64,000 bases of DNA, taken from assembly GCF_025128095.1 (NCBI RefSeq), contig NZ_JAHLYT010000071.1, forward strand, positions 124,001 to 188,000. The letters run 5' to 3'. Shown in pieces: positions 1-64,000 of this stretch (its first letter is position 1; each line of letters begins with the position of its first letter). The position numbers were made by a program, and so were the translations under genes. The notes under the pieces were generated by a model. The model made no database searches. It saw only the letters and a program-made list of their open reading frames with translations, and was not told the DNA's origin. This stretch comes from Synechococcus sp. CS-1328. Lineage in GTDB: Bacteria > Cyanobacteriota > Cyanobacteriia > PCC-6307 > Cyanobiaceae.

Positions 1-471
1 AAGGTGGGCGTACAGCGTCTCGAGTCGGTCGGTGTGAGCCAGCACCACGGTGAGGCCATAGCCACCAACCTCTTCAACCAGAACAACCCGTCCTGCAAGG
101 CTTGCCCGAACGGTTGTGCCACGGGGTGCGGCGAGGTCGAGGCCCGTATGCATGCGCCAGGCGCTGCGGGCTTCGGAAAAGCGCCAGCCCCAGGGGTCCG
201 TCTGCTGGGTCGCACCGGCCAGGGGATCCAGCAGAGGGGGGATGGGATCCGTCCCTGGGGCCACAGGGTTGTGGCGCGCAGCCAGGTCGTCGCGTGCAGC
301 CAGCTCGACCGACGGGCCAGCAGTCGGCAGGACGTCGGCCACGGTCAGACGGGTGGGGATGATCTCGGGTCTGGTGGGAATCGCTTGTTGAAGAAGCTCG
401 TCGTCGGCAGCCCAGGCCGGTGTCGCGACCAGGAGGGCAAACAGCAGGGCCAGCGTGCAGGCAGAGGCCAT
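1..471 (-). CDS. M23 family metallopeptidase (C-terminus outside window)
   Basis: Secreted or periplasmic LytM-type endopeptidase, expected to cut peptidoglycan cross-bridges. The ATG at 471 opens a signal peptide (hydrophobic stretch ACTLALLFALLVATPAWA), followed by a Pro/Ala-rich linker and the start of the M23 fold. Visible zinc-site elements are HTGLDLAAP (first His and Asp) and the beginning of the terminal HxH motif in LYAHL at the window edge. The 157 residues seen lack only the C-terminal end of the domain. It lies 81 bp downstream of the GST-like gene on the same strand. The family is clear; the physiological substrate is not. Confidence 0.85.
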   Translation of the reverse strand, partial: MASACTLALLFALLVATPAWAADDELLQQAIPTRPEIIPTRLTVADVLPTAGPSVELAARDDLAARHNPVAPGTDPIPPLLDPLAGATQQTDPWGWRFSEARSAWRMHTGLDLAAPRGTTVRASLAGRVVLVEEVGGYGLTVVLAHTDRLETLYAHL

Positions 472-552
472 CACAGCACCCGTTCGCGAGGAACTCCAGA
501 ACCTCCGCAGGTTGCGCTATCTGCGTGTCACCGGCCAGCGGCAGGGACAGCT

Positions 553-1809
553 TCAGCGACTGGTTGTCAGGAATGGGCGCGGATCCTGATCGCGGCGATG
601 GTGTTGCGGGATGGCTGGGGGCTGTTCATCGGGGCTGAGAGGATCGAGCCGTGCTGTGTCCTCCAGGGCCTGGCGCAACAGCCGGGCTGAATGGAGAGGC
701 ATGTCACGGGGAACGCTGATGTGATCCCGCAGGTCGCGAAGCCGCACGGCACAGCCCGGAGGCGGGACGCAGGCCGAGCCCTGAATCAGGCGCGTCAGGG
801 CGGCGCGCAGGGCCTGATCAAAACCGCTGTTGGCTGGATGGCGCTCCAGCAGCACGGACCGATGGCGCAGAACCCTGGCCAGAGCGACGGCGGCGGCATC
901 GTCTGGAGCGGCTGCGGAGGTCTCGGGATCGGGCAGCTGGACCGGCCAGGGCCCCTGATCGATGCGTCGGGCGATGGCCTGCTGTTCAGTAGTGCCACTG
1001 GGATAACAGCCTCCCATCTGGGGGGGCAGATCGTGGGCGTGGGTGTGACTGTCGCTCTGGGTGCCGAGGTAGGTGGCGCGTTGCTCGAGGGCCTGGAACC
1101 AGCGATCGATGGCGGGATGCTCCTGACGCAAGGCGTAGGCCTTGTAGTAGAGCAGGCTCGCCGCCATTCGCTCGAGATAGGGCACGAACACGAGGTCGGC
1201 GGTGCTGAAGCCATCCAGAAAGAAGGGACCCTGAGTTTGCTGCAGGGCTGTTTCCATGTCCTTGGCAGCACGGCGATACCCATCACGTCGGCGGCTTTCT
1301 TGCTCGATCGAACGGCTCGGTTCACAGAGCCATTGACACCAGGATCGAAAGATCAGGCGTTCCAGCCGCCGCAAGGGCAGCACAGCTGGATCGTTCATGC
1401 CTGGGCCCAATGGTCCAAAATTGGCTTCCAGAGCTTCGAGGATGTGGTCGCTCTCGGTGACCAGCTGTCCATCGATCTCCAGCGCGGGCAACATCCCTGA
1501 GGGAACCCGTTGGCGGTACCACGACTCCTTCTCGCCGTAGCAGAACATCGTGACCTTGCGGATGCGATAGGGAACCTGCCGCTCCTCCAACCACAGCCAC
1601 ACCTTCTGACAGTACGGGCACCAGGCGTGGTGGTCGCGGTACAGAGTGACCCGAACGGACGTCTCAGGCTGCCCGAACAGCCTCAAGGTCGACTGGGAAT
1701 TGGTTGGACCTTCGACTCGATCCGCCTCGATCGGAGCGAGCCTCTGCAGGGCACCCCAGTCGAGCGGCAGGTCGACTGGCCATGGGGTAGACGAAGAATC
1801 TCTGCTCAT
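553..1809 (-). CDS. Glutathione S-transferase-like protein with thioredoxin-fold N-domain
   Basis: A 418-residue protein if started at ATG 1809; the frame is open upstream to 1854 but without a better start. Residues about 53-135 form a glutaredoxin/GST N-domain with a CPYC motif (Cys64, Cys67) and the typical cis-Pro segment (SGMLPALEIDG) followed by TESDHILEAL. The rest is all-helical GST C-domain plus an extension, longer than ordinary GSTs of about 220 residues. The dithiol motif suggests redox or glutathione-dependent chemistry, but the substrate cannot be told. It is separated from the PII gene by a strong minus-strand terminator, so it has its own promoter. Confidence 0.8.
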   Translation of the reverse strand: MSRDSSSTPWPVDLPLDWGALQRLAPIEADRVEGPTNSQSTLRLFGQPETSVRVTLYRDHHAWCPYCQKVWLWLEERQVPYRIRKVTMFCYGEKESWYRQRVPSGMLPALEIDGQLVTESDHILEALEANFGPLGPGMNDPAVLPLRRLERLIFRSWCQWLCEPSRSIEQESRRRDGYRRAAKDMETALQQTQGPFFLDGFSTADLVFVPYLERMAASLLYYKAYALRQEHPAIDRWFQALEQRATYLGTQSDSHTHAHDLPPQMGGCYPSGTTEQQAIARRIDQGPWPVQLPDPETSAAAPDDAAAVALARVLRHRSVLLERHPANSGFDQALRAALTRLIQGSACVPPPGCAVRLRDLRDHISVPRDMPLHSARLLRQALEDTARLDPLSPDEQPPAIPQHHRRDQDPRPFLTTSR

Positions 1810-1852
1810 GAGACGCATCATCGAGCATGGCGCCTGTCGGCGTGACTGGCGC

Positions 1853-1894
1853 AAAAAAAACCACTCCCTTAGCCCCGAGTGACTTAAGGAGTGG
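1853..1894 (-). terminator. Rho-independent terminator downstream of the PII gene
   Basis: On the minus strand an inverted repeat, CCACTCC-TTA paired with TAA-GGGAGTGG (arms 1861-1871 and 1884-1894, one bulged base), is followed by eight T residues (A8 at 1853-1860 on the plus strand). It lies about 50 bp past the PII stop codon and isolates that gene from the GST-like gene. Confidence 0.8.
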
Positions 1895-1942
1895 ACCGTA
1901 CAAAAAATTCAGGGGCTCAGCGGTGTCTCCAAGATAAGGATC

Positions 1943-2284
1943 TCACATGAGGGTGACATCTCCAGACTCACCAGTACGGATACGAATTGCATTTTCAACG
2001 TTGGTGATGATGATCTTACCGTCGCCGATCTCACCGGTCTGGGCGCTCTTGAGCAGAGCTTCAACCACTTTGTCGCAGCTCGCATCGGTCACCACCAGGG
2101 TGAGCAGTGTCTTGGAGAGAAGTCGTGCTTCCACCTTGACGCCGCGGTAGACCTCGGTGTAACCCATCTGCTTGCCGAAGCCCTGCACGGTGGTCACGGT
2201 TATCCCATTGATGCCCACCTCCACCAGTGCGTCCTTGACGGAGTCGAGCTTTTCGGGACGGATGATGGCCTGAATCTGTTTCAA
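1943..2284 (-). CDS. PII-family nitrogen regulator with non-canonical T-loop
   Basis: Trimeric PII signal protein sensing ATP/ADP and 2-oxoglutarate. The frame is open to TTG 2359, but a TTG at 2284 gives 113 residues and puts every PII landmark at its canonical number: Arg9, Thr29, Gln39, Lys58, the GEIGDGK loop (84-90), Arg101 and Arg103. The T-loop departs from GlnB: position 49 is Val instead of Ser (the cyanobacterial phosphorylation site), 50 is Lys instead of Glu, and 51 is Val instead of Tyr (the uridylylation site). Divergent from amt, as expected of a GlnK-type partner of the transporter. No ATG and no clear ribosome binding site near the start. Probably a paralogue rather than the main glnB; that is inference. 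Confidence 0.88.
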   Translation of the reverse strand: MKQIQAIIRPEKLDSVKDALVEVGINGITVTTVQGFGKQMGYTEVYRGVKVEARLLSKTLLTLVVTDASCDKVVEALLKSAQTGEIGDGKIIITNVENAIRIRTGESGDVTLM

Positions 2285-2579
2285 GGCTTTGGCAAGTGGC
2301 TGGAGTTCTATTTTGTCAGGGTTCGGCGCCGGATGTGTAGCCAATGTTGCCAGACGCAATGGCAGATGCTACGAATCGCTAACCGGAGGTCCGCCCGAGC
2401 AGGACTGGCTCGGAGCTTGCGGCTTGAGGAATGACAGGCCCATCGGGGCATGGATTGGCAATTTGGTAGCGACCGACACTTGGCAAAGGTGCCTTAGCGA
2501 GCACTTTTGGACCTCAGGGAAGAGCTTCGTGCTTTCCACTCCCGTGCAGCCTCTGCTTTTTTTCGAGTCATCACGCTCC
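2285..2579. promoter_or_regulatory. Divergent intergenic region between PII gene and amt
   Basis: About 295 bp must hold both promoters. A near match to the NtcA consensus GTA-N8-TAC is present at 2337-2350 (GTA-N8-TGC, one mismatch), 53 bp upstream of the TTG at 2284. A weaker one (GTA-N8-CAC) lies near 2467. Nitrogen control by NtcA is expected for both genes from family knowledge, but neither site is perfect and I could not place a convincing -10 box. Confidence 0.35.
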
Positions 2580-4031
2580 ATGACAGTTGCTCCGCACGCC
2601 CCCAGACGCCACGCCTCGAGGCGTCTGCAGGAGGCGAGTCTGAATGAGGCCCCGGCCCTGCTTTTGCGCAGGCTCCGTGGTCTCACATCCCAGCGCGGCC
2701 TGATCTGGCTGGCCTGCGTGCCCCTGGCCCTCTTCGGTCTGGGGGTGTTCAACCTTTCTGCCCACGCCGCTGAGCTACCTGAGCTCACGTTGGCATTCCT
2801 CTCAAACAATTTATTCATCTTCATCTGCGCGATTCTGGTGATCTTCATGAACGCCGGTTTCGCCATGGTGGAGGCGGGAATGTGCCGGCAAAAGAATGCC
2901 GTCAACATCCTGCTCAAAAACCTGATTGTTTTTGCTCTGGCTGCGAGTGCTTACTGGTTGATCGGATTTTCGCTGATGTACGGCGATCCGGTTGTTTCCG
3001 GTTGGCTGTTCATCAAGAGCACCTTCTTTTTCTTTGATCCGACGGTCACTCCGGACATGGTCAAAGATGGTGCGCTTGTGCCAAGCGTTGACTTCCTCTT
3101 CCAGGTTGCCTTCGCGGGAACATCAGCAACCATCGTTTCTGGCCTTGTAGCTGAGCGCATCAAGTTTAAGGAGTTCGTTTGGTTCTCCTTGATTCTTGTT
3201 GCCTTCATCTATCCAATTGCTGGTTCCTGGAAGTGGAACGCCGAAGGCTGGTTGAACAAACTGGGCTTCATTGACTTCGCCGGCTCCACCCTGGTTCACT
3301 CAGTTGGTGCCTGGGCTGGCTTGGTTGGGGCGATCATTCTTGGTCCCCGTATCGGCAAGTTCGTGGGTGGTAAGCCCATGGCTCTGCCTGGCCACAACAT
3401 GGCGATTGCCACCTTGGGCTGCCTGATTCTCTGGATCGGCTGGTATGGCTTCAATCCTGGTTCCGTTCTCTCGATGAACGAGACAGTTCCCTATGTGGCG
3501 GTCACCACCACTTTGGGTGCGGCTGGCGGAGCCATCTCAGGCACCCTGTTGTCTGCGATCCGTGGCGGCAAGCCCGACCTCACGATGACCGTCAATGGCA
3601 TCCTGGCTGGCCTCGTTGGTATCACAGCCGGGTGCGACTCGTATTCCATGGTGGGGGCCTGGGTGGTTGGCTTCATCGCCGGTGGTCTGGTGGTCTTATC
3701 CGTTGCTGTTGTGGATGGCCTCAAAATTGACGATCCCGTGGGTGCCTGGTCCGTTCACGGCACCTGCGGCATCTGGGGAACCCTTGCAGTTGGTCTGTTC
3801 CATCAGGGAAACGGCCTGCTCTATGGCCATGGTTTCAACCAGCTGGGTCTTCAGATCCTGGGGGTTGTTGCCTATGCCATCTTCGCGATTGTCACCTCCT
3901 TGATTGCTTGGTCAGTGCTTGGAGGAATGACCGGAGGCATCCGTGTTCACGAGTCTGAGGAGATCGAAGGTCTCGACATCAGCGAGCATGGTATGGAAGC
4001 CTATCCCGACTTTGCTCCTTCTGCAAAGTGA
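2580..4031 (+). CDS. amt: Ammonium transporter (Amt/MEP/Rh family)
   Basis: Inner-membrane channel for uptake of ammonium. The ATG at 2580 gives 483 residues; the frame is open to 2289 but the extra 97 residues would overlap the PII gene and have no Amt character. A basic N-terminal stretch and a first hydrophobic segment (about 41-63) resemble a signal peptide ending in SAHA, as in other cyanobacterial Amt1 proteins. The conserved pore histidines are His240 (in VHSVGAWAG) and His393 (in VHGTCGIWG). The C-terminal cytosolic tail contains the usual GxRV...EEIEGLD regulatory segment that contacts PII proteins. Divergent from the PII gene. The stop codon starts a 15-bp tandem repeat. Confidence 0.95.
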   Translation: MTVAPHAPRRHASRRLQEASLNEAPALLLRRLRGLTSQRGLIWLACVPLALFGLGVFNLSAHAAELPELTLAFLSNNLFIFICAILVIFMNAGFAMVEAGMCRQKNAVNILLKNLIVFALAASAYWLIGFSLMYGDPVVSGWLFIKSTFFFFDPTVTPDMVKDGALVPSVDFLFQVAFAGTSATIVSGLVAERIKFKEFVWFSLILVAFIYPIAGSWKWNAEGWLNKLGFIDFAGSTLVHSVGAWAGLVGAIILGPRIGKFVGGKPMALPGHNMAIATLGCLILWIGWYGFNPGSVLSMNETVPYVAVTTTLGAAGGAISGTLLSAIRGGKPDLTMTVNGILAGLVGITAGCDSYSMVGAWVVGFIAGGLVVLSVAVVDGLKIDDPVGAWSVHGTCGIWGTLAVGLFHQGNGLLYGHGFNQLGLQILGVVAYAIFAIVTSLIAWSVLGGMTGGIRVHESEEIEGLDISEHGMEAYPDFAPSAK

Positions 4032-4073
4032 GTATCTTTAAAGTGAGTGTCTGCCAAGTGATTGATCTGGATT
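4029..4073 (+). repeat. Stop-anchored tandem repeat, 3 x 15 bp
   Basis: Starting with the amt stop codon: TGAGTATCTTTAAAG, TGAGTGTCTGCCAAG, TGATTGATCTGGATT. Each unit begins with TGA and the second differs from the first mainly in its 3' half. The 15-bp period keeps all three TGA codons in the amt reading frame, so it acts as redundant stops. Confidence 0.7.
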
Positions 4074-4095
4074 AACACTTGCTTTCATCAACTTC

Positions 4096-4138
4096 GTCGC
4101 CGATTCTGGTTCTTCTGGAGCCTGAATTGGCGACTTTT
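4096..4138 (+). terminator. Probable terminator of amt
   Basis: Arms 4096-4106 (GTCGCCGATTC) and 4124-4134 (GAATTGGCGAC) pair with one G-T position, followed by TTTT. It is 65 bp after the amt stop and before the convergent hypothetical gene. The loop is long (17 nt) and the T run short, so the call is moderate. Nothing else is visible between 4139 and 4291. Confidence 0.5.
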
Positions 4139-4291
4139 GATTGTTGTGTCTGCATCTGTGGCTCAGATGGTTTCCTCTGCTCAATCTTTGCTGTCTCCTT
4201 GATCGCCTTCAGGCAGATGTTCTGGTCTCTGGCAGAAGCTTGCTCGGCGAGTCCGCGATCAGATCTGTCTTGGTTGCCAGGGGCTCAACGC

Positions 4292-4750
4292 TCAGGCATC
4301 GTCGTCTTCAAGCAGGAGCTGCTGGAAGGCGGCATACAGGTCGGGATGCTGCTGGATCAGTCCAGCCCCTTGGCGACCGGCTTGCGCAGTGGGTTGAACG
4401 CGCCGCTGGGAATCGCCTTTGCTTCGTCGATTGGCGTTCCTGGCGTCAGTGTCCTTGCTTCCGCTCGAGGCAGCCTGCAGGGAATCTGGCTGATTGGTAT
4501 CGAGAACGCCTGATTGTTGACCCTCCATTTGGCGCAAGCGATCCATGAGATGGGGGGGCACCGTCCCGTCTGGACTGACCCGCATCAGCTCGCGAAACAG
4601 TTCGGCAGGATCTTCTTCAGTTTCGATCCGATGTCGCCGTTCGCTGGCCTTGGGGCCAGAGGCTGGCTTGGGCTGAGGCACAGGCAGGGGTTGGGGCAAG
4701 GCTCGTCCCAGTTCCTTCAGCCGTTCCAGGCTGTGGGCATCGAAGCTCAT
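4292..4750 (-). CDS. Conserved-looking hypothetical protein, 152 aa
   Basis: No recognised domain. The N-terminus MSFDAHSLERLKELGRALPQ looks like a short helix, followed by a Pro-rich linker and a helical segment about residues 45-76 (EEDPAELFRELMRVSP). The C-terminal half is Ser/Gln/Arg-rich and ends in a helical, acidic tail (LYAAFQQLLLEDDDA). Soluble, no signal peptide. It follows the pentapeptide gene on the same strand by 5 bp and is probably co-transcribed. I recall similar short proteins in picocyanobacteria but cannot assign a function. Confidence 0.7.
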   Translation of the reverse strand: MSFDAHSLERLKELGRALPQPLPVPQPKPASGPKASERRHRIETEEDPAELFRELMRVSPDGTVPPHLMDRLRQMEGQQSGVLDTNQPDSLQAASSGSKDTDARNANRRSKGDSQRRVQPTAQAGRQGAGLIQQHPDLYAAFQQLLLEDDDA

Positions 4751-4755
4751 GGTGT

Positions 4756-5319
4756 TCAGCAGCCCAGGGTGTCGCGGGTCTGGCGCCCGGTCACCGGGTT
4801 GGTGCCGGCGGCTGAAGCACAGAGTGCCTTGCGTGCATCGGCGCGCAGGGGAACATTGGTGAAGTCGGCACCGTCGATCTCCACACTCTGGAAGCGGGTG
4901 TTGAAGGCAAAGGCATCTTCCAGCACCGCATCGCGAAGATCGGTTCCATTGAAGACCGCCGAATCCAGGGTGGCCTCGCGCAGATCAGCGCCGCGCAGGC
5001 TGGCGTCCTGCAGTTTGGCTCCGAACAGGCTGGCGCCGCGGAGATCGGCGCCAGTGAAATCGGCATCGCGCAGGTTGGTGAGGTTGAAGGTCACGCCGCG
5101 CAGGTCCGCCTCCCGGAAGTCCGCACCGATCAGCACCTGCTTGGCATAGTCCATCGCCGCCGGCGCTGGCGTTGCCCAGCTCAGGACACCCAGCAGCAAC
5201 ACCATGGCGCTGAGGCAGCCGGCCAGCACACCTCTCCAGAGATCCCTGCTTCGCCCCGGGGTCTGGCAGAACGCAGGGACCAGCGGGGTCGGAGACGCTC
5301 CTTGAGAGGCCCTGGCCAT
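4756..5319 (-). CDS. Pentapeptide-repeat protein, probably lumenal or periplasmic
   Basis: 187 residues. A hydrophobic segment at about 31-52 followed by APAA-MDY suggests an export signal with cleavage near residue 55. The mature part is a run of A(D/N)LxX pentapeptide repeats from about residue 64 to 155 (for example ADLRG, ADFTG, ASLRG), which fold as a right-handed quadrilateral beta helix. A short Cys-containing tail ends in DTLGC; cysteines near residues 171 and 187 could form a disulphide. It resembles cyanobacterial and plant thylakoid-lumen pentapeptide proteins, whose role is unclear. Promoter-proximal gene of a two-gene unit with the hypothetical downstream. Confidence 0.9.
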   Translation of the reverse strand: MARASQGASPTPLVPAFCQTPGRSRDLWRGVLAGCLSAMVLLLGVLSWATPAPAAMDYAKQVLIGADFREADLRGVTFNLTNLRDADFTGADLRGASLFGAKLQDASLRGADLREATLDSAVFNGTDLRDAVLEDAFAFNTRFQSVEIDGADFTNVPLRADARKALCASAAGTNPVTGRQTRDTLGC

Positions 5320-5423
5320 GGCGAATCGTCGGGTTGTCCAACCCTAGGAACAGTGCGGGACGGATCCTGCCGCTCTGACAGCTCTGGGGAACTCTCCCCT
5401 GGTGACCTTCCTGGCCTGGATCG

Positions 5424-5813
5424 ATGGGACCGCCCCGCCCCTGCAGACCTTCCACCCAGGAACGGGGCCAGGGGGCGGAAGCCTGGGCGGCGCTGCTGCT
5501 GCAGCGGCATGGCTGGACCGTCCTTGCCCGCAACTGGTCCTGCCGTTGGGGAGAACTGGATCTGGTGCTGGCAAAACCGCGGCGCCTGCTGCTGGTTGAG
5601 GTGAAAGCCCGTCGTCGTTCCGGCCGCGATGGAGCCGGCGTGGCGGCCTTCGGCGTGATCAAGCGGAGGCGGCTGGCTCGGGCCTGGGCCTGCTGGCAGG
5701 CTGCCCACCCCCATCTGGGCGATCGACCGGTGGAGGTGGTGCTGGCCCTGGTGCCGCTGCCGGTGGGGCTGGCTGCAGTGCGCTGGCTGCGGATCGAGGG
5801 TGGTCTGGGTTGA
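5424..5813 (+). CDS. YraN/UPF0102 family endonuclease-like protein
   Basis: 129 residues, normal for the family. Contains the family core: RGQGAEAWAALLLQRHGW, NWSCRWGELDLV and LLLVEVKAR. Glu44, Asp46, Glu59 and Lys61 match the D-ExK arrangement of restriction-endonuclease-like nucleases. The biological role of UPF0102 proteins is not settled; they are related to Holliday-junction-resolvase folds. Divergent from the pentapeptide gene. The ATG at 5424 is the only reasonable start. The stop codon is the first three bases of a 16-bp tandem repeat. Confidence 0.88.
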   Translation: MGPPRPCRPSTQERGQGAEAWAALLLQRHGWTVLARNWSCRWGELDLVLAKPRRLLLVEVKARRRSGRDGAGVAAFGVIKRRRLARAWACWQAAHPHLGDRPVEVVLALVPLPVGLAAVRWLRIEGGLG

Positions 5814-5858
5814 GGCTGATCTGGTTTGAGGTTGAACTGGTTTGAGCTTCAACTTGTC
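5811..5858 (+). repeat. Stop-anchored tandem repeat, 3 x 16 bp
   Basis: Units TGAGGCTGATCTGGTT, TGAGGTTGAACTGGTT and TGAGCTTCAACTTGTC run directly from the stop codon of the yraN-like gene. Units 1 and 2 share 14 of 16 bases. A 16-bp period places a TGA in each of the three frames in turn. Confidence 0.75.
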
Positions 5859-5875
5859 TGGGTGATGCCTGGTTG

Positions 5876-6145
5876 CTACGGCGCCGGGGTGGGGGTCGGG
5901 TCGGTGGTGTATTGCACCGAGCAGCGGTAGCGGGTGTTGTCAAAGCCCACGCCGAATTCCTGGCAGCGCTGGCCGGTCAGCGTGGCTCCGCTCGGCATCT
6001 GCTGCATGGCCCGCTGCAGGGCATTGGCTTTGTTCCAGACCGATTCAGCTGTTGCACTGCCGGCCTGAGCCGGCGACGGCGAGAGCAGCACCGCCCCGAT
6101 CAGAGCAACGCCGAAACAGATCAGAGTCGAAGGGTGGCGGAGCAT
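5876..6145 (-). CDS. Small exported hypothetical protein, 89 aa
   Basis: ATG at 6145. Residues 1-28 are a textbook signal peptide (hydrophobic ICFGVALIGAVLL, then SPSPAQA). The mature part of about 60 residues has two cysteines (Cys61, Cys75) and ends in a Thr/Pro tail. No recognised domain. The much longer open frame running upstream on this strand is only the antisense of rsmA. Divergent from rsmA with 93 bp between starts. Likely periplasmic; function unknown. Confidence 0.75.
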   Translation of the reverse strand: MLRHPSTLICFGVALIGAVLLSPSPAQAGSATAESVWNKANALQRAMQQMPSGATLTGQRCQEFGVGFDNTRYRCSVQYTTDPTPTPAP

Positions 6146-6238
6146 GACAGAACCCTCGTGGCGACAAGCGACGCTACGTTCTGCATAGCCAGGCTCGGCA
6201 CGCGCCGCCGCAATCTGGATGCCTGTTCCCGGTCTGCC

Positions 6239-7093
6239 ATGACATTCGCTGCCCACCGGGCGCGCAAACGCTTTGGCCAACATTGGCTGATCGATCAAGC
6301 TGTGCTGGATCGCATCGTGGCCGCCGCTCAGCTGGGCGCTGCGGATCGGGTCCTGGAGGTGGGCCCTGGACGCGGCGCCCTGACCGAGAGGCTTCTGGCT
6401 TCGCCGGCGGCCTCGGTGCAGGCGGTGGAGCTGGATCGGGACCTGGTTCAGGGATTGCGACAGCGCTTTACGCAGGATCCTCGTTTTCACCTGATCGAGG
6501 GAGATGCCCTCGTGGTCGACCTGCCAGCGGCCGACAAGGTGGTGGCCAACATCCCTTACAACATCACGGGGCCCCTGCTGGACAGGCTGCTGGGCCGCCT
6601 CGATCGGCCCGTGGACCCGCCCTATGCGGGTCTGGTGTTGCTGGTGCAGCAGGAGGTGGGCGAGCGGATACGGGCCCATCCCGGCAGCAGTGCCTACTCG
6701 GCGCTGAGTGTGCGGATGCAGTTGCTGGCCCATTGCCACTCGGTCTGCAGCGTGCCGCCGCGGTGCTTTCAGCCGCCGCCGAAGGTGATGTCCGAAGTGA
6801 TTGCCCTGGAGCCGCTGGCGGCTTCCGAGCGCCTTGAGCCACGCCTGGCCCGGGCTGTGGAGTTGCTGCTGCGCCGCTGCTTTGCCGCCAGGCGCAAGAT
6901 GCTGCGCAACAGCCTCTCCGGCCTTGTGGGTGGCCAGGAGTTGTTTGCCGTGGCGGCAGAGGCCGGGATCGACCTCCAGGATCGCCCCCAGATGCTCGCT
7001 CCCGCCCAATGGGTGGCTCTGGCCACGGCTCTTGAGCCTCGCGGCGTGCAGGCCGAGCCCTGCGGATCCGCCTCCCCCTCCAGCGAGTCCTGA
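6239..7093 (+). CDS. rsmA: 16S rRNA (adenine1518/1519-N6)-dimethyltransferase
   Basis: Dimethylates two adjacent adenines in the 3' terminal hairpin of 16S rRNA during small-subunit maturation. 284 residues from ATG 6239. Landmarks: RKRFGQHWLID near the N-terminus, SAM motif I VLEVGPGRG (38-46), acidic motif II (AVELD), and the catalytic NIPYN motif (104-108). C-terminal helical domain present. The frame is open upstream to 5873 but those 122 residues overlap the small exported protein and are not family-like. Followed by ispE, a common bacterial order. Confidence 0.96.
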   Translation: MTFAAHRARKRFGQHWLIDQAVLDRIVAAAQLGAADRVLEVGPGRGALTERLLASPAASVQAVELDRDLVQGLRQRFTQDPRFHLIEGDALVVDLPAADKVVANIPYNITGPLLDRLLGRLDRPVDPPYAGLVLLVQQEVGERIRAHPGSSAYSALSVRMQLLAHCHSVCSVPPRCFQPPPKVMSEVIALEPLAASERLEPRLARAVELLLRRCFAARRKMLRNSLSGLVGGQELFAVAAEAGIDLQDRPQMLAPAQWVALATALEPRGVQAEPCGSASPSSES

Positions 7094-7153
7094 CCCAGCT
7101 CCTGCAGACTCAGGCTCAGTCCACGCGGCCGATGGCGCCGCCCGCCTGTTGCC

Positions 7154-8107
7154 ATGGCAGAGCTCAGTGTGCGGGCCCCCGCCAAGATCAACCTCCACCT
7201 GGAGGTGCTGGGCTGTCGGCCGGATGGCTTTCACGAGCTGGCGATGGTGATGCAGACCCTTGATCTGCACGACAGGCTGCATCTCCAGACGCGCTCAGAC
7301 GCCACACTGACGCTCTGTAGTGATCGCTCGGATCTGCCGAACGATGGCAACAACCTGATCATCAAGGCGGCCGATCGTTTGCGACAGCACGTCGGCCGGT
7401 CTGATCTTGGCGCCAGCATGCGACTGGAGAAGCGCATCCCGATTGGAGCGGGTCTGGCGGGAGGCTCCAGTGACGCGGCAGCGGCCCTTGTGGGCCTGGA
7501 TGCCCTCTGGGATCTGGGTCTGGGTCGCTCCGAGCTCCTGCATTTGGCTGCGGAGCTCGGCTCCGACGTGCCCTACTGCCTGGCCGGCGGCACCCAGCTC
7601 TGCTTCGGGCGTGGAGAGCTGCTGGAGCCGGTGTCCTTACCCGAGCCGCTGCCCCTTGGCGTGCTGCTGATCAAGCACCCTGAGGTGAGCGTCTCGACAC
7701 CCTGGGCCTACGGACTGTGCCGCCAGCTCAGGCAGGCCAGCTACCTCGAGGGCGAAACTGCCTTCGAACAACGCCGCCAGGCCCTGCGCCAGGGGCCCCT
7801 GCTGGCGGCTCTGCAGGGCCAGGCCCCCTGGCCGCCCCTGCAGAACGACCTCCAGACCGTGGTGGAGCCAGAGGTGGCCTGCGTCCGTGAGGGGCTGGAG
7901 CTGTTGCGGCAGGCCCCTGGGGCCCTGGCGGTGGCGATGAGTGGGTCCGGTCCCAGCCTGTTCGCCCTGTTCAGCACGTTGACCGAAGCGGAGCGGGCTC
8001 TGGAACACGGGGGAGGGGCGCTGCGAGCAGGCGGCTTTGAGGCCTGGTGCTGCCGCTGCAGCGGCTCCGGTGTCAGCCTGGACCCAGTCGCCGCCGCCGA
8101 CCGATGA
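7154..8107 (+). CDS. ispE: 4-diphosphocytidyl-2-C-methyl-D-erythritol kinase
   Basis: GHMP kinase of the non-mevalonate isoprenoid pathway, making precursors for carotenoids, the chlorophyll phytyl tail and quinones. 317 residues. Visible: [13 protein letters not shown] with catalytic Lys11, the glycine-rich phosphate loop [18 protein letters not shown] (about 95-112), catalytic Asp138 in GSDVPY, and the C-terminal GHMP motif [12 protein letters not shown]. Stop overlaps the next ATG by four bases (ATGA), so it is translationally coupled to the DUF3082 gene. Confidence 0.97.
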
Positions 8108-8418
8108 GCGAACCCGAGGCCACGCCCTCCACAACCGACCAGCCCCGCAAGGGCCCGCTCAGCTTCCTCTCGGGTGCCCTCACCAGTGCCCTGCTCGGCT
8201 GGCTCAGCCTGGGGGTGAGCCAGCGGGTCGTGGGGTACTACATCGACCATCCGCCCAGCTACGGCTCGGCGATGGCCCAGAGCATCGCCACCGCCGTGAA
8301 AACCCTGGTGGTGGGCATGTGCTTTCTGGCGACCTTCAGCTTTGGCTTCATCGGTCTGGGGCTGTTTCTGGTGTTCCTGCGCAGCCTGCGCCCAGCCGGA
8401 AGCGAGCAGACTCCTTAA
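8104..8418 (+). CDS. DUF3082-like small membrane protein
   Basis: 104 residues, ATG overlapping the ispE stop. Two predicted membrane spans (about 20-40 and 65-93) flanking a short loop; the N-terminus is polar. The pattern [19 protein letters not shown]...YYxxHPPxY matches small cyanobacterial proteins I recall as DUF3082; this naming is from memory. The function of the family is unknown. Context with ispE and pdhB gives no clear hint. Confidence 0.75.
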
Positions 8419-8463
8419 GCTCGGGGACCTCGCACGGTCTTCCCTGATGGTGGACCTGATCCG

Positions 8464-8559
8464 ATGACTCCCCACGACCTGGGCCTGCTGGTCACGCTGC
8501 TGCTGCCGGGCCTGCTGCTCTCGGTGCTGCTGCTGAGCACTTTTGCTGCGGGCGGCTGA
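8464..8559 (+). CDS. Candidate 31-aa single-span membrane protein
   Basis: ATG 8464 to TGA 8557-8559 encodes [20 protein letters not shown] and 11 more residues ending STFAAGG. Residues about 6-26 form one hydrophobic helix. A purine patch (GGTGGA) lies about 10 nt before the ATG. The size and shape resemble small subunits of photosynthetic complexes, but it matches none that I know (PsaI, PsaM, PsbX, PetL, PetM, PetN and Psb30 all differ). It fills the 175-bp gap between the DUF3082 gene and pdhB. Confidence 0.45.
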
Positions 8560-8593
8560 GATAAGTTGGCGCGAATCTGGACCCCGCTCGGCA

Positions 8594-9577
8594 GTGGCTG
8601 AAACTCTTCTGTTCAACGCCCTGCGCGACGCCATCGACGAGGAGATGGCCCGAGACCCCTACGTCTGCGTCATGGGTGAGGACGTGGGCCAGTACGGCGG
8701 CTCCTACAAGGTCACCAAGGATCTCTACGAGAAGTACGGCGAACTGCGGGTGCTGGATACGCCCATCGCCGAAAACAGCTTCACAGGCATGGCCGTGGGA
8801 GCTGCCATGACGGGCCTGCGGCCGATCGTGGAAGGCATGAACATGGGCTTCCTGTTGCTGGCTTTCAACCAGATCTCCAACAACATGGGGATGCTGCGAT
8901 ACACCAGCGGCGGCAATTACACCATCCCCACCGTCGTGCGCGGCCCTGGTGGGGTGGGGCGGCAGCTGGGTGCCGAACACAGCCAGCGGCTTGAGGCCTA
9001 TTTCCATGCGGTGCCGGGCATCAAGATCGTGGCTGTGAGCACCCCCACCAATGCCAAGGGCCTGATGAAGGCGGCCATCCGCGACAACAATCCGGTGCTC
9101 TTTTTTGAGCACGTGCTGCTCTACAACCTCTCCGAGGACATTCCCTCCGGCGACTACGTCTGCGCCCTCGACCAGGCCGAGCTGGTGCAGGAAGGCAGCG
9201 ACGTGACGATCCTCACCTATTCGCGCATGCGTCACCACTGCCTCAAGGCCGTGGAGCAACTGGAGGCCGAGGGGGTCAGCGTCGAGCTGATCGACCTGAT
9301 CAGCCTCAAGCCCTTCGACATGGAAACCATCACCCGCTCGATCCGCAAGACCCATAAGGTGCTGGTGGTGGAGGAGTGCATGAAGACCGGCGGCATCGGC
9401 GCCGAACTGATCGCCCTGATCACCGAGCACTGCTTCGACGATCTCGATGCCCGGCCGGTGCGGCTGTCCTCCCAGGACATCCCCACGCCTTACAACGGTG
9501 CCCTTGAAAACCTCACGATCATTCAGCCCCACCAGATCGTGGACGCTGCAAGGCAGCTCAAGGCGGGCCTGATCTGA
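8594..9577 (+). CDS. pdhB: Pyruvate dehydrogenase E1 component, beta subunit
   Basis: Beta subunit of the thiamine-diphosphate-dependent E1 heterotetramer that decarboxylates pyruvate and passes acetyl groups to E2. GTG at 8594 gives 327 residues starting [18 protein letters not shown], typical of cyanobacterial PdhB; the frame is open to 8543 but the extra residues are not family-like. Visible: [35 protein letters not shown], and the C-terminal domain with [17 protein letters not shown]. The alpha subunit is not in the window, as usual in cyanobacteria where E1 genes are dispersed. Confidence 0.96.
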
Positions 9578-9578
9578 G

Positions 9579-11096
9579 ATGGCACGTCAACAGGGGTGGT
9601 TCGCCTTGATCCTGGCCCTGGCGATCGCCGCCGGAGCCCTCCTTGCCAGTTATCCCTTGCAGCTCGGTCTCGACCTGCGCGGCGGCAGCCAGCTGACCTT
9701 GCAGGTGCTGCCGGCCGGTGCCATCAAGACCGTGGAAAAAGAACAGCTGGAGGCCGTCAAGGAGGTGCTGGAACGCCGCATCAACGGTCTGGGTGTGGCC
9801 GAATCCACCCTCCAGTCGGTGGGCAACGACCAGATGGTTCTGCAGCTGCCCGGTGAGCAGGATCCCAGCCGTGCCGCCAAGGTGCTCGGCACCACGGCCC
9901 TGCTTGAGTTCCGCACCCAGAAGGCTGGCAGCGAGCAGTCCATGAGCGGCCTGCTGGCCCTCAAGCGCCAGTCCGAAGCTGTGCTGCGCAGCAAGGAGCG
10001 CCGCACCGCCACCGTCAACGAGCCACCCGCTGCTCCTGGAGCACCAGCCCCTCCGCCACCACCTGATTTCAAGCCGGAAGACCTGGCCGAGGCGATGCGC
10101 AGCATGGGCATCACCGTTCCAGCCGGCAGCAGCGAAATCGATCAGCTCAAGTTGCTGCTGGATGCAGCCAACCGCCGCATTGTTGACCTGTTTGAACCCA
10201 CGGGCCTGACGGGCAAGGATCTGGTCACGGCCGGACGCCAGCAACAGCAGAGCGGTACCGGCTGGGAGGTGACCCTCGGGTTCAATCGCGAAGGTGGCGA
10301 GAAGTTCGCAACCCTGACCCAGTCGATCGCCGGCACCGGACGCCTGCTTGGCATCGTGCTGGATGGCCGCTCGATCAGTGAGGCCACGGTGGGACCCGAG
10401 TTCAAGGCTGCCGGTATCGCCGGTGGCTCCGCCAGCATCACCGGCAACTTCAGCGCCGAGGAAGCTCGGGATCTGGAAGTGCAGCTGCGCGGCGGCTCCC
10501 TGCCCCTGCCCGTGAAGGTGGTGGAGGTCAGAACCGTTGGTCCATCCCTTGGGGCCGAAAACGTCCGCACCAGCCTGGTGGCGGCGCTCTCCGGCCTGGC
10601 TCTGGTGGCGGTCTTCATGGTCTGGGTGTACCGCCTGCCGGGCCTGGTCGCGGTGATGGCCCTGAGCCTCTACGCCCTGTTCAACCTGGCGATCTATGCC
10701 CTGATTCCTGTAACCCTCACCCTGCCAGGCATCGCTGGGTTCATCCTCTCCGTCGGCATGGCGGTGGATGCCAATGTTCTGATCTTCGAGCGGGTCAAGG
10801 AGGAACTGCGCCAGGGCAACACCTTGATCCGCTCGATTGATTGCGGTTTCTCCCTTGCCCTCTCCTCGATCCTCGATGGTCACGTCACCGGACTGATCAG
10901 CTGCGTCGCCCTGTTCGCGCTCGGCACTGGTCTGGTCAAGGGCTTTGCCGTCACCCTGGCGATCGGTCTGCTGCTGAGCCTGTTCACCGCGCTGACCTGC
11001 ACCCGCACCCTGCTGCGGTTGCTGATGAGCTATCCATCCCTGCGCCGTTCCACCTACTTCCTGCCTGCCACCCAGCTCCCCGGCACCGCCGCATGA
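9579..11096 (+). CDS. secD: Protein translocase subunit SecD
   Basis: Part of the SecDF complex, which uses proton motive force to help pull proteins across the membrane after SecYEG. 505 residues. N-terminal span, then LGLDLRGGSQLTLQV opening the periplasmic P1 domain, and five C-terminal spans with the conserved GMAVDANVLIFERVKEEL. A Pro-rich insert (PPAAPGAPAPPPPP) sits near residue 150. Starts one base after the pdhB stop and overlaps secF by four bases. Confidence 0.97.
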   Translation: MARQQGWFALILALAIAAGALLASYPLQLGLDLRGGSQLTLQVLPAGAIKTVEKEQLEAVKEVLERRINGLGVAESTLQSVGNDQMVLQLPGEQDPSRAAKVLGTTALLEFRTQKAGSEQSMSGLLALKRQSEAVLRSKERRTATVNEPPAAPGAPAPPPPPDFKPEDLAEAMRSMGITVPAGSSEIDQLKLLLDAANRRIVDLFEPTGLTGKDLVTAGRQQQQSGTGWEVTLGFNREGGEKFATLTQSIAGTGRLLGIVLDGRSISEATVGPEFKAAGIAGGSASITGNFSAEEARDLEVQLRGGSLPLPVKVVEVRTVGPSLGAENVRTSLVAALSGLALVAVFMVWVYRLPGLVAVMALSLYALFNLAIYALIPVTLTLPGIAGFILSVGMAVDANVLIFERVKEELRQGNTLIRSIDCGFSLALSSILDGHVTGLISCVALFALGTGLVKGFAVTLAIGLLLSLFTALTCTRTLLRLLMSYPSLRRSTYFLPATQLPGTAA

Positions 11097-12064
11097 CCGC
11101 AAGCCTTCCGTCCCTTCCTCCCCTTCGCTTTCTCCGCATCAGCCGGCATCGACGCGTCGCCTGGATCGGGTCTGGATTGGCCTGCCTGTTGAGCGTGGTC
11201 GGCCTGGCGATCTGCTGGGTCACGCCCTCGATCGGTGCGCCACTGAAACCGGGCCTCGATTTCACCGGCGGCACCCAGATCCAGATCGAGCGGCAGTGCA
11301 ACCCAGGCCCCTGTTCTGCGATCAATGGACAGGAGATCCAGCAGCGGTTGTCCAGGATCAGCCTCCCCACCGAAGCAGGGGAGCAGGCACCGAACATCTC
11401 CAGCGTGGCGGTGCAGGTGCTGGATCAGGGCAAGTCTGTGGTGTTGCGACTGCCGGCTCTTGCTCCAGCCCAGAGCGCTGCGGTGATTGTGGAGATGGCT
11501 GCCGATGTGGGTCCCCTCGATCAGACCGGCACGTCGGTGAACACGATCGGGCCGACGCTCGGAGCCCAGCTGTTGCAGGGCAGCCTGCTTTCGCTGCTGG
11601 TGAGCTTTGCGGCGATCGCGGCCTACATCACCCTCCGTTACGACCGGGTTTTTGCCTTTCTTGCCCTTCTGGCCCTGGGCCACGATGTGTTGATCACCTG
11701 TGGGGTGTTCGCCTGGTTGGGTCTGCTTCAGGGCATTGAGGTCGACTCGCTTTTTGCCGTGTCTCTGATCACCGTGGCCGGCTATTCGGTGACAGACACC
11801 GTGGTGGTGTTCGATCGGATTCGCGAGCAGAAATCCTTGCTGGGCCAGTTTCCCATCACCGATCAGGTGGACGTGGCTGTCGATGCCACCCTCACCCGCT
11901 CGCTCTACACCTCACTGACCACCTTGTTGCCCTTGGTGGCCCTGATCTTCTTCGGTGGCAGCAGCCTGTTCTGGTTCGCTGTGGCGCTCACCATCGGCAT
12001 CTCGGTGGGGAGTTGGTCAAGCATCGGCATCGCTCCGACGCTTCTGCCTCTCCTGTCCCGTTGA
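11093..12064 (+). CDS. secF: Protein translocase subunit SecF
   Basis: Partner of SecD. The ATG at 11093 overlaps the secD stop, giving 323 residues; longer readings of the frame lie inside secD. LDFTGGTQIQI is the SecF equivalent of the SecD P1 motif, and the C-terminal half has the conserved SVTDTVVVFDRIREQ and TRSLYTSLTTLLPL segments. Stop overlaps the start of the next small gene by one base. Confidence 0.97.
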   Translation: MTASLPSLPPLRFLRISRHRRVAWIGSGLACLLSVVGLAICWVTPSIGAPLKPGLDFTGGTQIQIERQCNPGPCSAINGQEIQQRLSRISLPTEAGEQAPNISSVAVQVLDQGKSVVLRLPALAPAQSAAVIVEMAADVGPLDQTGTSVNTIGPTLGAQLLQGSLLSLLVSFAAIAAYITLRYDRVFAFLALLALGHDVLITCGVFAWLGLLQGIEVDSLFAVSLITVAGYSVTDTVVVFDRIREQKSLLGQFPITDQVDVAVDATLTRSLYTSLTTLLPLVALIFFGGSSLFWFAVALTIGISVGSWSSIGIAPTLLPLLSR

Positions 12065-12270
12065 TGGACACCCCGGTGCGGCGAAGCAAGGCAGGTCTGC
12101 TGGTGCCGATCGCCCTGTTGCTCTTTGCCCTGGCTGATCTACGGGTGGAACTGCAGCTGTTGCTGGATCATCTGACCGTCACGGCACTGGGTTTCGCGAT
12201 CGGTGCCCATCCCCTGGCGGTGTTGGTGCTGCTGCTTCAACCGTCGCTTTGGCGGCATTACCGACGCTGA
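12064..12270 (+). CDS. Small two-span membrane protein, 68 aa
   Basis: ATG at 12064 shares its A with the secF stop codon (TGATG), so it is translationally coupled to secDF. Two hydrophobic stretches (about 11-30 and 37-60) and a basic end (SLWRHYRR). No recognised domain. Coupling suggests an accessory role near the translocon, but that is inference only. Confidence 0.65.
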   Translation: MDTPVRRSKAGLLVPIALLLFALADLRVELQLLLDHLTVTALGFAIGAHPLAVLVLLLQPSLWRHYRR

Positions 12271-12300
12271 GTGCTGGCCAGCATGGCCTCCAGCATCCAG

Positions 12301-12375
12301 ATGGGTTAAGTCAGACCCTCCAGAACGCTTCAGCAAGGAAAATCCAGAAAGCTTCAGCTAAAGCACGTTCAGTCA
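12301..12375 (-). repeat. Stop-anchored TGA repeats after an AI-2E permease gene
   Basis: Reading the minus strand from the stop codon at 12375, TGA recurs at 12371, 12356, 12332 and 12313. Two of the units share GCTGAAGC-T/G-TTCTGG (plus-strand copies CCAGAACGCTTCAGC at 12320-12334 and CCAGAAAGCTTCAGC at 12344-12358, one mismatch in 15). More degenerate than the amt and yraN-like examples. Confidence 0.55.
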
Positions 12376-13404
12376 ACTCGCTTCATCACTGGGCGGCCGG
12401 TTTCCATCCCAGCGATCCATGATTTCGGCCACCACCACCTCCTGGCCGATCACCTGCAACACGACCACCAACGGCAGGGCAATTAGCACGCCCGGCAGGC
12501 CCAACAGGGCTCCAAGGCAAAGCTGGGCCATCAGGGCCACGGTGGGGAGCAGGTTCACCGTGCGGCTGAGCAGCACCGGCGTGAGCAGAAAGGCCTCGCC
12601 GTTCTGCAGCACCAGCCGCAGCACCAGCACCTGCAGCACCTTGGCGGGCGAGACCAGCAGGGCCATCGCCAGGGGCAGCAGGGTGGCGGCCGTGGGCCCA
12701 ATCGTGGGGACGAAGGTGAGCAGGGCGCAGACCAGCGCACTGAGCAGGGCCAGCGGCACTCCCAGCAAGGCGAGTCCGGCCCAGGTGAGCAGACCCACCA
12801 CCACGGCCGACAGGGTCATCCCGGCCAGCCAGCCCCCCAGGGCCTCTCGGCAGTCGCCCAGCAACTGGCGCATGCGCAGCCTGTAGAAGCGTGGTGTGGC
12901 GGCCACCACCAGGCCTTGATGGCTGCGGGGATCCAGGGCCAGCAGGATGGAGAGCAGGACCATCAACACCAGCTGGATCGTGCTGTTGGCGGCGCCACCA
13001 GCCACCCCGATCAGCTGGCCGCCGAGGGGCTGCAGCTTCTCCCAGGTGCTGCCCTCCAGCAGTTGTTGTTCAAGCCGGGTGAAGCCGGGAACGTTGGCGG
13101 CGAGGGCGGCCAGCTTCTGGGTCAGGGCCGGCAGCAGCTGGGTGAGGTCGTTCACCTGGGTGAACAGCTCCGGCAGGAGCAGGCCACCCAACTGGGTGCC
13201 AGCCACCAGCAGCACCACCAGCACCAGAGCGAGGGCCGTTGGCCGGTTCAGGGGCAGCAACCGACGCAGCAGCGTGATCGGGACGTCGAGCGCCACTGCC
13301 AGGACGATGGCGCCGAATAAAATCAGCAAAACCCATCGCAGCTCCCAGGCCAGCAGGCCCAGCACGATCAGGGAGAGAGCACCGAGCAGTGTGCGCGAAC
13401 TCAT
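12373..13404 (-). CDS. AI-2E family transporter (PerM-like permease), copy B
   Basis: 343 residues with seven or eight hydrophobic spans and the family's central soluble segment (about 85-140) followed by FVPTIGPTAATLLPLAMALL, a hallmark of the AI-2E/PerM (UPF0118) family. Despite the name, most members have no proven autoinducer transport, and substrates such as sodium/proton exchange have been reported. Start overlaps the stop of copy A by four bases. The two copies are diverged tandem paralogues. It ends in stop-anchored repeats. Confidence 0.9.
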   Translation of the reverse strand: MSSRTLLGALSLIVLGLLAWELRWVLLILFGAIVLAVALDVPITLLRRLLPLNRPTALALVLVVLLVAGTQLGGLLLPELFTQVNDLTQLLPALTQKLAALAANVPGFTRLEQQLLEGSTWEKLQPLGGQLIGVAGGAANSTIQLVLMVLLSILLALDPRSHQGLVVAATPRFYRLRMRQLLGDCREALGGWLAGMTLSAVVVGLLTWAGLALLGVPLALLSALVCALLTFVPTIGPTAATLLPLAMALLVSPAKVLQVLVLRLVLQNGEAFLLTPVLLSRTVNLLPTVALMAQLCLGALLGLPGVLIALPLVVVLQVIGQEVVVAEIMDRWDGNRPPSDEAS

Positions 13405-14474
13405 GACGCAGTGGCTCGTTGCAACTTCCAGGGATCGAGGACGTCACGAATCACGATTTCCCGCACCATCACCTGCAGGCACACGGCCAGTGGCAGGGCC
13501 AGCAGCAGGCCTAGGGGGCCGAACAACACCGTGAACAGCAACTGGGCGATCAGGGTGAGGCCCGGCAGCAACTGGAGCTGGTGGTGCATCACCGAGGGAG
13601 TGATCACATAGCTCTCCAGGTTCTGAATCCCCACATACAGGCCCAGCACCGCCAGGGCCTTCCAGGGGCTCTCCAGCAGCGCTACGGACATGGGAAACAG
13701 GGTGCTGAGGGTGGGACCCACGTTGGGGATCACGTTCAACAGGCCAGCCAAAAGGGCATTGGCGGCCACCAGCTTCACCCCGAGCAGGGAGAGGCCGATG
13801 GCCGCCAGCACTCCCACGCAGGTGGAGCTGATCAGGACCCCCACCATCCAGGCACTGAGGGCATTGCCGCACTGAATCAGAACGGCGCGGAATCGCCTCC
13901 GATAAAACGACGGCACCAGCAGCAGCAGGGCCTCCCGGTAGGCCTCAGGCTGGCTGGCGATCATCAGCGCCACCGCCACCACAAACAGGGTCTGGATCAG
14001 GCCGGTGCCGACGTTGCCGGCCAGTCCGAGAATGCGGAGGGCACCGCCGCTGACCTGGCCGGCCAGATTGCCGGCTGGATTGGCCCCCTGCAACCCCTGC
14101 TGCAACCAGTCAAGGGCACCATCGCTGCGGCCATAGAGCATCCTGCTGGCGCTGTCCATGGCCTGCCGCAGCAGTTCCAGCAGGGCGCGCCCTGCCTGGG
14201 GGATCTTTTGCAACAGCTCAGAAAACTGCCCCACGAAGGCGGGGATCACGGCGGTACCGACCACCAGCACCACGACCAGCAGCAGTCCGAGGCTGAGCAG
14301 AAGTGCCAGGGGCCGCGGGCAGCGCAGCCGACGGCGCAGCTGGCCCACCAGGGTGCAGAGCGCCATCGCCAGCACGATCGCAGCGAACACCAGAACCAAG
14401 GCCTCCCGCAGGCTCCAGAGGAGCAGCAGGGAGGCAACCAGGGCGGCAAGCCCGAGCCACTGACCGAACGTCAC
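13401..14474 (-). CDS. AI-2E family transporter (PerM-like permease), copy A
   Basis: 357 residues, same architecture as the following gene: N-terminal spans (LGLAALVASLLLLWSL, ALVLVFAAIVLAMAL), a soluble segment rich in Gly and Gln, then GLLNVIPNVGPTLSTLFPMSVALL matching the FVPTIGPT motif of its neighbour. Lies 40 bp downstream of psb28 on the same strand, so it may be read through from mnmH-psb28. Substrate unknown. Confidence 0.9.
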   Translation of the reverse strand: MTFGQWLGLAALVASLLLLWSLREALVLVFAAIVLAMALCTLVGQLRRRLRCPRPLALLLSLGLLLVVVLVVGTAVIPAFVGQFSELLQKIPQAGRALLELLRQAMDSASRMLYGRSDGALDWLQQGLQGANPAGNLAGQVSGGALRILGLAGNVGTGLIQTLFVVAVALMIASQPEAYREALLLLVPSFYRRRFRAVLIQCGNALSAWMVGVLISSTCVGVLAAIGLSLLGVKLVAANALLAGLLNVIPNVGPTLSTLFPMSVALLESPWKALAVLGLYVGIQNLESYVITPSVMHHQLQLLPGLTLIAQLLFTVLFGPLGLLLALPLAVCLQVMVREIVIRDVLDPWKLQRATAS

Positions 14475-14514
14475 GATCCCATCCTCTTGTGGTGGAGCCT
14501 GGGCTCAGTTGGGA

Positions 14515-14883
14515 TCAGGAGTCTTCGTCCTCGACCTCCTTCTCCTCCTGGCCCGAGAAGCCCAGACCATGGCTGTCGGCATAGCGTTCAGCAAAGCGCA
14601 TGAACCGCTCGAAGTCTGCGGTGTTCTTCCAGGTGTAGGTGGCCTCCAGGGCACTGGCCTTGCCGTTCACGAAGCGGGCCTTGACCTCGCGGGTCACCAT
14701 CTCGCCTTCTTCGTCCTGCATGAACATGCCGGTGATATCGCCCATCGCTTCGGGAGCCAGGGCCTGGGGCTCCTCGAACACGAACAGGGCCTGACCGGTG
14801 CGGCCATCGCGGGAGCGGGTCAGACGGATATCGGGCACCACCGGCTCATCCACACCACGGAAGAACTGAATGGCGGCACCCAT
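14515..14883 (-). CDS. psb28: Photosystem II assembly protein Psb28
   Basis: Cytoplasmic-side assembly factor that binds early photosystem II intermediates (near CP47 and cytochrome b559) and is absent from mature PSII. 122 residues; the core [25 protein letters not shown], [26 protein letters not shown] segment (here [20 protein letters not shown]) and [18 protein letters not shown] are distinctive. A short acidic tail extends it slightly beyond the usual length. 23 bp downstream of mnmH. Confidence 0.96.
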
Positions 14884-14906
14884 GACGGCTCGGGCAAAAA
14901 CTGATC

Positions 14907-16037
14907 CTAGGCAGGCACTGGCTCGGCGCCCAGCAGGTGGCGTTCCAGCCGAATGGCGGCGGCCGTGTCACTCAGGCCGCTGAGATCGAGGCGTCCGAGG
15001 CTGGGCGCAGGGTGACGATCCAGCTCGTGGTCGTAGCAGCGGTCGTAGTAGTCGAGCATGGCCTTGCAGGCGCTGGCCCAGTTCTGCGCTGCGATTGCCT
15101 TCAGGGCAGTGTCCGTGCGCTGCGGACCCAGCCGGCGAGCGATCCGTTCGGTGGCCTGGCGCAGGCCGTCAGGATCCTGGCGGCCGTAAACCGCCACCAA
15201 CCGCTCGATCCGCTCCGGCTCGGAGCGCTGGATCTCCAGCACCGGCGCCTGCACCATCTGCTGCCAGAACGCCCGCGGAATCCGGCAGCGTCCCACCTGG
15301 GCGCTTTCGGCCTCCACCCAGATGGCGTTGGCGTTGCGTTGGTGCAGCAGCGCCAGCGCCAGTCGATTCTCAAAATGTTCGCTGCTCGGCTGTTCCGGTT
15401 GTCCCAGGCCGCCGAAGCTGCTGCCGCGGTGATGGGCCAGGCCCTCCAGATCGATCACCGCCAGGCCCCGGGCGGCCATCGCCTCCAGCAGATCGGTCTT
15501 GCCGCAGCCGGTGCGTCCCCCCAGCAGCTGCAGCGGCCAGGGCTGCTCGAAGCTCTGCAGCACCCAGCGACGGAATGCTTTGTAGCCCCCCTCCAGCAGG
15601 ACCACCGGCAGATCCAGGGTGGAGGCCAGCCAGGCGACACTTGCCGAGCGCATGCCCCCTCGCCAGCAGTGCAGCCGCAGATCGGACACCTGCCCTGCTC
15701 CGCTGCAATCGGCGCTGGCCAGTTCGCTCAGCCTGTCTCCCAGGTCCACCAGCCTCGGACCGACCAGCTCCAGCCCGCGCCGAACCGCACTGGGGCGGCC
15801 CTCCTGTTTGTACAGAGTGCCGATCTCGGCGCGCTCTTCATCGCTGAACAGGGGCAACGAGCAGGCACCGGGGATGTGGCCCTGGCGAAATTCGCCGGGG
15901 CTGCGCACATCCACCACCGGACCAGACGCCGCCAGAAAAGCACTGACTGGCAGTGCAGCAGGGCCTACGGGATTACTGGCGATCCCAGGCAGAACCGTGG
16001 GATCCAGGGCAACGGATCGGTTGTCGCGGAGGCTCAT
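14907..16037 (-). CDS. mnmH: tRNA 2-selenouridine/geranyl-2-thiouridine synthase
   Basis: Modifies the 2-thiouridine at the wobble position of certain tRNAs. 376 residues from ATG 16037 (the frame is open to GTG 16076). N-terminal rhodanese domain with [18 protein letters not shown] and catalytic Cys124 in HCWRGGMRS; then a P-loop GGRTGCGKT (173-181) and the C-terminal helical part. Family identification is firm. Whether selenium or only geranylation is used here cannot be told; no selD is in the window. Confidence 0.93.
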
Positions 16038-16117
16038 GGCGGTGGGGCGCTGCGCGTCCTCAGACCCGACTGACATAGTGGGCCCACACTGGCGCCCCCT
16101 CTGGCTGGTTCCCCACC

Positions 16118-16858
16118 ATGCTCTCCGGTTCCCCGGTTTCCGTCGCCGCCAGTGCGGCGCCTGATCAGCTGCTGGAGCGCTTCCTCTCCGCCTCCCCGCG
16201 TCAACGGCGCAGCCTGCTGGGCCAGCTGGAGGGCCGCGCTTCCGAGCTGGCTCCGCTGATCGGTGACCGCCTCGATGGCTGGGATGCCACCGGTGACGAC
16301 TGGGCCCTGGGTTTTCTGCTGCAACTCCTGCTCAAGGCAGGCGATCAGCCGCTGCGCGAACAGGTGCTGGCCCGCTACCCGGACGGCTGGCTGGCGGTGA
16401 CCAGCGGTGCAGGGCTGGACTACGCCCCGCTGCAGCACCATCTGATGCTGCAGCACTTCGAGGTCGCCGATCGGCTCACCAGTGAGTTGTTGCGCCAGCT
16501 CGCCGGCAGCGGCGCCGTGCAACGGGGCTACGTGTATTACAGCGAGGTGCCAGCCATCGCGGCCGTTGACCTGGAAAGCCTCGATCGGCTCTGGCAGGTC
16601 TATTCACGTGGTCGCTTCGGTTTTTCCGTGCAGGGTCGCCTGCTGGCCGCCTGTGGCGGGCGCTGGGAGTTGCTCTGGCCTCGCCTGGGCTGGAAGCACG
16701 AGGGCCTCTGGACGCGCTATCCCGGCTCCTTCACCTGGTCGATCGAGGCCCCCGAGGGGCACATGCCCCTGGTCAACCAGTTGCGAGGGGTGCGGCTGAT
16801 GGATGCACTGTTGCAGCATCCCGCCCTGCGACAGCGCATCGAGAAGGCCGCGGGGTAG
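16118..16858 (+). CDS. gun4: GUN4 domain protein
   Basis: Binds protoporphyrin IX and Mg-protoporphyrin and stimulates magnesium chelatase at the branch to chlorophyll. 246 residues: an N-terminal helical repeat-like domain (about 10-90) and the GUN4 core with LDYAPLQHHLMLQHFEVAD, ESLDRLWQVYSRGRFGFSVQ and LWTRYPGSFTWSIEAPEGHMP. The N-terminal extension is typical of cyanobacterial Gun4. ATG 16118 is preceded by pyrimidine-rich DNA with no Shine-Dalgarno motif. Single gene, divergent from mnmH. Confidence 0.95.
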   Translation: MLSGSPVSVAASAAPDQLLERFLSASPRQRRSLLGQLEGRASELAPLIGDRLDGWDATGDDWALGFLLQLLLKAGDQPLREQVLARYPDGWLAVTSGAGLDYAPLQHHLMLQHFEVADRLTSELLRQLAGSGAVQRGYVYYSEVPAIAAVDLESLDRLWQVYSRGRFGFSVQGRLLAACGGRWELLWPRLGWKHEGLWTRYPGSFTWSIEAPEGHMPLVNQLRGVRLMDALLQHPALRQRIEKAAG

Positions 16859-16890
16859 GGTCAATTCCGGCAGCTGCGGATCCAGATCTG

Positions 16891-17334
16891 TTGGCGTTGC
16901 GTTGGTCCGATTTCATCACTCCCTCCACGTTGCAGCTGGCTCCGCTGGTGGAGTTGCTGCTGGAGCCGGTGCGCTGCGAGCGCACCCTTGCTGAGTTGCA
17001 CCTGGGTCTCCAGGAGGCCCTGGTGAACGCTGTGCGCCATGGCAACGGCTGTGATCCGCGCAAATGCCTGCGGATTCGCCGCATCCAGACGCCGCGCTGG
17101 CTGGTCTGGCAGGTGCAGGATGAAGGACCTGGTGTGCCAGCAGGCCATCGCGGCCATGCCTTGCCCGACCACGAGGACACCCCCTGCGGCCGGGGCCTGT
17201 TCCTGATTCACCATTGTTTTGATGATGTGCGCTGGAGCGGTCGCGGCAACCGCCTCCAACTGGCCGTTCGGCGCTCCCGCTTCAGCGCCCCTGGCCGCCT
17301 CAATGCCCGTGGCTTGGACAGCCCGGATCACTGA
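16891..17334 (+). CDS. RsbW-like ATP-binding regulatory protein (HATPase_c)
   Basis: 147 residues with a GHKL ATPase fold of the anti-sigma-factor/serine-kinase group: N-box LQEALVNAVRHGN (Glu42, Asn46), G1 box QDEGPG (76-81), G2-like CGRGLFLIHHCFD. Such proteins bind sigma factors or phosphorylate anti-anti-sigma factors; no partner gene is adjacent, so the target is unknown. The TTG at 16891 is used because no ATG or GTG precedes the conserved core. Ends 35 bp inside the convergent gene. Confidence 0.85.
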   Translation: MALRWSDFITPSTLQLAPLVELLLEPVRCERTLAELHLGLQEALVNAVRHGNGCDPRKCLRIRRIQTPRWLVWQVQDEGPGVPAGHRGHALPDHEDTPCGRGLFLIHHCFDDVRWSGRGNRLQLAVRRSRFSAPGRLNARGLDSPDH

Positions 17335-17629
17335 TCTCCTGGCGCAGCCAGGCCAGGCCATGCTCCAACAACGCGATCGCCCGCTCCCGCGCTGCGGTTG
17401 AGCTGGTCGAGGCCGGGCTGTCCTCTCCGAGCAGCTGCACCAGGGCCGCCGCAATCTGCTCGGCGCCACGGCGCGGCCGTTGGGCCTTGAGGGCGTGCCA
17501 GTCGCGATCCCCGATGCTGAGACTGCGATGCAGAGCCACGGCTTGCTCCAGGGCCTGCGGGGGCCAGTCCCGTTTCACATTCAAAGCAGCTGACTGGGTC
17601 ACTGGACAACACACAACGGCGGCGCCCAT
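17300..17629 (-). CDS. Conserved-looking hypothetical protein, about 109 aa
   Basis: Starting at ATG 17629 it begins MGAAVVCCPVTQSAALNVKR and continues with a helical segment WPPQALEQAVALHRSLSIGDRDWHALK and a second one around AAALVQLL. The pattern recalls small picocyanobacterial proteins annotated DUF6439; this is from memory and uncertain. No signal peptide or membrane span. The longer frame to 17764 would overlap the divergent hypothetical. Its 3' end overlaps the RsbW-like gene by 35 bp, tail to tail. Confidence 0.6.
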   Translation of the reverse strand: MGAAVVCCPVTQSAALNVKRDWPPQALEQAVALHRSLSIGDRDWHALKAQRPRRGAEQIAAALVQLLGEDSPASTSSTAARERAIALLEHGLAWLRQEISDPGCPSHGH

Positions 17630-17638
17630 CCTGGCGGG

Positions 17639-17899
17639 ATGCCTCACCCCACGCGCCGCACCCGCCCGATCGGTGCCCTGCATCAGCTGGCTGCCGTGCT
17701 CACCATGGCCAGCGCAGCACCTCGGCAGCTCGGACAGGCCGCCTGGCAACGTCGCCAGCGGCAACGGCTCGCCATTGCCCAGCGTTTACTCGATCCCCTG
17801 CCCCAGGGGCTGCGGCAACCCCAGCCCGGACGCCACTTCTGGGTGGGCCTGCGAGGCGCCGGTGCCGGCCTGATCCTGGCCTGGTGGCTCCAACGCTGA
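17639..17899 (+). CDS. Hypothetical protein with C-terminal hydrophobic end, 86 aa
   Basis: Starts 9 bp from the ATG of the divergent hypothetical, so one of the two starts may be further inside. Basic N-terminal half (QRRQRQRLAIAQRLLDPLP) and a C-terminal span FWVGLRGAGAGLILAWWLQR that could anchor it in the membrane. No family recognised. Confidence 0.5.
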   Translation: MPHPTRRTRPIGALHQLAAVLTMASAAPRQLGQAAWQRRQRQRLAIAQRLLDPLPQGLRQPQPGRHFWVGLRGAGAGLILAWWLQR

Positions 17900-17926
17900 G
17901 CTGCTCCCGCCGGAAGGCGGTTCGGC

Positions 17927-18985
17927 TCAGAGCGGTTTGCGGGCGGTCCAGACGCGGGTCATGAAATGGGATTCGGCAGCGATGGCTTCGAATCCGGCCT
18001 CCGTCAGCCGCGCATCGATGTCGTCCTCGATGTAGTGCCGGAAGTAAGGCTCGTGGAAGACGCGCCGGAAATTTTCCATCGGCACGGCGAACTCCGGGGA
18101 ATCGTTCAGTTGCACCGAATCAGCCAGCACCAGCACGCCGCCGGGCTCCAGCACCCGCTGGATCTCGTTGAGCACAGCCTGCCGCGCCGACCCCGGCAGT
18201 TCATGCAGCAGGAACACGCAGGTGGCTCCCTGCAGGCTGGCCTCGGCGAATGGCAGAGCTTCGGCATTGCCCTGGATCAGCTGGGGCAGCTCGCCAGGCA
18301 GCTCCGCCAGCCAGCGATTGGCCTGCCGCAGGTAGGCGGTGGAGAGATCGAGCCCGATCAATTGGGCCTCGGGCAGGGCACCACGCAGCTGGCGCAGGGT
18401 TCGGCCGGTGCCGGTGGCCACATCGAGCACCCGCAGACATCCTGGCGGCCGATCCCCGAAGCTCTTCAGGGCCTGAACCAGGGGCCGCAGCACCCGGCGC
18501 CGCATCGGATCAGCGGTGCCGTTGAACAACAGTTCCACCTGCAGGTCATAGAGGGCGGCGGAGTGGTCGCTGAGGTAGCCGTCGGTCTGGTGATGGAAAT
18601 TCTGGAGGTAGTACTCGGGGTAGGCAGCGGGATCCACGTTCTGAGGCAGGTCGCGCACCTTGCGCTCGCGCCGACGGTTCCAGGTGGCAGGGATATCCAG
18701 CCACACCAACGGGTAACGACTGGCCCAGTCGAACCAGGGGGCATCGAACAGCAGGGAGGCCGGATAGAGGCCCTGTTCCGCTTCCTGCCAGTCCCGATCC
18801 AGCAGACGATTCATCGACGCCTGCAGCATGGCCAGCAGGGCGGGCGGCACCGGCACGGTGCGGGCGCTGACCTCAGGGCTGAGCAGGTCCATGAGGCGGC
18901 TGCTCACTTCCTTGTGGGCCAGCCCGACCAGACTCTTGCCCTGCTGCAGGGTGTGGTACGCCAGCTTGGTGAGCTGATCGGACAT
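17927..18985 (-). CDS. Class I SAM-dependent methyltransferase
   Basis: 352 residues. An N-terminal helical region of about 180 residues, including a conserved-looking YPEYYLQNFHHQTDGYLS, precedes a UbiE-like fold with motif I VLDVATGTG (186-194), acidic loop LIGLDLSTAYL, and the post-motif FLLHELPGSARQAVLNEIQRVLEPGG. Resembles cyanobacterial/plastid methyltransferases of unknown substrate. Likely soluble or peripheral; no operon partner. Confidence 0.85.
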   Translation of the reverse strand: MSDQLTKLAYHTLQQGKSLVGLAHKEVSSRLMDLLSPEVSARTVPVPPALLAMLQASMNRLLDRDWQEAEQGLYPASLLFDAPWFDWASRYPLVWLDIPATWNRRRERKVRDLPQNVDPAAYPEYYLQNFHHQTDGYLSDHSAALYDLQVELLFNGTADPMRRRVLRPLVQALKSFGDRPPGCLRVLDVATGTGRTLRQLRGALPEAQLIGLDLSTAYLRQANRWLAELPGELPQLIQGNAEALPFAEASLQGATCVFLLHELPGSARQAVLNEIQRVLEPGGVLVLADSVQLNDSPEFAVPMENFRRVFHEPYFRHYIEDDIDARLTEAGFEAIAAESHFMTRVWTARKPL

Positions 18986-19146
18986 GGAGGGGCCGGAGCG
19001 AAGACAGATTGGTTTATTTCAGCGGATTGGAAGGCTCTTCCGTGAGCCAGGCTCCTGACCAGCTTCGCGATCTGATTCGTCCCATAGACCTGCCCCTGCT
19101 AGAGACATGACCCGTCTTGAGATCGGACCCACCTGGCGCGCTCACC

Positions 19147-19180
19147 CGCTCTGGGATGCGATCCGCCCTGCGATGCGATC
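19147..19180. repeat. 17-bp tandem direct repeat
   Basis: CGCTCTGGGATGCGATC (19147-19163) and CGCCCTGCGATGCGATC (19164-19180) are adjacent copies with two mismatches. They lie just past the stop of the glutamine-synthetase-like gene (minus strand), which also has a second TGA seven bases after its stop. The rest of the 18986-19192 spacer shows no gene I trust. Confidence 0.5.
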
Positions 19181-19192
19181 AAGTCTCAGAAC

Positions 19193-20602
19193 TCAGGCGT
19201 CGTAGTAGAGGCTGTATTCGTAGGGGTGGGGCCGCTGACGGAGTTGCTGCACCTCCGCGTCCTTGAGCGCGATCCAGTTGGCGATCAAATCCTCGCTGAA
19301 CACTCCGCCAGCCAGCAGGTAGTCCTTGTCAGCATTTAGGGCCTCGAGAGTGCGGCTCAGGGAGGCTGGAACCGTTGCAATCCTGGCCAGTTGATCGGCC
19401 GGCAGTCCGATCAGATCCCCATCGATGCCCTCACCGGGATCGATCTGGTTCCTGATGCCGTCCAGTCCGGCCATCAGCATCGCCGAGAGGGCGAGGTAGG
19501 GATTGGCCAGGCCATCGCCGGATCGGAACTCCAGCCGTTTGGCCCTGGGGCTGGGGCCTGTGATCGGAATGCGCACCGCCGCTGAGCGGTTGGCCTGGGA
19601 ATAGATCAGGTTCACCGGCGCTGCGATGCCCGACACCAGCCGCCTGTAACTATTCGTGCCGGGATTGGTGAAGGCCAGAAAGCTGGGGGCATGGCGCAGC
19701 AAACCACCGATGTACCAACGCGCGGTCTGGGAGAGGTTGGCGTAGGTGCCCTCCCCGAAGAACAGGGGCTGGCCAGCCTTCCAGAGACTCTGGTGGACAG
19801 GCAGTCCCGAGCCGTTGGCGCCATGAACCGGCTGCGGCATGAAGGTGGCCGACCGTCCATATTTTCTGGCCAGATTGCGCACCACATAGCGGGTGGTCAT
19901 CAGGTTGTCTGCCGCCCTGATCAGTTCCGTATCCGTCATGGCCAACCTCTGCTGGCCCGATGCCGTCACCGCCTGGTGATGCCTTTCAATCGGAACCCCG
20001 AGCGAGCCCAGCAACAGCACCAACTCGCTGCGCATGTCCTGATCGGTGTCGTGCGCAGCCACAGGGTCGTTCCACGGGGCTCGCCAGGGGCCCTGCTTGC
20101 CATGCATCCCGTCGCCGTTGTTCCAGGCAGCCTCGCTGGACTTGTTGCTGTAGCAGCTCGCCTCGCTGGAGCTGTCGCGCCCATCGTCAAAGAGGAAGAA
20201 TTCCGGTTGGGGCCCGAAATAAGCCGTGTCGGCAAGACCGGTCGAGCCCAGATAGGCGAAGGCCCTCTGGGCCAGGGAGCGGGGACAGCAGCCAGTGGGC
20301 TTGCCGCTGCGGCGCTCCTGGATCGAACAGATCAGGCTGAGGGTCCTGTGGCTGTGAAAAGGATCAATCCAGGCGGTGCCGGGATCGGGCACCAGCGCAA
20401 TCTCTGAGTCCTGGAGAGGATTCCAGCCACGCAACGAGGAACTGTCGAAGGCGAGCCCGTCAGCAAAGGCCCGGGCATTGACCTGGTCAGCGCAGACGGT
20501 GAGGTGCTGCCATCTGCCGTGCAGATCAGCGACTTTGAGGTCGATCAGCTCGATTCCCTCGTCCTTGATCAGGCTCAGGACGTCCCGGGTGGTTTGGGCC
20601 AT
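19193..20602 (-). CDS. Glutamine-synthetase-like protein lacking catalytic residues (probable pseudoenzyme)
   Basis: 469 residues, full GSI length, ATG 20602. The fold signature is intact: beta-grasp domain with FDSSSLRGW, FGP-P-EFFLFDD, NGSG (263-266), NRSAAVRIP, KRLEFR (355-360), LRQRPHPYEYSLYYDA. Compared with canonical bacterial GSI the metal ligands are replaced at Gln132 (E129), Gln210 (E212), Arg219 (E220) and Pro268 (H269), and the catalytic flap Glu327 is Ala327. Retained are Glu134, Glu358, His270, Arg321, Arg339, Arg344 and Arg360. It is therefore unlikely to make glutamine, but the frame is complete and the folding core conserved, so it is not a decayed pseudogene. Possible roles are regulation of, or mixed oligomers with, a genuine GlnA elsewhere. 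Divergent from apcF. Confidence 0.9.
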   Translation of the reverse strand: MAQTTRDVLSLIKDEGIELIDLKVADLHGRWQHLTVCADQVNARAFADGLAFDSSSLRGWNPLQDSEIALVPDPGTAWIDPFHSHRTLSLICSIQERRSGKPTGCCPRSLAQRAFAYLGSTGLADTAYFGPQPEFFLFDDGRDSSSEASCYSNKSSEAAWNNGDGMHGKQGPWRAPWNDPVAAHDTDQDMRSELVLLLGSLGVPIERHHQAVTASGQQRLAMTDTELIRAADNLMTTRYVVRNLARKYGRSATFMPQPVHGANGSGLPVHQSLWKAGQPLFFGEGTYANLSQTARWYIGGLLRHAPSFLAFTNPGTNSYRRLVSGIAAPVNLIYSQANRSAAVRIPITGPSPRAKRLEFRSGDGLANPYLALSAMLMAGLDGIRNQIDPGEGIDGDLIGLPADQLARIATVPASLSRTLEALNADKDYLLAGGVFSEDLIANWIALKDAEVQQLRQRPHPYEYSLYYDA

Positions 20603-20805
20603 GACGGAGTGGTGGTGGGATCCCGCACAGACCACGGGTTGACTGGACGGTAGGGATCGCCCCGAAGCTCACGCGCCAGCCCGGTCCCATGGTCCCGCTT
20701 TGCGTAACCGTTTCTGTCAAGTTGCCGAGAACACCGCTGGCAGCAGGAATGTGGCTGGTTGGTGAGTGCTAGTTTCCGCTGCAGGTGCGTCGATCTACAA
20801 CACCC
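20603..20805. promoter_or_regulatory. Divergent spacer between GS-like gene and apcF
   Basis: 203 bp hold both promoters. I see no clear NtcA site (GTA-N8-TAC) and no terminator. Shared placement could couple expression of the phycobilisome linker-associated subunit and the GS-like protein to nitrogen status, but the sequence does not prove it. Confidence 0.3.
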
Positions 20806-21336
20806 ATGCGCGATGCCATCACTGGTTTGATCGGCCGTTACGACCAGCTTGGTCGTTATTTCGATCGCGATGCCATCGACCGCATCAACGGCTTCTACTC
20901 CCAGTCCGCCCTTCGTCTGGCGGCCGTGGAGCTGATCAACCGAGACGCTGCCGAGATCGTGCGCGAAGCGTCGCAACGGCTCTGGAAAGAGGATCCTGAA
21001 CTGATCCTGCCCGGCGGCAATGCCTACACCACTCGGCGTCTGGCTGCCTGTCTGCGGGACATGGACTATTTCCTCCGCTATGCCAGCTACGCCCTGATCG
21101 CTGACGACGCCACGATCCTCAACGAACGGGTGCTCAATGGTCTGGATGACACCTACAAGAGCCTGGGGGTTCCCACCGGTCCCACCGTCCGGGGGATCGC
21201 CCTGCTGGGCGTGGTGGTGTGTGAGCAGTTGTCCGAGGCCGGCGTTGCCGACGCAGCCCTGCTGGACTCTGTGGTGAAGGCTCCCTTTGATCACCTCTGC
21301 CGCGGTCTGGCCTCCACCAACGTGCGTGCCCGCTGA
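20806..21336 (+). CDS. apcF: Allophycocyanin subunit beta-18 (phycobilisome core)
   Basis: Minor beta-type subunit in the basal cylinders of the phycobilisome core, next to the terminal emitter ApcE. 176 residues from ATG 20806. MRDAITGLIGRYDQLGRYFDRDAID, GGNAYTTRRLAACLRDMDYFLRYASYALIADD (bilin-binding Cys82, with Arg84 and Asp85) and LGVPTGPTVRGI are phycobiliprotein landmarks, with the beta-18 length and sequence rather than ApcB. Asparagine at the usual methylation position is present in GGNAY. Divergent from the GS-like gene. Confidence 0.95.
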   Translation: MRDAITGLIGRYDQLGRYFDRDAIDRINGFYSQSALRLAAVELINRDAAEIVREASQRLWKEDPELILPGGNAYTTRRLAACLRDMDYFLRYASYALIADDATILNERVLNGLDDTYKSLGVPTGPTVRGIALLGVVVCEQLSEAGVADAALLDSVVKAPFDHLCRGLASTNVRAR

Positions 21337-21390
21337 TCAGCGGCGTCTCCCTGTTTAGGCTCACCCGTCTCACCCCAACCGCCCTCGGTC

Positions 21391-22581
21391 TTGGTCTCCA
21401 CTCCTGCCCGCCAGCTCGTCGGCGAACATCCCGTCAGCGAGGCTCACCGCTGCACGCTCGGCCCGATCGCCACTCCGGATCGTCTTCTGCTCGGACCCGG
21501 GCCCTCCAACGCGCACCCCACGGTGCTTCAGGCCCTGGCCCGGATGCCGATCGGCCATCTCGATCCGCTCTATGTGGAGCTGATGGGTGAGGTGCAGGAG
21601 CTGCTGCGCTACGCCTGGCAGACCGACAATCGCCTCACGATTCCCATGAGTGGCACCGGCAGTGCCGCCATGGAAGCCACCCTGGCCAACACGGTGGAAC
21701 CGGGCGACAAGGTGCTGGTGGCCGTGAAGGGCTACTTCGGCCTCCGACTGGCGGATATGGCCGGCCGCTACCGGGCGGAGGTGGCCACGATCGAACGCCC
21801 CTGGGGGGAGGCGTTCACCCTGGAGGAGATCGAGGCGGCGCTGCAACACCATCGGCCCGCCATCCTGGCCATGGTGCATGCCGAAACCTCGACCGGGGTC
21901 TGCCAGCCCATGGAGGGCATCGGTGAGCTTTGCCGTCAATACGACTGCCTTCTGCTGCTCGACACCGTGACTTCCCTTGGGGCGATCCCCGTCTTCCTGG
22001 ACGACTGGAAGGTGGACCTGGCCTACAGCTGCAGCCAGAAGGGCCTCAGTTGCCCTCCAGGCCTCGGTCCCTTCACCATGGGTCCCCGGGCTGAGGCCAA
22101 ACTGGCGGCCCGGCGGGACAAGGTGCCGAACTGGTATCTCGACGTGAGCCTGCTGAACCAATACTGGGGCAGCAACCGGGTGTATCACCACACCGCCCCG
22201 GTGAACATGAACTTCGGCATGCGCGAGGCCCTGCGTCTGCTGGCGGAAGAGGGTCTGGAGAATGCCTGGGCCCGGCACCGGGCCAATGCGGAGCGCCTCT
22301 GGAACGGTCTGGAGCGTCTGGGTCTGGAGCCCCATGTGCCTGAGGCGCTGCGACTGCCCACCCTCACCACCGTGCGCATCCCGGAGGGCGTGGATGGCAA
22401 GGCCTTCAGCCTCCACCTGCTCAACACCCATGGCATTGAGGTCGGTGGTGGGCTCGGTGTGCTGGCCGGCAAGGTCTGGCGCATCGGTCTGATGGGCTTC
22501 AACAGCCGCGCCGAGAACGTCGATCGGCTGCTGGATCTGTTCGAGGCCGAGCTGCCTGCCTTCCGCTCCGCCGCTGCCTGA
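21391..22581 (+). CDS. Class V aminotransferase (serine-pyruvate / alanine-glyoxylate type)
   Basis: PLP enzyme, probably in photorespiratory glyoxylate and serine metabolism. 396 residues. LLLGPGPSNAHP, PMSGTGSAAMEA, HAETSTGV, the PLP-binding DTVTSLG and Lys217 in SCSQKGLSCPPG are typical. Homologues in cyanobacteria were formerly labelled soluble hydrogenase 42-kDa subunit, a historical misnomer. The start is uncertain: TTG 21391 is the only standard start before the conserved core. The last 83 bp overlap the 3' end of tadA on the other strand. Confidence 0.93.
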   Translation: MVSTPARQLVGEHPVSEAHRCTLGPIATPDRLLLGPGPSNAHPTVLQALARMPIGHLDPLYVELMGEVQELLRYAWQTDNRLTIPMSGTGSAAMEATLANTVEPGDKVLVAVKGYFGLRLADMAGRYRAEVATIERPWGEAFTLEEIEAALQHHRPAILAMVHAETSTGVCQPMEGIGELCRQYDCLLLLDTVTSLGAIPVFLDDWKVDLAYSCSQKGLSCPPGLGPFTMGPRAEAKLAARRDKVPNWYLDVSLLNQYWGSNRVYHHTAPVNMNFGMREALRLLAEEGLENAWARHRANAERLWNGLERLGLEPHVPEALRLPTLTTVRIPEGVDGKAFSLHLLNTHGIEVGGGLGVLAGKVWRIGLMGFNSRAENVDRLLDLFEAELPAFRSAAA

Positions 22582-22996
22582 ACCAGGCCGTGAGCTGAGC
22601 TCCAGCCTGCTCACCGCGCACCCCGCCCACCACGGTCATCGCGTGGTGGGCGCTGGGATCGCTGGCCAGATCCAGGCACCCCCCCAAGGCGCCCCGCTTG
22701 GGATCCGAGGCGCCATAGACCACCCGCCCGACCCGCGCCTGCACCAGGGCGCCGGCACACATCGGGCAGGGCTCGAGGGTCACCACCAGGGTACAAGCGT
22801 TGAAACGCCAGTCGCCAAGCAGCAACGCAGCCTGGCGCAGGGCCACCAACTCGGCGTGGCCCAGCGGGTCCTGATCGCGATGGCGGCGGTTGCTGCCCCA
22901 GCCGATGCAGCGTCCCTGGGCATCTAGCATTACAGCAGCAACAGGAATCTCACCGGTCTGCCCGACAGCTGCTGCATGGCGCAGCAAGCGTTCCAT
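22499..22996 (-). CDS. tadA: tRNA-specific adenosine deaminase
   Basis: Converts adenosine 34 to inosine in tRNA-Arg(ACG). 165 residues from ATG 22996. Zinc-site motif HAEL (His47, catalytic Glu49) and PCPMC (Cys77, Cys80), plus the conserved GASDPKRGALGG. The long open frame upstream of the ATG is antisense of the PLP decarboxylase and is not part of the protein. The last 27 codons lie inside the aminotransferase gene, tail to tail. Confidence 0.94.
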   Translation of the reverse strand: MERLLRHAAAVGQTGEIPVAAVMLDAQGRCIGWGSNRRHRDQDPLGHAELVALRQAALLLGDWRFNACTLVVTLEPCPMCAGALVQARVGRVVYGASDPKRGALGGCLDLASDPSAHHAMTVVGGVRGEQAGAQLTAWFRQRRSGRQAARPRTDPAADRRSRRGC

Positions 22997-23227
22997 CCAG
23001 CTCTCCAGCCTGGTGTGCTCGTTAGTGGCTCGTGACGCCAGATCGGCAGGGCCGTGGTTCGGATCGGGCGGGAGATCAGAGTCACCTGAACCCAGCGGAT
23101 CAGGGCGGAGCTGTTGGGTCGGCAAAGGCTGGTGGTGCCGGTCGTCCCGACGGAGTATCGGCACCGATCGTGGCAGCGAAGCGCGGGCCTGACCAAACCT
23201 GGCGTCTGACCATGCTCCTCCCCTCAG

Positions 23228-24673
23228 GTGAGAATGGGGAAACTTGACTGTCCGCCGTTGGCCAGCGCGCCACCAGCTCTGCGGGCCGCTTCGCCCCTGC
23301 CCTTTGCCGATCCAGCCCAGCCGGATGCGGCCCTGGAGTCGTTTCTGCATCGGGCTGCCAGCCAGCTCACGGCCTGGATGGGCAGCAGCCTGGCCCGCTC
23401 GCCCCTGCCTGGTCTGAGTGTGCTGCCCAGCGCGGCTCCTGAGGCACTGGGCCTGCCTTCGGAAGCCTTGCTGGCCGATCTGCAGCAACTGATGGATGGG
23501 GCCTACAACCCCCACCACCCCGGAGCCCTGGCCCACCTCGACCCCCCGCCCCTGGCGGCCTCGATCGTGGGGGATCTGATCTGCGCCGGCCTCAACAACA
23601 ACCTGCTGGCGGAGGAGCTCTCCCCCAGCCTCAGCCGGCTGGAGCGCAGTCTCTGCAGCTGGCTGGCCGAAGCGATCGGTCTGCCGGCCGGTGCCGGTGG
23701 CATCCCGGCCAGCGGTGGCAGTCTCAGCAACCTGATGGCGCTGGTGCTGGCACGCCACCGCGCTGGGCTGGCCTGTTGCGGCCAGGCGGTGGTGCTCTGC
23801 AGCCAGGACGCCCATGTGTCCCTGGCCAAGGCCCTCACGGTGATGGGACTGCCGGCCACGGCCCTGCTCACGCTGCCGACCAATGCCTCGGGCGGTCTTG
23901 ACATCGAGGCCCTGAAGGCCAGGCTGGAGACGCTGCGAACCCAGGGAGTGCCGGTGCTGGCTGTGGTGGCCACCGCCGGCACCACCGTACGGGGAGCGGT
24001 GGATCCCCTCGAGCCGATGGCGGCTCTGTGCCGGCGCCAGGGGATCTGGTTGCACGTGGATGGGGCGATCGGAGCGGTGTTCGCCCTCAGCGATCGCCAC
24101 CGCCACCGGGTGGCGGGTCTGGCTCAGGCGGATTCGATCACCCTGAATCCCCAGAAGCTGCTGGGGATCACCAAAACCTCCTCCGTGCTGTTGCTCGCCG
24201 ATCCGGCGGGGCTGGAGGAGGTGTTCGGCACGGGGCTTCCCTACATGGAGCCCAGCTGGGGGGGCAGCCATGGCGGTGAGGCAGGGCTGCAGGGCACCCG
24301 CCCTGCCGAAATCCTCAAGCTCTGGCTTGGCTTGCGGCAACTGGGCCTGGAGGGGATCGAAGCGGTGCTGGATGGCGCCATTGAGCGCCGCCGACATCTG
24401 CGCCAGCAGCTGGCCTGTGGTGATCGGCTCGACCTTCAGGATGGCCGGCTGCACCTGCTCGCCTTCTGCCCCACCGGCTATGACGCCGCGCAGGCCAACC
24501 ACTGGAGCGCCGAAACCCGCCAGCGCCTGCTGGCCGAGCAGTTGATGCTGTCGCGGCCCCTGTACGGCGGCCGCCATCACCTCAAGGCCGTGCTCGGCAA
24601 CCCCCACACCAGGGCTGAGCACCTGGAGCGGCTGGCGCAGCTGGTGCACGCCTCGCTTCTGCCGCAGCCCTGA
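23228..24673 (+). CDS. PLP-dependent group II decarboxylase
   Basis: 481 residues, of the glutamate/aromatic-amino-acid/2,4-diaminobutyrate decarboxylase family. Visible: YNPHHPGALAHLDPPP, NNNLLAEELSP, GIPASGGSLSNLMAL, SQDAHVSLAKA (stacking His196), HVDGAIGA (Asp278) and Lys310 in LNPQKLLGITKTSS. Diaminobutyrate or aspartate are the likeliest substrates by family, not shown by sequence. Start either GTG 23228 or ATG 23234; an AGGTGAG patch directly overlaps the GTG. Confidence 0.88.
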   Translation: MRMGKLDCPPLASAPPALRAASPLPFADPAQPDAALESFLHRAASQLTAWMGSSLARSPLPGLSVLPSAAPEALGLPSEALLADLQQLMDGAYNPHHPGALAHLDPPPLAASIVGDLICAGLNNNLLAEELSPSLSRLERSLCSWLAEAIGLPAGAGGIPASGGSLSNLMALVLARHRAGLACCGQAVVLCSQDAHVSLAKALTVMGLPATALLTLPTNASGGLDIEALKARLETLRTQGVPVLAVVATAGTTVRGAVDPLEPMAALCRRQGIWLHVDGAIGAVFALSDRHRHRVAGLAQADSITLNPQKLLGITKTSSVLLLADPAGLEEVFGTGLPYMEPSWGGSHGGEAGLQGTRPAEILKLWLGLRQLGLEGIEAVLDGAIERRRHLRQQLACGDRLDLQDGRLHLLAFCPTGYDAAQANHWSAETRQRLLAEQLMLSRPLYGGRHHLKAVLGNPHTRAEHLERLAQLVHASLLPQP

Positions 24674-24693
24674 AGACGATCCAGCCTGATCGC

Positions 24694-24778
24694 TATTCCT
24701 TCTTTCCATTCCCATTTTTTTTCATTCCAATTCCCAATCCCATTTCCTTTCCCTCTCCTTCTTCGTCCCTCTTTCCAG
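24694..24778. repeat. Polypyrimidine tract with short imperfect repeats
   Basis: About 85 bases with a single G on the plus strand, dominated by C and T with scattered A. Contains recurrent CCATTCCCATT and CCAATTCCCAATCCCATTT elements. It runs up to the ATG of the next small gene and leaves no room for a purine-rich ribosome binding site. It is preceded by two TGA-headed segments from the stop of the decarboxylase gene (24671 and about 24687). Confidence 0.7.
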
Positions 24779-24783
24779 CCGCC

Positions 24784-25188
24784 ATGGACCCATCCGCACC
24801 GGAGACGCCCGACAAGCTCTCTTCCGCTCCGTTTCGTTCCGGCGATGCCGCCCGTGCGGATTCTGTCCGCTTGGACGATGCCGGCCGCTCCGAGGCTGCC
24901 GCCAGCTCCACCAGGGCCACAGCAGCGGCTGATCCCCCTGGCGGTGTCGAACGGGATCGGCGCCGTGGACAGTGGGTGGCCGTCGTCACCGGGGCCTTGT
25001 CGATCCTGATCGGGGTGGCCTACCTGGTGTTGATCACGGTTCTGGATCGTCAGGGTCCCTTGCTGCCGCCTCCGCCGGAGGCCTTCGGCGTGGCGGCAGT
25101 GCGGTCTGTTCCGGTCGCTGCAGGGGCTCCACGACGCGGCGCAGGGCCAGATCGAGGAAGCGGCGCAGGGCTCCTTCGCGCCGGTTGA
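24784..25188 (+). CDS. Single-span membrane protein of unknown function
   Basis: 134 residues. The N-terminal 55 residues are low-complexity (Ser/Ala/Asp/Arg). A basic patch ERDRRRGQW precedes one membrane span (about 63-86, VAVVTGALSILIGVAYLVLI), then GPLLPPPPEA. The RRRGQWVAVVTGxLSILIGVAYL segment looks conserved in picocyanobacteria as I recall. The last 50 codons overlap the 3' end of the opposite-strand GTPase gene by 155 bp and may be non-conserved. Confidence 0.6.
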   Translation: MDPSAPETPDKLSSAPFRSGDAARADSVRLDDAGRSEAAASSTRATAAADPPGGVERDRRRGQWVAVVTGALSILIGVAYLVLITVLDRQGPLLPPPPEAFGVAAVRSVPVAAGAPRRGAGPDRGSGAGLLRAG

Positions 25189-26638
25189 GCTCGAACTGGC
25201 GTTGCACCACCTCCTGAAGGCCGCCATCCCCCCAGTCCTGGTCCTGATCGAAGTAGGTGATGAAGCTCCGCCCTGCCACCCGGGTCAGCCAGGCGGCACT
25301 AACCGCCTGAATGGCGCGACCCACGAGCAGGGTCGGCAGCTGCAGGCTGAGAGCCCCGCTCAACAGGCTCACGCCCCCCTTGATCAGCCCCAGCCCCGCC
25401 AGGGTGCGACCCACCGAAAGAGCCAGATCCTGGGCTGAAGCGCGGCTGAGCGTGATGCCGTAGATCCGGCCGATCTCCACCACCATCTGGGCATTCACGG
25501 CGGCGGCACCGAGCAGATCCACGCCTGGCAGGGGCGTGACCGCCAACACCCCGGCACTGATCCACATGTAGCGATCCACGATTCGGTCCGCATCGCTGCG
25601 GCGCTGGCGGGCCAGCAGGGCGCGGCTGGCCTCACTGAGCCGGCGGCTCTGCAAGAGGATGTTGTCGGCGATCAGCTCTTCGCCATCGCTGTGCAGCACC
25701 GCCGCCAGGCGGCCCAGCAGGGCGTCTACTTCAGGCGGTGGCTGCAGCGGACGGCCCCCTGGCATCGGCACGCTCTGGGGGGAGGCACTGGCACTGACCA
25801 CATCAGCGGCGCTCAGCCGGCCCTGGCAACGCTGCCGCAGCAGTTCCAGCAGCCGCTGTTCCTCCTGTTCACCACGAAGGTCGCACTTGTTCAGCACCAG
25901 CAGCAGGCGTTTGCCCAGCCCGGCCAGGGTGTCGAACACCTCCAGCTCGCTGGCCCGCAGATCGCCATCCACCACGAGCAGCAACAGATCGGCCCGGGCC
26001 GCTTGATCGCGGGCGGCCTGCTCCCGACGCCGCCCATCGACGCCGGCCTCCAGGATGCCGGGGGTATCCACCAGGATCACGGCCCGGCGCAATCCCCGCA
26101 GCCGCAGCCGGTAGCGGTTCGAGCCGGCGGTGGATCCCATCGGGGCCCCCACCTCGCCCACCACCTCGCCCAGCAAGGCACGGATCAGGGAGGTCTTGCC
26201 GGCCGACCCGCTGCCGAACAGCACAATCACCAGATCGCCGCGCTCCAGCTCGGCCTGCACCCGCTCGCGCTCCTGGCGCAGGGCCTCGCGAGCCACCGCA
26301 TCCCGCACGCGATCGAGGGTGGCGTCAATCGAGGCCAGCTGGCTCTGGGCTGCCTCCTGGCGATTGCTCGGCGGCGGTGGGAGCTCACCAGCAGGGGAGC
26401 CGCTGCGGCTGGAACGGCCGGAGCGCCGTCCGCCCTGGAGCCAGGGCCAGACCAGCCGGGCCAGCAACAGCAGCAGCCCGGCCAGCAGCAGCAAGGCGAT
26501 CGGACCCACCAGCCAGCCCGGAAGCCAGTAGCTCAGCTGCCAGAGCAGCTGATTGACGGTCTGCAACACCATGCCCACCAGCACCAGCACCGCCAGGGCG
26601 ACGAGCAGCCAGATCCAGGGCCTGGCGGGCAGCTTCAT
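25034..26638 (-). CDS. Membrane-anchored Era-like GTPase with C-terminal DUF697-type domain
   Basis: 534 residues from ATG 26638, 7 bp after the PBP stop. Two N-terminal spans (about 9-28 and 42-66), a basic linker, then a G domain: P-loop GSGSAGKT (142-149), G3 DTPG (191-194), G4 NKCD (250-253). The C-terminal region VAVTPLPGVDLLGAAAVNAQMVVEIGRIYG with hydrophobic helices matches the DUF697/YcjF-like group. Position in an operon with lspA and PBP1A suggests an envelope function. Its exact role is unknown. Overlaps the convergent small gene by 155 bp. Confidence 0.85.
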   Translation of the reverse strand: MKLPARPWIWLLVALAVLVLVGMVLQTVNQLLWQLSYWLPGWLVGPIALLLLAGLLLLLARLVWPWLQGGRRSGRSSRSGSPAGELPPPPSNRQEAAQSQLASIDATLDRVRDAVAREALRQERERVQAELERGDLVIVLFGSGSAGKTSLIRALLGEVVGEVGAPMGSTAGSNRYRLRLRGLRRAVILVDTPGILEAGVDGRRREQAARDQAARADLLLLVVDGDLRASELEVFDTLAGLGKRLLLVLNKCDLRGEQEEQRLLELLRQRCQGRLSAADVVSASASPQSVPMPGGRPLQPPPEVDALLGRLAAVLHSDGEELIADNILLQSRRLSEASRALLARQRRSDADRIVDRYMWISAGVLAVTPLPGVDLLGAAAVNAQMVVEIGRIYGITLSRASAQDLALSVGRTLAGLGLIKGGVSLLSGALSLQLPTLLVGRAIQAVSAAWLTRVAGRSFITYFDQDQDWGDGGLQEVVQRQFELNRREGALRRFLDLALRRVVEPLQRPEQTALPPRRRPPAEAAARDPDDPEP

Positions 26639-26645
26639 GGGGTAT

Positions 26646-29000
26646 TCATGGCGTTGGACTCGTGGTGCCAGAGCCTCGGACCAGATCGCCCCAGAGGCCC
26701 GCGGCCAGAGCGCTGCTGGCGTGGGTGGGGCGGTTGTCGTCATTGCCGAGCCAGACGCCAATCACCCAGTGGCGCCGCGGCTCGAAGCCCACGAACAACA
26801 GATCCCTGCCCTCGTTGGTGGTGCCGGTCTTGCCGCCCTCCTGCCCCCCCAGGTAGGCCTCGCTGCCGGTGCCACTGCGCACCACCGCACGCAACAGATC
26901 CTGGAGGGCGCGGGCCGTGGCTTCGCTGCTCACCCGCCTCCCAGGGGAAACGGTGGCGGTGGGCTGACGCCCTCCTGGATCGCTCTCGCCACGGCCACTG
27001 CCCGCAGCACTGCCTACCGCACTGGCTTTGCAGCGCTGGAGGGTGGCGGGATCGGCCAGCCGTGCACCCCCGCCACAGAGTTCCGCATCGGTGAGGCGGC
27101 GGATCGTGCTGGGCTGATGCCAGAGGCCGTCGTTGGCGATGGCGGCGTAGGCACCGGTGAGTTCCAGCAGCGTCACTTCGCTCTGCCCCAGGGCCAACCC
27201 CGGCACGGCCGCCAGGGGGCTGCTGATGCCGAGCACGCGGGCCTTGTTCACCACCGCCTCCAGGCCGACCCGCTGGGTGAGCCGCAGGGCAGCGGTGTTG
27301 CTGCTGCGCGCCAGGGCCTGCCGCAGGCTGAGGCTGCCGCCGCAGTTGCTGGCGAAGTACTGACCACGCCATTGCAGGGGGCCACAGCCGACCCGATCAC
27401 CCGGCCTGGCCCCCTTCTCCAGGGCCACCAGATAGGGCACCAGCTTGAAGGTGCTGCCCGGCTGGCGCAGGGCCATCGAGGCGCGGTTGAACTGGCTCTG
27501 GCGATAGTCGCGGCCGCCGGTGATGGCGAGGATGCCACCGCTGCGGCTGTCGAGCACCACCACGGCACCCTGGCTGACGCCGCTGAAGGCCGGCCGAGCC
27601 AGGGAGTCGCGCAGCTGCCGTTCCACCCGCTGTTGCAGGGCCGGATCGAGGTGGGTATCGATCAGAAAGTTGCCTTCCTGCGCCACCTCCTGCCCCACCA
27701 GGGCCTCCAGATCACGGCGCACCTGATCGCTGTAGAAGGGGGTGTTGCGGCCAGGTCCGTTGGATCGGCAGGCCTGGGGCGCGAGCTGCACCGGCTGGCG
27801 GCGGGCCCGGCGGGCCGCATCGCGACCGATCCGGCCGGTGTCGGCCATCTTGGCCAGCACGCGGTTGCGGGAGTCGAGGGCAGCTTCGGGGGCCACACAG
27901 GGATCGTTGCCGTTGGGTGAAGGCAGCAGCCCCACCAACAGAGCGGCTTCCTCCAGCTCCAGACGCGCCGCTGGTTTGTCGAAATAGTGGCGGGCGGCGT
28001 CCTCGAAGCCCCAGCCCACCCCGAGATAGACACGGTTGAGATAACTGAGCAGCAGATCGGCCTTGCTGAAGCGGGCTTCCAGCTGAAGGGCCACCAGCAG
28101 CTCCCGCCACTTGCGACCCAGTGTTTCCCCCTGTCCCACCTGCTCCGGGTACAGGCTGCGGGCCAGCTGCTGGGTGAGGGTGCTGCCGCCTTCCAGCACG
28201 CGGCCGCCCACCAGGTTGGTCACCAGGGCCCGGCCTGTTCCGATCGGATCCACCCCCGGATGCCACCAGAAGCGGCTGTCCTCACTGGCCAGCAGAGCAT
28301 CGATCAACACAGCCGGATAGTCCTGCAAGGCGGCCAGCTCGCGATGCTCCACGCCCTCCGCCGAGCTGAGCGGCCGGTTGTTGCGGTCGTAGAGCGCCAA
28401 GGGTCCGCGCACGTTGGCCAGACTGCCGCGGATCGGCGCCTGCCACAGAGCCAGGCCCAGCAGCAACACCCCGCCGCCGGCCAAGCCAGCCAGGGCCAGG
28501 CAGGCGCCCCGCAGCAGGGGTGCCAGGCGGCGCTGCATCGGCTGGCGGAACACCAGCAGCGGCACCGGCCCGCGTTCTTCCGGGCCGAAAGCCACGGTGT
28601 CGCCGTCTTGCAGCAGCAGCTCCTGCACGCGCCGCCCCTGCCACCAGAGGCCGTTGGTGGAGCCGGCGTCCTGAAGCAGCCAGTGCTGACCGCGCCATTC
28701 CAGGCGAGCGTGCTCACGACTCACGGCCGGGTGATCGATCACGATCTCCAGGTCGGGATCCCGGCCGAGGCGCCAGAGGCCGCCATGCAGGTTGATCGTG
28801 CGCTCAGGTTTGGTCTGCTCAGCCTTGGTCTGCTCAGGCGTGGTGCTTTCAGCCTCGGCTTGTGTTCCTTCTGCAGCTGAGGCCGAACCCGGATCCTCTG
28901 GCCCAGGAGATCCGGTGCCCTGGAGCTGCAGGCGATCGCGCCTGAAGCCATCGAGCAAGTAGAGCTCCAGCTGCGCCGCTGCCAGAGAGGTCCTGGTCAT
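26646..29000 (-). CDS. Class A penicillin-binding protein with N-terminal FHA domain
   Basis: Bifunctional peptidoglycan synthase, 784 residues. FHA domain at about 68-150 with GR (79-80), SREH (94-97) and GSTNG (113-117), which would bind a phosphothreonine partner. A span at about 162-185, then glycosyltransferase-51 with catalytic Glu240 in ASEDSRFWWHPGVDP and GGSTLTQQLARSL. Transpeptidase with SxxK Ser516-Lys519 (GSTFK), SSN and GGKTGTT. An acidic Thr/Glu/Gln/Lys-rich repeat (TTPEQTKAEQTKPERT) splits the N-terminal part from the FHA core. Overlaps lspA by four bases. Confidence 0.95.
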   Translation of the reverse strand: MTRTSLAAAQLELYLLDGFRRDRLQLQGTGSPGPEDPGSASAAEGTQAEAESTTPEQTKAEQTKPERTINLHGGLWRLGRDPDLEIVIDHPAVSREHARLEWRGQHWLLQDAGSTNGLWWQGRRVQELLLQDGDTVAFGPEERGPVPLLVFRQPMQRRLAPLLRGACLALAGLAGGGVLLLGLALWQAPIRGSLANVRGPLALYDRNNRPLSSAEGVEHRELAALQDYPAVLIDALLASEDSRFWWHPGVDPIGTGRALVTNLVGGRVLEGGSTLTQQLARSLYPEQVGQGETLGRKWRELLVALQLEARFSKADLLLSYLNRVYLGVGWGFEDAARHYFDKPAARLELEEAALLVGLLPSPNGNDPCVAPEAALDSRNRVLAKMADTGRIGRDAARRARRQPVQLAPQACRSNGPGRNTPFYSDQVRRDLEALVGQEVAQEGNFLIDTHLDPALQQRVERQLRDSLARPAFSGVSQGAVVVLDSRSGGILAITGGRDYRQSQFNRASMALRQPGSTFKLVPYLVALEKGARPGDRVGCGPLQWRGQYFASNCGGSLSLRQALARSSNTAALRLTQRVGLEAVVNKARVLGISSPLAAVPGLALGQSEVTLLELTGAYAAIANDGLWHQPSTIRRLTDAELCGGGARLADPATLQRCKASAVGSAAGSGRGESDPGGRQPTATVSPGRRVSSEATARALQDLLRAVVRSGTGSEAYLGGQEGGKTGTTNEGRDLLFVGFEPRRHWVIGVWLGNDDNRPTHASSALAAGLWGDLVRGSGTTSPTP

Positions 29001-29488
29001 GCCACCGAACGGGGCCGGCCAAGCAGATCCAGCAGGAAACAGGCCACGGCCACGTTGATTGCCACGTCCGCCAGGTTGAACACCGGAAAGCTCACCGGCA
29101 CGAACTCAAGAAAATCCACCACGGCTCCGAGGCGCCAGCGATCGAGACCGTTGCCGATGGCTCCCCCCAGCAAGCATGCGCAACCGGCTGCTTGCCAGAC
29201 CCCCATGCGGGGCTGGGCCAGAAGCCAGAGCACCAACCCCAGGGCCACCAGCAGGCTCACCAGACCCAGAGCAACGGTGGAGCCGGTGAACAGGCTGAAG
29301 GCTGCTCCGGTGTTGAACACCAGGCGCAGCTGCAGCAATCCCGGAAGCAGGGTCTCCATCTGGCCGGCGGCCAGCTGCTGCATGGCCCAGTGCTTGCTGA
29401 CCTGATCCAGGATCACCAGCACAGCCGCCAGCCCCAGGAAGAGCAGCTGGCGGCGGTTGGGACGGCGCCAGAGGGTTGAACGGGTCAT
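28997..29488 (-). CDS. lspA: Lipoprotein signal peptidase
   Basis: Aspartyl protease that cleaves prolipoprotein signal peptides. ATG 29488, 163 residues, four spans. VILDQVSKHWA near residue 27, NTGAAFSLF, and the catalytic aspartates in GNGLDRWRLGAVVDFLEF and FNLADVAINVAV are all present. Overlaps bioY and the PBP gene by four bases each, so the operon is tightly coupled. Confidence 0.97.
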   Translation of the reverse strand: MTRSTLWRRPNRRQLLFLGLAAVLVILDQVSKHWAMQQLAAGQMETLLPGLLQLRLVFNTGAAFSLFTGSTVALGLVSLLVALGLVLWLLAQPRMGVWQAAGCACLLGGAIGNGLDRWRLGAVVDFLEFVPVSFPVFNLADVAINVAVACFLLDLLGRPRSVA

Positions 29489-30087
29489 GAGGGCAGGAGC
29501 AGCAGGCGCCGCAGCAGCAGGGCCACCACAGCAACAGCGCAGCAGAGCAGCAGCTGGGGCAGGAGGGGGCCGATCGAATAGCTCATCAGCAACGGCAGCA
29601 GGGTGCCGCTCCAGCGGCCTGCCAGAGCACCGAGCAGCAGGTTGGCGATGCCGCACAACTGAATCACCAGCAGGCCGATGCCGGCGGCACCGGCCAGGGA
29701 GAGGGGGTCGTTCATGCCCGGCTGGCGGGCCAGACGGCCGGTCAGCCAGGCCGCCGGCAAAAATCCGGCCAGATAGCCGAAGCCGGGATCCAGCACATAG
29801 GAGGGACCACCACCGCCGTAGAACACCGGCAGCTGGAACAGCCCCACGCTGAGGTAGGCCACGGCCGCGAGCATGCTGCTGCGCGGGCCGCAGACCAGCG
29901 CCGTGAGCAACAGGCCGGGGACCTGCAGGGTGATCGGCAGGCTCACCAGCGTCCAGGTGCCCGTGAAATCGTTCAGACCTCCGGAGGGAAGGGGAACGGC
30001 GGCCTGGATCAGACCACCAACCAGGATGAGCAGGAGTCCGGCGATGGCGCCGCTCCAGGTGGCAAGGGCCCGCAACGGCACAACCAA
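29485..30087 (-). CDS. bioY: BioY family biotin transporter
   Basis: Substrate-binding S component for biotin uptake. 200 residues, six hydrophobic spans; ITLQVPGLLLTALVCGPRSSMLAAVAYLSVGLFQLPVF and GFGYLAGFLPAAWLTG are BioY hallmarks. No bioMN energising genes are in the window. TTG 30087 or GTG 30081 may start it; the first hydrophobic span follows either. First gene of the bioY-lspA-PBP-GTPase unit, divergent from sipA. Confidence 0.93.
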   Translation of the reverse strand: MVVPLRALATWSGAIAGLLLILVGGLIQAAVPLPSGGLNDFTGTWTLVSLPITLQVPGLLLTALVCGPRSSMLAAVAYLSVGLFQLPVFYGGGGPSYVLDPGFGYLAGFLPAAWLTGRLARQPGMNDPLSLAGAAGIGLLVIQLCGIANLLLGALAGRWSGTLLPLLMSYSIGPLLPQLLLCCAVAVVALLLRRLLLLPS

Positions 30088-30171
30088 AGGGCTGGCGCCA
30101 TCCTGCTGCAGCTAGGTTCAGCTGACCAGACACTCTTGGGCCAGACAGGTTCGGGGGCGGAGTTCAGGCCC

Positions 30172-30780
30172 ATGCCATCCAGACAGCCCGAACAGCCAAC
30201 CGCGCCAGGCCAAGAGGCGCAGATTGACGCTGCGGCCTCGGCTGGCAGGGACAGGGAGCTCCGTGGGCCTGAAAACGCAGACCTCGCTACGGCGGTACCC
30301 GAACATTCAGCTCGTCGAGAATCAGCGCGCGAAATTTCAGCCCTGGAACATTCCGCACCCGAAGACGCGACATCTGAACACCCTGGATCTGAAAACGCTC
30401 GAACAGAAGACCCGGCAACCGACGATGCCGTCACCGCAGACGGATCAACCGCAGACGGATCAACTGCAGACGCGTCAACCGCAGACAGATCAAGCGCAGA
30501 CAGATCAAGCGCAGAATCAGTAGCCCCGATCCCCCTGGAGCCTGAACCCTCCCCAGTCCGGATTGGTGCGACGGTCGAGTTGTGCCGGCCCTTGCGTTAT
30601 CTCAAGACCGCCGACCCGATGCCGATGCTGCGCCCCCCCGATCTGGTCGATCCAGGCGAGGTCGGCACGGTCACGGCCATCCGGATGATGGGTCAGGTGA
30701 CGGTGCGCTTCCGTCGCGGCAGCTTCCTGATAGCCAGCGATGACCTGAAGATCTGTGGTCCGTCTGAGGCACTCCGCTGA
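30172..30780 (+). CDS. sipA: SipA-like NblS-interacting protein with long acidic N-terminal extension
   Basis: 202 residues from ATG 30172. The C-terminal 65 residues (130-195) are a complete SipA/DUF3148 domain: IGATVELCRPLRYLKTADPM, PMLRPPDLVDPGEVGTVT, VTVRFRRGSFLIASDDL. SipA in Synechococcus elongatus binds the sensor kinase NblS, which controls phycobilisome and high-light genes. Ordinary SipA is about 80 residues with no extension. Here about 128 residues of Ala/Ser/Glu/Asp/Thr-rich, probably disordered sequence precede it, ending in five TAD(G/R)S-type pentapeptides coded by 15-bp repeats. No in-frame ATG, GTG or TTG was found just before the domain, so the extension seems translated. 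Confidence 0.85.
   Translation: MPSRQPEQPTAPGQEAQIDAAASAGRDRELRGPENADLATAVPEHSARRESAREISALEHSAPEDATSEHPGSENARTEDPATDDAVTADGSTADGSTADASTADRSSADRSSAESVAPIPLEPEPSPVRIGATVELCRPLRYLKTADPMPMLRPPDLVDPGEVGTVTAIRMMGQVTVRFRRGSFLIASDDLKICGPSEALR
30436..30510 (+). repeat. In-frame 15-bp tandem repeat, 5 copies, within sipA
   Basis: GCAGACGGATCAACC (30436), GCAGACGGATCAACT, GCAGACGCGTCAACC, GCAGACAGATCAAGC, GCAGACAGATCAAGC. Adjacent units differ by one to three bases, indicating recent slippage-type expansion. They code for the ADGST/ADAST/ADRSS series. Confidence 0.9.
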
Positions 30781-30785
30781 CCCTC

Positions 30786-30841
30786 TCAGGTCGATCAGGT
30801 CAGGTCGACACAGTCAGCTCGACAAAGTCAGCTCGATAACG
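30786..30841 (-). repeat. 14-bp tandem repeat anchored on the M16 partner stop codon
   Basis: On the minus strand the M16 stop codon (30830-30828) heads TGACTTTGTCGAGC, then TGACTGTGTCGACC, TGACCTGATCGACC and a partial TGAGAGGG. The same array viewed on plus is four 14-bp copies starting TCAGGTCGA or TCAGCTCGA (30786-30841). It fills the 47-bp gap to the sipA stop. A 14-bp period puts TGA in all three frames. Confidence 0.8.
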
Positions 30842-32129
30842 GGTGGGCGGCCCAGGCGGCTGCGGCCCCCTCCAATGCCGCAGCCGGTCCGCAGAGGCTG
30901 AGATGGGGCCGGCGCAGGCAACGCTGGGCCGCTGCCTGCAGGGCTGCACCATCGAGCTGGCCGGCTCGCACCAGGGCCTGGTCCACGTAATCCGTGGGCA
31001 GTCCATGGCCCAACACCAGAGCCAGACGGTCGGCGATCTGGCCGCAGGTTTGCCGGCCCATGGCGTCCTGACCACGGAACTTGGCCAGGGCGAGCTCCAG
31101 CTCCTCAGCGTCCAGGGGGTGCTCCAGCAGCCGCTGCCACTCGTCCAGCAGTGACCGGCAGGCATCGGCGGAGCGATCGGCCGACGTGGAGAGGTGAAAC
31201 ACGAACGGGGCTGCGCCGCGGCGGGCGGGCAGGTGCACACCCACGTCGTAGGCCAAACCCTGCTCTTCGCGCATCACCACGAACAGGCGGCTGGACATCC
31301 CCATGCCCAGATGGCTGTGCAGCAGTCGCAGGGCCAGTCCGTCCTGTTCGCCCAGGGGCACGGTGGCGGCACCGAGCATCAGCACCATTTGTTCGGTGTC
31401 CTGGGAACAGAGGGCCAGGCGCTCCCCCGGCTGGCCCACCGGACCCGCCCCCTTCAGCGGCGCCTGGCTGCTCCAGGGTGACGTCTCCAGGCTGCTCTGC
31501 AGAAGCGTGATTAACGACTGGGGCACATCACCGCAGAGCACCAGCACGGCGCCGTGTACCCCAAACTTCTGGCGCAGCGGATCGAGGGCCTCCAGCTCCA
31601 GGTCCTGCAGATCCGCCTCGACCCCCAGGGGGTCGTGGCCGTAGGGCCCGTTCCCATACAGCTGCTGGCGCAGACGGTCGTGGCAGAGCTGAAAAGGATC
31701 CTCCTTCTGGCGTTGCAGGGCCTGCAGATTGAGCTGCCGCTCCAGCTCAAATTGATCGGCCCGCAGCCAGGGGCTCTGCACCATGGTCAGCAGCAGCGGC
31801 AGGAGCAGATCGGCATCCTCCCGGGCGCATTTGAGGCTCAGCAGCAGGTTGTCCTCGGTGGCCTCGCAGCGGAGCGCGGCGCCACATCCCTCCACCAGAT
31901 CGGCGAGGGCCTCCGGACCCAGGTCGCCGCAGCCGCGGGTCATCAGGCCGGCCAGGATCTGGTGGGCACCGCAGGCCCCCGCTGGATCGAGGCTGCTGCC
32001 TCCCCGGATCCAGAGCCGTGCTGACAGGATCGCTGGCCCGGGGCGATGGACCACCGCCAGGGGCAGGCCGCCCGGCAGAACCATGGTCTCCGGCGTGGTG
32101 CGGAACAAAGACAACGTCGGGAGGGGCAT
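30828..32129 (-). CDS. M16 family protein without the zinc site (inactive partner subunit)
   Basis: 433 residues with the M16 fold: IRGGSSLDPAGACGAHQILAGLMTRGCG in place of the segment that normally carries HxxEH, so no zinc ligands. The second half has the conserved Arg/Tyr motif (SSRLFVVMREEQGLAYDVG) that lines the substrate cavity in M16B heterodimers. Encoded directly after the active subunit with an ATGA overlap, as expected for a two-chain processing peptidase. Its stop begins the 14-bp repeats. Confidence 0.9.
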   Translation of the reverse strand: MPLPTLSLFRTTPETMVLPGGLPLAVVHRPGPAILSARLWIRGGSSLDPAGACGAHQILAGLMTRGCGDLGPEALADLVEGCGAALRCEATEDNLLLSLKCAREDADLLLPLLLTMVQSPWLRADQFELERQLNLQALQRQKEDPFQLCHDRLRQQLYGNGPYGHDPLGVEADLQDLELEALDPLRQKFGVHGAVLVLCGDVPQSLITLLQSSLETSPWSSQAPLKGAGPVGQPGERLALCSQDTEQMVLMLGAATVPLGEQDGLALRLLHSHLGMGMSSRLFVVMREEQGLAYDVGVHLPARRGAAPFVFHLSTSADRSADACRSLLDEWQRLLEHPLDAEELELALAKFRGQDAMGRQTCGQIADRLALVLGHGLPTDYVDQALVRAGQLDGAALQAAAQRCLRRPHLSLCGPAAALEGAAAAWAAHPLSS

Positions 32130-33424
32130 CAGGCGGGAACGGCCTCCAGCACGCAGGCCAGGGCCGGATCAAACAGGGGCAGCATGCTCTGCTGCAGGCG
32201 AGCGGGGCTCCAGGTCTCGAGCAGCTGCAGGGGTTGCTCGAGGGGAGCATGGCGGCCCCAGAGCCCATTGGCGCCGATCAGTCCCGCCACCCCACCGGCG
32301 GCTTCAAGCCCGAACCGATAGGCATGGGCCACCAGGCGCCGGCTTCGTTGCCACTCGGCCTCCGGCAGGGCCGTCTCGCCCAGCTCCTGCCATACCTGGC
32401 TGATCACCAGGCGCACCTCCGGCAGATCCTCGGGCTCGCACACCGCTTCCAGCAGCGCCAGGCTGCCGCACTCGAGCACGTGCAGGTCGAGATCCACGCT
32501 CTCGACGATCCGCAGGTCTTCCCGCAACCGATCCACCAGCCGGCTGCGACGCCCCTCCGCCAGCACGGTGGTGAGCAGGTCGGCGCCCATCACGGCCTCC
32601 TGCTCAACGGCCGCCGGCAGAGCCCAGGCCATCAGCAGGCGGGCGGCTTCCAGCCTGGGGATGGCGAGACGCTGGACTCCAGGCCGGAGGCGCAGGGCCG
32701 GTGGCGTTGGTGTTGCGCTGCTGGCGTTCAGTTCGGCCAGGGCACTGCCGCTCAGCCGATCCAGCCGATGCTCCGCGGCCAGGGGGCCCGTCTCCAGGCT
32801 TCCGCTGAGGGCCAGGATGCAACGGTCTGCCCCATAGAGCCGCCGCTGGAATTCACCCATCACAGCGGGCGTGTGCTGCAGCAGGGCCTCGCGGCGGCCC
32901 AGGATCGGCAATCCATAGGGGTGATCCGGGCAGGCCAGAGCGAGCAGGCGCTGCATGGCGATCTCCTCGGGCTGGTCTTCGCTCTGGGCCAGTTCCTCCA
33001 GCACCACCTGGCGCTCCATGGCGAAGGCCTCCTCCTCCAGGCGAGGGCGCAGTACCAGATCCAGCAGCAGATCAAGGGCCTGATCGGCAGCGTCGGGGGG
33101 AATCAGCACGTGGTAGTGCACGTCATCGAAGCCTGTGGCGGCATTGCTGCTGCCACCCAGGGCCTCGATGCGCCGGTCGAACTCACCGGCATCCAGGTGG
33201 GCACTGCCTTTGAACACCATGTGCTCGAGAAAGTGGGCCACACCGCTCTCCTGCGGAGTCTCCCAGGCACTGCCGGCCCGGCACCAGAGGTTGAGGCAGG
33301 TGAGCGGCGCGTCCGGCAGAGACAGGCTGACCACCGGAGCCCCGTTGGCGAGATGGTCGAGCTGAGGGGGCGCCAGATCCGGCAGCAGCAGCGGCGACGC
33401 CCCCTGGGGCACGGCAACGGGCAC
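32129..33424 (-). CDS. M16 family zinc metallopeptidase (active subunit)
   Basis: Contains HFLEH (residues 64-68 from GTG 33424), the inverse zinc motif, and the downstream VVLEEL helix carrying the third ligand. Likely cuts peptides or small proteins as a heterodimer with the next gene; similar pairs in cyanobacteria and plastids degrade transit or signal peptides. Start is uncertain: GTG 33424 gives 431 residues, while an ATG at 33496 would share the CATG with the divergent pcyA start. I prefer the shorter form because the extra 24 residues overlap pcyA's upstream region and are not family-like. Confidence 0.9.
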   Translation of the reverse strand: MPVAVPQGASPLLLPDLAPPQLDHLANGAPVVSLSLPDAPLTCLNLWCRAGSAWETPQESGVAHFLEHMVFKGSAHLDAGEFDRRIEALGGSSNAATGFDDVHYHVLIPPDAADQALDLLLDLVLRPRLEEEAFAMERQVVLEELAQSEDQPEEIAMQRLLALACPDHPYGLPILGRREALLQHTPAVMGEFQRRLYGADRCILALSGSLETGPLAAEHRLDRLSGSALAELNASSATPTPPALRLRPGVQRLAIPRLEAARLLMAWALPAAVEQEAVMGADLLTTVLAEGRRSRLVDRLREDLRIVESVDLDLHVLECGSLALLEAVCEPEDLPEVRLVISQVWQELGETALPEAEWQRSRRLVAHAYRFGLEAAGGVAGLIGANGLWGRHAPLEQPLQLLETWSPARLQQSMLPLFDPALACVLEAVPA

Positions 33425-33494
33425 GGTGGCAGACGCATGGCAGGATCTGCATTCTGCTGCTGCCACCGGCGGCACGCGCCCGTCCCTGCCGCCC

Positions 33495-34235
33495 ATGCCC
33501 ACCACCGAGGCCCAGCGCGCCGAGGGTGTCCATCCCCTGGTGGATGCTCTGGCCGAGAGAATCCGCCAGCAGTGGGCGCTCCTGCCGGAGCTGGCCCCGC
33601 TGGCGGTGGACCCAGCCCTGGAAGCCATCACCGGCAGCCTCGATGGAGAACACCTGTTCATCCGCAACGAGCTGCGTCACTGCCGTGGGCTGCGCAAGCT
33701 GCACCTGGAAACGGCACGGTTGGGTGCCGGCCTTCAGATTCTCCACTGCGTCTTTTTCCCGGATCCTCGCTACGACCTGCCCGTCTTCGGTGCCGACATC
33801 GTGGCGGGGCGCGGCGGAGTATCGGCCGCCATCGTGGACCTCTCTCCGGTGAGCGGCGATCTCCCCGATCGAATCGATGCAGCCCTGGAGGGGCGAGAAC
33901 GCCACACCTATGAAGGCGAACGGGAACTGCCGCCGTGGGGCTCGATCTTTTCGCGGCACGTGCGCTTCGTGCGGCCGGCCAATCCCCAGGAAGAGGAGTG
34001 GTTCATCGAGGAGGTGGCCTGTTTCCTGCAGATCCTGGGTGAGGCGATCAGGGGCACGGAACCACAATCCAGCCATGATCCCGATACGATCAAGCGCTGG
34101 GCTGGTCAGCTCCACTATTGCAAGCAGCAGAAACAAAACGACAAGACCAGACGGGTCCTGGAGAAGGCGTTCAACCCCGAATGGGCCGACCGCTACATCG
34201 AGGAGCTGCTGTTCGACGACCCGGCCCCGCTTTGA
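33495..34235 (+). CDS. pcyA: Phycocyanobilin:ferredoxin oxidoreductase
   Basis: Four-electron reduction of biliverdin IXalpha to phycocyanobilin, the phycobilisome and phytochrome chromophore, using ferredoxin. 246 residues. Glu72, His84 and Asp101 match the catalytic residues E76, H88 and D105 of the Synechocystis enzyme with a constant offset of four; surrounding ETARLGAGLQILHCVFFPDP and PVFGADIVAGRGG are distinctive. The stop TGA overlaps the TTG start of devB, so the pigment gene and exporter are probably one transcript. Confidence 0.97.
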   Translation: MPTTEAQRAEGVHPLVDALAERIRQQWALLPELAPLAVDPALEAITGSLDGEHLFIRNELRHCRGLRKLHLETARLGAGLQILHCVFFPDPRYDLPVFGADIVAGRGGVSAAIVDLSPVSGDLPDRIDAALEGRERHTYEGERELPPWGSIFSRHVRFVRPANPQEEEWFIEEVACFLQILGEAIRGTEPQSSHDPDTIKRWAGQLHYCKQQKQNDKTRRVLEKAFNPEWADRYIEELLFDDPAPL

Positions 34236-35152
34236 GTCTCGAAGGGCTCCGCTCTCGGCCACTGGTCCTGGGTCTTGGCCTGCTGGTGTTGGTGCTCGGC
34301 GGGGTGATCCTGTTCCGACAACGATCCACCCCACCTGTCCGACCTGCTCCGGCTCCTGCGAGCGCCATGACCCAGAAGCTGGAGGCGGTCTCCGCCCTGG
34401 GCCGGCTTGAGCCGGCCGGTGATGTGCGCAAGCTGGCCGAACCGATGAACGGCATGGGGGGCAGCCCACGCATCAAGACCCTGCTGGTGGAGGAAGGCGA
34501 CGCGGTGCGGCGCGATCAGGTGCTGGCCACCTTCGACAGCCGCCCGGGCCTCCTGGCTCAGAAGAATGTGCTCACCACCCGGATCAACAGTCTCCAGAGC
34601 CAGCTGGTGCTGCTGGAGCGGGAAACCAGCCGCTACCGCCGCCTCGCCAGTGCTGGAGCCACCGCCACCGGTGATCTGGAGGTGCGGGAGATCAAGCTGC
34701 TCGAATTGAAAGGCAATCTCGAGGAGGCCCGCTCGGAGCTGCGCCGGGTTGATACCGACCTGGTGGACAGTGAACTCAGGGCCCCGATCGATGGCACAGT
34801 GCTGCACATCTGGACCCGGGCGGGCGAGCGTCCGGGGTCGAACGGCATCCTCGAGCTCGGCGGTGGCACCGGCATGGAGGCGATCGCCGAGGTCTACGAG
34901 AGCGATATCGACCGGATCAGGCTCGGGCAGAAGGTGCGGATCACCAGTGAAAACGGCGGGTTCAGCGGCAGCCTGGCCGGCCGCGTGATCCGGATCAGCC
35001 CGCAGGTGCGCCAGCGCGATGTGCTGTCGACCGACCCCACCGGCGATGCCGATGCCCGGGTTGTGGAGGTGCGTCTGGCCATCGATCCAGCCGACATGGA
35101 GCGGGTGCGTCGCCTCGCCGGCCTCAAGATCGTCACCCGATTCGAGAGCTGA
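34232..35152 (+). CDS. devB: DevB-type membrane fusion protein (HlyD family)
   Basis: Periplasmic adaptor linking an ABC transporter to an outer-membrane channel. 306 residues if started at TTG 34232 (TTGA overlap with pcyA). One N-terminal span (about 10-27), then RLEPAGDVRKL, a lipoyl-like segment (VEEGDAVRRDQVLATFDS), a coiled-coil hairpin (about 105-185), GTVLHIWTRAGERPG and the beta-barrel. In Anabaena DevBCA exports heterocyst glycolipids; in unicellular species the substrate is not known. Confidence 0.92.
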   Translation: MSLEGLRSRPLVLGLGLLVLVLGGVILFRQRSTPPVRPAPAPASAMTQKLEAVSALGRLEPAGDVRKLAEPMNGMGGSPRIKTLLVEEGDAVRRDQVLATFDSRPGLLAQKNVLTTRINSLQSQLVLLERETSRYRRLASAGATATGDLEVREIKLLELKGNLEEARSELRRVDTDLVDSELRAPIDGTVLHIWTRAGERPGSNGILELGGGTGMEAIAEVYESDIDRIRLGQKVRITSENGGFSGSLAGRVIRISPQVRQRDVLSTDPTGDADARVVEVRLAIDPADMERVRRLAGLKIVTRFES

Positions 35153-35162
35153 GGTGGATCGG

Positions 35163-36350
35163 ATGCAACCCCTGGCGGCACTGGCTTCGCTGTGGTCGTC
35201 CAGGCGCATTCCGATGTCCTGGCTGCTGCTCACCCGTCAGCCGGCCCGGCTGGCCGTGGCCCTGGCGGGCATCAGCTTCGCCGGCATCCTGATGTTCATG
35301 CAGTTCGGCTTCCGCGACGGACTGTTTGATGCCAGCGTCACGATCCACAAGCTCTTCGATGCCGATCTGGTGCTGCTGAGCCCCCGCTCCAGCAGTTCGG
35401 TGAGCATGGCCGGTTTTCCGCGGCGCCGGCTGGTACAGACCCTGGCCGATCCCGATGTGGCTGGGATCACCCCGGTGCACTGGAGCCTGCTGCTCTGGCG
35501 CAATCCCCAGACCCGGGCCACCCGCTCCCTGCTCACCCTGGGCTTCGAACCGGACGATCCCCTGTTCACCGACCCCAGCCTGGCCGCCAAGAGCCAGGTG
35601 CTGACCCAGCGTGGACGGGTGCTGTTCGATGAGCTGTCCCGGCCGGAGTTCGGCCCTGTGGCCGAGTGGTTCCGCCAGGGCCGACAGGTGGAGAGTGAAA
35701 TCTCCGGCAAACGGGTGCGGGTAGCAGGCCTGGTGGCTCTCGGTACCTCGTTCGGAGCCGATGGCAATCTGCTCACCAGCAGTGAGACCTATCTCAGCCT
35801 CCTGCCCGACACCCCTCCGGGCAGCATCGAAGTCGGTCTGATCCGCCTGCGACCGGGATCCGATGTTGCTGCTGTGCAGCGTCGCCTGCAAGCAGCCCTG
35901 CCGCAGGACGTGCGCGTCTACACCAAGCAGGGCTTCATCAACTTCGAGATGAACTACTGGCGCGACAGCACCTCGATCGGCTTCATCTTCACCCTCGGGG
36001 CGGCGATGGGCTTCATCGTGGGCTGTGTGATCGTCTACCAGATTCTCTATTCCGACGTCAGTGATCATCTGCCCGAATACGCCACCTTGATGGCCATGGG
36101 CTATCGCCTCTCCACCCTGCTGGGCGTGGTGGCGCGTGAAGGCTTCTTTCTGGCGATCCTCGGCTACCTGCCTGCCTACGCCGCCGGCGAGGGCCTCTAC
36201 GTGCTGGTGCGCAACGCCACCAACCTGCCGGTGGGCATGGACACAGCTCGGGCGGTGCTGGTCTTCGCTCTGATCCTGGTGATGTGCATGGGCTCAGCGG
36301 CCCTGGCCATGCGCCGGCTGGCCGATGCTGATCCAGCTGAAATCTTCTGA
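35163..36350 (+). CDS. devC: DevC-type ABC transporter permease
   Basis: 395 residues of the MacB-like (FtsX-type) permease family: an N-terminal span (FAGILMFMQFGFRDGLFD), a large extracytoplasmic domain and three C-terminal spans (about 275-300, 325-345, 360-385). Forms the inner-membrane pump with DevA and docks DevB. ATG 35163 is 10 bp after the devB stop. The stop codon heads a run of TGA-led pyrimidine repeats. Confidence 0.93.
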   Translation: MQPLAALASLWSSRRIPMSWLLLTRQPARLAVALAGISFAGILMFMQFGFRDGLFDASVTIHKLFDADLVLLSPRSSSSVSMAGFPRRRLVQTLADPDVAGITPVHWSLLLWRNPQTRATRSLLTLGFEPDDPLFTDPSLAAKSQVLTQRGRVLFDELSRPEFGPVAEWFRQGRQVESEISGKRVRVAGLVALGTSFGADGNLLTSSETYLSLLPDTPPGSIEVGLIRLRPGSDVAAVQRRLQAALPQDVRVYTKQGFINFEMNYWRDSTSIGFIFTLGAAMGFIVGCVIVYQILYSDVSDHLPEYATLMAMGYRLSTLLGVVAREGFFLAILGYLPAYAAGEGLYVLVRNATNLPVGMDTARAVLVFALILVMCMGSAALAMRRLADADPAEIF

Positions 36351-36426
36351 CCCTCTCCTCTGAATCTCCCTCTTCTGAATCTCTTTTCTGACGCTTTCTG
36401 TCTTCAGGACCACTCTTCAGGACCTC
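36348..36426 (+). repeat. TGA-headed repeats and pyrimidine tract after devC
   Basis: From the devC stop: TGACCCTCTCCTC (36348), TGAATCTCCCTCTTC (36361), TGAATCTCTTTTC (36376), TGACGCTTTCTG (36389). Then a 13-bp duplicate TCTTCAGGACCAC / TCTTCAGGACCTC (36401-36413, 36414-36426). The last codons of devC (GAA ATC TTC) already fit the pattern. From 36427 to the devA ATG the DNA stays pyrimidine-rich and has no Shine-Dalgarno motif. Confidence 0.75.
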
Positions 36427-36459
36427 TCTTCCGTCCGCTTCCGTTCCCCTTCCCCGGCC

Positions 36460-37212
36460 ATGTCCGTCGACCCTCTTGCCACCGCGACTGCGCCCCAGCA
36501 GGGTGGCCCCAGCGTGGCGTTACGGGGGCTGAGCCACTGGTACGGCAGCGGCGCCATGGAGCGGCAGGTGCTGCAGGGGATCGATCTGGAGATTCATCCC
36601 GGCGAGGTGGTTCTGCTCACGGGGCCATCCGGCTGCGGCAAGACCACCCTGCTCACCCTGGTGGGGGCGTTGCGCCAGGTGCAGGAGGGTTCGGTGCGGG
36701 TGCTCGGCCAGGAGCTGCTCGACTCCAACAGGCGCCAGCGCCAGCGACTTCGCCGTCAGATCGGCATGATCTTCCAGGGGCACAACCTGCTGGGCTTCCT
36801 CAGCGCTGAGCAGAACGTGCAGATGGGCTCCGATCTGCTGCCCGATCTCGGCTATCGCGCCCGCCGCGACCAGGCCCGTGAATGGCTGCGGGCCGTAGGA
36901 CTGGGAGATCACCTCGGCAAGCTGCCCCACGATCTTTCCGGTGGCCAGAAGCAGCGCGTGGCGATCGCGCGTGCCCTGGCCTCCCATCCGCGCCTGCTGC
37001 TGGCCGACGAGCCCACCGCAGCCCTCGACAGCCGCAGCGGCCGTGAAGTGGTGGAGCTGCTGCGGGGGTTGGCCCGCGAGCAGGGCTGCGCCGTGCTGAT
37101 GGTGACCCATGATCCCCGCATCCTCGATGTGGCTGATCGTCTGGTGCGGATGGAGGATGGCTGCCTGCAGGAGCAGGAAGACATGCGGCCGCTAGTGAAC
37201 GCCACGGCTTAA
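36460..37212 (+). CDS. devA: DevA-type ABC transporter ATPase
   Basis: 250 residues. Walker A GPSGCGKT (55-62), signature LSGGQ (159-163), Walker B LLLADEP (179-185), and a D-loop TAALDSRSG. Belongs to the MacB/LolD-like group that energises FtsX-type permeases. Third gene of the pcyA-devBCA unit, separated from devC by the 109-bp repeat and pyrimidine segment. Confidence 0.95.
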   Translation: MSVDPLATATAPQQGGPSVALRGLSHWYGSGAMERQVLQGIDLEIHPGEVVLLTGPSGCGKTTLLTLVGALRQVQEGSVRVLGQELLDSNRRQRQRLRRQIGMIFQGHNLLGFLSAEQNVQMGSDLLPDLGYRARRDQAREWLRAVGLGDHLGKLPHDLSGGQKQRVAIARALASHPRLLLADEPTAALDSRSGREVVELLRGLAREQGCAVLMVTHDPRILDVADRLVRMEDGCLQEQEDMRPLVNATA

Positions 37213-37345
37213 GGGCTTAAGCCAAGTCCTCAGCAGGTCCTTGAGCGGGGTCTCAGGAGGGCAGGCTTACGGGAATCCCCAGCCAAGTGCTGACGGTCGG
37301 TTGGCTAGGGTTGAAGTTCAGCCATTTCCACTTACCGCAGGCCGT

Positions 37346-37501
37346 ATGTCCAAGCGCAGGAATCTCAAGAAGGAAAAGCAGGAACGCAACCGCGCTTACG
37401 CGCGCAAGTTCAAGAAGCGCAAGCTGCGCAACGACGGCCGCGGTGAAGGTGCCGGCAATGGCGTGACCGGCACGGCCAACAACGGCGGCGCCGCTGATTG
37501 A
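37346..37501 (+). CDS. Small basic protein, 51 aa
   Basis: MSKRRNLKKEKQERNRAYAR followed by KFKKRKLRND and a Gly/Asn/Thr tail. Strongly basic helix, consistent with RNA or ribosome binding; the first 28 residues resemble a short protein I recall from many cyanobacteria. The longer frame to 37241 includes devA's 3' region and is unlikely. Followed directly by a strong terminator. Confidence 0.75.
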   Translation: MSKRRNLKKEKQERNRAYARKFKKRKLRNDGRGEGAGNGVTGTANNGGAAD

Positions 37502-37556
37502 GTCCAGCTGCTTGCTGGACCCAGAGCGTCGAGGATCCTGCGGGATCCTTTTTTTT
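37502..37556 (+). terminator. Rho-independent terminator after the small basic protein gene
   Basis: Hairpin AGGATCC (37532-37538), loop TGCG, GGATCCT (37543-37549) followed by a T run of eight to 37556. A second hairpin (GTCCAG / CTGGAC, 37502-37520) precedes it. Confidence 0.85.
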
Positions 37557-37682
37557 CGCCCAGCTGTGTGCCCGGCGCCCTGCCGGCCGAGGCTTCGGCC
37601 TCAGCGGCGCGCCTCCTGTTCTGCGCCTCGCTGCTGCCTCTGGTTCTGCAGAGCCGAGGCCCATCCCCCCTCCTGAGCGGCC

Positions 37683-38615
37683 ATGTTTCTGAGCGTCGTC
37701 ATCCCCACCTACAACCGCCTGCCGATCCTGCGCAAGTGCCTGCTGGCGCTCGAGGCCCAGCAGCTGGAAGCGCCGGTTGAGGATTTCGAGGTGGTGCTGG
37801 TCGACGACGGCTCCACCGATGACACCGTCGCCTGGCTCGAGCAGCAGGCCGATGCGCTTCCCCATCTCCGTCTGGTTCGCCAGGAACACGGAGGCCCGGC
37901 CGAAGGCCGGAACCGTGGTGTCGATCACGCCCGCGGCGACGTGATCGTGTTCATCGACAGTGATCTGGTGGTGCTGCCAAACTTTCTCTGCTGCCATGCC
38001 CGCGCCTTGCAGCACAGTTGGCAGGGCCGCGGCAACAAGCTCTGCTTCACCTATGGCGCCGTGATCAACACCGCCAATTTCGAGGCGCCCACCAGCGAAC
38101 CGCACAAGCTCAACGACCACTCCTGGGCCTATTTCGCCACCGGCAACGTGGCGATCGATCGGGAGCTGCTGGAGCGCTCCGGCCTGTTCGACACCAGCTT
38201 CCGCCTGTATGGCTGGGAGGACCTGGAGCTGGGGGAACGGCTGCGCCGGCTCGGTGTGGTGCTGGTGCGTTGTCCAGAAGCCGTGGGCTATCACTGGCAT
38301 CCGCCCCTGAGCCTTGAGCAGATCCCTGACCTGATCCGGGTCGAACGGGAGCGGGCCAAGATGGGACTGGTGTTCTTCCGCAAGCACCCCACCCGGCGGG
38401 TGCGCTTCATCATCCAGTACACCTGGCTGCATCGCGCCCTCTGGGAGCTGCTCACGGTTGGTGGCCTGCTCAATGAACGCAGCCTCAGACCCTTGCTGGC
38501 CTGGCTAATTCGCCACGGCAAGGCGGGGCTGGCGATGGAGCTGCTGCGGCTGCCGCTCAACCGCATCGGCGTGCGGGCGCTCTATGGGGAAGCGCGCCAG
38601 GCGGGTCTGGCCTGA
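37683..38615 (+). CDS. Family 2 glycosyltransferase
   Basis: 310 residues, GT-A fold: SVVIPTYNR at the N-terminus, Asp41-Asp42 (VLVDDGSTDDT), DSD at 92-94 (metal-binding), and a downstream GWEDLELGERL acid-base segment. Likely cytoplasmic, with a helical C-terminus. Acceptor and donor are unknown; envelope polysaccharide or glycolipid synthesis is possible. Not obviously linked to rpsB. Confidence 0.9.
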   Translation: MFLSVVIPTYNRLPILRKCLLALEAQQLEAPVEDFEVVLVDDGSTDDTVAWLEQQADALPHLRLVRQEHGGPAEGRNRGVDHARGDVIVFIDSDLVVLPNFLCCHARALQHSWQGRGNKLCFTYGAVINTANFEAPTSEPHKLNDHSWAYFATGNVAIDRELLERSGLFDTSFRLYGWEDLELGERLRRLGVVLVRCPEAVGYHWHPPLSLEQIPDLIRVERERAKMGLVFFRKHPTRRVRFIIQYTWLHRALWELLTVGGLLNERSLRPLLAWLIRHGKAGLAMELLRLPLNRIGVRALYGEARQAGLA

Positions 38616-38794
38616 GGGGCTGCGGAGCCAGCAACACCATTTGATACGGTGTCAAGGTCCCATTCACCGCACACCTGTCCGTTTCGGGTGATCGGGCATG
38701 ACGTTGCCAACCTCGCCTTCCAAGGCAGTTGGCCTATTGCAGTCGTGCCAACGGATCCCAGGCAGGTGGAGGCCAACCCGAAACTTCCCGATTC
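38616..38794 (+). promoter_or_regulatory. rpsB leader region
   Basis: 179 bp upstream of rpsB. TTTGATACGGT near 38640 could supply a TANNNT -10 box. GCCAAC and GTTGGC around 38707-38733 can pair as part of a leader structure. Bacterial rpsB leaders often bind S2 for feedback control; the sequence does not prove this here. Confidence 0.35.
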
Positions 38795-39511
38795 ATGGCT
38801 GTTGTCACCCTTTCCGAAATGATGGAGGCGGGTGCCCACTTTGGGCACCAGACCCGCCGCTGGAATCCCAAGATGTCGCGCTACATCTATTGCGCGCGCA
38901 ATGGGGTCCACATCATCGACCTTGTGCAGACTGCCGTCTGCATGAACAACGCTTACAAGTGGGTGCGTAGTGCCGCCCGCAGCGGCAAGCGTTTCCTGTT
39001 CGTGGGCACCAAGAAGCAGGCCTCCGAAGTGATCGCCATTGAGGCCACACGCTGCGGTGCGTCCTACGTCAATCAGCGCTGGCTGGGCGGCATGCTCACC
39101 AACTGGACCACGATGCGGGCCCGCATCGACCGCCTCAAGGACCTGGAGCGCATGGAGAGCTCCGGTGCCATCGCCATGCGCCCCAAGAAGGAGGGAGCTG
39201 TCCTGCGTCGTGAACTCGAGCGCCTCCAGAAGTACCTGGGTGGACTGAAGAACATGCGTCGCCTTCCGGACGTGGTTGTTCTGGTGGACCAGCGCCGCGA
39301 GACCAACGCGGTGCTCGAGGCCCGCAAGCTGGATATCCCCCTGGTGTCGATGCTCGACACCAATTGCGATCCTGACCTCTGCGACGTGCCGATTCCCTGC
39401 AACGACGACGCCGTGCGTTCGGTGCAGCTGGTGCTGGGCCGCCTCGCCGATGCGATCAATGAAGGCCGCCACGGTGCCCAGGACCAGCGCGGCGGCGACG
39501 ACGAGGGCTGA
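38795..39511 (+). CDS. rpsB: Small ribosomal subunit protein uS2
   Basis: 238 residues from ATG 38795. [43 protein letters not shown], and [16 protein letters not shown] are standard S2 landmarks. Paired with tsf as in most bacteria, 332 bp apart. A short acidic/Gly tail ends the protein. The stop codon begins a long series of TGA-headed repeats. Confidence 0.98.
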
Positions 39512-39843
39512 GTCGTCTGCTTTGAAGTCTTCTCAGTTGATGTTTCTCCGTTGAAGTCGCCTTATCAGAGTCGTCTCCTTTGAGTGGCTTCAACTGAGGA
39601 GTTTCATTAAAGTGACTTCAGAGCATCGTCGTCTGAGATGTCCACCTTGATGGTGGACCCGATCCAGAACGGAGAGTCCGGTGGATTCTCCTTGATTTCC
39701 ATTTCGTTTGTTCAGAGACTCGGGCGCTTCGCCACGCCAGCTCACTGGTCCATCGCATTAACGCTGACTGGTGACACGGGTCTGCCGCAACGCCCAGGCG
39801 GCTTTCAGAGACTGGGCACCTTCCCTTCCCCTCCACCCCACCC
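39509..39843 (+). repeat. rpsB-tsf spacer: TGA-headed repeats, hairpins, pyrimidine leader
   Basis: 332 bp without a gene. From the rpsB stop, TGA recurs at 39509, 39523, 39538, 39552, 39581, 39595 and 39613. Two 16-mers, GAGTCGTCTGCTTTGA (39510) and GAGTCGTCTCCTTTGA (39568), differ by one base. A hairpin GTCCACC-TTGAT-GGTGGAC lies at 39640-39658, and GGAGA/TCTCC can pair nearby. The last 30 bases before the tsf ATG are almost pure pyrimidine. The spacer may contain the tsf promoter; I see no intrinsic terminator. Confidence 0.7.
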
Positions 39844-40506
39844 ATGGCTGAGATTTCAGCGAAGCTTGTCAAGGAACTGCGCGACAAGACCGGCGCAGGG
39901 ATGATGGACTGCAAGAAAGCCCTGGCCGAATCCGGCGGGGACATGACCAAGGCCAGCGAGTGGCTGCGCCAGAAGGGCATTGCCAGCGCCGAAAAGAAAG
40001 CTGGCCGCACGGCCGCTGAGGGTGCCATCGGCAGCTACATCCATACGGGAGCCCGCGTCGGCGTGCTTGTGGAGGTGAACTGCGAGACCGATTTCGTCGC
40101 TCGCGGTGAGGTGTTCCAGGAACTGCTGCGCAACGTCGCCATGCAGATCGCCGCCTGCCCTGGCGTGGAATACGTGGCCGTCGACAACATCCCTGCCGAG
40201 ATCGCCGAACGCGAGAAGGCGATCGAGATGGGTCGCGATGACCTGGCGGGCAAGAAAGAGCAGATGAAGGTGAAGATCGTCGAAGGGCGCATCGGCAAGC
40301 GTCTCAAGGAGATGGCCCTGCTGGAGCAGGCCTTCATCAAGGACAACACCCTGACCGTGGCGGAACTGGTCAAGCAGGTGGCCGGCAAGGTGGGCGAAAA
40401 CATCCAGGTGCGTCGCTTCACCCGCTACACCCTCGGTGAAGGGATTGAAGTGGAACAGTCTGACTTCGCCGCCGAAGTGGCCGCCATGTCCGGCAAGGCA
40501 GCCTGA
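39844..40506 (+). CDS. tsf: Elongation factor Ts
   Basis: Nucleotide-exchange factor for EF-Tu. 220 residues, the short cyanobacterial/plastid form. [24 protein letters not shown] (UBA-like domain), the TDFVAR motif in [10 protein letters not shown], and a single compact core domain ending in [14 protein letters not shown]. No Shine-Dalgarno motif; CCCTTCCCCTCCACCCCACCC immediately precedes the ATG except for its last base context. Confidence 0.97.
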
Positions 40507-40531
40507 GCCGCTGATCACTCCCGACTCACCG

Positions 40532-42055
40532 ATGTCCCTGCTCGAAGCCAGACGAGCCCGTCTGGCCCTGATCGACCAGGTGAAAGGCGACAATGCCAAG
40601 CGATACAGAGCCCTGGCCCTGTATCTGCAGGTGCTGCGCGAAGGCCTGCTGAACCGGATTCAGCAGGCCTGTTTTCATCTGGCCACGCAGGTGTATCCCC
40701 AGCGCTATGCCGCCCTGCGGCCGCCCCAGCGTCTGGAACTGCATCGCCGTCTTGAGGCGCTGGTGGAACGGTGCAGCACCCTGCTCACGGTGGAGCAGCT
40801 GGCGGTTCTGGCTCACCAGCAGGCCCAGCAGAAGATGGCGCGCAGCCAGCGCCAGCAGCGCCGTTTTCTGCAGTCGCTGCGCGACTCTGCCGAGCAGACC
40901 GTGCAGCGGCCTGAGCGAGATCAGGTTGAACCACTGCCTCAGGGGTCGATCCGACTAGGGCTCGATTTGCCCCTGTCCACCGATCTGTTGGCCGGCCAGG
41001 AGCTGTTCACCGCCGGGCTCCCCTCACGGGTGCCAGCAGCGGACGCAGCGGCCCATGGAACGGATCTCTTCGATCAGCCTAGTGACGCTGAGGGGCCTGT
41101 TGATCCAGACAGTCTTGTTGATCCAGACAGTCTTCTTCATCCAGACAGTCTGATGGATCTTGATGCTCTGGATCGTGATGATCTGGACACCGATGATCTG
41201 GACAGCCATGTGTTTGACCTTGACGGCCTCGTGGACGGCCTCGACGGGGATGACCTGGAGAGCACTGAAGCGGAGTCCACCGGGTCCATGGATCCAGAGT
41301 CCGAGGCCTCCCATTCGGCCTTGATGAAAGCTTTTGGGCAGTTGCTGGAGGCCTCCCTGCGCGATGGTCCCGCCGGCTTGAGTGGCCGGGCTCGATCAGA
41401 CCGTGCCGATGATCCAGATGAGTCTCAGTCGGATCAGCTGCGCTCGGATCAGCCTGAGAATGATCATTCTGAGTCAGATCAGTTTGAGTCAGATCAGCCT
41501 GAGTCAGATCAGCTTGCGCAGGCCTCCTCCGCACCAGAGTCTCTCTGGACTCAGGGATCGTTGCCCACGGATCCTGTGGCGCTGACGCTCTGGTTCGAGG
41601 GCATGGAGACGGCGCTGACGCGCCGACTGCGCAATCTCTCCCATGCGATCAATGTGGAGTTGCTGCGCCTGGGGCTGATTCGCAGCCTGCTGCCTGTGAA
41701 CCTGCTCGATGCGGTGCTGCAGGGCCAGGTGGATACCCTGCCGGCGGGGCCCAACCTGGTACGACTGGCTCTGTCGTTCCCCGATCCAAGCGGTCAGGGC
41801 AGTCTCGAATCGATCGCGCTGCTGTTGCGTTCGGCAGATCTCGAACTGGAGCTGCCCAGCTTGCGAACCTGCCGGCGGCGGCTGGAGCAGGTGCTGCAGG
41901 AGGATCGCAGAATGGCCGAGCAGTTTCGCCGTCTGGAGCGGCGGATCCAGGTGCTGGAAGCTGAGGTTCTGTGGCTGGAGGACAACAACAGGCTGAAACC
42001 AACCCAGGAGCCATCCCCGCAGGAGATCTCCCCGCAGGAGCCACCGGCGAGCTGA
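40532..42055 (+). CDS. Hypothetical protein with two acidic repeat regions, 507 aa
   Basis: No recognised domain. N-terminal helical region (1-125) rich in Gln/Arg, possibly coiled coil. Middle acidic low-complexity segments at about 178-255 (VDPDSL repeats, DDLD-type runs) and 289-330 (ESDQ repeats). C-terminal helical region (about 345-490), the last part (ASDLELELPS...RRLERRIQVLEAEVLWLEDNN) looking like a coiled coil. Coded between tsf and recG and overlapping recG by 85 bp. The ends resemble a protein I recall at this place in picocyanobacteria; the acidic insert is probably lineage-specific. Confidence 0.75.
   Translation: MSLLEARRARLALIDQVKGDNAKRYRALALYLQVLREGLLNRIQQACFHLATQVYPQRYAALRPPQRLELHRRLEALVERCSTLLTVEQLAVLAHQQAQQKMARSQRQQRRFLQSLRDSAEQTVQRPERDQVEPLPQGSIRLGLDLPLSTDLLAGQELFTAGLPSRVPAADAAAHGTDLFDQPSDAEGPVDPDSLVDPDSLLHPDSLMDLDALDRDDLDTDDLDSHVFDLDGLVDGLDGDDLESTEAESTGSMDPESEASHSALMKAFGQLLEASLRDGPAGLSGRARSDRADDPDESQSDQLRSDQPENDHSESDQFESDQPESDQLAQASSAPESLWTQGSLPTDPVALTLWFEGMETALTRRLRNLSHAINVELLRLGLIRSLLPVNLLDAVLQGQVDTLPAGPNLVRLALSFPDPSGQGSLESIALLLRSADLELELPSLRTCRRRLEQVLQEDRRMAEQFRRLERRIQVLEAEVLWLEDNNRLKPTQEPSPQEISPQEPPAS
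41099..41152 (+). repeat. 18-bp in-frame tandem repeat, 3 copies
   Basis: GTTGATCCAGACAGTCTT (41099-41116) repeated exactly at 41117-41134, then CTTCATCCAGACAGTCTG (41135-41152). Codes for VDPDSL, VDPDSL, LHPDSL. Looser GAT-rich repeats continue to about 41220. Confidence 0.9.
41471..41515 (+). repeat. 15-bp in-frame tandem repeat, 3 copies
   Basis: GAGTCAGATCAGTTT (41471), GAGTCAGATCAGCCT (41486), GAGTCAGATCAGCTT (41501), coding for ESDQF, ESDQP, ESDQL. Degenerate copies extend upstream to about 41430. Confidence 0.9.
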
Positions 42056-44547
42056 ACACGGAGCGCTGGCTTCGGGATCTGCAACAGGCCCTGCGCCTGG
42101 AGGTGGAGCGGGGGTGTGGCGATCTGATGGGCCGCCAGCAGAGCTTCAGTTCCTTTGCGGCGGAGTGTTGGCAGACAGTGCCTCTGTCGCTCCAGTCGGA
42201 GGAACGGAGCCAGGCCCAGAGTTTTGCCGAGGCCTTCGCTACCTATGGCCAGTTGAGTGTGGCTCGGCGCCAGGGCCTGGTGCGCCGCTGCCGCCAGTGG
42301 CTGCACGACTGGCAGCGGAGCCGGCAGCCAAGCACCCCCGTGGCTCCACCCAGGCTGCGACTCGCCTCCGATCCCTCCCAGGCCCCACGCCGTGGCTCCG
42401 GGGGGCTGAAGCTCGATACCCCCCTGGCTGAGATGCCAGGCGTCGGGCCGAAGACCGCCGCTCGCCTGGCGGCCCTGGGACTGCTGCTGGCCAGAGACCT
42501 GCTGCACTACTACCCGCGCGATTACCTCGACTACGCCCATCTGGTGCGCATCTCGGCTCTGGAACCGGGCCGCACCGCCACGATTGTGGCCAGCGTGCGG
42601 CGCTGCCATGCCTTCAACAGTCCACGCAACCCCAACCTCTCGATCCTGGAGCTGCATCTGCAGGACTGCACCGGTCGTCTGCGGGTCTCCCGTTTCTTTG
42701 CCGGAAGACGCTTCTCCTCACCGGGCTGGCTGAAGGGCCAGCAGCGCCTCTATCCGCCGGGAGCTGATGTGGCTGTGAGCGGGCTGGTCAAGGACAGCCC
42801 CTACGGCCCCTGTTTCCAGGATCCGCTGATCGAGGTGCTGGAGGACCCCCGTGCCCTGGTGCGATCCGAGCAGATCGGGCGCATGGTGCCGGTCTATGGC
42901 CTCACCGAAGGGCTGGGCGCCGATCGGTTGCGTCAGATCGTGGCGGGGGTGCTCGGCCTGGCGGCGGCTCAGCCCGATCCATTGCCCCTGGCGATCCGTC
43001 AGCAGCACGCGCTGATCGAACGGGCCGACGCCCTGGTGGCGATCCACCGTCCAACCGATGCAGCCCAGCTGCAGGCGGCGCGGCGGCGTCTGGTCTTCGA
43101 TGAGTTCTTGCTGCTGCAACTGGCGCTGTGCCGGCGGCGGCTGGAGTTCCGCAGTCGGATCGCACCGGTGCTGCAATGTCCGGCCGGCGGCGGCGATGGC
43201 GCCACGGATGGCACGACCACCACTCCCACGTTGGTGGACCGCTTCCTGGACTTGCTGCCCTTTCCCCTCACCGGGGCCCAGCAAAGGGTCTTGAGCGACA
43301 TCCGCAGCGACCTGGCTCGCCCCCAGCCCATGGCCCGCCTGGTGCAGGGGGATGTGGGCAGCGGCAAGACCGTGGTCGCCCTGGCGGCCCTGCTGATCGC
43401 CGTCGAGGCCGGTTGCCAGGGGGTGCTGATGGCTCCCACAGAAGTGCTGGCCGAGCAGCATTTCGCCAAGATCGGTGCCTGGCTGCCCCAGCTTCATGTC
43501 AGCAGCGCCCTGCTCACCGGCTCCACTCCGGCGGCGCGGCGGCGGGAGTTGCTCCAGGACCTGATCAATGGCCAGCTGCAGGTGCTGGTGGGAACGCATG
43601 CGCTCCTGGAAGACCCGGTGCAGTTCCAGCGGCTGGGTCTGGTGGTGGTCGACGAGCAGCACCGGTTCGGGGTGCGTCAGCGCAACCGCCTCCTGGCCAA
43701 GGGCCTGCAGCCGCACCTGCTGACGATGACGGCCACGCCGATTCCCCGCACCCTGGCGCTGTCGCTGCATGGCGATCTGGACGTGAGCCAGATCGACGAG
43801 CTTCCCCCCGGTCGCCAACCGATCCGCACCCGCTGCCTGCGCGCCAGCCAGCGCCATGAGGTGCATGCGTTGATCCGCGAGCAGGTGGCCCAGGGGCAGC
43901 GCGCCTACGTGGTGCTGCCCCTGGTGGAGGAATCGGAAAAAATCGACCTGCTCTCGGCGGTGGCCGTGCACCGGCAGCTCCAGGAGGAGGTCTTCCCCGA
44001 TCTGCAGGTGGGTCTGCTGCATGGCCGGCTCGGCAGCGACGACAAGCAGAGGGTGCTCACGGCTTTCGCCACTGGGTCCTGCCAGGTGCTGGTCAGCACC
44101 ACGGTGGTGGAAGTGGGTGTGGATGTACCGGAGGCGAGCGTGATGGTGATCGAGCATGCCGAGCGCTTCGGCCTGGCCCAGCTGCACCAGCTGCGCGGCC
44201 GTGTCGGTCGGGGCAGCGCCGCCTCCCATTGCCTGCTGATCCATGACGGCAACAACGCCATGGCGCGGCAGCGGCTGGAGGTGCTGGTGGGCAGCAGCGA
44301 TGGCTTTGCCATCGCCGAGATGGATCTGCAGTTGCGTGGGCCTGGTGCGGTGCTCGGGACCCGGCAGTCCGGTCTGCCGGATCTGGCCCTGGCCAGCCTC
44401 ACGGACGATGGCTCCGTGCTGGAGCTGGCCCGGGATGTGGCCCAGGCGGTGATTGCAGCGGATCCCAACCTGGAGCACCATGGCGGCCTGGCCAAAGCGC
44501 TGGCGGAGCAGCGGCAGCGGCAGCTGGAAGCGGCCCGCTTGAATTGA
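41971..44547 (+). CDS. recG: ATP-dependent DNA helicase RecG
   Basis: Remodels stalled forks and branched DNA. 858 residues, with the extra N-terminal region of about 140 residues seen in cyanobacterial and plant RecG. Wedge/OB domain about 145-300 (PGVGPKTAARLAALGL; TATIVASVRRC), Walker A GDVGSGKT (460-467), DEQH box (561-564), TMTATPIPRTLA, HGRL, and the C-terminal QLRGRVGRG and TAEMDLQLRGPG-type motifs (here IAEMDLQLRGPGAVLGTRQSG). GTG 41971 lies inside the preceding gene; no better start is visible upstream of the N-terminal helix. Confidence 0.96.
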   Translation: MAGGQQQAETNPGAIPAGDLPAGATGELNTERWLRDLQQALRLEVERGCGDLMGRQQSFSSFAAECWQTVPLSLQSEERSQAQSFAEAFATYGQLSVARRQGLVRRCRQWLHDWQRSRQPSTPVAPPRLRLASDPSQAPRRGSGGLKLDTPLAEMPGVGPKTAARLAALGLLLARDLLHYYPRDYLDYAHLVRISALEPGRTATIVASVRRCHAFNSPRNPNLSILELHLQDCTGRLRVSRFFAGRRFSSPGWLKGQQRLYPPGADVAVSGLVKDSPYGPCFQDPLIEVLEDPRALVRSEQIGRMVPVYGLTEGLGADRLRQIVAGVLGLAAAQPDPLPLAIRQQHALIERADALVAIHRPTDAAQLQAARRRLVFDEFLLLQLALCRRRLEFRSRIAPVLQCPAGGGDGATDGTTTTPTLVDRFLDLLPFPLTGAQQRVLSDIRSDLARPQPMARLVQGDVGSGKTVVALAALLIAVEAGCQGVLMAPTEVLAEQHFAKIGAWLPQLHVSSALLTGSTPAARRRELLQDLINGQLQVLVGTHALLEDPVQFQRLGLVVVDEQHRFGVRQRNRLLAKGLQPHLLTMTATPIPRTLALSLHGDLDVSQIDELPPGRQPIRTRCLRASQRHEVHALIREQVAQGQRAYVVLPLVEESEKIDLLSAVAVHRQLQEEVFPDLQVGLLHGRLGSDDKQRVLTAFATGSCQVLVSTTVVEVGVDVPEASVMVIEHAERFGLAQLHQLRGRVGRGSAASHCLLIHDGNNAMARQRLEVLVGSSDGFAIAEMDLQLRGPGAVLGTRQSGLPDLALASLTDDGSVLELARDVAQAVIAADPNLEHHGGLAKALAEQRQRQLEAARLN

Positions 44548-44587
44548 GCGGCTGGCAAGTTCCGCCAGTCCGCTGCCTGATTCCCTG

Positions 44588-45331
44588 ATGCTGCGTCCCT
44601 GGAGTGCCATCCCGATCGATGACGCTGGCGAGCCGCTCGAAGCCCTGCCGATGGCGCTGCTGCGGCTGGAACCCCATCCGTACCAGGTGCTCGGCGCCCC
44701 CTATGGCACGGCGGAGGGTCCCTTTCGCCTGCGTCGCGGCGTGATCGAGCGGCTGCTGCAGGCTCAGGAGCAGCTGCAGCGCCACGAGCCGGGCTGGAGG
44801 CTTGCCATTTTTGATGCCTGGCGGCCGGTGGCCGTCCAGCGCTTCATGGTGCGCCACACCGTGATCGAGGAGTGTGGCCGACTGGGCTTGGATCCAGCTC
44901 CTGCGCTGGCCCTGGTGCAGGGAGACGCAAAGGCCGACGCCATTGTCCCTGCCCAGCGGCAGGTGGTGGAGCAGGTGGGCCGCTTCTGGGCCCCGCCCAG
45001 CGACGATCCGGCCACGCCACCGCCCCACAGCACCGGAGCTGCGGTGGATCTCACCCTGGCGGACTCGGCCGGAGTTCCCCTGGCCATGGGGGGCGCCATC
45101 GATGCGCTTGATGTTGTGTCAGAACCCGATCACTACCGGGCCGCCGCAGAGCGAGACCCCACGAGTGAGGCGGCCACCTGGCAGCGGCGACGCCAAGGGC
45201 TACGCCAGGCGATGGAGGCGGCCGGTTTCCGGCAACACCCCAATGAGTGGTGGCACTTCAGCCACGGCGACCAGCTCTGGGCCTGGCGCCAGGGAGCGGC
45301 GCAGGCCCGTTATGGGCGGTGTCCCGATTGA
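44588..45331 (+). CDS. D-alanyl-D-alanine dipeptidase (VanX/DdpX-like, M15D)
   Basis: 247 residues. VanX active-site equivalents: Arg79 in DAWRP, His147 and Asp154 in PPHSTGAAVDLTL, Glu220 and His223 in EWWHFSHGD. Hydrolyses D-Ala-D-Ala, probably for peptidoglycan turnover rather than vancomycin resistance; no vanHA genes are near. No clear signal peptide, so likely cytoplasmic. Confidence 0.92.
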   Translation: MLRPWSAIPIDDAGEPLEALPMALLRLEPHPYQVLGAPYGTAEGPFRLRRGVIERLLQAQEQLQRHEPGWRLAIFDAWRPVAVQRFMVRHTVIEECGRLGLDPAPALALVQGDAKADAIVPAQRQVVEQVGRFWAPPSDDPATPPPHSTGAAVDLTLADSAGVPLAMGGAIDALDVVSEPDHYRAAAERDPTSEAATWQRRRQGLRQAMEAAGFRQHPNEWWHFSHGDQLWAWRQGAAQARYGRCPD

Positions 45332-45345
45332 TGGGCTGTGCTGGC

Positions 45346-45732
45346 CTAACGGGCTGGAGCTGGAGCTGGGGCTTTGCCCAGACCGAGCTTGCGGCGCAAC
45401 TGGGCGGCGTCGCTGGCACTGAGCAGGCCCTGGGAGAGGCACCGCTCGATCGTTCGGCTGGTGATGTCGGCCTGCATCCCGCGCAGCTTCTGTTTCACAG
45501 CCTCAGGCTGGTCGGCGAAGGGCGCCAGATGCCTCTGGTACGCCGCGGTGATCGTGCTCACCTGGCAGGTCTGCTGATCGGGCTGGTAGATGGTGGGCTT
45601 GCCGGGGGGACGGGGCGGTTTAGCCGGTTCCGCCAGGGCTGCCGATCCGATCGACAGACAGACAACCACCAGGAGCAACAGCTGCCGGGCCCGGGGCATC
45701 TGACGGCGCTGGCTGGAACGGTGCTGCTGCAT
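45346..45732 (-). CDS. Small exported protein of unknown function, about 128 aa
   Basis: ATG 45732 or 45699; the second puts MPRARQ directly before the hydrophobic core LLLLVVVCLSIGSAALA and looks better as a signal peptide. The mature part (about 95 residues) has two Cys and a helical QQTCQVSTITAAYQRHLAPFADQPEAVKQKLRG segment. The tail is Ala/Pro-rich. Convergent with the dipeptidase gene, 14 bp apart. Confidence 0.7.
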   Translation of the reverse strand: MQQHRSSQRRQMPRARQLLLLVVVCLSIGSAALAEPAKPPRPPGKPTIYQPDQQTCQVSTITAAYQRHLAPFADQPEAVKQKLRGMQADITSRTIERCLSQGLLSASDAAQLRRKLGLGKAPAPAPAR

Positions 45733-45785
45733 GACACGGAGCGGCAAAAGGAGATAGCAACGGATATGGGCTGACCTGAGCTGTC

Positions 45786-47603
45786 TCAGAGGCTGGCAGC
45801 GGTCAGCAGGTCGCGCACGGCGGCATCACCTTCTCTGGCCACGAAGTCGCCGAAGCTGCGCCGCCCGCCGCGTTCGGCCCAGGCGCTGAGTAGCGGCTCC
45901 AGGGTGGCCTCAAGATTCTCAAGAGGCATGCGCTCCAGATAGGGCTGGGCCAGCCGGGTGAGGTTGGGCGAGCCGCCGAGCCAGAGCTGGTACTGATCGA
46001 CGCCGCTGCCCACCAGCCCGATCTCCGCCATGTACGGCCGGGCGCAACCGTTCGGGCAGCCGGTCATGCGCACCAGAATCTGCCGATCGATGCCGAGCCG
46101 ACCCAGAAGTGCCTCCAACCGATCCAGTACCGCCGGCAGGATGCGCTCCGATTCAGTGATCGCCAGTCCACAGGTGGGCAGGGCCGGGCAGGCGATCGCG
46201 TGGCGGGCCAGCAGCGGTGGCGTTTCCGGCGTTTCGAAACCGAGATCTGCCAGGGCCAAGCGCAGGCTGGCCCGCTGGCTGGTGCCGATGTTGCAGAGCA
46301 GCAGGTCCTGGTTGGGGGTGAGGCGCACCTCCAGCTTGAAGGTATCGACAAGCTTGCGGAGGCCCACCTTGAGATCTCCCTCGAGGCGACCACAGAGGAT
46401 CGGCAGGCCCACGAACCAGAGGCCGCTGCTCTGGCGATGCCAGCCGAGGTAGTCGGTGAGTTTGGTGGTGGGCTCCTGGCGCAGACCTTTGATCGGATGG
46501 GAGAAGTAACGCTGCTGCAGCTCGTCGCGGAACCAGGCGATGCCGCGGTCGTGGATCAGATATTTCATGCGCGAGTGGCGCCGCTGATGGCGGTCGCCGT
46601 GATCGCGCTGCAGGGCAACGATCGCCTGCAGAAGATCGAAGATCCCATCCGCCGCCACATAGCCGAGCGGATCGGCGATGCGGGCAAAGGTCTCCTCCTT
46701 GTTGTGGGTGCGGCCCATGCCGCCTCCCACATAGACGTTGCAGCCCTGGGGACGGCCGGAAGGATCGGTGAACAGCACCAGGCCCACGTCCTGGGTGAGC
46801 AGGTCGACGGAGTTGTCACCGGGAACGGTGACCGCCACCTTGAACTTGCGCGGCAGATAGGTGGTTCCGTACAGGGGCTCTTCGGGCGTACCGCTGTAGA
46901 TGTGGCCGTCCACCTGCCGCTGCCGCGCCTTGCGGACCGGAGCCGCCGCTTTGATGCGGTAGCTGAGGTCGCCATCCACCCAGAGGTCCAGGTAGGTGCC
47001 CTCCGCCGCCTGGGGGGCAAGCAGGTCAGCGATCTGATCGGCCAGCTCTCGGGCCGCTGGATAGCCACCCTTCTCGAAGGGAGCGGCAGGGGCCATCACA
47101 TTGCGGTTGATGTCACCGCAGGCCGAAAGAGTGGAGCCCATGGATCGGATGATCGTGCCGATCACCTCCTTGATGTCCCCCTTGCGGATCCCATGCATCT
47201 GGAAGGCCTGGCGGGTGGTGATCCGCAGGGTTTCATTGCCGAGTCGGTCGGCCAAGGTATCCAGGGCGAGATAGAGATCGGTGGGGATCCGACCACCCGG
47301 GTTACGCAGGCGCAGCATCAATTGCCAGTCCTTCTCCTTGCCCTTCTCGCGGTTGTCGCGGTTGTCCTGCTGGTAACTGCCGTGGTATTTGAGGATCTGA
47401 ACCGCGTTCTCACTGAAATGTGAGGCTCCATTGACCAGTTCCGTGGCCAGAGGTTCTCGGAGGAAGCCGCTCTCGCGTTTGAGACCCTCGAGTTTGGAGG
47501 GGGATTTGGCGGCAGCAGCGGGGTTCAGGCTGGTCTCGGATCCCGTCTCTGCCTCAGGGGTCGACACCGCCGACGCGCTGGCGGGGGCCGTCGTCTTGGG
47601 CAT
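45786..47603 (-). CDS. sir: Ferredoxin-dependent sulfite reductase
   Basis: Six-electron reduction of sulfite to sulfide in assimilatory sulfur metabolism. 605 residues from ATG 47603. Two nitrite/sulfite reductase ferredoxin-like halves. The 4Fe-4S/siroheme cysteines are Cys472, Cys478, Cys516 and Cys520 (C-x5-C and TGCPNGC). TTRQAFQMHGIRKG and ACGDINRNVMAPAAP favour sulfite reductase over nitrite reductase. Divergent from glyS, whose upstream frame overlaps. Confidence 0.95.
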   Translation of the reverse strand: MPKTTAPASASAVSTPEAETGSETSLNPAAAAKSPSKLEGLKRESGFLREPLATELVNGASHFSENAVQILKYHGSYQQDNRDNREKGKEKDWQLMLRLRNPGGRIPTDLYLALDTLADRLGNETLRITTRQAFQMHGIRKGDIKEVIGTIIRSMGSTLSACGDINRNVMAPAAPFEKGGYPAARELADQIADLLAPQAAEGTYLDLWVDGDLSYRIKAAAPVRKARQRQVDGHIYSGTPEEPLYGTTYLPRKFKVAVTVPGDNSVDLLTQDVGLVLFTDPSGRPQGCNVYVGGGMGRTHNKEETFARIADPLGYVAADGIFDLLQAIVALQRDHGDRHQRRHSRMKYLIHDRGIAWFRDELQQRYFSHPIKGLRQEPTTKLTDYLGWHRQSSGLWFVGLPILCGRLEGDLKVGLRKLVDTFKLEVRLTPNQDLLLCNIGTSQRASLRLALADLGFETPETPPLLARHAIACPALPTCGLAITESERILPAVLDRLEALLGRLGIDRQILVRMTGCPNGCARPYMAEIGLVGSGVDQYQLWLGGSPNLTRLAQPYLERMPLENLEATLEPLLSAWAERGGRRSFGDFVAREGDAAVRDLLTAASL

Positions 47604-47710
47604 TGCGGATCCGGCAGGCACGGGAGCTGATGAAACTAGCGAATGGTGTGCCAAGAAGAGGGTCCATCCCCACACCGTTCAATACAGTCGCAGATTGCTG
47701 TGGCCGAGGC

Positions 47711-49888
47711 GTGTCCACCTTCCTGCTGGAGATCGGTACCGAGGAACTGCCCGCCGACTTCGCTCAATCCGCCCTGTGCCAACTGGAGCAGCTGGTCAGC
47801 GCCGATCTGCTGGCCAGCCGCCTCAGCTTTGAGCGGGTGCGCTGCCTCGGCACACCGCGGCGCCTGGCGGTGCTGATCGATGGACTCGCCGAGCGGCAAG
47901 AGGATCTGGAGGAGGAACGCAAGGGCCCCCCTGGAGCCCAGGCCTTCCGGGATGGTGCGCCCACGGCGGCAGCCCTTGGCTTTGCCCGCCGTTGTGGTGT
48001 GGCGGCCGAGCAACTCGAGGTCCGGGACACCCCCAAGGGCCCCTTTGTCTTCGCACGGATCCTCGAACCGGGCCGCGCCGCCGCCGATCTGCTCACCGAC
48101 CTGGTGCCGGCCTGGATCAACGGACTGCAGGGCCGTCGTTTCATGCGCTGGGGCGAGGGCGATGGACGATTCAGCCGGCCGATCCGTTGGCTGGTGGCCT
48201 TGCTGGGCGAGAACGTTCTGCCGGTGACCCTGTCGGGCAGTGATCCCCAGGTGATGGCGGGAAGCCGCAGCCGCGGCCATCGCCTCTCCGGCGCCGATGT
48301 GGCCATCGCGTCAGCAGAGTCCTATGAGGCAGCTCTCGCGGCAGCTGGTGTGGTGGTCGATCGCCAGATCCGTGCCGATCAGATTCGCCGGATGATCGAA
48401 GCGGCCGCCACCGCCTTGTCGGCCCAGGCCGATCTGCCTGAGGAGTTGTTTGAGGAGCTCACCGACCTGGTGGAGGCACCGCTGCTGATCGAAGGGGCCA
48501 TCAGTGATCACTCCCTTGACCTGCCGCCCGAGGTGCTCAGCACCGTGATGCGGGCCCATCAGCGCTACGTGCCGCTCTATCAGCTCAAGGCGGAGCGCGA
48601 TCCCCTGGCCCTGGAGGCCCGCTCCAGCCTGCTGCCTCGGTTCCTCTGCATCGGTAACGGCCTGCCCGAAGCCACAGACACCGTGCGCCGGGGTAACGAG
48701 CGTGTTCTCAAAGCCCGCCTCGCTGACGCCGCCTTCTTCCTCGCGGCCGACCGGGCCGTGGCCAGCATCGATCGGCGCGATCAGCTGCACCGGGTGGCCT
48801 TCGCCAAGGGGCTGGGCAGCCTGCGGGATCGCTGCGAGCGGCTGGAGTGGTGCACCGATGAGCTGCTCGAGCAGCTCGATCTCCCTGCCGTCACCGCGGA
48901 TCACGCCCGCCGTGCCGCCCATCTCTGCAAGCACGATCTGGTCAGCCAGATGGTGGGCGAGTTCCCCGAGCTGCAGGGGGTGATCGGCGGGAAATATCTG
49001 CTGGCCGAGGGTGAGCCTCGGCCGGTGGCCCTGGCGGTGTTGGAGCACTACCTGCCCAGGGGAGCCGGCGACGATCTACCCGGCTCCGATGCCGGAGCCC
49101 TGGTCGCCCTGGCTGAACGGCTGGAACTGCTGCTGAGCATCTATGCCAAGGGAGAACGCCCCAGCGGCTCCTCCGACCCCTACGCCCTGCGCCGCGCCGG
49201 CAACGGCCTTCTTCAGATCCTCTGGGAGCGCAACTGGATTCTCGATCTGAACGCCCTGCTTGATCGGGCCACGGGCCATTGGGCTGAGTTGCTGCCCCAC
49301 TTCGCGGTGGATCCGCAGGCTCTGGCCGCCGAACTGGGCGACTTGCTGCGGCAGCGTCTGATCAGCCTGCTGGAGGAGGAGGGCATCGATGCGGATCTGG
49401 TGCAGGCGGTCGCCGGGGATGCGGTGGCTCTGGAGCGGGTGCTCAGGGATCCGGCCGATGCCCGCCGACGGGCCGAGTTGCTGCGCAGTCTTCGGGGTTG
49501 CGGCACCCTTTCGGCCCTGCAGGCGGTGGTGACCCGAGCCGCCAGGCTCGCCACGAAAGGAGATCTGGACCCCGAGGTGTTGAATCCGGTCGGAGTTGTG
49601 GAGGCGCAGCTGTTCGAAACCAGCAGCGAAGCCGCCATGCTGGCGGTGCTGCAGCAGCTCGCACCCCTGGCGGTCGCCAGCTCCCTGAGCGGCAAACAGG
49701 ACGGCTATCAGGCACTGGCTGATGGCCTGGCGGGCAGCGCCGAGGTTTTGGCCGCCTTCTTTGATGGCGACGACAGCGTCCTGGTGATGGTGGACGACCC
49801 GGCCGTGCGCCGCAACCGCCTCAATCTGCTGGGGGTGTTGCGCAATCAGGCCGCCGTGCTGGCCGATTTCAGCCGGATCAGCGGCTGA
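47711..49888 (+). CDS. glyS: Glycine-tRNA ligase, beta subunit
   Basis: GTG 47711 gives 725 residues starting VSTFLLEIGTEELPA, the expected N-terminus. Contains KGPPGAQAFRDG, TAAALGFARR, WGEGDGRFSRPIRWLVALL, MRAHQRYVPL and the C-terminal tRNA-binding helical domain. Works with a separate alpha subunit (not in the window) in the bacterial heterotetramer. The upstream part of the open frame to 47603 overlaps sir and is not glyS-like. Confidence 0.97.
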   Translation: MSTFLLEIGTEELPADFAQSALCQLEQLVSADLLASRLSFERVRCLGTPRRLAVLIDGLAERQEDLEEERKGPPGAQAFRDGAPTAAALGFARRCGVAAEQLEVRDTPKGPFVFARILEPGRAAADLLTDLVPAWINGLQGRRFMRWGEGDGRFSRPIRWLVALLGENVLPVTLSGSDPQVMAGSRSRGHRLSGADVAIASAESYEAALAAAGVVVDRQIRADQIRRMIEAAATALSAQADLPEELFEELTDLVEAPLLIEGAISDHSLDLPPEVLSTVMRAHQRYVPLYQLKAERDPLALEARSSLLPRFLCIGNGLPEATDTVRRGNERVLKARLADAAFFLAADRAVASIDRRDQLHRVAFAKGLGSLRDRCERLEWCTDELLEQLDLPAVTADHARRAAHLCKHDLVSQMVGEFPELQGVIGGKYLLAEGEPRPVALAVLEHYLPRGAGDDLPGSDAGALVALAERLELLLSIYAKGERPSGSSDPYALRRAGNGLLQILWERNWILDLNALLDRATGHWAELLPHFAVDPQALAAELGDLLRQRLISLLEEEGIDADLVQAVAGDAVALERVLRDPADARRRAELLRSLRGCGTLSALQAVVTRAARLATKGDLDPEVLNPVGVVEAQLFETSSEAAMLAVLQQLAPLAVASSLSGKQDGYQALADGLAGSAEVLAAFFDGDDSVLVMVDDPAVRRNRLNLLGVLRNQAAVLADFSRISG

Positions 49889-49913
49889 CGCCAGCATTCG
49901 CGCCTGGTTCTCT

Positions 49914-51239
49914 TCAGGGAGGCGAGGCCGATGGACCAAGCGTTGACGGCTGCAGGGGCAGGAACACCCGAAAGCAGCTGCCAACCCCGGGTTCGCTGCT
50001 GACCTCAATCCGACCGCCATGGGCTGCGCAGATGCCGGAGGCGATCGCCAACCCCAGGCCATTGCCCTCCCCACTGCGATCAGGCCGGGCTCGCCAGAGC
50101 CGGTCGAACACCCGCTCCATATGCTCAGGCCTCAGACCGATGCCTGTGTCCTGCACCGACACGACTGCACAGCCTCCACGCCGTTCGGCACTCAGGCCAA
50201 TCTCCCCTCCTCTCGGGGTGTAGCGGCGGGCATTGTCGAGCAGGTTGCGGAACAGGCGCTGCAGCAGCACCGGCTGGCCGTTCACGAACAGCTCCTCCTG
50301 CAGTGACGTGACCAGCCGCAGTCCATCGCGTGTGAAGCCATCCCGCTGCAGATCCACCTTTTGGTCCAGAGGCCGTGTGAGATCAACGCTGCTGGGGTGC
50401 TGAATGGTTTCGCCGTCGTGCCGGGCCACCAGCAACAGGTCATCCACCAACTGAATCATCTGATCGATGGCGCTGGCCATCGCCTCGAACCGCCGCCGCT
50501 GGTTGGAGGCTTCGGCCGGTGCTTCCAGCAGCCCCATGTCGATATTGGCCGCCAGGGCCGCCAGCGGCCCGCGCAGCTCGTGGGACGCATCGAAGCTGAA
50601 CTGGCGCAACCGATCGACATGCCGCTCCAGGGGACGCAGGGCAGCCTGGGTCAGCACCACCGCACTGACGGCGCACAGGAGCAAGGCAACGGTCACCGCG
50701 GCGGCCAGGGCCAGATCCAGGTGCCCCAGTCGCTGCTGCATCAGCTCCAGGCTGGTGCTGACCCTCAGCCAGGTGGGCCTGCTGCGGACCCCCGGCTTTC
50801 CCTGCTCACCCCCGAGGGGGCGCACCAGGGCCAGGGCGGTGTGTCCCTCCTGCCAGAGCAGGGTCGCTCCAGGGGCTGGCAGCGCAAGCGGAGCAAGCCG
50901 AATCGGCTCCCCCAGCCGCAGCAGCGGCCCACCGCCAGGCGCCTGGAACCACTCCACCTGCTGGTGGGCTTGCCGGAACCCCCGATCGATCGCCTGAGCC
51001 GAGGCAGCCGTCGCTGATGCCGGCATCGGCAGCTGGGACAGCTCCGAAGCCACCACAGTGAGTTCCTCGCGGATGCCCGTCCATTCCCCGTCGCGGGAGA
51101 TTCCGCGTACCACGATCGCCATCACCAGCAGAATCCCCGTGAGACTGCTCAAATAGAGCAGAAACAGATCACGCTGATACCGGCGCAGGGGCTGGGTGCG
51201 AGATCGAACCCTGGCGGTGGAGACCGATCGGCTCATCAC
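49914..51239 (-). CDS. Membrane sensor histidine kinase
   Basis: 441 residues. Two spans (about 24-45 and 176-198) bound a 130-residue periplasmic sensor domain of no recognised type. HisKA with His220 in FSFDASHELRGPLAALAANI, then HATPase_c with N box LLDNARRYTP, DTGIGL and GEGNGLGLAIA. No HAMP is evident beyond a short linker. Shares four bases with the response-regulator gene upstream. Stimulus unknown. Confidence 0.93.
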   Translation of the reverse strand: MMSRSVSTARVRSRTQPLRRYQRDLFLLYLSSLTGILLVMAIVVRGISRDGEWTGIREELTVVASELSQLPMPASATAASAQAIDRGFRQAHQQVEWFQAPGGGPLLRLGEPIRLAPLALPAPGATLLWQEGHTALALVRPLGGEQGKPGVRSRPTWLRVSTSLELMQQRLGHLDLALAAAVTVALLLCAVSAVVLTQAALRPLERHVDRLRQFSFDASHELRGPLAALAANIDMGLLEAPAEASNQRRRFEAMASAIDQMIQLVDDLLLVARHDGETIQHPSSVDLTRPLDQKVDLQRDGFTRDGLRLVTSLQEELFVNGQPVLLQRLFRNLLDNARRYTPRGGEIGLSAERRGGCAVVSVQDTGIGLRPEHMERVFDRLWRARPDRSGEGNGLGLAIASGICAAHGGRIEVSSEPGVGSCFRVFLPLQPSTLGPSASPP

Positions 51240-51913
51240 TGTTCCTCTCGCATCCGATAGCCAAGGCCATGCAGGGTTTCGATCGGATCCTCACCACAGG
51301 TGGCACGCAGCTTGCGGCGCAGATTGTTGAGGTGGGTTTTCACGGTGTCTTCACCGGAGTCCGCGTCCATCGACCACAACTGATCGAGGAGCTGGGCCCG
51401 GCTGACCAGGCGACCGGGATGGCGCAGGAACCACTCGAGCAGGCGCAGCTCCCGCGCCGTGAGCTGAATCGGCTGTCCATCCCAATGGACTCGCCCTTCT
51501 TCGCTATCGAGGTTCAGCTCTTTCCAGTTAAAGATCCTGCCGCGGAAGGGACGATCACGGCGTCGTTCCAGCGAGCGGATCCGGGCGGCCAGTTCCACCA
51601 TCCGAAACGGCTTGACAAGATAATCATCGGCACCGTCCTGCAACCCCTGAACCAGATCATCGAGCCCATCGCGGGCCGTGATCATCAGCACCAGCGTGTG
51701 CCGCCCCTGACGCCGAAGCTGACGCACAATCGAGAGGCCATCCAGGCCGGGCAGCATCCAATCGAGCAGGGCCAGGTCCACCTCGCACTCCAGCAGGGTG
51801 TCCAGGGCGGCCTGTCCATCGCTCACCCAGGTCACCGCATGGCGTTCATGCTCCAGGAATGCCACCAACGGGTCCGCCAGGCGGCTGTCGTCCTCAGCCA
51901 GAAGAATGCGCAT
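51236..51913 (-). CDS. OmpR/PhoB family response regulator
   Basis: 225 residues. Receiver domain with acidic pocket Asp8-Asp9, phosphorylation Asp51 (LLDWMLPG), Thr79 and Lys101. DNA-binding winged helix from about 130 (LTARELRLLEWFLRHPGRLVSRAQLLDQLW, VKTHLNNLRRKL). Pairs with the kinase directly downstream. Orthology to RppA or another named regulator cannot be decided here. Confidence 0.95.
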   Translation of the reverse strand: MRILLAEDDSRLADPLVAFLEHERHAVTWVSDGQAALDTLLECEVDLALLDWMLPGLDGLSIVRQLRRQGRHTLVLMITARDGLDDLVQGLQDGADDYLVKPFRMVELAARIRSLERRRDRPFRGRIFNWKELNLDSEEGRVHWDGQPIQLTARELRLLEWFLRHPGRLVSRAQLLDQLWSMDADSGEDTVKTHLNNLRRKLRATCGEDPIETLHGLGYRMREEQ

Positions 51914-52251
51914 GGGCCATCGTCTGCAGGACCGCCTCCTCCGTAGCCAGTCAAACCCAAAAAAATGGCCCCGGGATGCCGGAGCCGTGTTGCTGCTGGT
52001 TCACCAGCCCTTGCGAGGGTGGGAGCGATAGGGCTGAACTCCAATATTGGGGGGTTGCAACAGTGAATCCGGGCGCAGAGGGGACAAAGCGTGGGCTACG
52101 GCTTCGCCGAGCCAGGTACCAACCGAGTTGAAGGTTCTGATCATTCCGGCCTGATTGGGGAAGGACCTCCTCAGCCTTGATCAGCTTCGGCAAGAATTCG
52201 GCAAGCCAACCGGGCCATGGCTGGTTCAGTGGCCCGGTCTGCCGTCAGGCA
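51914..52251 (-). other. Spacer between chlP and response-regulator gene: 3' UTR or possible small RNA
   Basis: 338 bp with no convincing gene. It ends (minus strand) in a strong terminator at 51959-51986. The stretch from the chlP stop to the terminator would give a transcript tail of about 290 nt, long for a 3' UTR, so a separate small RNA is possible. A perfect CCAATATTGG palindrome lies at 52041-52050. The remaining 45 bp before the response-regulator ATG presumably hold its leader. Confidence 0.4.
51959..51986 (-). terminator. Rho-independent terminator, minus strand
   Basis: On the minus strand GGCTCCGG pairs with CCGGGGCC (one G-T pair) across loop CATC, followed by A and a run of seven T (A7 at 51959-51965 on plus). 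It would end transcripts coming from chlP or a small RNA. Confidence 0.8.
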
Positions 52252-53655
52252 TCACTTGCCGGCCAGAGCCGGTTCCCGTTCTTCGCTTTTGCCTTCGACG
52301 GTGCTGCTGCTGGTGTCAGGACGCGCCAACGGCTTCTTCTGATTCGCCACCTTGATGCCTCCCTTGATCGCGCTCACGGCCAGAAGCGCCTGGGCCTCCT
52401 CCTCAGATCGCACGGCACTGGGGACCGGCTTATAGGCTCCAGGCGCGAGGGCATTGCCGCGCAGCACAGCACCCAGGGTGAGCAGGGTGAGCTTGAGCTG
52501 CTGCCAGGGATTCATCGCCACGACGCGCTTATAGAGATAGCTGTCGAAGGTGAGTCTCTGCACGTCTTTGTCGTCGCACATCTCGACGAAGGCCTCGCGG
52601 GCCGCATCGTTGCGATAGAAGATGTTCTGCAGGATCTCGAGAACTTTGTACGTGGTGCCGTACTTTCGGTCCCACTTCTTCAGATATTTCTTCAGATCAG
52701 CTTCGCCGGGAATTCGGGTTCCACCGGCACTGGCAGCCACGATCTCCTCTGCGCACATGCGTCCACTCTTGGCAGCGAAGTAGATGCCTTCGCCCGAGCT
52801 CTTTGTCACATAGCCGGCAGCATCGCCCACCAGGGCCATGCGTCCCACGACACGGCGAGGACGGGGATGCTCAGGGATCGGGTGGGCTTCTACCTTGATC
52901 ACTTCACCGTTGAGCAGGCGCATCTTGGCCCGCTCGCGAATGCCGACCTGCAGCCCCTTGATCAGGGACTGGTTCTCCTGCATAGTGCCGGTACCGACCG
53001 CCACATGGTCGTATTTGGGGAAGACCCAGGCGTAGAAATCGGGGGACACATCGGTGCCCACATACATCTCTGCCAGATCTTCGTAATAGGCCATCTCCTC
53101 GGGCGGTAACTTGATCCGCTCCTGGAAGGCGATGGCCACGTTGTAGTCCCCGGCATCCATCGCCTTGGCCACCCTGCTGTTGGCGCCATCGGAGCCGATG
53201 ATCAGATCCACTTCCAGGGTCTTGGCCTCACCGGTCGCCTCGCCGGAGGCGTAGTCGGAATAGGTGAGGGTGTAGGGACCCTGGCGGGCCACACCGGTGT
53301 CGATCTTCGTGACCAGCCCATTAATCAGGTGAGCGCCGAGATCAGCAGCACGGTTGCGCAGGAAGGCATCCATCACCTCGCGCCGGCACATGCCGATGTA
53401 TTCATTCTGATTGTCCAGATGAATGTCCACCTCGCGATTCGAGGGGGAGATCATCCGCATGTTGCGCACCTTGCGGTCGATGATCGACTCGGGCAGATCA
53501 AACTCCTCGACCATGCAGAGCGGAATCGCTCCGCCGCAGGGTTTGGCATTGTCGAGTTTTCGCTCGAACAGCCAGGTCTCGATTCCCGCCTTGGCGAGCA
53601 CTTCCGCAGCACAGGACCCACTTGGGCCACCGCCCACTACCGCAACGCGCAACAT
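52252..53655 (-). CDS. chlP: Geranylgeranyl reductase
   Basis: Reduces geranylgeranyl to phytyl for chlorophyll and tocopherol side chains. 467 residues. FAD-binding GGGPSGSCAAEVLAKAG at the N-terminus, FERKLDNAKPCGGAIPLCMVEEF, DGANSRVAKA, GDAAGYVTKSSGEGIYFAAKSGR and a conserved C-terminal region. Some Lys/Glu/Ser-rich residues extend the tail. ChlP is thylakoid-associated. Divergent from the VanY-like gene with 115 bp between. Confidence 0.97.
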   Translation of the reverse strand: MLRVAVVGGGPSGSCAAEVLAKAGIETWLFERKLDNAKPCGGAIPLCMVEEFDLPESIIDRKVRNMRMISPSNREVDIHLDNQNEYIGMCRREVMDAFLRNRAADLGAHLINGLVTKIDTGVARQGPYTLTYSDYASGEATGEAKTLEVDLIIGSDGANSRVAKAMDAGDYNVAIAFQERIKLPPEEMAYYEDLAEMYVGTDVSPDFYAWVFPKYDHVAVGTGTMQENQSLIKGLQVGIRERAKMRLLNGEVIKVEAHPIPEHPRPRRVVGRMALVGDAAGYVTKSSGEGIYFAAKSGRMCAEEIVAASAGGTRIPGEADLKKYLKKWDRKYGTTYKVLEILQNIFYRNDAAREAFVEMCDDKDVQRLTFDSYLYKRVVAMNPWQQLKLTLLTLGAVLRGNALAPGAYKPVPSAVRSEEEAQALLAVSAIKGGIKVANQKKPLARPDTSSSTVEGKSEEREPALAGK

Positions 53656-53770
53656 CTTGAAACCTGCTCCGCCAGAAGGATCCTCGGCTGGAAGCTAACA
53701 CCGTTGCCGAGCCGTTCGGGGGGTTGCAGGGAGCTGTCCGTACGATTGTTGAAACGCTGTCGATGGAGGG

Positions 53771-54490
53771 GTGCCGGCACCCGTGATCGGTGAAGACATT
53801 CCCCTGGCCCGGCGATCGCCTGCGACTCTGGCCCGCCGGCCCTCCAAGCGCACCGCCTTTGTAGGACTGGTCCTGGGCCTGATCGGCGCCACCGCCGTGC
53901 TGCTGCTGGTGCCAGGACCATGGCGCCGCTGGTTGGAGCCCCTGCCGGTGGAGGGTCTCAATGCCCGGCTCAGTGCGGACGGGCGCCTGCTCGGCCATCA
54001 CCCCTACCCCGAGGTCTCCCGCGACCAGCTGGTGGAGCTGTCGCCAGGGCTGGAGTTGAAGCCGGAGGCTGCCGCTGCCGTGGGTGCCATGCAACGGGCA
54101 GCCTCCGCCGATGGGGTGGATCTGGTTGTGCTGAGCGCCTTTCGCTCGATTGCGCTGCAGAAATCGATCTTTTTTGATGTCAAGGCCGAACGCAACCAGA
54201 GCGCCCAGGAACGGGCTCGCGTCAGTGCGCCGCCAGGATTTTCCGAGCACAGCACCGGCTATGCGGTGGATCTGGGTGATGGCCGCGACCCCGCCGCCAA
54301 TCTGTCCGTGGCCTTCGATCGCACCGACGCCTTCCGCTGGTTGCAGGCCAATGCCGCCCGCTTTCACTTTCAGCTCTCGTTCCCGCAGGACAATCCCCAG
54401 GGTGTGAGCTACGAGCCCTGGCACTGGCGCTTCGAAGGATCAGCGGACGCCCTGAAGCTGTTTGAACCCGCCCAGAGGCTGGCGCCATGA
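53771..54490 (+). CDS. D-alanyl-D-alanine carboxypeptidase (M15B, VanY-like)
   Basis: 239 residues from GTG 53771. An N-terminal span (about 30-47) anchors it. Zinc-site residues His160 and Asp167 in SEHSTGYAVDLGD, catalytic Glu215 and His218 in EPWHWRF, and LSAFRS upstream. Trims terminal D-Ala from peptidoglycan stems. Overlaps the U32 gene by four bases. Confidence 0.93.
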   Translation: MPAPVIGEDIPLARRSPATLARRPSKRTAFVGLVLGLIGATAVLLLVPGPWRRWLEPLPVEGLNARLSADGRLLGHHPYPEVSRDQLVELSPGLELKPEAAAAVGAMQRAASADGVDLVVLSAFRSIALQKSIFFDVKAERNQSAQERARVSAPPGFSEHSTGYAVDLGDGRDPAANLSVAFDRTDAFRWLQANAARFHFQLSFPQDNPQGVSYEPWHWRFEGSADALKLFEPAQRLAP

Positions 54491-57105
54491 CCACCAACCC
54501 TGCCTCGGCCATCCGGGCCCCGCTGGCGATGCCGGAACTGCTGGCGCCGGCGGGCTGCTGGGCATCGCTCAAGGCTGCCGCCGCCAATGGTGCCGACGCG
54601 GTGTATTTCGGTGTGGAGGCCTTCAACGCCCGCCTGCGGGCCGAAAACTTCAGCCGCCAGGATCTGCCGGAGCTGATGGACTGGCTGCACCGGCGCGGAA
54701 TCCGGGGGTTTCTGACCCTTAACGTGCTGATCTTCCCCGATGAGCTCGAGCAGGCGGCCGCCCTGCTGCTGGAGGCGGAGGCCGCGCGTGTGGATGCGGT
54801 GATCGTGCAGGACGTGGGTCTGTGCCGGCTGGCGCGCCAGGTCGTGCCGAACTTGAGCCTGCATGGCTCCACCCAGATGTCGATCACCAGCGCTGCGGGA
54901 GTGGCCCAGGCCGAGGCGCTGGGGTGTGATCGGGTGGTGCTGGCCCGCGAGCTCAGCCTGCGGGATCTCAGCCGGATCGATCGGCAACAGCGCCAGCGCG
55001 GCATGGCGATGCCCCTGGAGGTGTTCGTGCACGGAGCCCTCTGCGTCGCCTATTCGGGCCAGTGCCTGACCAGCGAGGCCCTGGGCCAGCGCAGTGCCAA
55101 CCGCGGGGAATGCGCCCAGGCCTGCCGCCTGCCCTATCAGTTGATCGTGGATGGGGTGGAACGGGATCTGGCAGATCAGCGGTATCTGCTCTCGCCGCAG
55201 GATCTGGCCGCCTGGGAGCTGTTGCCGCAGTTGGTGGACACCGGTGTGGCCAGCCTCAAGATCGAGGGGCGTCTCAAGGACCCCACCTATGTGGCGGCGG
55301 TGACGTCGGCCTACCGCCAGAGCCTCGATGGCCTGGCAGGGGTGATGTCCGGTTCGGAGCTCTCTGCCGATCAGCCCCACGAGCCTTCCAGACGCCAGGA
55401 CCTGGAACTGAGCTTTTCGCGGGGGCTCTCCAGCGGCTGGCTGGACGGTGTCAACCACCGCACACTGGTGCATGGCCGCTGGAGCAAGAAGCGGGGCCCC
55501 CAGATCGGCCGCTACCGCGGCCAGGAAGCGCGTAGCGGCTGGTGGCTGTTGGACACCAGCACGCCGCTCAAGCCTGGAGATGGGGTGGTGTTCGAGCTGG
55601 CGAGCTCCGCCCCCCTGGTGCCACCGGAGGAGATCGGCGGGCGGGTGATGGCAGTGGAGCCGCGCGGTGAAGGCCGGCTGGCCCTGCGGCTCGGCCCGGG
55701 GCGGATCAGCGCCGAGAAGCTGCAACCTGGCTCCCCCTGCTGGTTGAGCAGCGATCCCGCCCTGGAGAAGCGCTGGCGGCGCCTGGCGACGGCGGACACC
55801 CCGGAGCTTGCCCGTGCTCTGCACCTGCGTGTGGGCGGTGCCCTCGATCAGCCCTTGCAGCTGGACCTGCTGGCTGTTGATGGCACTGGGCCCCTGCCTG
55901 AGCCCCCGCTTCAGTGGTTCACTGATGTGCCCCTGCAGAGCGCCAGGGGGCCGGGCCTGGATCGCCAGCGGCTGGAGCAACAGCTGGGCCGGCTGGGCGG
56001 AACGGGATGGCGGCTTGGCTCGCTGGAGGTGGACCTGCCAGCCGGGCTGTTCCTGCCGGTCACCGAACTCAATCGCCTGCGCCGGCAGCTGGTCGAGGTG
56101 CTGATCCCACTGCTGGCCGATGGATTTGGCTCCAACCGGGAACCGCAGTCGCTGGAGGCCAGCCCCTCTGCTCAGCTGTGCACGCCAGCCCAGGCCGTTC
56201 AGGCCTGGAGTGCCGCCGAGCTGCAGCCGAGCTCCAGCTCCGAGCCGGAGCTGGTGGTGTTGGTGCGCAGCCTCGAGCAGTTGCAGGCCCTGCAGGGATT
56301 GCCCGTGGCCCAGGTGATCGCTGATCTGGAGCAACCGGCCGACCTGCGCGAGGCCGTGGCGATCGGCAGGGCCTGCTGGCCAGGCGGCATCTGGCTGGCT
56401 GGCGCCCGCATCACCCGCCCCGACGAAGCCTGGAGCCTGGAGCCCCTATGGCGAGCCCAGCCCGATGGTTTCCTGGTGCGCAACGCCGATCAGCTGGAGC
56501 GGCTGACGCCCCTGGCCCCCTGCATCGGTGATTTCAGCCTGAACGTGGCCAACCCCCTGGCGGCGCAGTGGTATCTCGAGCACTGGGGCCTGCAGCGGGT
56601 CACCGCCAGCTACGACCTTGCCCTGAGCCAGCTGCAGGACCTGATCCGCGGCTGCCCAGCCGGTCGGATCGAGGTGACGGTGCATCAGCACATGCCCCTG
56701 TTCCACATGGAGCATTGCCTCTTCTGTGCCTTTCTCTCCGACGGTCACGATCACACCGATTGCGGCCGTCCCTGCGAGCAGCACGAGGTGCGCCTGCGCG
56801 ATCGCAGCGGCGTGGAGCATCCTCTGCGGGCCGATCTGGGTTGTCGCAACACGCTCTTCAACGGCAAGGCTCAGACCGCTGCCGAGGCCCTGCCCCCGTT
56901 GCTGGATGCAGGGGTGCGCCACCTGCGCCTGGAGTTGCTGGAGGAGAACGCCGAGGCGACACGGCGACGCGTCGACCTTTACCACCAGGCCCTTGACGGT
57001 CGCCTCAGCGGCCGTGATCTGTGGCGCAACGAGAATCTCGACAGTCGCCTTGGCGTGACGCGCGGCACCCTGCGGGATCGGGTCTCACGCCAGTCCCGAG
57101 ACTGA
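54487..57105 (+). CDS. U32 family protein (RlhA-like)
   Basis: 872 residues with the peptidase-U32 TIM-barrel: LLAPAGCWASLKAAAANGADAVYFG, the signature VHGALCVAYSGQC...RGECAQACRLPY with Cys186, Cys193, Cys209 and Cys213 for an Fe-S cluster, and ASLKIEGRLKDP. A long C-terminal part includes a second barrel-like half and DUF3656-like region. E. coli RlhA (same architecture) makes 5-hydroxycytidine in 23S rRNA, using prephenate; that is the best family guess. Couples to the M15B gene. An 18-bp tandem repeat spans the stop. Confidence 0.88.
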   Translation: MTTNPASAIRAPLAMPELLAPAGCWASLKAAAANGADAVYFGVEAFNARLRAENFSRQDLPELMDWLHRRGIRGFLTLNVLIFPDELEQAAALLLEAEAARVDAVIVQDVGLCRLARQVVPNLSLHGSTQMSITSAAGVAQAEALGCDRVVLARELSLRDLSRIDRQQRQRGMAMPLEVFVHGALCVAYSGQCLTSEALGQRSANRGECAQACRLPYQLIVDGVERDLADQRYLLSPQDLAAWELLPQLVDTGVASLKIEGRLKDPTYVAAVTSAYRQSLDGLAGVMSGSELSADQPHEPSRRQDLELSFSRGLSSGWLDGVNHRTLVHGRWSKKRGPQIGRYRGQEARSGWWLLDTSTPLKPGDGVVFELASSAPLVPPEEIGGRVMAVEPRGEGRLALRLGPGRISAEKLQPGSPCWLSSDPALEKRWRRLATADTPELARALHLRVGGALDQPLQLDLLAVDGTGPLPEPPLQWFTDVPLQSARGPGLDRQRLEQQLGRLGGTGWRLGSLEVDLPAGLFLPVTELNRLRRQLVEVLIPLLADGFGSNREPQSLEASPSAQLCTPAQAVQAWSAAELQPSSSSEPELVVLVRSLEQLQALQGLPVAQVIADLEQPADLREAVAIGRACWPGGIWLAGARITRPDEAWSLEPLWRAQPDGFLVRNADQLERLTPLAPCIGDFSLNVANPLAAQWYLEHWGLQRVTASYDLALSQLQDLIRGCPAGRIEVTVHQHMPLFHMEHCLFCAFLSDGHDHTDCGRPCEQHEVRLRDRSGVEHPLRADLGCRNTLFNGKAQTAAEALPPLLDAGVRHLRLELLEENAEATRRRVDLYHQALDGRLSGRDLWRNENLDSRLGVTRGTLRDRVSRQSRD

Positions 57106-57125
57106 GACCCGTCCAGAGACTGAGA
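57091..57125 (+). repeat. 18-bp direct repeat across the U32 gene stop codon
   Basis: CAGTCCCGAGACTGAGA (57091-57107) and CCGTCCAGAGACTGAGA (57109-57125). The stop TGA (57103-57105) is reproduced in frame 18 bp later at 57121. Confidence 0.65.
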
Positions 57126-57211
57126 TAGGATGAACGTTCGCTCCATTGGTCATCGCTTGAGCTACGGATGCTTCAGTGCCCAGGCGCCCGCATTTCAGGA
57201 TTCAGGGGTGT

Positions 57212-57231
57212 GACCCCCTGATCAGGGGGTC
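57212..57231. other. Perfect 20-bp palindrome
   Basis: GACCCCCTGATCAGGGGGTC is perfectly self-complementary. It lies between the U32 gene and typA without a T run on either side, so it is not a standard terminator. It could be a protein-binding site or act as a stem in the typA leader. The rest of the 253-bp spacer has a direct repeat CCGAACCCATAG at about 57311 and 57324 but no gene. Confidence 0.6.
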
Positions 57232-57359
57232 TGCGCGCTTGCGATGTGTGGTGTGGCCGGACATTCCGGCAACGCGGACATCCTGGAATTTCTGAACGAC
57301 TCGGAAGACCGAACCCATAGGACCGAACCCATAGACCCCTCCATCACGAAGATCTGCCC

Positions 57360-59168
57360 ATGAGCGGCGACATCAAAGGCGTCCCGATTCGCAATATTGC
57401 GATCATTGCCCACGTTGACCACGGCAAGACCACCCTGGTCGATGCCCTGCTGACCCAGTCGGGCATCTTCCGCGAAGGGGAGGCGGTGCCCACCTGCGTG
57501 ATGGACTCCAACGACCTGGAGCGGGAGCGTGGCATCACGATCCTCTCCAAGAACACGGCGGTGGATTACAATGGCATCCGCATCAACATCGTCGACACCC
57601 CCGGACACGCCGATTTCGGCGGTGAGGTGGAGCGGGTGCTCGGCATGGTGGATGGCTGTCTGCTGATCGTGGACGCGAACGAGGGCCCCATGCCCCAGAC
57701 GCGCTTCGTGCTCAAGAAGGCCTTGGAAAAGGGTCTGCGGCCGATCGTGTTCGTCAACAAGATCGACCGGGTCAGGGTCGATCCCGAGCAGGCGGTCGAC
57801 AAGGTTCTCGATCTCTTCCTCGAGCTGGGTGCCGACGACGACCAGTGCGACTTCCCCTATCTGTTCGGCAGTGGCATGGGGGGCTACGCCAAGCCGGACA
57901 TGGCGACTGAGAGCGACACCATGAAGCCGCTCTTCGATGCCATCCTGCGCCATGTTCCACCGCCGGTGGGCGACGCCACCAAGCCCCTGCAGATGCAGGT
58001 CACCACGCTGGATTACAGCGATTTCCTCGGCCGGATCATGATCGGCCGGATCCACAACGGCACCATCCAGTCGGGCCAGACCGCTGCCCTGATCCGCGAC
58101 GACGGCAGCATCAAGCGCGGGCGGATCAGCAAGTTGCTGGGCTTCCAGGGTCTGCAACGGGTGGAGATCGAGAAGGCAAGCGCCGGTGATCTGGTGGCGG
58201 TGGCTGGTTTCGATGAAGTGAACATCGGCGAAACCATCGCCTGCCCGGATCACCCCGAGGCTCTGCCCCTGATCAAGGTGGATGAGCCCACCCTGCAGAT
58301 GACCTTCGTGGTCAACGACTCGCCCTTCGCCGGCAAGGAAGGCAAGTTCGTCACCAGCCGCCAGATCCGCGATCGGCTCCAGAAAGAACTGCTCACCAAC
58401 GTGGCTCTGCGTGTCGAAGACACCGATTCACCCGACCGCTGGGCCGTGAGCGGCCGGGGTGAACTCCACCTGGGCATCCTGATTGAAACGATGCGACGGG
58501 AGGGTTACGAGTTCCAGGTGAGCCAGCCCCAGGTGATCTACCGCACCATCGATGGCACGCCCCATGAGCCGTTCGAAGCGCTCGTGATGGATGTACCTGA
58601 AGAATCGGTTGGCGCCTGCATCGAAAAGCTGGGCATCCGCAAGGGCGAGATGCAGAACATGGAAACCACCAGTGATGGCCGCACCCAGCTGGAATTTGTG
58701 GTTCCTTCCCGGGGCCTGATCGGCTTCCGTGGCGAGTTCATCCGTGCCACCCGTGGCGAGGGGATCATGAGCCATTCCTTCCTCGACTATCGCCCGATGC
58801 AGGGCGACCTGGATGCGCGCCGCAGCGGTGTGCTGATCGCCTTTGAGGAGGGTACGGCCACCTTCTATGCGCTCAAGGGCGCCGAAGATCGTGGTCAGTT
58901 TTTCATCACCCCTGGCACCAAGGTGTACAAGGGCATGATCGTGGGTGAGAACAGTCGCACCCAGGATCTCGAGCTCAACGTCTGCAAGGCCAAGCAGGTC
59001 ACCAACATCCGCTCCGCGGGTGCCGAGGTGCTGGATACCCTGCAATCGCCGATCCAGATGACCTTGGAGCGTGCTCTCGAGTACATCGGTCCAGACGAGA
59101 TGCTCGAAGTGACGCCGGAGTCGATCCGTCTGCGCAAGCTTCCCGCCAAGAAGCCTGCCAAGCGCTGA
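57360..59168 (+). CDS. typA: GTPase TypA/BipA
   Basis: Ribosome-binding translational GTPase important under stress and low temperature. 602 residues. G domain [41 protein letters not shown]; domains III-V follow and the BipA-specific C-terminus is present ([16 protein letters not shown] and [15 protein letters not shown]). Lysine-rich tail. Confidence 0.98.
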
Positions 59169-59175
59169 GTCCGGT

Positions 59176-59580
59176 GTGAGCGGTGCCGCTGCCGAGCCGA
59201 TCGATCGCGATCCGCACGAATCCGAGCTGATCGACGATCCGCGCTTCGACGAGGCCGTGCGCTTGTTCAATGCGGCCGAGTGGTACGCCTGCCACGACGG
59301 TTTCGAGGAGCTCTGGCATGAAACCCAGGGCCCCCTCAGACCCGTGCTGCAGGGGATCCTGCAGATTGCCGTGGCCCAGATCCACCTGGGTCGGGGCAAT
59401 CTCAGAGGGGCCACGGTGCTGCTGGGTGAGGGCGTGGGTCGCTTGGGGCCCTGCGGCCCCACAGCGTTGAACCTGGATCTTGAACGGTTGCTCCAGCCTG
59501 CCCTCGCCCAGCTGCAGACCCTTCAGCTGGGCGGTGAACCCCCACCTCTGCCGGTTGACAGCTTGCATCCGTGCGGCTGA
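59176..59580 (+). CDS. DUF309 family protein
   Basis: 134 residues from GTG 59176. AVRLFNAAEWYACHDGFEELWHETQGPLRPVLQGILQIAVA is the DUF309 core (helical, with conserved Glu/His residues suggesting metal binding). The biochemical role is unknown. Seven bp after typA on the same strand. Confidence 0.88.
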   Translation: MSGAAAEPIDRDPHESELIDDPRFDEAVRLFNAAEWYACHDGFEELWHETQGPLRPVLQGILQIAVAQIHLGRGNLRGATVLLGEGVGRLGPCGPTALNLDLERLLQPALAQLQTLQLGGEPPPLPVDSLHPCG

Positions 59581-59619
59581 ATCCACCACCCACGAACGGC
59601 CCGCCGGGACCTCTGTAAA

Positions 59620-60603
59620 TTGTCGTGCTCTGCTGCCGTGGCGCTTCTCTTGCGGTTGGATGTTGGCCACGGCCCGGATACGGGCGAGCACCTTGCTGCC
59701 GGTGAGATCCCGGAACCCCGAGATAGAGCGATTCCGACCCCATCAACGCGACGGAGACTCCTGCGGGTCAGGGTCCTGGCGCTTCTGTTTGGCCAGGCCT
59801 GCTGGTTCGGAGGGATGGTCAAAGCTCAGGATGGACCTGTCGTTTCTGGCGAGGTGCCTGGCGAGGTGCTGCAAGGGGTCATGGCATCCCCGTTCACCAC
59901 ACCCCAACCAGGAACGTCTGATCCGCAGGGCCTTGCACGGCCGGCAACCGAATCAGAAGCCACTCCATCAGAACGTCCGCCAGCAGACGGTCTGCAACGC
60001 GCCATTCCAGAGGCAGGAGTTGCCCAACCCCAACCCGCAGCTGGGACATTGCCGGCACCACCGGCAACCCCGGCCCCTGCATTACCTGCCAAAACACCCA
60101 CCACCGGTCTGGTCACGATTGAATCCGACCTGCAACAGGCCGACAACCGCACCGGCGTGATCACGGCCACAGGCAACGTTCGCATCGTCTACCCCGATGA
60201 GCGGGTCGTGGCGACAGCCCGTCAGGCCCAGTATTTCAGCCAGGAGGGTCTGGTCATCCTCAGCGGTGATGTGGACGTGATCCAGAGCGACGGCCATTCG
60301 ATCAAGGCCGAGCGCGTCTACTACTGGGTGGAGAACGAGCGCGTCAAGGCCGAACCCACGGGGGGGCAGCAGGTGTTCAGCAAGCTGAAGGTCGATGCCC
60401 TTCAGAAGCCTGCCGCCGGTGCTCCCGCAACGGAAGGCAAGGGCAAGGGCAAGCCTGCAGGAGCGGCACCAGGCAACGGTGCCAAAACGCCCGGAACAAC
60501 CGCCTCTCCCCAGCCCAAAAAGGAAGGAGCTGCCAAAAACCCAGCGCCAGCACCCGCTCAGTCTGGTCCGGTCGAATCCCCCTCGGACGCCAACCAGCCA
60601 TGA
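59620..60603 (+). CDS. LptA/OstA-like periplasmic protein
   Basis: Up to 327 residues; the start is uncertain (TTG 59620, GTG 59638 or TTGs just after). A hydrophobic segment around 47-66 (LLRVRVLALLFGQACWFGG) is the probable export signal. A Pro/Ala-rich linker leads to one OstA/LptA beta-jellyroll part (about 165-245: VTIESDLQQADNRTGVITATGNVRIVYPDERVVATARQAQYF and VILSGDVDVIQSDGHSIKAERVYYW). The tail is Lys/Gly/Ala/Pro-rich and likely disordered. In an operon with lptB and an LptF/G permease, so probably the bridge component for lipopolysaccharide transport. Confidence 0.85.
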   Translation: MSCSAAVALLLRLDVGHGPDTGEHLAAGEIPEPRDRAIPTPSTRRRLLRVRVLALLFGQACWFGGMVKAQDGPVVSGEVPGEVLQGVMASPFTTPQPGTSDPQGLARPATESEATPSERPPADGLQRAIPEAGVAQPQPAAGTLPAPPATPAPALPAKTPTTGLVTIESDLQQADNRTGVITATGNVRIVYPDERVVATARQAQYFSQEGLVILSGDVDVIQSDGHSIKAERVYYWVENERVKAEPTGGQQVFSKLKVDALQKPAAGAPATEGKGKGKPAGAAPGNGAKTPGTTASPQPKKEGAAKNPAPAPAQSGPVESPSDANQP

Positions 60604-61328
60604 GCCTGGTGGTGCAGGAGGCGGCGCTCACCATCGCTGGCCGACCGTTGGTGCAAGACGTGAGCCTGGAGCTTGCCCCCGGGGAGGTGGTCGGTCTGCT
60701 TGGCCCCAATGGTGCCGGCAAGACCACCACCTTCAACCTCGTCACCGGCCTGCTGCGGCCAGATCGGGGGCAGGTGCTGCTGGATGGGATGCCTGTTCAG
60801 AAGCTGCCGATGCCGCGTCGCGCCCGACTCGGCATCGGCTATCTGCCCCAGGAAGCGAGTGTGTTCCGCACACTCACGGTGCGCGAGAACCTGCGGCTGG
60901 CCCTGGAGCAGAGCCGCACACCCCGCAACCTGCGCCGGCAGCGGCTTGAGACCCTGATCGAGGAGTTTCACCTGGGTCCGTTCCAGAACCGCAAAGGATT
61001 TCAACTCTCCGGAGGCGAGCGCCGTCGCACGGAGGTGGCGCGCGCCCTGGCCGTAGGGGCGTCAGGTCCGCGTTATCTGCTGCTTGATGAGCCATTTGCC
61101 GGGGTTGATCCGATGGCCGTGTCCGATCTGCAGGAGCTGATCGGCAACCTGCGCCGCCGCGGCATGGGCGTGCTGATCACGGATCACAACGTGCGCGAGA
61201 CCCTCTCGATCACCGATCGGGCCTACATCCTCACCGAGGGTCGCATCCTCGCCTCGGGCACCTCCAGCGCGATGGCCAATGATCCGCTGGTTCGTCGCCA
61301 CTACCTCGGCGAGGCCTTCCAACTGTGA
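60600..61328 (+). CDS. lptB: LPS export ABC transporter ATPase LptB
   Basis: 242 residues. Walker A GPNGAGKTT (35-43), signature LSGGERRR, Walker B LLLDEPFAGVDP and the H-loop DHNVRETLSITDRAYIL, typical of LptB rather than amino-acid ABC ATPases. ATG overlaps the LptA-like stop by four bases; its own stop overlaps the permease GTG. Confidence 0.96.
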   Translation: MSLVVQEAALTIAGRPLVQDVSLELAPGEVVGLLGPNGAGKTTTFNLVTGLLRPDRGQVLLDGMPVQKLPMPRRARLGIGYLPQEASVFRTLTVRENLRLALEQSRTPRNLRRQRLETLIEEFHLGPFQNRKGFQLSGGERRRTEVARALAVGASGPRYLLLDEPFAGVDPMAVSDLQELIGNLRRRGMGVLITDHNVRETLSITDRAYILTEGRILASGTSSAMANDPLVRRHYLGEAFQL

Positions 61329-62512
61329 CCGCCGTCTCGATGCTGCAGCGCTTTCGCCGTCACCCGTTCCGCTTCAGCCTCGACTGGCTGCCCCTGATGG
61401 ATCGCTGGCTCATCGCTGAGCTGGTCGGTCCGCTGCTGTTCGGCATCGCCGCCTTCACGGCCGTCTCGCTGTCCGTGGGGGTGGTGTTCGAACTGGTCCG
61501 CAAGGTGGCGGAGGCCGGCCTGCCGCTCAGCGCAGCCATGCAGGTGCTCGGATTGCGGCTGCCGGGCTTCCTGGTGCTGTCGTTCCCCATGGCCACCCTG
61601 ATGGCCACCCTGCTGGCTTACAGCCGGCTGTCCGGCAACAGTGAACTCACCGCTCTGCGCAGCGTCGGGGTGAGCACCAAGAGGATGGTGGCACCGGCCG
61701 TGGCCCTGGCGGTGGCCATGAGTCTGCTCACCTTTGTGTTCAACGATGTGATCGTGCCGCGGACCAACCTCTCCGCCTCGATCACGCTGGATCAGGCCCT
61801 CGGCAAGGCCATCGCCGCCGAACGGGGACGGCACACGCTCTATTCCCGTTTTGGCCGGATCTCGCAACCCGATGGGGAGAGCGTGCGGGGTATGACCCAG
61901 CTGTTCTATGCCCAGGAGTTCAGCGATGGGGAGATGAAGGATGTCACCCTGATTGACTTCTCCCGCACCGGCCAGCGTCAGATGCTGATGGCCAAAACCG
62001 GCCGCTGGAATGAAGCCAAGGCGATGTGGGAGTTCCGCAATGGCCGCATCGTCAGCGTCGATGAGGCGAACGACACCACCACCTCGGCCAATTTCGACCG
62101 CTACTTCTATCCACTCAGCCGGGATGTCGAGGAGGTGGCCAAGCTGCCCACCGATGCCAATCTGATGACGGTGGGTCAGGCCCGTCGCGCTGAAAGGCTG
62201 CTGCTGGCAGCCAACAACAAGAAGGAGGCCCGGCGGTTGCGGGTACGCATCCAGGAGAAGTTCGCCTTCCCCGCCATCTGTCTGGTGTTCGGCCTGATCG
62301 GCAGCAGTCTGGGGGTCCGTCCGAATTCCCGCACCAGCCGCAGCCAGGGGTTTGGCATCAGCGTGCTGCTGATCTTTGTGTACTACCTGATGTCGTTCAT
62401 CTTCAGCTCGCTGGGGATCACCGGCACCCTCTCGCCCCTGATGGCGGCCTGGCTGCCAGTGGGGATCGGATTGGCCGGTGGACTGGTGCTGCTGCGTCAG
62501 GCCAGCCGCTGA
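61325..62512 (+). CDS. LptF/LptG family permease
   Basis: 395 residues from GTG 61325. YjgP/YjgQ topology: LPLMDRWLIAELVGPLLFGIAAFT with three N-terminal spans, a periplasmic beta-jellyroll (about 150-275), and three C-terminal spans. LSGNSELTALRSVGVSTKRM is conserved in the family. Cyanobacteria commonly have a single such permease that may pair with itself; only one is present here. Confidence 0.93.
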   Translation: MTAVSMLQRFRRHPFRFSLDWLPLMDRWLIAELVGPLLFGIAAFTAVSLSVGVVFELVRKVAEAGLPLSAAMQVLGLRLPGFLVLSFPMATLMATLLAYSRLSGNSELTALRSVGVSTKRMVAPAVALAVAMSLLTFVFNDVIVPRTNLSASITLDQALGKAIAAERGRHTLYSRFGRISQPDGESVRGMTQLFYAQEFSDGEMKDVTLIDFSRTGQRQMLMAKTGRWNEAKAMWEFRNGRIVSVDEANDTTTSANFDRYFYPLSRDVEEVAKLPTDANLMTVGQARRAERLLLAANNKKEARRLRVRIQEKFAFPAICLVFGLIGSSLGVRPNSRTSRSQGFGISVLLIFVYYLMSFIFSSLGITGTLSPLMAAWLPVGIGLAGGLVLLRQASR

Positions 62513-62545
62513 AGCGGCAGACTGGCGCGGTCGCTGCTGTTTCTG

Positions 62546-63460
62546 GTGATTGATCCGGTTCTTGGTCTTGGGCTCACGGCCTTCGGCCTGCTCCTGCTGG
62601 TGCTCCCGCTCTCCTTCTGGTCCCTCAGCGCTGGCCGCAGAAGTTCAGCGGTGACCCTGCTGGTGGCGGCCGCCAACCTCTGCCTCACGGCCCAGCTGGT
62701 GCTGCGCTGGTGGGATTCAGGCCACTTTCCGATCAGCAACCTCTACGAGTCGCTCTGTTTCCTGGCCTGGGGTTGCACGCTGACCCAGCTGCTGGTGGAG
62801 CGCTCCTGGCCCTCCCCCCTGGTGCCCGCGGCCTCCACGCCGATTGCCCTCGGCTGTGTGGCCTTCGCCAGCTTCGCCCTGCCGGACACGATGCAGGAGG
62901 CTTCGCCGCTGGTGCCGGCCCTGCGCTCCAGCTGGCTGATCATGCACGTCAGCGTGATCATGGTGAGCTATGCGGCGCTGCTGGTGGGCTCACTGCTCTC
63001 CATTGCGGTGCTGTTCACCGATCGCGGCAATGATCTGGTGCTGCGGAGCAGCTCGATCGGCACGGGTGCCTATCGGAAATCCCAGCTGGTTGGTGCCGGC
63101 GCGCCCACCGCTGTGGAATTGCACAGCACGGGTTTTGCGATCAGCGAGCAGCTCGACAGCCTCAGCTATCGCACGATCACCGTGGGCTTCCTGCTGCTGT
63201 CAGTGGGCCTGGTCAGTGGTGCCGTCTGGGCCAACGAGGCCTGGGGCAGCTGGTGGAGCTGGGACCCCAAGGAAACCTGGGCCCTGATCTGCTGGCTGGT
63301 CTATGCGGCCTATCTCCACACCCGCTTGATCCGTGGCTGGCAGGGTCGTCGCCCGGCGCTCGTGGCCTCCGCGGGTCTGGTGGTGATTGTGGTGTGTTAC
63401 ATCGGCGTCAATCTTCTCGGCATCGGCCTGCACAGCTACGGCTGGTTCCTCGGGGCTTGA
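62546..63460 (+). CDS. ccsA: Cytochrome c biogenesis protein CcsA (System II)
   Basis: Heme-handling membrane protein for c-type cytochromes of the thylakoid. 304 residues from GTG 62546, about eight spans. The WWD motif [15 protein letters not shown] binds heme; conserved histidines lie in LHTRLI and LHSYGWF. Partner CcsB (Ccs1) is not in the window. Confidence 0.95.
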
Positions 63461-63498
63461 AGCCATCACGTCACGGGGCGTGCGCTCGGTCAAACCAC

Positions 63499-63524
63499 AA
63501 AAAAGCCCCCTGCCTGCAGGGGGC
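63499..63524 (-). terminator. Rho-independent terminator of rpe
   Basis: Minus strand GCCCCCTG-CAGG-CAGGGGGC followed by six T residues (A6 at 63499-63504 on plus). Located 43 bp past the rpe stop; sits between convergent ccsA and rpe. Confidence 0.85.
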
Positions 63525-63567
63525 GGAGCACTGGCTTGAACCGGATGTCAGGCAGGCGCCAACCCGT

Positions 63568-64000
63568 TCAGACCAGCGCCGGCTGGGGCCGCTTGCTGTT
63601 GCGGATTCCGGTGATCGCTTCGGCATAGCTGGGCTGATTGAACACCCCTGAGCCACTCACGATTGCGTTGGCTCCCGCCTCGATCACCATCCAGGCATTT
63701 TCGGCCTTGATGCCACCATCCACCTCGATCCAGGGATCCAGGCCCTTGGCGTCACACATGCGCCGCAGATCACGGATTTTCTGCACCTGGCTCTCGATGA
63801 AGCTCTGACCGCCAAAGCCGGGGTTGACGCTCATCACCAGCACCAGGTCGCAGAGCTCGAGGCAGTACTCGAGGGTGTCGATCGGGGTGCTGGGGTTCAA
63901 CACGGCCCCGGCCATCTTGCCGAGATCCTTGATCTGGGCCAGGTTGCGATGCAGGTGAGGGCAGGCCTCGACCTGAACGCTGATGATGTCGGCGCCGGCC
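63568..64000 (-). CDS. rpe: Ribulose-phosphate 3-epimerase (N-terminus outside window)
   Basis: Interconverts ribulose-5-phosphate and xylulose-5-phosphate in the Calvin-Benson cycle and pentose phosphate pathway. 143 codons present. [55 protein letters not shown] (catalytic Asp) and [12 protein letters not shown] are all typical. The reading frame runs off the right edge. Confidence 0.97.

Follow-up and report, generated by a model that had tools for sequence, protein, structure and literature searches.

Arg47 of the PII T-loop enters and plugs the pore of the ammonium transporter AmtB, and 2-oxoglutarate spreads the T-loops, which then cease to fit (PMC6243067, PMC3198391). The Y51A variant of E. 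coli GlnK retains both association with AmtB and release (PMC4274968). In cyanobacteria, the PII protein of Synechocystis controls Amt1, and the S49D exchange weakens this control (PMC6603209); Ser49 is reported to be unphosphorylated in Prochlorococcus and Anabaena, which keep the residue (PMC4285133). A 2024 paper describes cyanobacterial PII as encoded by a single glnB (PMC11121479). Extra picocyanobacterial PII copies are already known: glnB2 occurs in 12 of 67 freshwater and 3 of 17 brackish picocyanobacterial strains (PMC9361551), and GlnB-B is a second PII of Synechococcus WH5701 (Laichoubi et al., 2011, cited in PMC7344720).

The locus described here lies in a window of 64,000 nucleotides, the whole stretch of Synechococcus sp. 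CS-1328 DNA that was analysed. It consists of a GlnK-type PII gene (1943–2284, minus strand) and, divergent from it, an amt1-type ammonium transporter gene (2580–4031, plus strand; 483 residues; PF00909, 410 bits; TIGR00836). The pair resembles E. coli GlnK–AmtB in the position of the PII gene beside amt, the invariant Arg47, the polar ligands and the Amt C-terminal motif, but the window PII has no Tyr51, carries Lys50 in place of an acidic residue, is divergent rather than co-transcribed and scores below the GlnK equivalog cut-off. With GlnB of S. elongatus and Synechocystis it shares fold, length and Thr83, Gly84 and Glu85 of the B-loop, whereas Phe11, Lys40, Arg45, Ser49, Glu50 and Phe92 are replaced and the gene lies beside amt. 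The genome also encodes an amt2-linked GlnK (contig C33), which is likewise without Ser49 or Tyr51; however, its gene lies directly behind a different amt gene and in the same orientation, and the protein retains Arg45, Glu50 and Lys40 and groups with GlnB (100/97). Archaeal GlnK proteins (Archaeoglobus fulgidus GlnK3, Methanothermococcus GlnK) also gate Amt via ADP and ATP/2-oxoglutarate and have T-loop Arg47, but the window PII is distant from them in sequence and has lost the Phe92 adenine stacking of the methanogen proteins. The glnB2 genes (15 of 132 strains) and the window-type PII (23 of 251 genomes) are similarly frequent second PII copies of one group of cyanobacteria, and may or may not be of one PII type. 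In the accessible literature, including the texts on glnB2 and GlnB-B, we found no description of the T-loop of the window PII or of its pairing with amt1.

The PII gene and its product

The gene starts with TTG (2284) and encodes 113 residues with the T-loop motif YRGVKV. Its relatives back this start, since the frames of three of them (G139, G222 and G204; 114–115 residues) open only 1–2 codons before the homologous position. The product matches Pfam PF00543 with 93 bits (cut-off 25) over profile positions 1–102 of 102, and falls below the cut-offs of the E. coli-type NCBIfam equivalogs (PRK10858, 121 versus 202 bits; PRK10665, 109 versus 181 bits). A single-chain structure model has a modest mean pLDDT of 75.8 and a disordered T-loop, so it confirms the PII fold and is silent on the T-loop; the best matches in a structure search with the model were S. 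elongatus PII.

Taking TTG 2284 as Met1 gives the canonical numbering, in which the T-loop (codons 37–55; 2120–2176, minus strand) reads Gly37-Lys-Gln39-Met-Gly41-Tyr-Thr-Glu44-Val-Tyr46-Arg47-Gly48-Val49-Lys50-Val51-Glu-Ala-Arg-Leu55. The original prediction had placed Val49, Lys50 and Val51 in the loop, and the translation bears this out: Ser49 is replaced by valine, as is Tyr51, the uridylylation site. The prediction went on to state that neither phosphorylation nor uridylylation is possible. Both sites are indeed gone, but other T-loop residues, Tyr46 for example, could be modified. On the sequences compared, loss of Ser49 and Tyr51 alone does not distinguish the window PII, because the GlnB of the same genome has Phe51, the amt2-linked GlnK has Asn49 and Phe51, and E. 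coli GlnK Y51A continues to regulate AmtB.

Conservation of the T-loop and the ligand pocket

Of 251 Cyanobiaceae genomes sampled, 23 in five genera carry window-type PII, and none of the genes contains a stop. The YRGVK motif is invariant across this clade; in 22 aligned orthologues so are Glu44, Tyr46, Arg47, Gly48, Val49, Lys50 and Ala53, and position 51 is V, I, M or L. Val49 and Lys50 are each encoded by two codons, with synonymous variation only, so that the altered residues are no product of chance or of sequencing. For 21 coding sequences pN/pS is 0.28 overall and 0.30 outside the T-loop, but falls to 0.17 within the loop and to 0.12 for the apex (residues 45–54). The low T-loop ratio and the purely synonymous codon changes indicate that the altered loop is maintained and has not decayed. 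As judged from the alignment, what is special about the window PII is the loop as a whole, in which a charge reversal at position 50 and hydrophobic side chains at positions 40, 45, 49 and 51 are combined and conserved.

The original prediction also held that the ATP and 2-oxoglutarate ligands remain. This is true of the polar ligands only: Arg9, Gln39, Lys58, Lys90, Arg101 and Arg103 are invariant in the 22 orthologues, and Thr29 and Gly87 are also present in the window PII, but Lys40 is replaced throughout the clade by Met, Leu or Phe (Met40 in the window) and Phe92 by Ile, Val, Thr or Trp (Ile92 in the window). Phe92 is common in PII proteins and is not required for membership of PF00543; it flanks the adenine in other PII proteins such as methanogen GlnK (PMC8395244). 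Without Phe92 and Lys40 the protein may bind its effectors differently.

PII contacts NAGK through its T-loop, its B-loop and the β1–α1 connection. We take the contact residues to be Phe11, Arg45, Ser49, Glu50, Thr83 and Glu85. The window PII keeps Thr83 and Glu85, and has Glu11, Val45, Val49 and Lys50 at the other positions; with four of the six contacts changed, we infer that its binding to NAGK is weak or absent.

The amt1 partner and its neighbourhood

The divergent pairing with amt, noted originally for the window, proved general: in each of the 22 loci where this could be tested, an amt1-type gene and the PII gene lie head-to-head, and the 23rd PII gene lies 492 bp from a contig edge. 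The partner Amt1-type proteins are about 71–87% identical to that of the window and keep the C-terminal motif GIRV..EEIEGLDI.EHGMEAY. In one relative (G120) the amt gene (L122, 5252–6711) is split across two frames near residue 177, owing to a frameshift or a sequencing error. The genome of the window has two amt genes, the products of which are 31% identical.

Across the family, 236 of 251 genomes have an Amt match, mostly close to the window's Amt. Amt1 is thus nearly universal without window-type PII and does not need it; the PII supplements Amt1 in a minority of genomes. Traced along the Amt tree, the presence of window-type PII requires a minimum of two and a maximum of five changes. The Amt1 proteins of the window's genome and of G081, which belongs to another genus, fall into a different lineage from most PII-linked Amts, and the PII/Amt1 pair is therefore not tightly co-inherited. 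The window PII is 94% identical to that of G001 (same genus) and 72% to that of G081. It seems from these trees and identities that amt was exchanged while the PII gene stayed. The window Amt1 (2580–4031) is closer to that of G081 (87–88%) than to that of G001 from its own genus (80–81%); the loci compared with the window are L133 (2104–3543) and L120 (4664–6118). Amt residues that appeared to track window-type PII (Phe79, Cys83, Gly329 and a C-terminal Lys) were rejected as markers, there being too few independent contrasts.

Downstream of the PII gene lies a glutathione S-transferase-like gene (553–1854, minus strand; PF13409 and other GST models), a syntenic neighbour present in nearly all loci with enough flank. 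It has no role in the mechanism proposed below, and we know of no link between it and nitrogen control. The PII gene is followed by a candidate intrinsic terminator (1853–1894, minus strand), made up of a hairpin and eight U (fold −20.2 kcal/mol, z −2.3); a consensus terminator scan, restricted to loops of at most 8, did not report this hairpin.

The shared promoter region

The amt1 and PII genes share an intergenic region of 295 bp. NtcA-activated promoters have the layout GTA-N8-TAC, followed after about 22 nt by TAN3T. Upstream of the PII gene is an NtcA-like box (GCAACATTGGCTAC; 2337–2350, minus strand), weak in the window alone, with a −10-like element, CAAAAT (2310–2315, minus strand), 21 nt after it. 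Nearly all of 22 relatives have GNN-N8-TACA ∼ 65 bp before the PII start, the TACA half being conserved, and in most of them the spacing to the −10-like element is 21–23 nt. On the amt side, the NtcA-like box (GTAGCGACCGACAC; 2466–2479, plus strand), which taken from the window alone does not score above shuffles, is followed after 22 nt by the −10-like element CACTTT (2502–2507, plus strand). Here GTA-N8-(A/C)AC occurs at a conserved position ∼ 100–115 bp before amt in 20 of 21 loci, and most relatives have CATTNT at the same spacing of 22 nt. Single-sequence scores of the NtcA-like boxes are modest, with shuffle fractions of up to 0.7 (the window's amt box), so the case for NtcA rests on conserved position among related sequences. 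Both promoters resemble the NtcA-activated layout and are presumably under NtcA control. A sigma-70 promoter scan gave no match.

Other PII genes and the origin of the clade

The original prediction, which set the window PII apart from a global GlnB, supposed a second, canonical glnB elsewhere in the genome. Such a gene is present (C65; Ser49-Glu50-Phe51), and its product is ∼ 53% identical to the window PII. Nor are these two the only PII genes: Pfam identifies four PII-fold genes, which besides C65 and the window gene include the glnK behind the second amt (G000:C33:80925-82518; L002; Asn49-Glu50-Phe51) and C50, which adjoins an SbtA-like gene and therefore probably encodes SbtB. The genome thus carries three PII genes that differ in T-loop type, two of them each linked to an ammonium transporter of its own, and in addition an SbtB-like gene. 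In the family, 16 amt2-type GlnK genes lie directly behind amt2 on the same strand, and none of seven canonical glnB genes examined has amt nearby. Each of the 23 clade genomes has at least one other PII match. The pipX gene is single in all 46 genomes searched, among them the 22 clade genomes searched, so that window-type PII does not fit the correlation that has been reported between pipX and glnB duplications (PMC7344720), and we rejected an explanation by PipX dosage.

In a tree of 113 rows the clade is supported by 99/96 and placed outside a group that unites GlnB and the amt2-linked GlnK (100/97). When the T-loop columns are removed its support is 100/98, and a joint cyanobacterial clade with GlnB is not rejected (p-AU 0.70). 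The full tree gives no support for a recent glnB duplicate; an ancient cyanobacterial paralogue may be the origin of the clade. No window-type PII was found outside Cyanobiaceae in a class-wide sample of 390 genomes, where the top matches beyond the family share 54–56% identity and have different T-loops. Transfer from another phylum was discarded: the nearest matches outside Cyanobiaceae are only 53–57% identical and carry other T-loops, and a donor was not found. A phage origin was likewise discarded, the PII proteins on viral contigs being only 38–42% identical to the clade. These contigs (L207–L214) come from a viral collection and may be viral or host DNA.

A proposed gate for Amt1 and its alternatives

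The altered tip of the T-loop is nearly unchanged across 23 genomes, which argues that the protein is probably a dedicated gate and not another copy of the general nitrogen sensor. We consider it probable, from conservation and gene order, that the window PII is a GlnK-type gate, dedicated to the Amt1 of certain Cyanobiaceae and under effector control only, with binding to Amt predicted. Under nitrogen limitation, NtcA would switch on amt1 and the PII gene together from the shared intergenic region. With Mg-ATP and 2-oxoglutarate bound, the T-loops of the PII trimer would point outward and Amt1 would be open. A rise in ammonium with a fall in 2-oxoglutarate would let the trimer, now carrying ADP, bind to the cytoplasmic side of trimeric Amt1 and insert Arg47 into each Amt1 pore; no covalent step would be required. 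The rebuilt T-loop would keep the window PII off NAGK, leaving arginine control to canonical GlnB.

The main rivals of this reading are a different partner and mixed trimers with GlnB. In the former, the window PII would act on PipX, on a nitrate, urea or other transporter or on an unknown protein, and its adjacency to amt1 would reflect shared nitrogen control only. Many transporters are partners of cyanobacterial PII (PMC6603209), the T-loop differs strongly from known GlnK T-loops, and Amt1 works without window-type PII in most genomes; but another partner is made unlikely by the link to amt1, present at 22 of 22 loci, and by the absence of a matched extra PipX, pipX being single in the 22 searched clade genomes. 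Mixed trimers with canonical GlnB (or the amt2-linked GlnK) would dilute the NAGK-binding subunits and would thereby adjust PII output across the cell, not just the gating of Amt1. The PII proteins of S. elongatus and E. coli do form mixed trimers (PMC11121479), and canonical GlnB is available in the same cell. However, the proteins are only ∼ 53% identical, constraint peaks in the T-loop, which is a partner surface, and the fixed amt1 pairing is left unexplained; we regard this as improbable, somewhat more so than a different partner.

Covalent modification elsewhere in the T-loop (at Tyr46, Thr43 or Lys50) would mean that control is not by effectors only. Tyr46 and Lys50 are invariant, and T-loop tyrosine nitration has been reported in Anabaena (PMC4285133), but Tyr46 is also found in GlnB and the amt2-linked GlnK and is common across PII proteins, and there is no sign of a modifying enzyme, so we hold such a modification to be very improbable. 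A decaying redundant copy without function, suggested by the patchy occurrence in 23 of 251 sampled genomes, is scarcely credible: it is largely refuted by the pN/pS pattern (the T-loop is under the strongest purifying selection), and the lack of stops and the conserved neighbourhood also speak against it.

If the window PII is a dedicated Amt1 gate, the clade would be a natural experiment on what Amt gating needs of a T-loop, with the charge at position 50 reversed and no known modification site, and would also inform how cells avoid cross-talk among several PII copies. We tentatively speculate that PII control could be split by T-loop: GlnB for NAGK and PipX, GlnK for Amt2, and for Amt1 a charge-reversed, unmodifiable PII whose pocket would be retuned because Phe92 and Lys40 are gone, so that each transporter would have its own 2-oxoglutarate/energy threshold, with a CO2-uptake-linked copy in other genera.

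A rule that loss of Ser49 means linkage to Amt was considered and fails, since a further group of Cyanobiaceae PII proteins, from other genera, is without Ser49 (RG[A/T]E[F/Y]T) and is not encoded beside amt (L219, 2984–3319; L220, 3170–3505; L221, 2951–3286; L224, 3007–3342). In the stretch examined of L219, only a fasciclin gene was found. The other three of the four loci adjoin genes for an SfLAP-family membrane protein, a fasciclin-domain protein and a ChpXY CO2-hydration protein, a neighbourhood that suggests that this group is tied to CO2 uptake.
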